Assembly: GCA_034440135.1 (NCBI GenBank)
Contig: JAWXBP010000189.1
Location: forward strand, 1 to 32,932
Direction of reading: 5' to 3'
Length of the DNA stretch: 32,932 nucleotides
Origin: Planctomycetia bacterium
GTDB taxonomy: Bacteria > Planctomycetota > Planctomycetia > Pirellulales > JALHLM01
Below are positions 1-32,932 of this stretch, piece after piece (positions within the stretch are counted from its first letter, which is position 1; each line of letters begins with the position of its first letter). The notes beneath the pieces are model-generated. The model did not search any database, was not told where the DNA came from, and was given only the letters and a program-made list of their open reading frames with translations. The translations under genes and the position numbers were made by a program.

Positions 1-140
1 CCGCCCGAGGACCCGGAGTGGCGATGCCACCATCCGGCGTTGACGTCGGCCGCGGCGTTCGCCCAACTCAGGACGGCTACCACCGCGCCAAGCAACCATT
101 TCTTGCTCAGCAAATTTGTCATAACTCTCTTGCTCCCCAT
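1..140 (-). CDS. Secreted small protein, N-terminal part only
   Basis: Only the first 46 codons lie in the window; the gene runs off the left edge. Reading leftward from the ATG at 140 the protein begins MGSKRVMTNLLSKKWLLGAV and continues through a hydrophobic stretch to an Ala-rich region (ANAAADVNA), a good Sec signal peptide with likely cleavage after one of the alanines. The mature part starts GWWHRHSGSSG, a Trp/His/Gly/Ser-rich beginning. Short secreted proteins of this kind are, as I recall, common in planctomycetes, but no function can be given. A second in-frame ATG at 122 is preceded by AAGAGAG and could be the true start. It is divergent from thrS. Confidence 0.55.
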   Translation of the reverse strand, partial: MGSKRVMTNLLSKKWLLGAVVAVLSWANAAADVNAGWWHRHSGSSG

Positions 141-384
141 GGAATAGGACTGGTCACCTGTTGCGGTCCTGCCGCAAAACATACCAACCATAGCTCGTAA
201 TTCAAGGAACCTGGGGGAGCTTTTTCATTTTCGGGGGCTGCGGCGACTGCGGGGAATTTTCCGCGCATTGCGCAAATAAGCCCAGGGAAGGCCTCCCGCA
301 GCTTGGCTGCCGCCGACGGTTTTGAGGGCCATCCCTGGGCTTCGACGTGGACGGCTGCTTCGATTGCCCGCTGCCCGCCTCCAC

Positions 385-412
385 TTGCCGGAAACCCATT
401 AAAATCTATACT
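385..412 (+). promoter_or_regulatory. Candidate sigma70-type promoter of thrS
   Basis: TTGCCG (385-390) and TATACT (407-412) are separated by 16 bases. Transcription would start near 419 and give a leader of about 78 bases before the thrS ATG. This is a consensus match by eye, in a locally AT-richer patch of otherwise GC-rich DNA. Confidence 0.45.
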
Positions 413-442
413 TTGCGTGCATTCTGCGGTATTCCGTGCGCT

Positions 443-470
443 GGCCCTGCCCACGCCTGCTCGCAGGGCC
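443..470 (+). promoter_or_regulatory. Leader hairpin upstream of thrS
   Basis: GGCCCTGC (443-450) and GCAGGGCC (463-470) form a perfect 8-bp stem with a 12-base loop in the predicted thrS leader. It lies just before a purine-rich AGGGAG (476-481), which is 15 bases from the ATG and so rather far for a ribosome site. E. coli thrS is controlled by a leader structure bound by its own product; whether this hairpin does anything similar is only a suggestion. Confidence 0.3.
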
Positions 471-496
471 GCTCCAGGGAGTTTTGCTAGACCGAC

Positions 497-2506
497 ATGG
501 TGAAGATCAAGCTGCCGGACGGGAGCGTCCGCGAGTACGCGCGTCACGTGCGCCCGATTGATGTTGCGGCGGAAATCGGCCCCGGTCTGGCCAAGGCGAC
601 ACTCGCGGCGGTGGTAGACGGCGCCACCGTGGACAGCGTGACTCCGTTTCCCGGCGACGGCGAACACACGCTCCGGCTGCTGACCAAGAAAGACCCCGAA
701 GCCCTGGCGATCATGCGCCATTCCTGCGCGCATGTGATGGCCCGGGCCGTGATGCGGCTCTACGACGGCGTGCAGTTGGCCTTCGGGCCGACCATTGAAA
801 ACGGCTTTTACTACGACTTCGATCTGCCGCACAAACTGAGCGAGGCCGACTTCCCGGCGATCGAAGCCGAGATGGCGAAGCTCATCAAGGAAGACGAGCC
901 GTTCGAACGAATCGACGTGCCGCGCGGCGAAGCGATGTCGATGTGTCGCGAGTTGAAGCAGGCGCTCAAGGTCGAACACATCGAAACGGGGCTCGCCGAA
1001 GAACAGCGGCTGTCGTTCTACCGGCAAGGCGAGTTCCTCGATCTCTGCCGCGGACGCCATATCCCGAGCGCCGGCGCGATCGGCGCGTTCAAGTTGCTCT
1101 CAGTGGCCGGCGCCTACTGGAAAGGGGACTCGACGCGGCAGCAGTTGCAACGGCTTTACGCCACGGCGTTCTTCTCCAAACAAGAGTTGGAAGCGCGGCT
1201 CGTACACTTGGAAGAAGCCAAGCGCCGCGATCACCGTGTGCTGGGCAAGCAACTCGAACTGTTCACGATCAACCCGTTGGTCGGCTCCGGGCTGATCCTC
1301 TGGCTGCCGAAAGGCGCGATCATTCGCGGCGAGTTGGAAAAATTCGTTCGCGAGGAGTTGCTCAAGCGCGGCTACGAAACCGTCTACACGCCGAACATTG
1401 GCCGCGTGGAATTGTACCAGATTTCCGGCCATTTCCCGTACTACTCGGACAGCCAGTTCAAGCCGATCGAGATGGAAGAGGGCGAGCGTTATCTGCTCAA
1501 GCCGATGAATTGCCCTCATCACATCATGATCTACAAAGCGAAGCCGCGCAGCTATCGCGACCTGCCGGTCCGCCTGGCGGAGTTCGGCACCGTCTACCGC
1601 TACGAGCAATCGGGCGAGCTGAACGGCATGACCCGCGTGCGCGGTTTCACGCAAGACGACGCGCACATCTTCTGCACCGAAGAGCAAGTCGCCGGCGAGT
1701 TCCGTAGTTGCATCGAGATGACCCGCACCGTGTTGCAAGCGCTGGGCATGAACCAGTACCGCGTGCGGCTCGGCTTCCGCGATCCGGACAGCGACAAATA
1801 TGTCGGCAGCGCCGAGGCTTGGGAACGGGCCGAGAACGCGATCCTCAAGGTCTGCGGAGGGCTCGACCTGCCCGGCATGTCAATCGAACGCGGCGACGCG
1901 GCGTTCTATGGGCCGAAGGTCGACTTCGTCGTCGCCGACTGCATCGGCCGCGAGTGGCAGCTTGGTACCGTGCAACTCGACTACAACCTGCCGAGCGCCG
2001 AGCGCTTCGCGCTGGAATATATCGGCTCGGACAACACGGCGCACCGTCCGGTGATGATCCACCGCGCCCCGTTCGGCTCCCTGGAGCGCTTCGTCGGCGT
2101 GTTGATTGAACACTTCGCTGGCGTGTTCCCGCTCTGGCTCGCGCCGGAACAAGTCCGCGTGCTGGTCGTCAGCCAGAAGTTCGAGGACTACGCCCGCGAC
2201 TTGGAGTGCAAGCTTCGCGCGGCCGGCCTCCGCGTGACCGGCGACTACCGACCAGAAAAGATCGGCGCGAAGATTCGCGACGCCCAGTTGCAGCACATCC
2301 CATACATGTTGGTCGTCGGCGGCCGCGAAGCGGAGAACGGCGAAGTCGCCGTCCGCGATCGGATCGACGGCGACCTGGGCGCAATGAAAATCGACGCCGC
2401 GATCGAACGCTTGCTGACCGAAGTGCGCGAGAAGACGATTCGCCAGGTTGCCGCGCCCACCGTGGCGGCGGCCATCACCGACGACGGCAAGGCGAATGAG
2501 TATTGA
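497..2506 (+). CDS. thrS: Threonyl-tRNA synthetase
   Basis: Charges tRNA-Thr with threonine using ATP, in the cytoplasm. The 669-residue protein has the full bacterial layout: an N-terminal TGS domain (about 1-62); an editing domain with HSCAH (75-79) and the C184/H188 pair in CRGRH, the metal-binding-like set that removes mischarged serine; the class II catalytic core with the zinc ligands C339 (NCPHH), H390 (DDAH) and H522 (MIHRAPFGS); and an anticodon-binding domain from about 535 to the end. It is slightly longer than the E. coli enzyme (642) because of an Ala-rich tail. The ATG at 497 gives the expected N-terminus ([10 protein letters not shown]), although its ribosome site is weak. thrS followed by infC is the classical bacterial order. 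Identification is secure. Confidence 0.97.
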
Positions 2507-2508
2507 GT

Positions 2509-2536
2509 CTGAAGTTTTCAGTGTTCAGTTTTCAGC
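2509..2536. repeat. TTTTCAGTGTTCAG-type intergenic repeat
   Basis: Directly after the thrS stop codon the motif GTTTTCAGTGTTCAGTTTTC repeats the element TTTTCAG twice around a GTTCAG core. I recall similar strings between genes in planctomycete genomes, but this is not checked here. It is the first of two repeat types in the thrS-infC spacer. Confidence 0.4.
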
Positions 2537-2605
2537 GGGGATGTGAACGGAGTTCGTTGACTCCCCGTTCCGGACGCATCAAGATGACAAAGTGAAGGGC
2601 CGGCA

Positions 2606-2690
2606 CTACTCCGCCTACTTCACCTACTCCCTACTCCACCCACTTCCTACTTCCTACTTCCTACTTCCTACTTCCTACTTCCTGTCCCCT
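2606..2690. repeat. Tandem CTTCCTA heptamers in the thrS-infC spacer
   Basis: Six consecutive 7-base units occupy 2643-2684 (five CTTCCTA and a last CTTCCTG). They are preceded by degenerate CTACTTCAC/CTACTCC units from about 2606 that match the repeat family at 12552-12710 and 31171-31327. The heptamer length is not a multiple of three, so copy-number change by slippage would be tolerated only in non-coding DNA. The array ends 10 bases before the infC ribosome-binding site, so its length could affect infC expression. Confidence 0.75.
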
Positions 2691-2699
2691 TCCCATCAC

Positions 2700-2705
2700 A
2701 AGGAG
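2700..2705 (+). promoter_or_regulatory. Ribosome-binding site that fixes the infC start
   Basis: AAGGAG at 2700-2705 is an ideal Shine-Dalgarno sequence and lies 7 bases before the ATC at 2713. The only nearby conventional start, GTG at 2737, has no such sequence in front of it. The site therefore points to initiation at AUC. Confidence 0.7.
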
Positions 2706-2712
2706 TTTTGCC

Positions 2713-3219
2713 ATCGAACGAGCTCAGCAGCAGCGCGTGAACGAGCAGATTCGTATTTCGCCCGTTCGCGTCGTTTCGGATACCGGAGAATTATTAGGGG
2801 TCATGCCGACCGATCAGGCTCTCAATGCGGCGCGCGAAGCCGGCTTGGACCTCGTCGAAGTGGCGCCGAACGAGCGCCCGCCCGTTTGCCGCATCATGGA
2901 TTTCGGCAAATTCAAATACCAGAAGAAAAAGCGGGAACACAAGAGCCACGGGCACCAGGTCAAGATGAAGGAAATTCGCGTTCGCCCCAAGACCGGCGAA
3001 CACGACATCGAGACCAAGGTCAAGCATGCCCGGGAGTTCCTGGAACACAAAGACAAGGTGATCCTGTCGGTGGTGTTCCGCGGCCGCGAGCTCGCGCACA
3101 AGGAAGAAGGCCGGCGCGTCGTCGACCAGTTCATCAAGTCGTTGGAAGACGTCGGCAAGGTCGAGACGCACCCTTCCGAGCAAGGCAAACGCATCGTCTG
3201 CACGATCGCGCCGAAGTAA
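2713..3219 (+). CDS. infC: Translation initiation factor IF-3, AUC start
   Basis: IF-3 binds the 30S subunit, keeps it apart from 50S and checks start-codon/initiator-tRNA pairing. From the ATC at 2713 the protein is 168 residues: an N-terminal domain with VNEQIR and [23 protein letters not shown], the conserved [15 protein letters not shown] linker-start motif, a basic helix ([14 protein letters not shown]), then the C-terminal domain with [21 protein letters not shown] and FRGREL, ending CTIAPK. The AUC start has an excellent ribosome site at 7 bases, whereas the internal GTG at 2737 would remove the first eight codons and has none. Rare start codons (AUU in E. coli) let IF-3 repress its own synthesis, so the same control is likely here. 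The usual followers rpmI and rplT are absent. Confidence 0.93.
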
Positions 3220-3222
3220 CCG

Positions 3223-4095
3223 ATGACCATCCCAGGCAAGAGATCCATCGGCACACTTCGCGGCGCGCTCGTGCTGCTGGCGCTGTGGGGGGCGATCAAG
3301 CCCCCGGCACAGCTTCACGCGGCGGAAGCAGGCGGCCTTCGCATCGCGTGGGCGGACAATTATCTCACGATCCACGGCGAGGACCTGCCCGGCGATGAGA
3401 TCAAGATTCTGTACCTCGAAGCATACTGCCGCGCCGGCTCCACCGATCGCGATTGGAACGCGACGGTCGTGCCGCATCGTACGGAATTGATCGCGGCCTC
3501 CGACGATCAGCAAACCATCGACCTGCGCTGTACGATCTCCGACGGCGTGACGGTCGAACATCGCATCACCGCCAACGGCGATGAGATTGATTTCCGGCTG
3601 CGGGCGCACAACCCGACGGATCGGCGCTCCGAAGTGCATTGGGCGCAGCCGTGCATTCGGGTCGATCGTTTTACCGGACGCAGGCAAGAGGACTATTTGC
3701 CCAACTGCTTTGTGTTCGTCGACGGCCAGTTGACGCGATTTCCGTTCGAGCCTTGGGCCGCGAAGGCGCGCTATATCCCCGGCCAGGTCTGGTGTCCGCG
3801 CAAGGTACCACGCGACGACGTGAACCCGCGCCCGTTGAGCGATGTCGTTCCCTCGAACGGCCTGATCGGTTGCTACTCGGCCGACGGCAAGACGATTATG
3901 GCCACGTCCTTCGAGCCGTATCAGGAATTGTTCCAAGGCGTGATCGTTTGCGTCCACGCAGATTTTCGCCTGGGCGGCCTGCCACCGGGCGAACGTAAAG
4001 AAATCCGCGGCAAGCTCTATGTAGTCGACGCCGACGTGCCAAAGTTGCTGGAACGCTACGAGAAGGATTTTCCGGAGCACCGCGCAGGTGAATGA
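3223..4095 (+). CDS. Secreted protein of unknown function
   Basis: The 290-residue product starts with a signal peptide (basic MTIPGKRSIGTLRG, hydrophobic LVLLALWGAI, possible cleavage near LHAAEA). The rest looks like a beta-rich extracytoplasmic protein: VEHRITANGDEIDFRLRAHN and WAQPCIRVDRFTG, with single cysteines (C64, C102, C144, C162 region) that might pair. I do not recognise a catalytic motif. Style and length suggest a planctomycete conserved secreted protein, perhaps with a carbohydrate-related fold, but that is a guess. The ATG is only three bases after the infC stop, so it is probably co-transcribed and perhaps translationally coupled, in the place where ribosomal protein genes usually sit. 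Confidence 0.75.
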   Translation: MTIPGKRSIGTLRGALVLLALWGAIKPPAQLHAAEAGGLRIAWADNYLTIHGEDLPGDEIKILYLEAYCRAGSTDRDWNATVVPHRTELIAASDDQQTIDLRCTISDGVTVEHRITANGDEIDFRLRAHNPTDRRSEVHWAQPCIRVDRFTGRRQEDYLPNCFVFVDGQLTRFPFEPWAAKARYIPGQVWCPRKVPRDDVNPRPLSDVVPSNGLIGCYSADGKTIMATSFEPYQELFQGVIVCVHADFRLGGLPPGERKEIRGKLYVVDADVPKLLERYEKDFPEHRAGE

Positions 4096-4097
4096 TT

Positions 4098-4290
4098 GCC
4101 CGCGAAACACGCAGAAGAGGAGAGTGGCGTGGGCGAATCAATGTTTGGGAAATCCTTGGTCGTTGAAGTAACGACGCCCCGTAGCCACCGACATCGGCTG
4201 AAGTTGACGAATGCTCAAAAACGCCTTTTAACAGACGACAAACTAAACATTTCCCCTTCCACTTTCGTGTGTTTCGCGTGTTTCGCGGGC
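4098..4290. repeat. 193-bp element bounded by perfect 15-bp inverted repeats
   Basis: GCCCGCGAAACACGC (4098-4112) is repeated in exact inverted form as GCGTGTTTCGCGGGC (4276-4290). The pair bounds almost the whole spacer between the secreted-protein gene (stop at 4095) and the helicase gene (start at 4303). The right arm is extended inward by another TTTCGTGTG unit. The inside has no plausible gene; a 65-codon frame across it lacks a proper start and reads through the arms. It resembles a miniature mobile or REP-like element, with no transposase inside. Confidence 0.65.
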
Positions 4291-4302
4291 TAACTCCTCC
4301 CC

Positions 4303-6204
4303 ATGGCCGAAGACCATTTTTCCAGGTTGCGTCGGCTGTTGGAGTTGGAGAGCGATGCCGAGGCGGCGCGGATTTTGGAGCGCAGCCGCCGCCTGACTCC
4401 TGCCGAGGCCGAAGAAAGCGGCAATAGCCTCGTCGATTTGGTGATCGCCGATGAGGACGCTGGACTGGGCGGGCGCTACCTCGTGCGATTGGTGAAGCGC
4501 CGCCGCTCACCGCTGCCTTGGACGCGACTCGACGTGGGCAGCCCCGTCATATTGTCCCCAGGCGCGAAAACGACGGGCGGCGGGTATCGCGGCGTGATCA
4601 GCGAGCGCCGGCCGGACCAGGTGCAAGTTGCGCTCAGTTCCATGCCGGACGATCTGGAAGATCACGCCACTTGGCGACTCGATCTGGCGTTCGACGAGAT
4701 CGCCATGCACCGGCAGCGCGCGGCGCTCCAACAAGCGGCGATGGCCGCCGGGAATCGCACCGCGGCGCTCCGCGCGATTCTACTCGGTGAAAAGCCGCCG
4801 AGTTTTTCGCCGTTCCGCGCACTGCCGACGCTGGATGAAAACCTCAACGCAACGCAACGCGATGCGGTGCGACTGGCCGTCTCGGCGCGGGACTTGGCGC
4901 TGATACATGGTCCACCCGGCACCGGCAAGACGACAACCATCGTGGAAGTCATCCGCCACGCGATCCGCGCCGGACAGAAAGTGCTGGCCTGCGCGCCGAG
5001 CAACATGGGCGTCGACAATTTGTTTCAACGCCTGCTGGCCTGCGACGAACTGGCGGTTCGTTTGGGTCATCCCGCGCGGGTATTGCCCGAGTTGCGTGCC
5101 CACACGTTAGACCTGATGGTCGAAGAGCATCCGGACGTCAAAGTCGCGCGGCGGCTCGTTAAAGACGCCGTGGCGATGTTTCGCAAGGCCGATCATCATC
5201 GCCGCTCGAAACCGCAGCGCGGCGAGAAGCGCGGTATCCGCGAGGAAGCCCGCAGCTTGCTCGCGGACGCGCGGCGACTGGAAGCCCAAGCGGTGCGACA
5301 TATTCTCGATACGGCCGACGTGCTTTGCGCCACGACGACGGGCCTGGACGCGGAGTTGCTCGGCAATCGTCGCTTCGACCTCGTGGTCATCGACGAAGCT
5401 TGCCAAAGCACTGAGCCTGGCTGCTGGATTCCGATTCTGCGCGCGGAGCGCATCGTGCTGGCCGGCGATCATCGCCAGTTGCCGCCGACGATTCTCAGCC
5501 CGCAAGCGGCCGAGGAGGGATTCGGCGTCAGCCTCTTCGAACGCATCGTAGCGATGTACGGCGAGACCGTTTCGCGCCGCTTGGAAGTGCAGTACCGCAT
5601 GCACGCCCAGATCATGGAGTTCTCCTCGCGGGAGTTTTACGACGATACGCTCGTGGCGCACGAGTCGGTGGTAAGTCACCGGCTCTGCGACCTGCCAGAC
5701 GTTCAATCGACGCCGCTCACGGAACGCGTGATCGATTTCATCGACACCGCCGGCGCCGGCTACGACGAAGAACTCGAGCCCGACGGCGACAGCAAACTCA
5801 ATCCGCAGGAAGCGGAGCTAGTGCGAAGCGAAGTCCTCGCGCTGCTTGCGTCTGGCGTCCGGCCGCAGGATATCGCGGTGATCGCCCCTTATTCCGCGCA
5901 AGGCAAGCTGCTGCGGAATTTGATCCAAGTACCGGGGCTGGAGATCGACAGCGTCGACGGCTTTCAAGGTCGCGAAAAGGAAGCGGTGGTGATTTCGCTG
6001 GTGCGTTCCAACGCGCGCGGCGAGATCGGCTTCCTCTCGGACGTCCGCCGGATGAACGTGGCGCTCACGCGGGCGCGGCGCACACTCATCGTGATTGGCG
6101 ACAGCGCAACGCTCTCCAGCGCCCCGTTTTTCGCGCGGATGATCACGTATTTCGAGGAAATCGGCGCGTACCAGACCGTCTGGGACCGCCTGCCGCTCGA
6201 GTGA
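4303..6204 (+). CDS. UPF1/IGHMBP2-like superfamily 1 helicase
   Basis: A 633-residue ATP-driven DNA or RNA helicase of superfamily 1, group B. All core motifs are visible: Q motif (NATQRDAV, about 183-190), Walker A GPPGTGKTTT (203-212), Walker B DEACQ (364-368), motif III GDHRQLPPT (388-396), motif IV region QYRMH (430-434), motif V VDGFQGRE (551-558) and motif VI NVALTRAR (585-592). The region before 180 matches the small beta-barrel (about 78-135, VGSPVILSP to LAFDEI) typical of the IGHMBP2/UPF1 group. A charged helical insert at 285-330 sits between motifs Ia and II. Bacterial members are widespread and poorly characterised, so the substrate is unknown. It stands alone: a repeat element precedes it and a transposase relic follows. 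Confidence 0.9.
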   Translation: MAEDHFSRLRRLLELESDAEAARILERSRRLTPAEAEESGNSLVDLVIADEDAGLGGRYLVRLVKRRRSPLPWTRLDVGSPVILSPGAKTTGGGYRGVISERRPDQVQVALSSMPDDLEDHATWRLDLAFDEIAMHRQRAALQQAAMAAGNRTAALRAILLGEKPPSFSPFRALPTLDENLNATQRDAVRLAVSARDLALIHGPPGTGKTTTIVEVIRHAIRAGQKVLACAPSNMGVDNLFQRLLACDELAVRLGHPARVLPELRAHTLDLMVEEHPDVKVARRLVKDAVAMFRKADHHRRSKPQRGEKRGIREEARSLLADARRLEAQAVRHILDTADVLCATTTGLDAELLGNRRFDLVVIDEACQSTEPGCWIPILRAERIVLAGDHRQLPPTILSPQAAEEGFGVSLFERIVAMYGETVSRRLEVQYRMHAQIMEFSSREFYDDTLVAHESVVSHRLCDLPDVQSTPLTERVIDFIDTAGAGYDEELEPDGDSKLNPQEAELVRSEVLALLASGVRPQDIAVIAPYSAQGKLLRNLIQVPGLEIDSVDGFQGREKEAVVISLVRSNARGEIGFLSDVRRMNVALTRARRTLIVIGDSATLSSAPFFARMITYFEEIGAYQTVWDRLPLE

Positions 6205-6419
6205 TCGCCGATTTCGTCCCCTTTCACTAAATTCGACTTTTGCCGTTTTGGGGTTGCTAAAGACTGGTCTGCATAAATGGTGCGAGCCTCCGCCAGAATG
6301 CTTGGGACATCACTCTCAAGCCATCGAGCAAGGAGGCTCACGGTGGAACGTGCACCCAGTTTTTGGGGCATTGTGGCAAGGGCTGTTCGCAACGATGACC
6401 GCCCCGACTTTCGCCAGCT

Positions 6420-6640
6420 TGACAACCGTCACGACCGGCTGGGCCTTCGCCAGTCGGCGTACGGTTACGGCGGCCAAAGCTTGCTGTGCTGCTTGCCGAC
6501 GAATTGCAGTCTGACGAACCGGCTGGTGAAGGAAGCGCGGTTGTACGGCGCGCGGCTTCCGCGAAAAGCAGGAACGGCCGGCCGCACAAGCGACACGAGC
6601 GGATTCCCACGCGCTCTTCAAAAACCCACTCGGCCTGATG
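6420..6640 (+). pseudogene. Decayed DDE transposase fragment
   Basis: No intact gene lies between the helicase and the tRNA, but one frame reads SAYGYGGQSLL, then LTNRLVKEARLYG (6454-6550). This resembles the segment around the second catalytic Asp in IS4/IS701-type transposases (pattern GDSAYxxxxLL ... RLRxDAxLY). A different frame continues with GRPHKRHERIPT (6576-6611), matching the GRPRKxGxRLP stretch that normally comes next, so a frameshift separates them. The residue where catalytic Asp is expected is Gln, and N- and C-terminal parts are missing. The match is from memory of the family pattern. If correct, this is an old insertion-sequence remnant. Flanking bases show no clear terminal inverted repeats. 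Confidence 0.4.
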
Positions 6641-6851
6641 CTCAAGTAGACATAGCGGTTGCTCGCGCCCAAGCGGACCGAACCGTCCGTCAACCCAGGG
6701 AGAGACGAGAGCTAGAATCAACCGCGGGTTTTCGCCAAAGTGTTCCAATTCTGCGCCAAGATCGCAGACGGTAGATGTCTCGCCGAGCGAGGGCAGAGAC
6801 GCAATGCTTGCGGCCTTTACGCCGCAAGCTCTTGTCACAACTGGCCCTACA

Positions 6852-6889
6852 ACGCAAAAAGCCGACGTCTCGCGACGTCGGCTTTGCGT
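6852..6889 (-). terminator. Rho-independent terminator of the initiator tRNA gene
   Basis: GCCGACGTC (6861-6869) and GACGTCGGC (6874-6882) make a perfect 9-bp GC-rich stem with a 4-base loop. Outer ACGCAAA/TTTGCGT arms extend it. On the minus strand the stem is followed by TTTTT, so it terminates leftward transcripts, and its position about 50 bases past the tRNA 3' end fits. It may also stop rightward read-through. Confidence 0.8.
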
Positions 6890-6930
6890 ATAACCCTGCG
6901 GTAGGCGGATTTCACTACCGCAAATTCAAG

Positions 6931-7004
<74 letters not shown>

Positions 7005-7243
7005 TCAAGTTGGGCGCCGGAAACGACGGGCATACAGCCAATCGCTCCGGGCCTTGAAGTTTATCCGCTGTTACCCGCAAGTCCAGGGGAGCGCGCTGGA
7101 AATTTCGGGACTCGCAGGGGCCTCGTAGAGACCGGAACGACATTCCGTTCGCTGCCAACGCGTCGCCGTTTCCAGGCAATTTGCCGGCCGACCGTCATCT
7201 GCGTTGCGATCGTCATAACCATTGTCCACGTCCGGCCTTTTGC

Positions 7244-7272
7244 TTGTCGGGCCGCAGTTCCAGGGTTAAGAT
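7244..7272 (+). promoter_or_regulatory. Candidate promoter of the cyclase-fold protein gene
   Basis: TTGTCG (7244-7249) and TAAGAT (7267-7272) are 17 bases apart, giving a start near 7280 and a 20-base leader to the ATG at 7300. The -10 box matches the consensus at only four of six positions. The rest of the spacer between tRNA and gene (7005-7243) shows no gene; the tRNA's own promoter must lie there but I cannot point to it. Confidence 0.3.
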
Positions 7273-7299
7273 GCCCCATACGGAACGAGGCGGACGGCT

Positions 7300-8796
7300 A
7301 TGGCCATTGCGGGGAACAATCCGCGTTCGAACGCCGCCAAAACGCGGGATCAGGGTGGCCCCGCGCGCAAATCCGGAGACGATTCGGCCAACGAGCACGA
7401 ACCGGACCTGCGCGAACAAGCGATCGAAAACGCGCCTCCCTGGCTGATCAGCGCCGTCGTCCACTTAGTGGCGATCATTCTACTCGGCCTTTCGTGGTAC
7501 GCCACGCGCGAACAGGCGCCGGTCGACCTCGACGTGGTTTGGTCGGAACAACTCGGCAGCCAGCTCGACGACCCGTCGATGTCCAAAGACCGCGACGGCC
7601 CGGTCGTGGAAGGAGTCGTACTATCCGGCGATGACGCAACCGTCGACGATCCCTTCGCCGCGCCGCCGCAGCTAGATGTCTCGCTGGACGGGAATTCGGT
7701 CAGCAGCCAACTCACGTCGCCGCAAATCGGCTTGGCGCTGAGCGGCCGCAGCCAAGGCATGCGCGAAGGCCTGATGCGCAAATACGGCGGCACCAAGCTC
7801 ACGGCCGACGCCGTCGATCTCGGACTCACTTGGCTCGCGCGGCAACAGCGCTCCGACGGAACCTGGAGCCTCACCGGTCCCTACACTGCCGGCGCCAAGG
7901 GCGAATGCATCGCCGCCGCCACCGCCATGGCCATGCTCGCCTTCCAAGGGGACGGCCACACGCATCAAACTGGCGAACACAAACAGGTGATGACCAAGGC
8001 CGTGGAAGCCCTCGTCGCCATGCAAGACGACGAAGGCAATTTCTGGCAAGGCGAGCGCGAGCACGATTGGCTCTACTCGCATTCGCAGGCCACGATTGCC
8101 ATCTGCGAACTCTACGGCATGACCAAAGACCCGGAGCTCAAAGAACCGGCGCAGCGGGCGATTAACTACCTCGTCGGTGCGCAACATGAACTCGGCGGCT
8201 GGCGCTATCGCCCGCGCAGCGACAGCGATACCTCCGTCACCGGCTGGGCGGTGATGGCCCTGCAAAGCGCGCTCATGGCCGGGCTCGACGTGCCGAGCCC
8301 CACGCTCAGCAAGATCTCGTCTTATCTCGACAAGGCCGAACGCGAGGGAGGCGTGAAGTACGCCTATCAGCCAGGCCACGATCCCGATCTCGTCATGACG
8401 GCCGAAGCGCTGCTCTGCCGGCAATATCTCGGCTGGCCGCAAACCGACGAGCGCCTCGTCGCCGGCGCGGACTACCTGCTCCGCAACCGCATCAACTACC
8501 ACGATCGCGACGTGTATTACTGGTACTACGCCACGCAGACCCTGCATCACATGGAAGGCAAGTATTGGGACGAATGGAACAATGTGATGCGCCAGGAAGT
8601 GCCCGCCAAACAAGTCCGCTCGGGCCGCGAAACCGGCAGTTGGGACCCCGACGGCGAGCACCCCGACAGATGGGCGAACACCCAACGCGGCGAAGGCGGC
8701 CGCCTCTACGTGACCTGCCTCTCGATCTACATGCTAGAAGTCTACTACCGGCATCTGCCGATCTACCGCACCCACGATGTGGTGCAATCGCAGTAA
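7300..8796 (+). CDS. Membrane-anchored terpenoid-cyclase-fold protein
   Basis: A 498-residue protein with a polar N-terminal cytoplasmic segment, one membrane helix (WLISAVVHLVAIILLGLSWYA, about 48-68), an acidic linker, and from about 165 an alpha/alpha-toroid domain of the squalene cyclase/prenyltransferase type. Repeats of that fold are visible as AVDLGLTWLARQQRSDGTWS, AVEALVAMQDDEGNFWQ and AINYLVGAQHELGGWRYRP. The DxDD motif of true squalene-hopene cyclases is not seen, so cyclisation of squalene is unlikely. Planctomycetes have many such proteins annotated by fold only. The domain would face the periplasm and might bind protein or polysaccharide. The 20-base leader carries an AACGAGGCGG ribosome site. 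Confidence 0.8.
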   Translation: MAIAGNNPRSNAAKTRDQGGPARKSGDDSANEHEPDLREQAIENAPPWLISAVVHLVAIILLGLSWYATREQAPVDLDVVWSEQLGSQLDDPSMSKDRDGPVVEGVVLSGDDATVDDPFAAPPQLDVSLDGNSVSSQLTSPQIGLALSGRSQGMREGLMRKYGGTKLTADAVDLGLTWLARQQRSDGTWSLTGPYTAGAKGECIAAATAMAMLAFQGDGHTHQTGEHKQVMTKAVEALVAMQDDEGNFWQGEREHDWLYSHSQATIAICELYGMTKDPELKEPAQRAINYLVGAQHELGGWRYRPRSDSDTSVTGWAVMALQSALMAGLDVPSPTLSKISSYLDKAEREGGVKYAYQPGHDPDLVMTAEALLCRQYLGWPQTDERLVAGADYLLRNRINYHDRDVYYWYYATQTLHHMEGKYWDEWNNVMRQEVPAKQVRSGRETGSWDPDGEHPDRWANTQRGEGGRLYVTCLSIYMLEVYYRHLPIYRTHDVVQSQ

Positions 8797-9074
8797 ACGC
8801 CTCAGCAGTCTCATCGCCACGGACTCGACCCCACCAGCGCGACGCGGCAGCGGGGGGAGTCCAAGCGGGATGCAGTGCAGTGCGATCACGTCGATATGAG
8901 GCGATCCTCCGGCACGGCTATCGCCTGAATTGGGAGCTACCCTTGAGCGGCCGCAGGCGTTGAATTGTCCGCTCAGCAGGAGATTCCTGCCGGACGGCGT
9001 ACGACGCATAGTCGCCGCAACGGCGGCTCGCGGCGCCCTTCGTCGCACCCATTCCTTACGCGAGGTTACCTTTC

Positions 9075-9590
9075 ATGCACACTTCCAAATGGATTCTGTC
9101 GGCCGCTCTGTTGCTCACGTTGTCACTGCCTTGCTGGGCGGCCCGCCCCATTGAATCCGCCGCAGACGAACAGGACGTCAAAGAGGCGAACCACCAGTTC
9201 TACTCCAGTCTGAACGCGATGTTTACGGGCGATGCGACGCCGATGAGCCAAGTCTGGTCGCATGCGGATGACGTGACGTACATGGGACCAACCGGCGGAA
9301 TCTTGGTCGGCTGGGAGCAGATTGGCGAAGTGTGGGAGTCGCAAGCCGCCTTGAAGCTCGGCGGAGAAGTGCTGCCCGAAGAAACGCACGTCATTCTTGG
9401 CAGCGAACTGTCGATCGTGCAGTGTCGCGAGGTAGGCCACAATCTGGATGCCCAGGGCAAGCCGCTGCAGGTGTCGATCCGGGCCACGAACATTTTCCGC
9501 AAGGAAGCTGGGGAGTGGAAGATGATCGGCCACCACACGGACGTGCTGCCGTTCTTGAATCAGGAGCCGTCAGCCGCATCGACCAAATAG
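9075..9590 (+). CDS. Secreted SnoaL-like (NTF2-fold) protein
   Basis: A 171-residue protein with a clean signal peptide (MHTSKWILSAALLLTLSLPC, cleavage probably after WAA near residue 23). The mature part follows the cystatin/NTF2-like SnoaL pattern: an N-terminal helix (DVKEANHQFYSSLNAMFTG), the strand VTYMGPTGGILVGWEQIGEVW, and a C-terminal sheet ending ATNIFRKEAGEWKMIGHHTD. Stand-alone secreted members often lack known substrates; some are enzymes and some only bind ligands. The ATG has GAGG ten bases ahead. It is preceded by a 278-base spacer with no gene, so it is probably its own unit. Confidence 0.8.
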   Translation: MHTSKWILSAALLLTLSLPCWAARPIESAADEQDVKEANHQFYSSLNAMFTGDATPMSQVWSHADDVTYMGPTGGILVGWEQIGEVWESQAALKLGGEVLPEETHVILGSELSIVQCREVGHNLDAQGKPLQVSIRATNIFRKEAGEWKMIGHHTDVLPFLNQEPSAASTK

Positions 9591-9620
9591 TCAGGCGGAA
9601 ATGCCGTCACGCACAGAAAA

Positions 9621-9650
9621 GCGTGGGCCGCACCAGTTTGCGGCCCACGC
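9621..9650. terminator. Strong hairpin after the SnoaL-like gene
   Basis: GCGTGGGCCGCA (9621-9632) and TGCGGCCCACGC (9639-9650) form a perfect 12-bp stem with a 6-base loop, 31 bases past the stop codon. The rightward strand has no T-run after it; the leftward strand has TTTT. It may still stop or stabilise the SnoaL-like transcript. Confidence 0.55.
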
Positions 9651-9774
9651 GATTCATGGGCCGCAAAGTAAATGCACCCCGCGCGCGAGGTGCAATGCGT
9701 ATCGGAACAAAGGCCGCCAAAAAAGCGCCCAGCCCCGCGTTTCGAATCCAGTTCCTCCGGTAACGCCCAGCCGC

Positions 9775-9805
9775 TTGCCCAGCCGGGGGGCAGGCATCAT
9801 ATTAT
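9775..9805 (+). promoter_or_regulatory. Possible promoter of clpV
   Basis: TTGCCC (9775-9780) and TATTAT (9800-9805) are separated by 19 bases, wider than ideal. The -10 box matches at five of six positions and stands out in GC-rich DNA. A start near 9812 would leave about 55 bases before the clpV ATG. Confidence 0.25.
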
Positions 9806-9866
9806 CCCTGCGCCGCGGTGTTCGCGGTTCTTCGGTTCCTTTGCGCTCGAGCGGATAACCCATCTC

Positions 9867-12551
9867 ATGGCCTCGCTGAATCTCAAGTCGCTGGTTGGAA
9901 AGCTCAACCAAACCTGCCGTCGGGCGCTCGAAAGCTCGGCGGGGCTGTGTCTTTCGCGGACCAATTACAACGTCGAAGTCGAGCACTGGTTCATGAAGTT
10001 GCTCGAACCGGCAGACACCGACCTCCCACGCATTCTCCGCCATTACGAAATCGACCCCGCCCGGCTCAACCGCGAGATGACCAAGGTCCTCGACGGCCTC
10101 AAAACCGGCAACGCCCGGGCGCCGGAGCTGTCGCCCGAGATCGTCGACCTGATGCGCGAAGCCTGGGTGCTGGCAAGCCTGAAATACGGCGCCGGCCAGA
10201 TCCGCTCCGGAGCCTTGCTGACGGCACTCCTGACCGACAAGACCCTGTCGAGCCGCGTACGGACGCTCGTGCCCGAACTGGCGAAGATTCCGGCCGCGCA
10301 ACTGGAAAACGACCTTCCCGCCCTGGTCGCCGGAAGCGCCGAAGAACAGCAAACCGCGGTTGCCGGTGGTTCTGGCGATGCGCCGGCTTCTCCCGGACAG
10401 CCTGGCGCGCCGATGCCTAGTTCGCAGACGCCGTCGCTGGATCAATTCACGACCGATCTCACCGCGCAGGCCCGCGCCGGCAAGATCGACCCGGTGCTGG
10501 GGCGCGATCCGGAAATCCGCCAGATCATCGACATCCTCACCCGCCGTCGCCAGAACAACCCGATCCTCACCGGCGAGGCCGGGGTCGGCAAAACGGCCGT
10601 CGTCGAAGGCTTCGCCCTCCGCATCGCGGCCGGCGACGTGCCAGATCCGCTGAAAGGCGTCGCGCTCAAGACGCTCGACCTCGGCCTGTTACAAGCCGGC
10701 GCCGGGGTAAAGGGTGAATTCGAAAACCGCTTGAAGAGCGTGATCGACGAGGTGAAGAAATCGCCGAAACCGATCATCTTGTTCATCGACGAGGCGCACA
10801 CAATGATCGGCGCTGGTGGCGCCGCCGGTCAGAACGACGCCGCCAACCTGCTCAAGCCAGCGCTCGCCCGCGGCGAGTTGCGCACGATCGCCGCCACGAC
10901 CTGGGCGGAATACAAGAAATACTTCGAAAAGGACCCGGCACTGGCGCGGCGCTTTCAAGTCGTCAAAGTCGAAGAACCGATCGAAGCTGCTGCGATCGAG
11001 ATGATGCGCGGCTTCGTCCACGCGCTCGAAAAACATTACAACGTGCGCGTGCTCGACGCGGCCGTGGTTGACGCGGTCAAGCTGTCCCACCGTTACATCT
11101 CCGGCCGCCAACTGCCGGATAAATCGGTGAGCCTGCTCGACACCGCGTGCAGCCGCGTGGCGATTCGCCAGAGCGCGACGCCGCCGCTGGTCGAGGACAA
11201 CATCCGCCGTATCGCCGCGCTGGCGACGACGATCGACATCCTCGAACGCGAAAATGAAACCGACGGCGGCCACGACGATCGGCTGACCGAACTGCGCGAC
11301 GAGAAGAAAACCTCTGAGGCGTCGCTGACCGCGCTCGAGGAACGCTGGACCAAAGAAAAGGAGTTGGTCGGCAAAATTCGCGAGATCCGCGCTCAGTTGG
11401 AAAAACGCCCCGCGAACGGCGAACCGGTCGATCCGAAAACCACCCTCACGCCCGAACAGCGAGTCAAGATGCGGGCGGAACTGGATGGGCTCACCGAAGA
11501 GTTGGAAAAACTCCAAGGCGAAGAACCGTTGATGCAAGTTTGCGTCGACAGCCAGGCCATTGCCGACGTCGTCTCCAGTTGGACCGGCGTCCCGGTCGGC
11601 CGAATGATGTCCGACGAGATTCAAACCGTGTTGAATCTCAAGCAAAAGCTGGAAGAGCGGATCGTCGGGCAATCCCACGCCTTGGAAGCGATTGCCGAAG
11701 CGATTCGCACCTCACGTGCCGGCATGACCGACCCGCGCCGCCCGATCGGCGTGTTCATGCTCGTCGGCCCGAGCGGCGTCGGAAAAACAGAAACGGCGAT
11801 CGCATTGTCCGACTTGCTCTATGGCGGCGAACAGAACATGACCGTCATCAACATGTCGGAGTTCAAGGAAGAGCACAAAGTCTCGCTGCTGATGGGTTCG
11901 CCTCCGGGCTACGTCGGTTACGGCGAAGGCGGCGTGCTCACCGAAGCGGTCCGACGTCGGCCATACAGCGTGCTGCTCCTGGACGAGCTGGAAAAATCGC
12001 ACCCCGGCGTGCAGGAAATCTTCTATCAGGTGTTCGACAAGGGCACGCTCCGCGACGGCGAAGGGCGCGACATCGACTTCAAGAACACGGTCATCTTGAT
12101 GACTTCAAATGCCGCCAGCGACACCGTGATGCGGCTCTGCGCCGATCCGGACACGTTCCCGGACGCCGCGGCGCTGAAGCTCGCGCTGCAGCCGGAGTTG
12201 CTCAAGGTCTTCAAGCCGGCATTCTTGGGGCGTCTCAACGTCGTCCCCTATTTCCCGCTGGGCGACGAAGTCTTGAAGAACATCATCAAGCTCAAGCTGG
12301 GCCTTGTCAGCCGGCGGGTGAAAGAGAACTACAAGGCCACCTTCGAATATGCGCCGGAAGTCGTGACGACGATCGCCTCGCGCTGCACCGAAGTGGAAAC
12401 CGGCGCCCGCAACATCGACCACATCATCAACCACACGCTCCTGCCGGAAATGTCATCCGAATTCCTCTCCCGCATGGCAGAAGGCAAGACCATCGCCAGC
12501 GTGAAAGTGAACGTCGATACGGACGGCAAGTTCGCGTATGAGATCGTGTAG
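9867..12551 (+). CDS. clpV: ClpV (TssH), type VI secretion AAA+ ATPase
   Basis: A Clp/HSP100 unfoldase that dismantles the contracted TssB/TssC sheath so it can be reused. The 894-residue protein begins with the ClpV-type N-domain (SLVGKLNQTCRRALESSAGL ... NYNVEVEHWF, about 7-42) rather than a ClpB or ClpA one. Two ATPase modules follow: Walker A GEAGVGKT (236-243) with FIDEAH, and GPSGVGKT (634-641) with LLLDELEKSHP. A coiled middle segment (about 455-550) is rich in Glu and Lys, and a Pro/Ser/Gln linker lies at 160-190. The frame is open upstream to 9672, but the ATG at 9867 gives the family N-terminus; its ribosome site is weak. hcp follows after a repeat-filled spacer. No sheath, baseplate or membrane component is in the window. 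Confidence 0.9.
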   Translation: MASLNLKSLVGKLNQTCRRALESSAGLCLSRTNYNVEVEHWFMKLLEPADTDLPRILRHYEIDPARLNREMTKVLDGLKTGNARAPELSPEIVDLMREAWVLASLKYGAGQIRSGALLTALLTDKTLSSRVRTLVPELAKIPAAQLENDLPALVAGSAEEQQTAVAGGSGDAPASPGQPGAPMPSSQTPSLDQFTTDLTAQARAGKIDPVLGRDPEIRQIIDILTRRRQNNPILTGEAGVGKTAVVEGFALRIAAGDVPDPLKGVALKTLDLGLLQAGAGVKGEFENRLKSVIDEVKKSPKPIILFIDEAHTMIGAGGAAGQNDAANLLKPALARGELRTIAATTWAEYKKYFEKDPALARRFQVVKVEEPIEAAAIEMMRGFVHALEKHYNVRVLDAAVVDAVKLSHRYISGRQLPDKSVSLLDTACSRVAIRQSATPPLVEDNIRRIAALATTIDILERENETDGGHDDRLTELRDEKKTSEASLTALEERWTKEKELVGKIREIRAQLEKRPANGEPVDPKTTLTPEQRVKMRAELDGLTEELEKLQGEEPLMQVCVDSQAIADVVSSWTGVPVGRMMSDEIQTVLNLKQKLEERIVGQSHALEAIAEAIRTSRAGMTDPRRPIGVFMLVGPSGVGKTETAIALSDLLYGGEQNMTVINMSEFKEEHKVSLLMGSPPGYVGYGEGGVLTEAVRRRPYSVLLLDELEKSHPGVQEIFYQVFDKGTLRDGEGRDIDFKNTVILMTSNAASDTVMRLCADPDTFPDAAALKLALQPELLKVFKPAFLGRLNVVPYFPLGDEVLKNIIKLKLGLVSRRVKENYKATFEYAPEVVTTIASRCTEVETGARNIDHIINHTLLPEMSSEFLSRMAEGKTIASVKVNVDTDGKFAYEIV

Positions 12552-12710
12552 AGGAAGTAGGTGAAGGTAGGTGGAGTAGTTAGTAGGTGAAGTAGTTCGC
12601 ATTCACGGCCTACTCCGCCTACTAACTACTTCACCTACTACCTACTTCATCTACTACCTACTTCACCTACTACCTACTTCACCTACTACCTACTTCACCT
12701 ACTACCTCTC
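12552..12710. repeat. GTGAAGTAG-family array with hairpin, clpV-hcp spacer
   Basis: The whole spacer between clpV and hcp is repeat. A left part in the GTAGGTGGAGTAG orientation (12571-12595) is mirrored by 12610-12634: 22 of 25 positions are complementary and two of the other three would be G-U pairs in RNA. From 12626 to 12705 the 16-base unit CTACTTCACCTACTAC runs in tandem five times (one unit has a single change), after a degenerate unit at 12610-12625. The array starts within a few bases of the clpV stop and ends ten bases before the hcp ATG, leaving only CTCTCCCTCC as leader, so hcp has no normal ribosome-binding site. Confidence 0.85.
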
Positions 12711-12715
12711 CCTCC

Positions 12716-13198
12716 ATGCCCTCCTTCGTCCAATTCCCCGAGATTCCTTCCTGGGCGGACGATCCGCAACGCGGTTGGATTCCCGTTAAGAGCATCAGCC
12801 AGAACGTGACGCTGGAAATCACGAAGTTCGAGAAAGGGCGCGCGCGCCAAACGAATCGGGCCGAAGTGAACGAGCTGGAATTCAAGAAGATCTTCGACCG
12901 CTCGTCGATGTTTCTCTATGCCTTCGTCAGCGAGGGGCACCTGCTCTCGGCGGTGAACTTCGCCTTCACTCGCGAAGACGAGAAGGAAGTCTATCTGAAA
13001 TGCGAGTTGAAAAACGTCTACATCGCCGAGCACGGCGTTGAAGTCGACGACGGTTCGGACCCGGAAGAGTCGTTCAAACTGAACTTCGAGTCGATTGACT
13101 GGAAGTTCCGCCCCAAGAACAAGGCCGGTAAGCTCGGCGATTGGCTCCACGTGGCCTTCAACCGCCAAGACCACTCAGTGACAACACGCCCCGGGTAG
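12716..13198 (+). CDS. hcp: Hcp-family type VI secretion tube protein
   Basis: Hcp (TssD) forms hexameric rings that stack into the inner tube of the type VI apparatus and are shot out with effectors. The 160-residue product fits the Hcp size and beta-barrel plan: an early strand with GWIPVKSISQNVTLEITK, the segment TNRAEVNELEFKKIFDRSS where Hcp proteins have their conserved TKxxD..SP-like stretch, the long strands VYLKCELKNVYIAEHGVEV, then ESFKLNFESIDWKFRP with a typical C-terminal KLGDW. The match is from family pattern memory; the sequence is divergent. It lies directly after clpV, which supports the call. The ATG at 12716 follows a repeat array and a pyrimidine stretch, so translation may depend on coupling or structure. 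Confidence 0.75.
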   Translation: MPSFVQFPEIPSWADDPQRGWIPVKSISQNVTLEITKFEKGRARQTNRAEVNELEFKKIFDRSSMFLYAFVSEGHLLSAVNFAFTREDEKEVYLKCELKNVYIAEHGVEVDDGSDPEESFKLNFESIDWKFRPKNKAGKLGDWLHVAFNRQDHSVTTRPG

Positions 13199-13258
13199 TG
13201 TGAGCTTCATCGCACACGCGACGACGTATTATCGCATCGATTCGCGGCCCATCGAAGC

Positions 13259-14689
13259 CTACCAGCTCAGTTCGAAGCCCAGCGTGCCGCCTTGAATGAG
13301 GACGAAGCTGGAGTTGATCAGATGCGCCGGCACGTTGGTGTTGTACGTCATCTGCTCCGGCGCCAGCGACATGCCGCCGAGCCAGTAGAAGTCGTATCCC
13401 GCGTGCAACGTCAGCCGGTCGGTCATGCGATAGTTCATGATTAAGCCCAACTCGCCGATCACGCCCGCGTCCTGCTCGTTGATGCTCAGCGAACGCGGCG
13501 AGATATCGGCCACCGCGTTGGAAGTCGTCTCGGCGGCCAGGAACGCATGTACTTCTTGCGAGTTGACACAGGCGGCGGCGCCGCCGCGAACGCCCATCGA
13601 GTAGCGCCACGTCTGGTACATCAATTCGCCTTTGAGTTGCGCACCGACCATGTTGTTGCGATCGGTGATGCGATATTCGCCGTTGGCGCGGTTGGCGCCG
13701 GTCGTGGTCTCGCTGTGAAAGACGAAGGCGTCGTCAAACGAAACGTACCGCACGCCAAAGCCCAGCGCCGGCCGCCAGCCGGGATACGCTTCGCGCCGCC
13801 ATACGCCCGTCGGCGCGTACACCAGGCGGTCGCGCTCCAGGCGGCGGCGGATCATGTAGTTAAGTTCGAAGCTTTGCATGTCCGACGTAGTATCGACGGT
13901 GTAGCGGTCCGCTTGGTCGAAGGGCGTCGACGGGCCGTTGACGTCGAAGCCGCTGACCAGCGGCGTGCCGCCCGCGCGATCCAGCACCCAGTTTTCGTTC
14001 CAGTCGTTCGTCCCGACGTAGGTGAACTCCAACGAATGGTCGCGTTGCTTGGCGTCGACCCACAGGCCGCGACCGATCGTGGCGCGGCCGGCTGCTTCGA
14101 ACGAATAGTCGAAGTCCTCCGTGCCGAAGATCGGCACGAAGAACAATTGACCGCTCGACGCGACCGTATTGAACGCGTAGTTCACGCGGTCGGTGCGCGA
14201 ACGGGTGTACATACCGAAGCTGAAGTCCGCGTACCAGTCGCGCGGCCCCGAGTATTGCGAGATGGCGCCCTTCGAGAAATCGTTCGGCGGCATCGTCATC
14301 GCCGCCTCATATTCATCCATCGCCACCTGGGGCGCGAACGGCTCGTACAGTTCCTCCTCGGGCTCCGGCTGACGGAGCGTCATCGGAGGGGCCGCCGGCG
14401 CGGTTGCGCCGCCAGTCGATGGCGGCATGTCGTCCGGCATCGCTTGATCGAACGGCATGACGGGATCGGCGATTGGCGCCGACTGATCGAACTCGTCGTA
14501 GGGCTGATCGGTGCCTGGCGGCACTTCCGGTCCGCTCGGCGTAGGAGTCTCCTGCCGCATGGTCCGCGCCAACCGCGGCCTGCCCGGCGGCGCCTTCTTC
14601 ACGGTGCGTCCCCTTGTGGATTGCCCGGCAGCCGGCGCCGCCGCCAAGGTTACCGCGACAGCCAGCCAAATCAGCGCGCAACGTACCAT
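13259..14689 (-). CDS. BBP7-type outer-membrane beta-barrel protein
   Basis: A 476-residue secreted protein. From the ATG at 14689 it has a good signal peptide (MVRCALIWLAVAVTLAAAPA, cleavage near AAGQS), a Pro/Glu-rich low-complexity stretch (about 30-130), then a C-terminal half of alternating strands with many aromatic residues: WYADFSFGMYTRSRTDRVNY, FDYSFEAAGRATIGRGLW, SFELNYMIRRRL, YPGWRPALGFGVRYVSFDD, and a last strand ending GGTLGFELSW with terminal aromatic, the usual outer-membrane barrel signal. The pattern matches the planctomycete BBP7 family (DUF1551). Function is unknown; a porin-like or surface role is likely. An upstream in-frame start at 14740 would put 17 charged residues before the signal peptide and is rejected. 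Confidence 0.75.
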   Translation of the reverse strand: MVRCALIWLAVAVTLAAAPAAGQSTRGRTVKKAPPGRPRLARTMRQETPTPSGPEVPPGTDQPYDEFDQSAPIADPVMPFDQAMPDDMPPSTGGATAPAAPPMTLRQPEPEEELYEPFAPQVAMDEYEAAMTMPPNDFSKGAISQYSGPRDWYADFSFGMYTRSRTDRVNYAFNTVASSGQLFFVPIFGTEDFDYSFEAAGRATIGRGLWVDAKQRDHSLEFTYVGTNDWNENWVLDRAGGTPLVSGFDVNGPSTPFDQADRYTVDTTSDMQSFELNYMIRRRLERDRLVYAPTGVWRREAYPGWRPALGFGVRYVSFDDAFVFHSETTTGANRANGEYRITDRNNMVGAQLKGELMYQTWRYSMGVRGGAAACVNSQEVHAFLAAETTSNAVADISPRSLSINEQDAGVIGELGLIMNYRMTDRLTLHAGYDFYWLGGMSLAPEQMTYNTNVPAHLINSSFVLIQGGTLGFELSW

Positions 14690-14968
14690 GCTGTGTTCCA
14701 AGGGGCGCTTTCCCAGTCGCGGGGGACGGTGGACAACCATGACCGGTAGCTCTGCTCAACGAGGAGACGGAATTTTGTCAGAGGGTTAATCGACCTCCCC
14801 GAATCGCTACAGTAGGAATATCCGCCAAATTCTGGGAAATCGGAAATCTCAGCCCGCTTTACCCAAAACAACTGGAGGTTTGGGGATGCGTCGGACGAAG
14901 CTACGTCGTTGAGCGAAGCGCCGGAAACTGCGCAGTTTGAGCGCTGGGCGATAGAGAGAAAAGGACCG

Positions 14969-16801
14969 CTATCGGTTGGCTACTTGATCGGCCGCCCATT
15001 GTTCGACGAGCGACTGAGGATCAGCGCCGTAGATCTTGGTCACGGCGTCATTGAACGAGGTTCCCTCCCGCAGCGCCGTGATCAAACGCCCATAGCGCCG
15101 GCCGTCCTCCAGAATCGTTTTGCAGATGCCGTACGACGCCGTTGCATTCAGCCCGGACGAGGCGTCGGATCGTAAGAACAACTCCACGTTCTGGACGACC
15201 GCCACGGCTTCGACGACTTGCGCGTCCCAGGCCCGCACGCTGGGATCACGGCCCTCGACCCGCGCGGCGATCGCGCGGGCCATGCCATGCCCGAACCACG
15301 GCGGGATTTCGCCTAACCCCGCCACGCCGAGACCCGCGAGTTGAATTGCCACCGGCGGGCGCAACGCATTCTCGGTTTCCATCTCGGCGGGCAAAACCAG
15401 GCAGAAATAGGGATCAAGTCCTGAGTGGCGCCAATGCCCTGTGACTTCCTGTGGCACGCCACGTTGCTCCACCATCTCCGCAAATTCGGTGTAATCGACG
15501 CGTCGCTGAAAGACGAAGACCGTCACGCGCCCTTTGAACCACTCCTTGCCGCGCGGAATCCGCAAGGCCTGCGCGATTTTGTTGTGCTGCGATTCCGCCG
15601 TGGCGGCAACTTCTTTGAGCACGACTTCCGACGCATTGCCGATCACGTGGAACGACTTGCTGTCGGCGGTCGACGGTGTTGTGTCCGGCAGCGCCAGTTT
15701 CCAGTTCTTGGCGGCCAGCTCGACGCGCTTTGCGGAGATTTCGTCGGCGCTGAGTTTCGCGGATAGCGCCGCTTCCCAGACCTGCCGCGTGGGCACGCCA
15801 GCGCCGGATCCATCGAACGCGGCGCCTTCCGCGATCCATTTCTCGACCAGCGCGATGGTCGCATCCGGCAACGGATCGCGCCCCATCGGCATCCGCGCTC
15901 CGCCGGCGGTTCCCTTGAGCTTGCCGACCAACAAGCTCTCCATCGGCTTGCTGGGCGCGAACAATGCGCCGGTATCGCTGCCTGCCAACATCCGCGTGAA
16001 AGTATCGAAACTCAGATTCGCGCGCGGGTTATTGCCGCCGTGGCATTCCGAACAATGTTCGACAAAAATGCCGGCGATATCGCTGCCGAAGCTGATGGTT
16101 TCCGTGCCAGTTGGCTTCACAATGCTAGGTGTCGTACTCGGCGTTCCCGACGGAGCGGCCATTTCCGCGATGGCCACGGAGGGATCCGGCCCGTCGAACT
16201 TGGCGCCTTGGTCAATCCAGGTGCGAATTGTCGCCAAAACTTCGTCCGGCAAGCGATTGCCGCCACGCGGCATGTCGCCGGTATCGAGCACTTCATACAG
16301 CCTGCTGGCCATCCCGTCGCCGGGGAACAACACCGTGCCGTTCTCCGAGCCGCGGGAAAGCGCCTCGAAGTTTGCCAGGCTCAGTCCGCCGCGTGATTCG
16401 CGGATGTGGCAAGCCGCACAATTCGCCACCAGCAAAGGCGCTACGTCCATTGTGAAGCTGACGCCGGTGTTGGCGTTGCCGCCGGTCTTTTGGTCCGCAA
16501 GCAATCGCTTGGCGGCTTCGCTCCGACGCCGCCAACCGGCGAGTCGGTCGGCAAGTTCTGTTCGCTCTTCGTCAGAGAGCTCGAGCGCCAACTTGCTGAT
16601 CGAGGATTCCATCTCGGCGAAGAGCTTCGCCGCATCGCGGTACTTCTTCGCGCGATAGAGCTTGGCCACCTTGGCCAGCGATTCGTCGATCGCCGTGGCC
16701 TTTTTCGCGACGTCGTCCGACACCGCGGCGGGCGCAGGCAGTTCAACTAGTAAGGTGAATGCGCACGATAACACGAACGCGAAGCGCGGAATCCAACCCA
16801 T
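14969..16801 (-). CDS. Secreted dihaem cytochrome-like protein
   Basis: A 610-residue exported protein. After a signal peptide (MGWIPRFAFVLSCAFTLLVE, cleavage near APAA) and a helical segment (30-105) come two planctomycete-type cytochrome c modules: C128-AA-CH (NCAACHIRESRGGLSL) and C250-SE-CH (HCSECHGGNNPRANLSF). Each is followed by conserved Gly/Met-containing stretches (TGDMPRGGNRLPDE and GGARMPMGRDPLPD) that may supply axial Met. The C-terminal 240 residues (FKGRVTVFVFQRRVDYTEF ... WFGHGMARAIAARVEGRDPS) resemble a peptidase-MA-type domain, but the HExxH catalytic motif is missing (HGMAR stands near it), so it is probably not a peptidase. It may pass electrons while binding a polymer or protein. 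Haem attachment would need a system such as the CcsBA fusion encoded at 19782-23447. Confidence 0.85.
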   Translation of the reverse strand: MGWIPRFAFVLSCAFTLLVELPAPAAVSDDVAKKATAIDESLAKVAKLYRAKKYRDAAKLFAEMESSISKLALELSDEERTELADRLAGWRRRSEAAKRLLADQKTGGNANTGVSFTMDVAPLLVANCAACHIRESRGGLSLANFEALSRGSENGTVLFPGDGMASRLYEVLDTGDMPRGGNRLPDEVLATIRTWIDQGAKFDGPDPSVAIAEMAAPSGTPSTTPSIVKPTGTETISFGSDIAGIFVEHCSECHGGNNPRANLSFDTFTRMLAGSDTGALFAPSKPMESLLVGKLKGTAGGARMPMGRDPLPDATIALVEKWIAEGAAFDGSGAGVPTRQVWEAALSAKLSADEISAKRVELAAKNWKLALPDTTPSTADSKSFHVIGNASEVVLKEVAATAESQHNKIAQALRIPRGKEWFKGRVTVFVFQRRVDYTEFAEMVEQRGVPQEVTGHWRHSGLDPYFCLVLPAEMETENALRPPVAIQLAGLGVAGLGEIPPWFGHGMARAIAARVEGRDPSVRAWDAQVVEAVAVVQNVELFLRSDASSGLNATASYGICKTILEDGRRYGRLITALREGTSFNDAVTKIYGADPQSLVEQWAADQVANR

Positions 16802-16908
16802 CGTTTGCCCCGTTCACTTTCGACGCTCAGCGAAGGCTCGCGTCAGAACCATCCGGCGCAATGACCGCGAAACGTCCACGCCATCTTGGCGGAAGTGTGC
16901 TTTCCCGT

Positions 16909-17625
16909 CTACTTCTTGGCGTGGCGTCGGCGCTGCTCCAACTGGCGCGACGGGCGGCGCTCTGCTTGCGTGGGCAGGTAACCATACTGAATGGCGAACC
17001 ATTCGGCGTACCGCTCGCGGTCGGTGTAGCTGGTGTTCCGCTCATCGAGCAAATGTCCCAGTTCATGCACCAGGATGTTGTTCAGATAGAAATCCTTGAT
17101 CGCCGATTCGGTCCAGATCAGTCGCCAACCGTCGGCGTCCTCCTCCCAGCGGCCTCCGTACAGGATCGCCTCGGTATACTGGCTCGGCCGGGGGGGGCGG
17201 TGGTAGTACTCGACCAAGGATTCCTCGATCGGATACAGGTAGATGCAGGTCCCCCATTGCATCCCGTAACACGGGAAGCTCTGCTTTTTCCGGGTCATCC
17301 GGCTAAGCTGCACCACCTCCAGGGGGGCCACGAACTTCTTCGGCAAGTCCGCTAGACGTTCGCGGACCTCGTCCGGCGTCAGAATGTGCCGAAAGCCCTC
17401 ACCGGGCGATTGGACCACAAAGCGGTAGTCGGTGGCCTCACCGACCGGCTCGTACCAGTTTTCGGGCGGCACGAACGGCAATTGAGCGTTCCGCTGGCTG
17501 TTGCGCGCCCGGGTATTCAACGGAACCCCCCGTTGTGGGGATCTGGCGCGGGCGGAACTATGGTTATAGGCCAGCCGCGTTTCGTGGGACTTCTGTGAGA
17601 CGACGCTTCGTTGACCCCGACGCAT
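16909..17625 (-). CDS. HELGH metallopeptidase-like protein
   Basis: A 238-residue protein with a zinc-binding motif H187-E-L-G-H191 inside a helix (LNNILVHELGHLLDERN). E208 in RYAEWFAIQYGY, 17 residues later, is a plausible third ligand, as in gluzincin-type peptidases. The N-terminal 50 residues are basic, Ser/Arg-rich and unstructured, without a classical signal peptide. Before the motif is a mixed region with FPCYGMQWGTCIYLYP, whose two cysteines might pair. I do not recognise a named family; the fold could be a minimal metallopeptidase acting on the cell's own proteins. The gene is on its own, in the same direction as the dihaem gene but 107 bases ahead of it. The ATG at 17625 is taken as start; internal ATG codons before the motif cannot be excluded. 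Confidence 0.65.
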   Translation of the reverse strand: MRRGQRSVVSQKSHETRLAYNHSSARARSPQRGVPLNTRARNSQRNAQLPFVPPENWYEPVGEATDYRFVVQSPGEGFRHILTPDEVRERLADLPKKFVAPLEVVQLSRMTRKKQSFPCYGMQWGTCIYLYPIEESLVEYYHRPPRPSQYTEAILYGGRWEEDADGWRLIWTESAIKDFYLNNILVHELGHLLDERNTSYTDRERYAEWFAIQYGYLPTQAERRPSRQLEQRRRHAKK

Positions 17626-18014
17626 TACAACACCGCTCGATCTGGTTTTCCGACTCCTTGTGATCCATTCCTTGGGTGGCAGGCTCGATTGGGCTGCCGA
17701 TCCAAATTGGGGGTGCTTTCACCGCCCCCTGCGGCCCCCGACATCCCGCGGAGCGCCGCCTGACAAAGCCGACTCTCCCATACTAGCGCGACAGCAAAAA
17801 CAAAATCAAGTGAACACCGCAAGTTGTTTACTGCAATGGACTTACGAATTTCAATCCGGGACGAGGCGGGGCGCCAAAACGGGACCTCGCCGGATTGGTT
17901 TTTCGTGCCATGATGGCTACAAGGCGCGCGAATTCGCACCGCCGTGCGAACGCTTGATGCGTTGCGCGCAGCGAGTCGCGCGCACGGCGCAAACAAACTT
18001 CTTGGGCTCAAAGC
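17626..18014. other. Divergent intergenic region with a leftward promoter
   Basis: This 389-base spacer between the HELGH gene (leftward) and the thioredoxin-fold gene (rightward) contains a candidate leftward promoter (17780-17809) and an A-rich stretch around 17790-17815. GCGCGAATTC at 17926-17935 recurs in part near 18450 and 18570. Frames on both strands (for example a 150-codon leftward one) are Arg/Pro/Ser-rich without start signals, and I do not believe them. Confidence 0.4.
17780..17809 (-). promoter_or_regulatory. Candidate promoter of the HELGH gene
   Basis: Reading leftward, TTGATT (17809-17804) and TAGTAT (17785-17780) are separated by 18 bases within an unusually AT-rich patch. 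The transcript would start near 17773 and carry a leader of about 150 bases before the ATG at 17625. Confidence 0.45.
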
Positions 18015-18254
18015 ATGACGCAACACTCGGCGACGATTTACACGCGCGCAGGCTGCCATCTCTGTGACGAGGCGCATGAGTTGCTTACGCGCTATCGCAT
18101 TCCCGTCACGGCAATCGATGTGGATCTCGATCCGGACCTTCGTGCGCGCTATGACCAGTGCGTTCCCGTCGTCTGGATCGACGATCGCGAGCGCTTTCGC
18201 GGCCGCATCGATGAGCGCTTACTGCAACGCATCTTGCGTGCAGGGGACGAATGA
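18015..18254 (+). CDS. Glutaredoxin-like thioredoxin-fold protein
   Basis: A 79-residue single-domain thiol-disulfide protein of the small glutaredoxin (DUF836-like) group. The redox motif C14-H-L-C17 sits after the first strand (SATIYTRAGC), followed by helix CDEAHELLTRY, strand IPVTAIDVDLDPD, and the cis-Pro strand CVPVVWID, ending with FRGRIDERLLQRIL. It probably reduces disulfides or S-adducts in the cytoplasm; the partner is not visible. The ATG at 18015 follows GGGCTCAAAGC, a weak ribosome site. A 780-base non-coding stretch follows, so it is likely monocistronic. Confidence 0.85.
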   Translation: MTQHSATIYTRAGCHLCDEAHELLTRYRIPVTAIDVDLDPDLRARYDQCVPVVWIDDRERFRGRIDERLLQRILRAGDE

Positions 18255-18348
18255 GCGCTCGCATTTCTAGCGACGGACTTCACAGCAAATTGTGGCTGCG
18301 GGTGCTTGCGTCGCTCCGCGACGGTATCGGGCGCTCATCTCGTGGCGC

Positions 18349-18371
18349 GGGGAAAACATCGCGTTTTCCCC
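18349..18371. other. Perfect 9-bp hairpin downstream of the thioredoxin-fold gene
   Basis: GGGGAAAAC (18349-18357) pairs with GTTTTCCCC (18363-18371) around ATCGC. No T-run follows, so it is not a standard terminator. It lies 95 bases past the stop codon and may mark a transcript end or a small RNA. Confidence 0.35.
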
Positions 18372-18860
18372 TGAAAATCGAGGGTTTTCGACGATTTGCC
18401 ACGTAAGGCGGCGCGTCCTTCAAGGCGTCACCGCTCCTTGTGTGAAACCACGCGCTGCGCGAATTCCATCAGCAATGCCAAGCCCAAAGCTGGCGTTTCG
18501 GGGCATGGCATCCGCGAAGGCGTGCCGGCAATTCGCGCAGTTTACGGTTCCACTTAAAACTCTTGACAAAGCGGTCGCGCGAATTCCGCGAGGAACGTTG
18601 CAATCGCTAAGTCGTTGCTTTAAGCATGTCGCATGCGGATGAATTCACGCATTTGAGCGTCTCGGCAATTGCGTGTCGTCAGTGATTCGGTGAAGCGACG
18701 ACATTGGCCGAATGACAATTGCGAAGTCGCACGTGATCGTTCGCGCTGCGAAGTGATCCTTGTGCGACACGTATCTGCGCCGTGAAAAGGGATCCCATAT
18801 CGAAGGCGCATCGTGCCTTCGCGGCTGCACTTTGGGTATACTTTCCGCCGCTCGCGTCAC

Positions 18861-18866
18861 TATAAT
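18861..18866 (+). promoter_or_regulatory. Consensus -10 box upstream of the lipoprotein-ccsBA genes
   Basis: TATAAT at 18861-18866 is a perfect -10 hexamer, but the expected -35 position holds only weak candidates. A second -10-like TATACT lies at 18837-18842. If used, the transcript would have a leader of about 160 bases before the GTG at 19033. Confidence 0.35.
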
Positions 18867-19032
18867 CGGGTAGTACTTAGCGTCGCCCGAATGTCGCCGG
18901 CCGAGCCACCACCTCTGGCTTCCCACCTTATTGCCGGCACGCCCAGCAAAACCGTTATTCAGCAAGGCTTTACGTCGCCGTTCCTATCGCCTTTCGGGGT
19001 GGTAAGCGACCCTGATTGAGGAAATTTCCATC

Positions 19033-19728
19033 GTGGGCATGTACAGCAGTGTTCGGATGCATCGTGGGCCATTTTTACCGGCCTTGTCGCTGGTGATCGC
19101 CGCGCTGGTCGCCGGTTGTGGCAAACAAGAGGAAATCACTTCCTATACGGTCGCCAAAGAGGCCGCTCGGCCCGAGCCGCCCATCAGCGCTGGCTCCGAG
19201 AGTCCCGCTTCCGCCGAGACCGAGCCGGCTGCTACTACGGATCCATCCACGGGTCCGGACCGTATGCTGGGCGCCATCGTACTGCGTCCGCAACAAGGTT
19301 GGTTCTTTAAGCTCACTGGACCCGAGGCCGCAGTGACCGCGGCGCGCGAGCCGTTCGTCAACTTCTTGAAAACGGTTGATTTCACCGGCCCCGACCAATC
19401 GCCCGTTTGGAAGCTACCGGAGGGCTGGACCGAAGGCGCACCGCGGGCGATGCGTTTCGCTACGCTGGCTTTCAAAATCGATGACGTTCCTTTGGAACTC
19501 GCGATCTCCTCGTTGCCGAACCAAGGTGGCGACGCCGACAGTTACCTGCTTATGAACCTGAACCGCTGGCGCGGCCAGTTGGGCCTCGGGCCTTCGACAT
19601 TAGATAGCATGCGCAGCGCCGAGGGCGAGCTCGAAACGATCGAGCTCACTGGCAGTGAACAGGCGCTTGTCACAAATCTGCGCGGCAAACTATCCACCGG
19701 CGGCATGTCCGCGCCGTTCGCTCGGTAG
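19033..19728 (+). CDS. Lipoprotein of unknown function, upstream of ccsBA
   Basis: A 231-residue lipoprotein. The GTG start at 19033 is supported by GAGGAA (19018-19023) nine bases ahead; an ATG two codons later is less well placed. A basic, hydrophobic signal ends in the lipobox LVAGC with lipidated C29. A Pro/Ala/Ser/Thr-rich linker (40-75) leads to a globular domain: VLRPQQGWFFKLTGPEAAV, FVNFLKTVDF, WKLPEGWTEG, ALEISSLPNQGGD-like strands and LLMNLNRWRGQLGL. I do not know a catalytic function for this pattern; similar lipoproteins appear beside cytochrome c assembly genes in planctomycetes, as I recall. Its stop is 53 bases before ccsBA in the same direction, so they are probably co-transcribed. 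Confidence 0.8.
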   Translation: MGMYSSVRMHRGPFLPALSLVIAALVAGCGKQEEITSYTVAKEAARPEPPISAGSESPASAETEPAATTDPSTGPDRMLGAIVLRPQQGWFFKLTGPEAAVTAAREPFVNFLKTVDFTGPDQSPVWKLPEGWTEGAPRAMRFATLAFKIDDVPLELAISSLPNQGGDADSYLLMNLNRWRGQLGLGPSTLDSMRSAEGELETIELTGSEQALVTNLRGKLSTGGMSAPFAR

Positions 19729-19781
19729 CGTCGTTTGCGGCGCTGCCCATTTAGCCATCAAGTTCGCATCGGAAATAAACT

Positions 19782-22700
19782 ATGGCCACCGACGTTGCCA
19801 CGCCTCGCGAATACACGGAAATCCCCGCGCGCACGACATCGCCCACGCACGGCGATACATCCGCCCTGGAATTCGTGCGGATGCTGCTTGCGCCGCTTGC
19901 GTCGCTGCGGGTCACGATCGTGTTGTTTCTGTTGGCGATCTTTCTCGTTTTCGCCGGCACGTTGGCTCAGGTCAATCTCGATATCCTCGACGTATTGCAT
20001 AAGTACTTCCGCGCCTGGTCCGTTTGGATTCCTTGCCAGGTCTTTTTTCCGCGCTCGTTCTTTCCGACGTTGCAGGAAGTTCCCGGGATGTTCCTGTTTC
20101 CAGGCGGCGCGACGATTGGCGTGGCGATGATCATCAATCTACTCGCCGCCCACGCGGTGCGCTTCAAAGTTCAGGCGAAGGGAACGCGGTTGCTCGCCGG
20201 ACTGGCGGTGCTTGGCCTCGGAGTCGTGTCGTTGTTTGTCGCCATTGCCAGTGGCTTCAGCAGCGATGGCATCTTGGAAGCGTCGCTCATCCCGTGGCCG
20301 ATTCTCTGGCGCGTCTTCGTCAGCTCGCTCGTGCTGGTCTCGGTCACCATGGGCTACGCCTGGTTTCAGTTCGACGCCTCGCGCCGGTGGGAACGCATCC
20401 TCCTCGGCGTCGCGACGCTCGTACTCGGCGCGCTGACCGCTTGGCTCGTCTGGCGCGGCGATACCGCGCGGCTCAACGATTCCGGCATGCGGATCCTCTG
20501 GCAATTACTGAAAGGGCAAGCCGTCGCCACGGTGCTGTTCGCCGGCTGTTACTTGCTGTTCAAGAAGCGCGCCGGCATCGTGCTGCTGCATAGCGGCGTC
20601 GGCTTGATGATGATCTCCGAAGTCGTCGTCAGTTTCTGGGCAGTGGAAGGACAGGTCACCATGCGCGAGGGGGAAACCCTGCACTATGTGAGCGACATTC
20701 GCACCGTGGAGCTGGCCGTCGTCGATCGCACGAACCCTGACCGCGATACCGTGGTCTCGATTCCCAAATCGTTCCTCACCGAAAAGAACCGACGGATCGA
20801 AGACCCGCGGCTGCCGTTTGATATCCAGATCGTGGAGTTCATGGAGAACACCAATTTGGACCAGCCGACGGAAAAAGACACAAACCTCGCGACCGCCGGG
20901 CTTGGCAAGGACCTGGTCGCCCGCGCCGCGCGTCCGCTCTCTGGCACCGACACCGGCAAGGGCATCAACTACCCTTCGGCCTATGTGCGGTTGTTCGACA
21001 AGAAGTCCAAACAAGAACTCGGCACGCACCTGGTCAGCTTGTTCTTCAGCGTCAACAAGGCCTCGGAGAAGTCCGCGGTCGCTGATAAGTCTTACGACCT
21101 GGAACTGCGCCACCTGCGTACGTACAAGCCGTATTCGCTGAAATTGCTCGACGTCCGCAAAGACGACTACGTCGGCACCAGCACGCCGAAGAACTACTCC
21201 TCCGACGTGCATCTGGTCGACGGCTCGCGCGGCGTCGATCGGCCCAAGGTGCATATCAAGATGAACGAACCGCTCCGCTTCGCGGACGAGACGTTCTACC
21301 AAAGTAGCTACTACCTTGATCCGCGTGACGGCGCCGAGTACACCACGCTCAGCGTGGTCTCCAACTTCGGCTGGATGATCCCCTACATCAGTTGCATGAT
21401 CGTTTTCACGGGCATGTTCGCGCAGTTCATGTCGACACTCGGACGTTTTCTCGATCGCATGGATCGCGGCACGGCCGGTCCGGCTTTCCTCGAGTCGATG
21501 CACCAAGCCGTGCAGCGCACTGGAGAAGTAGCGAGGGTCCGGCGCGGGCGTCTGAATGCGGAGCAAGCCGAATCGTGGATCGGCAAACGTGAGCGTTGGT
21601 TTGCCACCGGCGCGGTGTTGTTGGCGGCGATGTTCGTCAGCTATTACGCGATGAAGCCGCTCAAGCCGCACGCCGGGATGGATCTGGACGCCTTCGGCAA
21701 GTTGCCGGTTGCGCACCAGGGGCGCGTCAAGCCGCTCGATACCGTGGCGCGCAACACGCTCCGCATTCTTTCCGGCAAACTGGAATTCAGCGACGTAAAC
21801 GGCAAGAAGCAGCCGGCCATTCGTTGGTTGGCCGATCTCTTGGCCCGTCCCGACGAGGCGATGGCGTACAAGGTCTTCCGCATCGACCACCTGGACTTGC
21901 TCGCCACGCTCGGACTGGAACGCCGCAAACAGCACTATTACGCGATTACAGAGTTCCAGGACAAGCTCCCGGTGCTCGAGGAGCAAGCCGAGGAAGCCCG
22001 CAAGACGCCGCCGGAAAAGTTGAGCGCTTACCAGCGCAAGGTGCTGGAACTGGAAAAGAAGCTCGGCGAAGTCATCACGTTACGGCAGGCGTTCTCGGCC
22101 ACGGTCATTCGTCCGGACCATGCACAAGAGGACGTGATGTCGGCCATGCAGCGCGCGGAGTTCCTGGAGCGCGGCACGCCGCCGCTGGCGATCCCGCCGA
22201 CGGACGACGCGACGGGCAAGTGGACCGCCTATTCAACCGCCACGTTCGACCTGTGGCGGCGCGAGATCATGCGCGCGCACGGAGGCGACGAAGCCGCGAA
22301 AGCCCCGCTGGCGAACGTCAAGATTCACCCCGCGGTGGAACAATGGAGCCAGATCTTCACCGCCTACGCGCAGGCCGACCCCAAGGCCTTCAACCGCGAC
22401 GTGGCCGCGTACCGGAACGAATTGGGCGCCGCACCGCCGCAAGAGTACGGCGCCACGCGGATTGGGGCCGAATCGGCGTTCAATCGCGCGGAGCCTTTCT
22501 TCTATACGGCGATCGTCTATTTTGTCTGCTTCCTGTTCTCCCTGATCGGCATGTTCGCCGCCTTGCCGCGCCTGCGTTCGTTGCACGTGTTTCAGACGAC
22601 GGCGACCTGGCTGTTTGCTTTCTCGCTGCTCGTCCACACCGTGGCGATCATCGCCCGCGTCTACATTTCGCAATACGCTCCGGTGACGAACCTCTATAGC

Positions 22701-23447
22701 TCGGCCGTCTTCATCGGCTGGGCGTGCGTCGCACTGGCCTTGGTGCTCGAATCGATCTTCCGGATCGGACTGGCAAATATGGTTGGCGCCGCGGCCGGCT
22801 TCCTCACGTTGCTCGTCGCCCATTACCTATCGCTCGACGGCGATACGATCGGCGTGATGCAAGCGGTGCTCGATACGCAGTTCTGGCTGTCCACGCATGT
22901 CGTCACCGTCTCACTCGGTTACGCCACGACGTTGCTGGCCGGCCTCTTGGGCATTGCCTACATCATCTACGGAGTGTGTACGCCCGGGCTCGATCGTGGG
23001 CTCAGCAAGACTCTGGCTGGCATGATCTACAGCGTGATCTGCTTCGCCATGTTCTTCAGCTTTATCGGCACCGTGCTGGGCGGACTGTGGGCCGATGATT
23101 CCTGGGGCCGCTTCTGGGGTTGGGACCCGAAGGAAAACGGCGCGCTGATGATCGTCCTCTGGAACGCGCTGGTGCTGCATGCCCGTTGGGGTCGAATGGT
23201 CGGCGATCGCGGGCTGGCGATCTTGGCCATCCTCGGCAACATCTGCACCTGCTGGTCCTGGTTCGGCGTGAACGAACTGGGCGTGGGCCTCCATTCGTAC
23301 GGCTTCACTGAAGGCGTACTGAAATGGCTCGGCATCGCCGCGGTCAGCCACCTGCTCATCGCCGGCATCGGGCTGATGCCGCAACATCTCTGGTTGAGCG
23401 GCCGCGCGCTCTTGAACGAGGAGCCTGCTCCGAACGCCACGGCGTAG
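19782..23447 (+). CDS. ccsBA: CcsBA-type cytochrome c synthase (ResB-CcsA fusion)
   Basis: System II haem exporter and cytochrome c haem lyase in one polypeptide of 1221 residues. The N-terminal part is ResB/CcsB: a membrane helix LRVTIVLFLLAIFLVFAGTL, further helices to about 290, then a large extracytoplasmic domain and a helix near 530 (WMIPYISCMIVFTGMFAQF). A soluble middle section (about 620-890) contains a second helix near 605 and the repeat-like text GRVKPLDTVARNTLRILSG. The C-terminal part is CcsA, with several helices and the haem-handling tryptophan-rich motif W-G-W-D-P-K-E (1112-1118). Separate CcsA and CcsB are usual; fusions are known in epsilonproteobacteria and Bacteroidetes and are shorter or similar. 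It would serve the dihaem protein encoded at 14969-16801. The ATG at 19782 gives a short polar N-terminus. Confidence 0.9.
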   Translation: MATDVATPREYTEIPARTTSPTHGDTSALEFVRMLLAPLASLRVTIVLFLLAIFLVFAGTLAQVNLDILDVLHKYFRAWSVWIPCQVFFPRSFFPTLQEVPGMFLFPGGATIGVAMIINLLAAHAVRFKVQAKGTRLLAGLAVLGLGVVSLFVAIASGFSSDGILEASLIPWPILWRVFVSSLVLVSVTMGYAWFQFDASRRWERILLGVATLVLGALTAWLVWRGDTARLNDSGMRILWQLLKGQAVATVLFAGCYLLFKKRAGIVLLHSGVGLMMISEVVVSFWAVEGQVTMREGETLHYVSDIRTVELAVVDRTNPDRDTVVSIPKSFLTEKNRRIEDPRLPFDIQIVEFMENTNLDQPTEKDTNLATAGLGKDLVARAARPLSGTDTGKGINYPSAYVRLFDKKSKQELGTHLVSLFFSVNKASEKSAVADKSYDLELRHLRTYKPYSLKLLDVRKDDYVGTSTPKNYSSDVHLVDGSRGVDRPKVHIKMNEPLRFADETFYQSSYYLDPRDGAEYTTLSVVSNFGWMIPYISCMIVFTGMFAQFMSTLGRFLDRMDRGTAGPAFLESMHQAVQRTGEVARVRRGRLNAEQAESWIGKRERWFATGAVLLAAMFVSYYAMKPLKPHAGMDLDAFGKLPVAHQGRVKPLDTVARNTLRILSGKLEFSDVNGKKQPAIRWLADLLARPDEAMAYKVFRIDHLDLLATLGLERRKQHYYAITEFQDKLPVLEEQAEEARKTPPEKLSAYQRKVLELEKKLGEVITLRQAFSATVIRPDHAQEDVMSAMQRAEFLERGTPPLAIPPTDDATGKWTAYSTATFDLWRREIMRAHGGDEAAKAPLANVKIHPAVEQWSQIFTAYAQADPKAFNRDVAAYRNELGAAPPQEYGATRIGAESAFNRAEPFFYTAIVYFVCFLFSLIGMFAALPRLRSLHVFQTTATWLFAFSLLVHTVAIIARVYISQYAPVTNLYSSAVFIGWACVALALVLESIFRIGLANMVGAAAGFLTLLVAHYLSLDGDTIGVMQAVLDTQFWLSTHVVTVSLGYATTLLAGLLGIAYIIYGVCTPGLDRGLSKTLAGMIYSVICFAMFFSFIGTVLGGLWADDSWGRFWGWDPKENGALMIVLWNALVLHARWGRMVGDRGLAILAILGNICTCWSWFGVNELGVGLHSYGFTEGVLKWLGIAAVSHLLIAGIGLMPQHLWLSGRALLNEEPAPNATA

Positions 23448-23459
23448 GCGCCCGGCGTT

Positions 23460-23652
23460 GGTCAGGCACCCTGGCCGAAGGCCAAGAACTCGGCGCAACT
23501 ATAAGACGTAGCCACATCCCAAACCCATGCCGGCAAATTGCCTGACGGGAAACGGCGTCGATTCTGTCAGGCAATTAGCCTGCATCGATTCCCGACTTCA
23601 GCGGCGAAAGTCGATTGGGCAGCGTCGTCGACTTTCAACAGGGTGCCTGACC
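23460..23652. repeat. 193-bp nested inverted-repeat element between convergent genes
   Basis: GGTCAGGCACCCTG (23460-23473) is exactly inverted at 23639-23652. Inside lies a second pair, AATTGCCTGAC (23536-23546) and GTCAGGCAATT (23566-23576), and a third, GAAAGTCGA / TCGACTTTC at about 23606-23636. All share or resemble the GTCAGGC core. The right end overlaps the stop codon of the ABC ATPase gene, whose TAG is part of the repeat edge CCTACGG read leftward. It sits between convergent genes, so it could also end both transcripts. Confidence 0.7.
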
Positions 23653-24590
23653 TACGGAATCGGCGCCATCATGCCGACGCCTGCTCCGGCGGCGCATTGT
23701 TGCCAGAAGCGCGTGTGGCTCTCGCGACCGAAGCGTTCCGATGGTTCGAAAATTACGCGCCGCATTTCTTCGCGTTGCCGCACGAACGCCGCGGCTTCGG
23801 CTTCGACGTCCTTGCTGAACACCGGCGACACGGCGTCGTAGATGATCGTCGCGCCCGGATGCGACGGGCCACCAGTGTCTTCCCAGCGCCAATGTTGGGA
23901 TAAGCCCAGCACGCGATCGGCGACGTAAATCGCTTCGTTCAACTCGTGCGTGATAATCAGAATCGTGTAAGGCGGCTTCTTGCCGGCCGCCTTCGCGGCG
24001 AGATTTTCCGCGTAGAGCTTGAGCAGCATTTCCTGCATTTCTTCGCGCGTCGCTTCGTCGAGCGCGCCGAACGGCTCATCCAGCAGCAGAATCTCCGGCT
24101 TCATCATCAATGCCTGGGCAATCGCCACGCGCTGGCACATCCCGCCGGAGAGCTCCTCCGGATAGCGATGCAACGCCTTGCCCATCTGTACGCGCGTCAG
24201 CATATCATCCGCGCCGGCCAAGTGCTGCTTTCGCAATTTGAGCCAGTTCGGAAACTGGAAAAACCGGTAGGCCAGGTTCGTCTCGTCTAGCATCGGGCCG
24301 AAGGCCACGTTCTGCCGTGCGGTGAGAAATGGATAGAGCCCGTAGCGTTGATAGACGATACCGCGATCGCGTCCCGGCCCAGTGATCGGCTTGCCGTTCA
24401 TCAGCACTTCACCTGAGTCGGGCGGATGCGTGCCGAGGATCGCGCGGAGGAGCGTTGACTTCCCGCAACCGCTAGGCCCGACGAGCGACACAATCTGCCC
24501 CCGCGCGATCTTCAAATTCACGTCATGCAACACGGCATGATCGCCAAATCGCTTACTGACGCCGCGGCATTCGAGGACGATGTCGTGCAT
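23652..24590 (-). CDS. ABC importer ATPase (NitT/TauT or urea-carboxylase-region type)
   Basis: The 312-residue ATP-binding subunit powers the importer formed with the permease and lipoprotein. Motifs: Walker A GPSGCGKST (38-46), signature LSGGMCQR (147-154), Walker B ILLLDEP (167-173), and a switch His in IITHEL. A charged insert near 104-125 (LAYRFFQFPNWLKLRKQ) between Q-loop and signature, and a C-terminal tail of about 70 residues (EEMRRVIFEPSERFG), are longer than usual for this class. The ATG at 24590 gives the standard start MHDIVLECRGVSKRF; the frame stays open upstream through a repeat and part of the permease gene. It is last in the three-gene unit. Its stop codon is supplied by the inverted-repeat element. 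Confidence 0.9.
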   Translation of the reverse strand: MHDIVLECRGVSKRFGDHAVLHDVNLKIARGQIVSLVGPSGCGKSTLLRAILGTHPPDSGEVLMNGKPITGPGRDRGIVYQRYGLYPFLTARQNVAFGPMLDETNLAYRFFQFPNWLKLRKQHLAGADDMLTRVQMGKALHRYPEELSGGMCQRVAIAQALMMKPEILLLDEPFGALDEATREEMQEMLLKLYAENLAAKAAGKKPPYTILIITHELNEAIYVADRVLGLSQHWRWEDTGGPSHPGATIIYDAVSPVFSKDVEAEAAAFVRQREEMRRVIFEPSERFGRESHTRFWQQCAAGAGVGMMAPIP

Positions 24591-24594
24591 GCGG

Positions 24595-24626
24595 GGAAGT
24601 GATGAGTGCGGAGTGATGAGTGATGA
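24595..24626. repeat. GATGAGTG-family repeat at the ATPase start
   Basis: GGAAGTGATGAGTGCGGAGT (24595-24614) followed by GATGAGTGATGA is identical to the first arm of the 184-bp element at 28565-28748. Only one arm is present here. It fills most of the 56 bases between permease stop and ATPase start and ends four bases upstream of that ATG, where a ribosome site would be expected; read leftward the repeat gives CACTTCC, with no purine-rich site. Confidence 0.75.
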
Positions 24627-24646
24627 GAACGGAACTTGATTCCCGT

Positions 24647-25450
24647 TTACTTCCCGAACCAGGGGCACAGCAGCCTTCGCAGCCAGGTCAGCGAGTAGTC
24701 CATCAGAAAACCAACGGCCGCCAACACGGCTAGGTAGATGTAGACGGTGCTCATGTCGCTCAAGCGTTGTTGCATGCGCAGTCGGAAACCGAAGCCGATG
24801 TCGCCAATCGCGTATTCCGCCGCGATCAGATACACCATCGCCGGGCCGACTTGCAGCCTCACGGCCTCGATGATCCGCGGCAGAATCTGTTTGAACGTGA
24901 CGTTCCAGATCAATTCCGGATGACTCGCCCCGAGCGTGTAGGCCTTGTAGATCAATTCCTCCGGCACGTCGGTGCGGGCGGATTGATAGATCGACTGGGC
25001 CAGCGTGGGAATCACGCCGAAGGCGATCATCGCGATGTACAACTCCATGCCGGTGCCGACAAGCACGAAGAACACGGCCAGCATCGCCGTCGGCGGAATC
25101 TTCGCCAAACAAGAAAGCGGCGGCAGCAACAGCGCCTCGATCGGCGTGAAACAGCCCATCCCCAGCCCCAGCACCACGGCGACCAGCACGCCGATCGCCA
25201 GGCCGGAGAAATGACGCGTGAACGTCGCCTTGGCGTCGGTCCACAGCCACGACGCGCCGTCATAGCGATCTTGCGGTTTCAATACCCGCGTGACGCCGTC
25301 GGCGAGTTGCGACCAATTCGGGATTGTCTTGTCGCTGGGATTCCGCTGATGCTGGCGATACGACAGCGCCGTATATCCGGTCAGCAACACCACGACCGAA
25401 ACCACGCCCAGGGCAATGTGCGCACGAAACGAAATCGGCTGCCGAATCAT
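24647..25450 (-). CDS. ABC importer permease
   Basis: The 267-residue inner-membrane permease of the same importer. Six hydrophobic segments are visible, starting with AHIALGVVSVVVLLTGYTAL and ending with VYIYLAVLAAVGFLMDY. The EAA-type ATPase-docking loop reads EELIYKAYTLGASHPELIWN, with G at the expected site. It belongs to the BPD inner-membrane component family (NitT/TauT type), with a longer first periplasmic loop (RNPSDKTIPNWSQLADGVTRV). It starts four bases after the lipoprotein stop, so they are translationally linked. The substrate is judged from the lipoprotein. Confidence 0.9.
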   Translation of the reverse strand: MIRQPISFRAHIALGVVSVVVLLTGYTALSYRQHQRNPSDKTIPNWSQLADGVTRVLKPQDRYDGASWLWTDAKATFTRHFSGLAIGVLVAVVLGLGMGCFTPIEALLLPPLSCLAKIPPTAMLAVFFVLVGTGMELYIAMIAFGVIPTLAQSIYQSARTDVPEELIYKAYTLGASHPELIWNVTFKQILPRIIEAVRLQVGPAMVYLIAAEYAIGDIGFGFRLRMQQRLSDMSTVYIYLAVLAAVGFLMDYSLTWLRRLLCPWFGK

Positions 25451-25453
25451 GCG

Positions 25454-26578
25454 TTATTCCGTGCCGCCAGCCGCGGTCGAGGCTTTCACCGCCTTGATGT
25501 ACGAGTCGTCAAAGCGAACGTTGACTTGCTCGCCGTCTTTGGCCGCCCCAAAGCCGAGCTTCGGCGATCCGTCGAACATCTGGTGCTTCTCGCAGAAGCT
25601 CATCACCGTTTCCATCGTCTTCGGTAACTCGCCGCCGCCGAGTACGTGCGAACCTTCGTCCGCCGTCTTGTAAAACTTCGTTTGCTGCACCACGAGGGTC
25701 ATGTCTTCAAGCTTCAAGTCCGAAAAATCCTCGCCGATCTGCACCAAGGCTTCATTCCGCGTCGCCGGCGCCTCGATGATTTTGTTCATCTCGTAGTAGC
25801 AATCGATCACCGCGTGGCAGAAAGCGTCCGCACCGGGCTTCTTGAGTGAATCCTGCCCGACCACGACCATGTCGATGATCTCGCCGGGGATCTTTGTGGA
25901 GTCGAACAGCACTTTGGTGTTCTCGCGGGTCCGCAGCGTTTGCAGCACGTACGGATTCCAAACCATGATCGCCTGGTATTCTTCCTGCCCTTGCTGCATG
26001 GCCAGCGCCGCCGCGCCGGGATCGCTACTGGCGAATTCATAGTCCGCCTCGTTCTTGCCCAGTTCTTCCAGGCAACGCACGAAACAATACTCCGACACGC
26101 TCTTCGGCAACCCGAAGACCTTGTGGCCGCGAAGTTGATCGACGTCCTCGATGCCTTCGACGATGCAGGCGTCGGCGCCGTCACTGGTGCTGGTCGGCAG
26201 GATCGCTACGCCCGGCCGTGAGACCGACGGCGAAAGAATGTCGATGTTGGTGATGCAGACGGCGTCGCAAGAGGCCGAGGCGTACATCTGCAAGCACGGA
26301 TCGTAGTCGGCCTGCTTCAATTCGATATCGACTTTCCACTTCTCCTCGATCGGCCCGAGTTTGCCCTTGGCGCCGTCGATCAGCTTGCGGCGGTGCGCCA
26401 CGCCGAACACGCTCCACGAGGGGTACTCGCTCCAGGCCAGCGAAAACGACGGCATGTCGGCCGGCGCGTCGGAAGCGGAACTGGTCGCCGGCGTCGCCGT
26501 CGTCGCTCCGCCGCCGCAGCCCGCCGCGGCGAGCGCCATCAAGCACGTCAACATCCACGCAGGGTGTGAGTGGGTCAT
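25454..26578 (-). CDS. ABC importer substrate-binding lipoprotein
   Basis: A 374-residue periplasmic binding lipoprotein. From the ATG at 26578 the signal ends in AAAGC, with lipidated C21 followed by a Gly/Thr/Ser linker. The mature domain has SFSLAWSEYPSWSVFGVAH at the N-terminus, DAVCITNIDILSPSVSRPG, DQLRGHKVFGLPKSVSEYCF, AIMVWNPYVLQTL and KIPGEIIDMVVV. The last four stretches resemble the binding protein encoded beside urea carboxylase genes (TIGR03427-like, from memory), now thought to act on guanidine or urea derivatives. No carboxylase gene and no guanidine riboswitch are seen nearby. A nitrate or sulfonate substrate remains possible. The alternative start 26593 lacks a ribosome site. 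Confidence 0.85.
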   Translation of the reverse strand: MTHSHPAWMLTCLMALAAAGCGGGATTATPATSSASDAPADMPSFSLAWSEYPSWSVFGVAHRRKLIDGAKGKLGPIEEKWKVDIELKQADYDPCLQMYASASCDAVCITNIDILSPSVSRPGVAILPTSTSDGADACIVEGIEDVDQLRGHKVFGLPKSVSEYCFVRCLEELGKNEADYEFASSDPGAAALAMQQGQEEYQAIMVWNPYVLQTLRTRENTKVLFDSTKIPGEIIDMVVVGQDSLKKPGADAFCHAVIDCYYEMNKIIEAPATRNEALVQIGEDFSDLKLEDMTLVVQQTKFYKTADEGSHVLGGGELPKTMETVMSFCEKHQMFDGSPKLGFGAAKDGEQVNVRFDDSYIKAVKASTAAGGTE

Positions 26579-26610
26579 ATTCGGGCACTCCATTCAAGAG
26601 GCGATGTGTT

Positions 26611-26686
26611 GTAGGTCAGGCTTTCCAGCCTGACGTATTCGCGCCAATGGTTCGTTGCAACCGTCAGGCTGGAAAGCCTGACCTAC
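26611..26686. repeat. GTAGGTCAGGC palindrome (REP-like)
   Basis: A 76-base element: a 24-base arm beginning GTAGGTCAGGCTTTCC (26611-26634) is repeated as an exact inverted copy at 26663-26686. Each arm is itself a small hairpin (GTCAGGCT-TTCC-AGCCTGAC). I recall this palindrome as very common in planctomycete genomes, but that is memory. Its right end supplies the TAG stop codon of the PspA-like gene, and its core GTAGGTCAGGC is shared with the 23460-23652 element. Confidence 0.85.
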
Positions 26687-27504
26687 GCTTCCGGCAGCCG
26701 CGTTTCCACGCGTTGCGATTCGGTTTGTTCCGCCGACGGCTTGTCCGCTTCGGCGGCGAGGCCGATCAGCTTATCGAATTCGTCGCTCGACGCGCTCTTG
26801 TTAGCGTAGTCGAGGAACTCCGCTTCCTGCCGCTTCGTGTCGGTGCCGGCCAGCTCGCGCGAAACGCGGGCCTTGGCCTTCGACTCCTGGCGCAGGTCGC
26901 GCATATCCTGCAGTTCTTTCGACGAGCGGTCCTCGCTGATGCCGGCCAGGATGTTGGAGATTTCCTCCTCTTCCTTGGCGGTGATTACGTCGGCCACGGT
27001 CGCGGCGGCTTCTTCCTTGAGCTTCTCCAGATCGCGCAGCAATTGCTGCATCTGGACCTTGTGATTGCCCAGGTTGTCCTGGAGCTGCTTGATGTCGTTT
27101 TCCAGTTCCGCAATGCGGTCGTATTTCTCTTTGAGCGTCGTGGAGAAATCATTGAAGGCGCCCAGGCACTTCAAGTACTCCTCGTTCTTCTTGATCTCCT
27201 CCATGGAGACCCCTTGGCCCTTGAGCTTGTCGACCACGCTCTTGGCCTTGCCGGCGGCCCCTTCCTTGAGCTGCTCCAGACGCTTGGTTTCCTCCGTCAG
27301 CGTGCGCACGGTCGCCAGCTTCTTTTCTTCCTGGGCGATCATCTGCGCGACGGCAGTCTTGTATTGATTGATGCGCGACGTCTTTTCCTGCACGATCCGG
27401 TCGTAGGTCGCCTGAATCACGTAGGGATTCGACGACAGTTCCTTGCGCGCCGAGTCGATGCGGCCGGTAATCAAATACCCGAAGGCCCGCAGATATCTGC
27501 CCAT
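26683..27504 (-). CDS. PspA/IM30-family membrane-remodelling protein
   Basis: A 273-residue, almost wholly helical protein. From the ATG at 27504 it starts MGRYLRAFGYLITGRIDSAR, with an amphipathic helix that binds membrane and the alpha-1 pattern of PspA/IM30, then long coiled coils (60-215, many Glu/Lys/Gln, e.g. EKYDRIAELENDIKQLQDNL). It is longer than E. coli PspA (222) and has a charged C-terminal tail. PspA proteins bind stressed inner membrane, form ESCRT-III-like rods or rings and, in some bacteria, support secretion. Here it follows pilus/secretion genes. A TTG start at 27531 would add nine residues without a ribosome site. Its stop codon lies in the adjacent palindrome. Confidence 0.8.
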   Translation of the reverse strand: MGRYLRAFGYLITGRIDSARKELSSNPYVIQATYDRIVQEKTSRINQYKTAVAQMIAQEEKKLATVRTLTEETKRLEQLKEGAAGKAKSVVDKLKGQGVSMEEIKKNEEYLKCLGAFNDFSTTLKEKYDRIAELENDIKQLQDNLGNHKVQMQQLLRDLEKLKEEAAATVADVITAKEEEEISNILAGISEDRSSKELQDMRDLRQESKAKARVSRELAGTDTKRQEAEFLDYANKSASSDEFDKLIGLAAEADKPSAEQTESQRVETRLPEA

Positions 27505-27804
27505 GGCTCCAAACACGCGATGATCTCCCAAATGTGCCGGGCGTGAGGAAGTTGCCCGAAAGTATACCCTGTCCTACGGGGGAGAGAACCAGCTACCGTC
27601 AGCGATTCCAACACAAACCGATCACGCGCCGGCAACACCAGCCCGTAGCGCCAGCGAGGGAGAGCGGACGTTTTTTCAACCGAAAGAGGAAACTCTCGGC
27701 AGCGCCGCCCACTCCATCGGCGACAGGAGTCGTCTCCCACAGGGAGCAAGGTGCGCCAGCGCCGAAAACAGGGCGCAAGTCCGGCGGAATTCCGGCCGTA
27801 GCGG
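27505..27804. other. Spacer before the PspA-like gene, with repeat fragments
   Basis: No gene seen in about 300 bases. It holds AGCCCGTAGCGCCAGCGAGG (about 27638-27657), a string I recall as a recurrent intergenic repeat in planctomycetes, and CTACGGGGGAGAGAACC near 27571 resembling another such repeat. A leftward TATACT near 27558 could be the -10 of a promoter for the PspA-like gene. Open frames here are Arg/Pro-rich and unconvincing. Confidence 0.4.
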
Positions 27805-28563
27805 TTATTCCACGTCGCGCGGCGCCGCGGCCTGCGGGTGGCCGAGTTCGGCCTCGAGAGTTTGCATCCGTTCCTCGACCTTCCGCGCCACGTCGAGGCT
27901 CGCGGTCAGTTCCTGTCGGAGACGCGCCAAGTCGTGGGCCGGCGCCTGGGCCAGGGCGAGCGCTTTGACGTTATCGAGCGTGCCGGCCAATTGGCGGATG
28001 CTTTGGTTGATTTCCTCCAGCAACCGCTCCCGGGCTTCAAACAAACTGCGCTGCCCGTCGGCGGTCCGCATCCCATGCGCGGTATCGCGCAGTTCCAGCG
28101 AGCGCTCGAAGGACAGGATGCAGGCGCGGAACAGGTTTTCCACCTGGGAGTTGATCTCCAACACGGAGCGCCCTTCCAGGCGCTTCGTCCAAGCGGTGTC
28201 TTTTCGAAAGGCGTCATAGAGGTCGCGCAGATATTTGAGACTCTGCTCGTCGCGCGGATCGTGATCGACGGAGAGCCGCTCGGAGAGTTGATCGAGCTGC
28301 CGTTCCTGTTGGTCGATTGCCTCGCGCTGAATCGCGGCGAAGGCGTCCTCGGCGATGGCGTCGTGCTGGAACAACCATCGCGTGGCCAACGTACCGACGC
28401 TGGTCAACAATCCGGCCACGCCGACAAAGGCCAGCCAGCCGGCGCCTTGATCCAGGCCCCAGGAGATCGTCAGCAAACTCAACCCGCCGGCCCCGGGAAT
28501 CAACGTCCAGGGACTGGCAATCAAGTCCACCAGCACCTTGCGACGAAACCGGGCGGGATCCAT
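27805..28563 (-). CDS. Membrane protein with coiled-coil C-terminal domain
   Basis: A 252-residue protein starting at the ATG at 28563 (MDPARFRRKVLVDLIASPWT). Two hydrophobic segments lie close together at about 18-37 (LIPGAGGLSLLTISWGL) and 40-62 (AGWLAFVGVAGLLTSVGTL), forming a hairpin in the membrane. The rest is helical and charged: a region rich in Glu, Gln and Arg (75-250) with a short conserved-looking patch NSQVENLFRACILSFERSLEL. I do not recognise a family. Being directly upstream of the PspA-like gene in the same direction (300-base spacer), it may be a membrane partner for it. Frame continues upstream through a repeat, but that text is only translated repeat. Confidence 0.65.
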   Translation of the reverse strand: MDPARFRRKVLVDLIASPWTLIPGAGGLSLLTISWGLDQGAGWLAFVGVAGLLTSVGTLATRWLFQHDAIAEDAFAAIQREAIDQQERQLDQLSERLSVDHDPRDEQSLKYLRDLYDAFRKDTAWTKRLEGRSVLEINSQVENLFRACILSFERSLELRDTAHGMRTADGQRSLFEARERLLEEINQSIRQLAGTLDNVKALALAQAPAHDLARLRQELTASLDVARKVEERMQTLEAELGHPQAAAPRDVE

Positions 28564-28564
28564 G

Positions 28565-28748
28565 GTAGGAAGTGATGAGTGCGGAGTGATGAGTGATGAT
28601 TTAGGGAGCGGAGTTGATGAGAATGTAAGCAGATACGAAGTGCGTGGCAATGCGATGTTCTGGGTTAAAAAGCGTCTCACCCACTCACATGATTGCCTGC
28701 TTCGCCTCCCTACTCATCATTCATCACTCCGCACTCATCACTTCCTAC
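28565..28748. repeat. 184-bp GATGAGTG element with 35-bp terminal inverted repeats
   Basis: The arm starting GTAGGAAGTGATGAGTGCGG (28565-28584, running to 28599) is matched in inverted form at 28714-28748 with one mismatch in 35 bases. The element begins two bases from the ATG of the coiled-coil membrane protein (28563) and its far end supplies the TAG stop of the PilO-like gene (28747-28745). Its interior (28600-28713) is lower in GC and has no gene. A single arm of the same repeat stands before the ABC ATPase gene at 24595. Confidence 0.8.
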
Positions 28749-29725
28749 CGCGCAGCTGTTTCCGTCCCCAACGGCTTCCCCTCGGTCAGCTTGTCGCCGA
28801 GGCCGTAGAGTTTCTTTTCGTCGTTGATTTGCAGTTCCACGGTGCGCGTGGTGAGATGGATGCGGTGGACTTTGCCGCGGCGTTCCTCGCCCAGGTCGAA
28901 CTCCTCACCCTCGGCGAGCTTGAACAGCTTGCCGGTGGTTTCCATGTGAATCCACACGACCAGCTCCGGATCGGTGAGGATTGCCGTCACCTTGGCGAAG
29001 CGGGCCGGGTCGACCGCGGGGTCCGGCTTCGACGACTTCTCTGGCGGCTTCGGCGGCGCGGGTTTGTAGGCCGCGAACGTGTTTCGCTTGGTGATCACGT
29101 CGCGGTATTCTTCGAACGTGCCGGCCAACGACTCGCCCGGCACGCTACTGAGGGCGTCCTTGCGATCGGCGTCCGGTAGCACCAAAGCGTCGATCGTAAT
29201 CTTCACTTCGAGTTTGCCGCTCTCTTGCGGCGTCATCGTCAGCGAACGCACCAAATGCAGGTGCCCGGCCGAATAGAAGGTGTGCAAGAACTTGGTCAGT
29301 TCTTCCAGGGTCGCTTTGCCGCGCACGGAATACGGCAGGCGGTGATAGACGATCGGCCGCGGTCCTTTCGCCGTGCGCATGTTGGCCGACATCAAGAATT
29401 TCGGCGTCGCCTGCGTGGGCGGCTCGACGTTCGGCGCTTCAAAACCCGCTTCGCCGACGATCTTGCGCAGCCAGGCGCTATAAGCGGCGCGGGCCAATTC
29501 CGGATCGGACGGCAGCGCCCGCGATTCGTACTTCGCCAGCTTGGTCGCGGCCAGCTTGCCGCGCTTAATTTGATTGTCCTTTTTCGTGACATCGCCGCTC
29601 AGCCGTGTGATTTCATTGGTGCGCGCGTTGATCGAGCTGCGAACCTTGCCATACAGCCAATTGCCGGCCAGCACCGCCACGAGCGCGACCACCACCCCCA
29701 TTAGTTGCTTCTCTCGCTTTTGCAT
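28745..29725 (-). CDS. PilO-like (GspM-like) pilus/secretion inner-membrane protein
   Basis: A 326-residue bitopic protein. From the ATG at 29725 it has a short basic cytoplasmic end (MQKREKQ), one membrane helix (LMGVVVALVAVLAGNWLYG), a coiled stretch (NARTNEITRLSGDVTKKDNQ) and a periplasmic ferredoxin-like domain containing LPYSVRGKATLEELTKFLHT and LVRSLTMTP. This plan matches PilO/GspM, which couples the PilM/PilN (GspL) platform to the pilus or secretin. The C-terminal 130 residues (after PEKSSKPDPAVDPARF) are extra compared with ordinary PilO and end with a small beta domain resembling PilP/GspC. Its ATG overlaps the upstream PilMN stop as TAATG. Identity is inferred from layout and order, not from strict motifs. 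Confidence 0.7.
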   Translation of the reverse strand: MQKREKQLMGVVVALVAVLAGNWLYGKVRSSINARTNEITRLSGDVTKKDNQIKRGKLAATKLAKYESRALPSDPELARAAYSAWLRKIVGEAGFEAPNVEPPTQATPKFLMSANMRTAKGPRPIVYHRLPYSVRGKATLEELTKFLHTFYSAGHLHLVRSLTMTPQESGKLEVKITIDALVLPDADRKDALSSVPGESLAGTFEEYRDVITKRNTFAAYKPAPPKPPEKSSKPDPAVDPARFAKVTAILTDPELVVWIHMETTGKLFKLAEGEEFDLGEERRGKVHRIHLTTRTVELQINDEKKLYGLGDKLTEGKPLGTETAAR

Positions 29726-31167
29726 TAGGGGGCCTCCACGGCCGGCAGAATGATTTCGGTGCCAAAGTCCCATTCATACGGCTTGGTCTCCGTATCGCGC
29801 GACGTGCCCAGGCTCTGCACCTGATGCCCAGCGTCGCGCAGGCCGTTCTCGACCTTCTGTACCGTGTCGAGCGATTTGACCAGGCCGTCGAACTCGATCT
29901 TCCCGCCGCCTCCCTGCTGCGACGCGAAGCGCACTTCCGTGAGCATCACGTCCTCCGGCGGCGGGAGCTTGACGGCCAGACTTTTCATTTCTTCCAGCCA
30001 GGGCACGTCGCCGGCGCGCCAGGCGTCGATTGACGTCACGCGGTCGACGACCTGCGTGTACTGATCGACCAACTTTTGCTTGGCGGCGTTTTGTCGATTC
30101 CAATCCGCGATCTGCTTGTCCAAGCTCGCTACGTACCACGAGTACCAGCCAATGCCCATCGCGATGAGCAGCGTCGCGGCCGTGGCATAGACCAGCATCC
30201 GCGGACGTTGAGACGCTTTCTCCGGCCGTCGTTTGGGTTTCAGGAAATCGATGGCGTGCGGCGTCTCACTCGCGCCGTCGAGCAACATGCCCAGAACTGG
30301 CGCGAAGCGCCCGCGGTGCGGCGTCTTGGCCATCGACAATCGCTCGGCGTTTGCCGCGCCGGCAAACGGATCGAAGACCTCGGTCGGCAGACTCAGCGAT
30401 TCCGACAGGTGACGCGCGAGCTCGGCGTGTTCGTCCCCGCCGGCGTACAGCCAGACCCGCTCCACGCGACGACCGCCCAGCTGATTCTGCACCGCGCCCA
30501 GCGTACGTCGCACTTCCGCCACGAGCGGCTTGGCGAAATCGGCCGTGGCTAGAGCATCGCTGGGCAGCCGCGCGGTCCGGGTAAACACCACGCGATCCGC
30601 GATCGTCACTGTCAGGTCCAACTCGTCGGCCAGCAAATCGACGAGCAGCTGTGGTTCGCTACTGGTTTGTTGCTTCGATCGCGCCAGCAGACTCGCCGCG
30701 GCGCAGGGTCGCAGAATCAGGTGTTCTGGTTTCAGTCCGGCCGTGGCGCAAATCTCTTCGATGTGCTTCACAACGTCCGGCGGAATCGTCGCGGCCAATA
30801 CCGTGCGTTGCTGATCGGCCTCGCCAGCGATGGCGACAAAGTCGAGCGGCCAGCCCTCGCCCCAGGAAGCGAATTCCCGTGGCGCCTGGAATCGCACCAT
30901 CTCCGGCAGTTCTTCATCCGGCGCAGGGGGCAGATTGAACAGCTTGAGTTCAATGCTGGTCCGCCCGACCCCCACCAACGCCTTGCCGCCGCGAACGCGC
31001 CGCGCCGCCAAACCCGCCGCCAGTTGCCGGCCAATTTCCTTGGGACCCGTCGTGGGCGCAAACGGAATCGCGAACACATCCTCAATCGAGGCCTGCCCGC
31101 GCTTCTCGGTGGCCACGGCCACTCGAGCCTCACGATTGTCCCATTCGATAGCGATTAGGCGAGACAT
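29725..31167 (-). CDS. PilM-PilN fusion (GspL-like) platform protein
   Basis: A 480-residue protein joining two usual genes. Residues 1-300 have the actin-like ATPase fold of PilM: start MSRLIAIEWDNREARVAV, ALVGVGRTSIELKLFNLP and, later, VERVWLYAGGDEHAELARHL. A linker with a Pro/Arg-rich stretch (FLKPKRRPEKASQRPR) leads to a membrane helix (MLVYATAATLLIAMGIGWYS, about 328-347), followed by a PilN-like coiled coil (ADWNRQNAAKQKLVDQYTQV) and a periplasmic ferredoxin-like domain (LTEVRFASQQGGGGKIEFDG). GspL of type II secretion has the same fused order, so this may be a GspL homologue. It starts four bases before the repeat at 31171. Confidence 0.75.
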   Translation of the reverse strand: MSRLIAIEWDNREARVAVATEKRGQASIEDVFAIPFAPTTGPKEIGRQLAAGLAARRVRGGKALVGVGRTSIELKLFNLPPAPDEELPEMVRFQAPREFASWGEGWPLDFVAIAGEADQQRTVLAATIPPDVVKHIEEICATAGLKPEHLILRPCAAASLLARSKQQTSSEPQLLVDLLADELDLTVTIADRVVFTRTARLPSDALATADFAKPLVAEVRRTLGAVQNQLGGRRVERVWLYAGGDEHAELARHLSESLSLPTEVFDPFAGAANAERLSMAKTPHRGRFAPVLGMLLDGASETPHAIDFLKPKRRPEKASQRPRMLVYATAATLLIAMGIGWYSWYVASLDKQIADWNRQNAAKQKLVDQYTQVVDRVTSIDAWRAGDVPWLEEMKSLAVKLPPPEDVMLTEVRFASQQGGGGKIEFDGLVKSLDTVQKVENGLRDAGHQVQSLGTSRDTETKPYEWDFGTEIILPAVEAP

Positions 31168-31170
31168 ATG

Positions 31171-31327
31171 GAAGTAGGGGAGTAGGTGGAGTAGTAAGTA
31201 GGTGAAGTAGGTGAAGTAGGTGGCGGAGGAAGTAGGTGAAGTAGCTAGTAGGGGAAGTAGTTAGTAGGTGAAGTAGTGCCGAGCCTCGGTCTACTTGCTA
31301 CTTCACCTACTAACTACTTCCCCTACT
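31171..31327. repeat. GTGAAGTAG-family array with perfect 30-bp hairpin
   Basis: Between GspK and the PilMN fusion the DNA consists of AAGTAGGTG / AAGTAGGGG units. The copy at 31247-31276 is perfectly inverted at 31298-31327 (30 of 30), with a 21-base loop, so a transcript of either strand folds into a long hairpin. Units also occur from 31171 to 31246 without an opposite arm. The array begins four bases from the PilMN ATG and ends eight bases before the GspK stop codon. Confidence 0.85.
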
Positions 31328-31334
31328 CTCCCGC

Positions 31335-32849
31335 TCATTGCGCGAACCCGCGCCCCAGGTGGGTCAGGTCTCTCCAGAATACTACGCCCGGGGTCCCGGA
31401 GGTAGCGTCAATAATGGCTTCGGCGCGCGCAGTGGGGCCGCCGTTTTCGAAGTAACCCAGCACTTGCACGCGGTAGACGGCGCCTCCGCAGGTCACGAGC
31501 GGCATCAATTCCTTCATTTCGTCGAGGGTCACCATCCCCTTGGTCAACAACCAAGTCTCGTGCCGGAACTCCGGCTCGTTTTCGGTCGGTTCCGGGGTCC
31601 GATCGGCGATGATGTTCTCCACCACGTCCGGCGTCAGACCCGGGATGCCCAACAGCAGCGTGCGCGGGGCCTGGTTGATGTTGATCCGTCCCCGGATCGC
31701 CGGCTCCTTGACCACGGTCACGGCGTCCATCAGTTGCGGCAGGTAGGTGGCGATCAGCCCCGGGTTGTCCGGAAACGGCGTATCGATGATGGTCGCCTGG
31801 TTCGTCATCGGGTTGGTGACTTGCGTGTATTTGCCGATCAGATCGAGCACCTGGCTAAAGGTGTATTTCGGCTCGATTTCGAAATCCGGCGCTTGGCTCC
31901 CAACCTTCTGCGGCGGCGTCGGCGGCGGCCCTTCCAGCTCCATGGGCCCGTTCTGCCGGAACACGATGATAAAGTTCGCCCATTCGTCGTCGAACTTTTC
32001 TTTAAGCTGCCCGTGCAGGACTTCCAGATCCGTCTCATTGAGATTGATTCGCGGCGTGCCGTCGGATTGCAGATTCGTCTCGGCGCTGTAGAGCGTGAGA
32101 TAGGCCGCCCAGCCGCAGGTCATCGAACCGTCCGAGTTATCCACGCCCGAGTTGCCGACATAGACCTCTTCACTTGCCTCCAGCGTGAAGTTGCGATTCA
32201 CGTCGCCGCCAAACAACAACCACGGCGTTACGCCGCGCACGAGGAGTAATTCTTCCACGGTATCGAGCGGGCCGTTCTTCGGCCCGTACGGCGGGCTCAT
32301 GCCGGAATAGAAATCCGCTTCTGCGCCGAACTCGCGTTGATCGTCGTCCTCGTCGATCCAATCCAAGATCGCGTCGGCCACGTCCTCGGTCATGCCGGGC
32401 AGGCTCATCAGCAGATTCCGCGCGCCGTCGGCTTCGATCAAATCCGCCAGCAAGATTTCGTTGAGATTCAATTTCGCGGATTCATTTTCCAAGCCGTAGC
32501 GGACGCCGCTGAGTACGCCTTGATCGACCCGCGGCGCGACCACGCTGAACCGCCCCGGCTCCTCGCCGGTGGTTTCGTCCATCGCCAGCACGCCTTGAAA
32601 GCGCCCAGCGTTGTCGTACAGGCCGCCGTTTTCTTCGATGAGCGCAGGGTCTTCCATCAGCACCGACTTCACCAGATCGATGCCGGAATCCGACAACACC
32701 CGGGCTTGCAGCGCTTTGCCGTGCAGCACTGCGGCCTCATGCTCGCCGAACATCAGCTCGCCATACGTGAAGCCAGCCAAGCTGAGCATGGCGATGACGA
32801 CCATTACCACGATCAACACCAACGCGCGACGTGAAGGCGTGCGTTTCAT
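31335..32849 (-). CDS. gspK: GspK-family minor pseudopilin of type II secretion
   Basis: A 504-residue type IV pilin-like protein. It starts MKRTPSRRALVLIVVMVVIA, with the class III signal and hydrophobic N-terminal helix (prepilin peptidase would cut before the hydrophobic stretch; the usual Gly before it is replaced and the mature Glu5 lies near EHEAA). The globular part holds two helix-hairpin-helix-type segments, MSLPGMTEDVADAILDWIDE and LLGIPGLTPDVVENIIADRT, as in GspK. E. coli GspK is about 330 residues, so this one is much longer, with an insertion at about 230-350 (YAAETNLQSDGTPRINLNET). It would cap the pseudopilus tip. Its ATG overlaps the preceding gene's stop by four bases. Confidence 0.82.
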   Translation of the reverse strand: MKRTPSRRALVLIVVMVVIAMLSLAGFTYGELMFGEHEAAVLHGKALQARVLSDSGIDLVKSVLMEDPALIEENGGLYDNAGRFQGVLAMDETTGEEPGRFSVVAPRVDQGVLSGVRYGLENESAKLNLNEILLADLIEADGARNLLMSLPGMTEDVADAILDWIDEDDDQREFGAEADFYSGMSPPYGPKNGPLDTVEELLLVRGVTPWLLFGGDVNRNFTLEASEEVYVGNSGVDNSDGSMTCGWAAYLTLYSAETNLQSDGTPRINLNETDLEVLHGQLKEKFDDEWANFIIVFRQNGPMELEGPPPTPPQKVGSQAPDFEIEPKYTFSQVLDLIGKYTQVTNPMTNQATIIDTPFPDNPGLIATYLPQLMDAVTVVKEPAIRGRININQAPRTLLLGIPGLTPDVVENIIADRTPEPTENEPEFRHETWLLTKGMVTLDEMKELMPLVTCGGAVYRVQVLGYFENGGPTARAEAIIDATSGTPGVVFWRDLTHLGRGFAQ

Positions 32850-32932
32850 GGTCCGCCTCCATCTTCCTCGTCGGGCGGACCGTCGCCCCCTTGGCCACCG
32901 ATCTCGGCCGTCCGGCGCCGTCGTAATCCAAA
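32846..32932 (-). CDS. C-terminal end of an upstream gene, possibly GspJ-like
   Basis: Only the last 28 codons are present. They read FGLRRRRTAEIGGQGGDGPP and end DEEDGGGP, then TGA at 32848-32846, which overlaps the gspK ATG by four bases (ATGA). The overlap shows that the two genes are translationally coupled. In type II secretion operons the gene before gspK is usually gspJ, so this may be its charged, Gly-rich tail, but the sequence itself is not diagnostic. Confidence 0.6.
   Translation of the reverse strand, partial: FGLRRRRTAEIGGQGGDGPPDEEDGGGP

Follow-up and report, generated by a model that had tools for sequence, protein, structure and literature searches.

The GTAGGTCAGGC repeats dispersed in a 7.3 Mb Pirellulales (Planctomycetota) assembly (G000) consist of two GTAG-tagged REPs joined head to head, similar to REPINs, and in ten genes of this genome the stop codon falls exactly on the TAG of an outer GTAG. 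Stops pile up on this position, the other reading frames are absent, the flank is like that of the elements elsewhere and, in the two best testable cases, the end of the protein is unchanged. We consider it probable that these patterns result from REP insertion followed by purifying selection, with the TAG of the element standing in for an existing stop.

Organization of the GTAGGTCAGGC repeats

The window, a stretch of 32,932 nt, is contig C189 of G000, and its gene neighbourhood is also found in a sister genome of the same genus (G001, JALHLM01; locus L031) with a DNA identity of 81–94%. Two GTAGGTCAGGC elements and the three genes to which the initial annotation drew attention are located as follows:

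23457–23655, minus strand: long-form REP dimer of 199 nt, GTAGGTCAGGCACC ... GGTGCCTGACCAAC, whose outer GTAG contains the stop of the ABC ATPase gene
23652–24590, minus strand: gene for an ABC transporter ATP-binding protein (NitT/TauT/nitrate type), 312 aa
23652–23654, minus strand: TAG stop of the ABC ATPase gene, within the GTAG of the element
26611–26686, minus strand: short-form REP dimer of 76 nt, whose outer GTAG contains the stop of the PspA-like gene
26683–27531, minus strand: gene for a PspA-like coiled-coil protein, 282 aa
26683–26685, minus strand: TAG stop of the PspA-like gene, within the GTAG
28745–29773, minus strand: PilO/GspM-like ORF
28745–28747, minus strand: TAG stop of the PilO/GspM-like gene; the sister genome has TAA at that codon

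A search of curated families with the PspA-like protein retrieved none reaching its cut-off.

Exact GTAGGTCAGGC ends occur 83 times in G000, compared to seven for a reversed control pattern, and 152 times in G001. In both genomes the ends are mostly arranged as inverted pairs, with a spacing of around 60–100 or around 185–200 nt, and paired units amounted to 39 in G000 (70–100 or 194–238 nt) and 22 in the G001 sample. The short form in the window consists, in this order, of GTAG, the hairpin GTCAGGC-TTTCCA-GCCTGAC, a spacer, and an inverted copy with a terminal CTAC, with a predicted RNA fold of -56.5 kcal/mol (z -11.6); the outer stem is shared by the long form, in which the inner loops are large (z -7.8 for its DNA fold). 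The family therefore displays the features of the GTAG REP superfamily, with GTAG at the base of a short palindrome (GTAG plus GTCAGGC TTTCCA GCCTGAC) and a dispersed, multicopy and mainly intergenic distribution, together with the recurring unit of two inverted REPs at a short distance that is typical of REPINs. As in REPINs (Bertels and Rainey, 2011, PMC3116915), two inverted REPs separated by a short spacer would constitute the mobile unit, and the genome contains RAYT genes; unlike in REPINs, the copies are modest in number (tens) and include many long forms of about 200 nt.

Several orthologous sites share the outer ends and the flanks of the element and differ inside, with a form of about 76 nt in G000 and one of about 197 nt in G001 (26611–26686 of the window vs. 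L031 4846–5043; also L116/L134, L092/L055 and L099/L069), as if elements had been exchanged in place. The region 3′ of the ABC gene in G001 (L184, contig C57, 973–1220) holds a nested element, in which a remnant, GTAGGTCATTTTCC ... GGAAGGCCTGACCTAT, surrounds a complete long form. The left flank of this G001 element (L184 987–1185) corresponds to that of 23457–23655 in the window and the right flank to G000 contig C252 (L090 3052–3237), which also contains an element; this switch of flanks points to a breakpoint within the repeat, produced by rearrangement or by misassembly.

Stop codons accumulate on the outer GTAG

The initial annotation proposed that the ABC ATPase, PspA-like and PilO-like genes end at equivalent positions of repeats. 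All three end with a TAG within GTAG, and the equivalence holds for the first two, both ending on the outer GTAG of the GTAGGTCAGGC family, although not for the PilO-like gene (see below). Around 44 gene 3′ ends were found within 150 nt of the 83 GTAGGTCAGGC ends examined in G000, using individual loci. Ten of these genes have their stop exactly on the TAG of the GTAG (d = 0), compared to 17 stops over the 13 positions located 3–15 nt upstream, or about 1.3 per nucleotide; ten at a single position corresponds to a Poisson P of 1.2e-6, in counts that include both ends of a single element and some sites shared by descent. The tabulation of repeat and stop overlaps suggested in the initial annotation thus gave a clear excess over chance for this family. 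Gene frames running into repeat ends were evaluated by means of an in-house codon score, derived from the long ORFs of G000 and applied with an ad hoc threshold, and among the 83 ends we found no credible read-through into the element in either alternative frame (3^-10 = 1.7e-5). In the sister genome, four of 17 stops were at the same TAG and no read-through was seen in this sample. A read-through candidate (+19) at 26610 was judged to be a spurious gene call; it runs antisense to the start of a substrate-binding-protein gene.

Stops on GTAG are common in this lineage (17.6% in the sister genome, 170/968), and a single case therefore means little. With such a background, elements lying in short intergenic gaps could meet GTAG stops by coincidence, and this is a sufficient explanation for the PilO-like gene and for the plus-strand gene at 19782–23447, which also ends with GTAG, outside the element. 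As a general explanation it is extremely improbable, because it does not account for the pile-up at one position, and for the GTAGGTCAGGC family it is refuted as far as the gene calls allow.

Gene ends are old in the testable cases

The initial annotation went further, in proposing that the element inserts at 3′ ends and itself provides the stop, with a loss or change of C-terminal residues in genomes with the repeat as supporting evidence; in this reading, insertion would have truncated or extended the genes. The coincidence of the stop with the element TAG in ten genes is in line with this, and insertions within the last codons could in principle also pile up at d = 0. The comparison of orthologues indicates otherwise. 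The PspA orthologue from G015 (53% identity), without the repeat and with unrelated flanking DNA, ends in PEA-TAA at the same codon, which is the observation that the initial annotation had named as refuting its proposal. In most verrucomicrobial orthologues the stop comes one residue sooner (...LPE stop). Likewise, 23 of 29 orthologues of a REP-terminated phosphomannomutase-like gene (L010) stop at the same codon, using all three stop codons and with unrelated flanks. The ABC ATPase from G001 is 97% identical and also ends at GTAGGTCA; the G015 orthologue ends within 1 aa, with an unrelated tail, and those from Verrucomicrobiota have different ends. The ends of PhyH orthologues spread from -4 to +11 around the REP-terminated end, which is thus inside their range, and the C-terminus of PdxA is too variable in all relatives to be informative. 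The gene ends are thus old in the testable cases and were not created by the element. The production of new ends by insertion is therefore very unlikely, being already contradicted by PspA and phosphomannomutase, the two best cases; what stands from the original proposal is that these are insertion-type elements whose TAG is found at the end of ten genes.

Origin of the TAG at gene ends

The TAG could have come with the element or have been there before it. YC precedes GTAG in seven of the ten d = 0 copies; for ordinary GTAG stops the proportion is 37/188 (Fisher P 0.0012) and, for copies situated behind a stop, 19/34. The flanks of the d = 0 copies hence resemble element insertion sites, which suggests that the TAG of these stops was probably supplied by the element. 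An endonuclease-III-like gene also favours an element-borne TAG: in G000 it ends with GAT TAA, followed by GTAGG, and in G001 GA is joined to GTAGG, such that the TAG of the element is the stop where G000 has TAA.

Alternatively, GTAG might be the target, with the element inserting behind an existing GTAG and TAG stops preceded by G being frequent targets. When flanks were compared between G000 and G001, most sites proved to be shared; just two were empty, one of them unclean. At the clean one, in G001, the phosphomannomutase gene does end with GTAG and is immediately followed by its 3′ flank, as expected for a target, and the lineage background would provide many such sites. However, this GTAG may reflect chance (18% background), precise excision or targeting, and the unclean site lacks GTAG. 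Additionally, the YC flank of the d = 0 copies matches that of the elements, unlike ordinary GTAG stops; GTAG/CTAC is present at both outer ends, hence the motif belongs to the element; and in the REPs studied GTAG is within the REP and TnpA_REP recognises it as a guide (PMC8266576). We consider this alternative unlikely. Also unlikely is the idea that the elements home to GTAG, using TAG stops preceded by G as safe landing sites, in the manner of a stop-codon-seeking miniature transposon that leaves genes undamaged.

Transposases and a model for the accumulation of elements

G000 encodes Y1 transposases, two of which exceed the cut-off of 80 for NF047646 (REP-associated tyrosine transposase), with 91 and 87 bits. 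The rayt gene with 91 bits (contig C285, L091 2446–3033) has the right half of a long-form element around 70–160 nt downstream, on that side only, and GTCAGGC was not found near the other rayt loci of G000. As in known RAYT/REPtron systems (PMC2817692, PMC8266576), there are RAYT homologues that surpass the NCBIfam cut-off, one of them lying beside half an element; unlike in those systems, no rayt locus of G000 is flanked by two inverted cognate REPs of the GTAGGTCAGGC family. In the systems studied, TnpA_REP recognises GTAG, itself a component of the REP, as the equivalent of the IS608 guide, and cleavage occurs at CT or CA (PMC8266576).

We favour an element-borne GTAG and purifying selection because RAYT genes are present and GTAG is a part of the REP in studied systems; counting against this reading, a single transposase gene has an element nearby, on one side, and there are only two empty sites. 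According to this model, the probable agent of mobilisation of the GTAGGTCAGGC dimers is a REP-associated tyrosine transposase, and GTAG comes with the outer ends of each copy. Since copies would be tolerated only outside of coding sequences, they would build up immediately downstream of genes. Those touching a gene end would be retained only where the frame makes GTAG a TAG stop, at the original stop or within a few codons of it, and we infer that selection purged other insertions. The TAG of the element would then replace the old stop and hardly alter the protein end.

Other repeats in the window

The repeats around the PilO-like stop and the other blocks mentioned here belong to different families:

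28700–28749, minus strand: repeat arm of a non-GTAGGTCAGGC family (GGAAGTGATGAGTGCGGAGTGATGA...), adjoining the PilO/GspM-like stop
28564–28613, plus strand: inverted arm of the same family, immediately adjacent to the start codon of the following gene
24595–24633, plus strand: single GATGAGTG-type arm without GTAG, before the start codon of the ABC ATPase gene
12548–12714, plus strand: 16-nt GTAGGTGAAGTAG-type block, whose first GTAG (12548–12551) contains the stop of the TssH/ClpV-like gene
31177–31331, minus strand: 16-nt GTAGGTGAAGTAG block, just downstream of the GspK-like gene and its TGA stop

The repeat at the PilO-like stop (AAGTGATGAGTGCGGAGTGATGA family) has 38 matches in G000 with up to one mismatch, but GTAGGnArTGATGA forms number only five, and most, or nearly all, of the other copies lack GTAG ahead of AAGT / AAGTGATGAG. 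GTAG is consequently not a part of the GATGAGTG-type element at 28564–28749, and the TAG of the PilO-like gene lies one base upstream of the repeat instead of on a shared element end. The sister genome has TAA at this codon, and the PilO-like gene is not a case comparable to the ABC ATPase and PspA-like genes.

The GATGAGTGCGGAGTGATGA-type repeats (28564–28749 and 24595–24633) occupy the gap between a stop and the next start, with 38 near-exact matches in G000 and 12 in G001, and the TGA stops of some genes may derive from them (L123, L333). Tandem or inverted blocks of the 16-nt GTAGGTGAAGTAG motif are found at 2605–2680, 12548–12714 and 31177–31331 of the window, with 72 exact matches to the core in G000 and 42 in G001. 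A case overlooked in the initial annotation is the TssH/ClpV-like gene (9672–12551, plus strand), whose final GTAG (12548–12551) is the start of a GTAGGTGAAGTAG-type block.

Discussion

In the text sections consulted of Di Nocera et al. (2013, PMC3733652), the termini of GTAG-REPs are described as often supplying TAG stops, and GTAG-tagged REPs or head-to-head dimers are reported also from Planctomycetes. Since the phenomenon was already known from there, ours is a new instance, in this family and host; the GTCAGGC/GCCTGAC stem, the TTTCCA or approximately 50-nt loops and the uncultured host of this family were not found in those sections, the consensus figure aside.

Our comparison of orthologues, of a kind not reported in the same sections, indicates that REP-derived stops can replace existing ones and leave the protein unchanged. 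An overlap between a repeat and a stop should accordingly not be taken as gene truncation, and annotation should allow for a TAG within a GTAG REP being a genuine stop. E. coli REPs situated within 15 nt of stops are reported to affect termination or mRNA stability, as cited in PMC12306157; by analogy, a hairpin extending from the stop codon onward could influence termination or mRNA stability in the genes that end on a GTAGGTCAGGC element.
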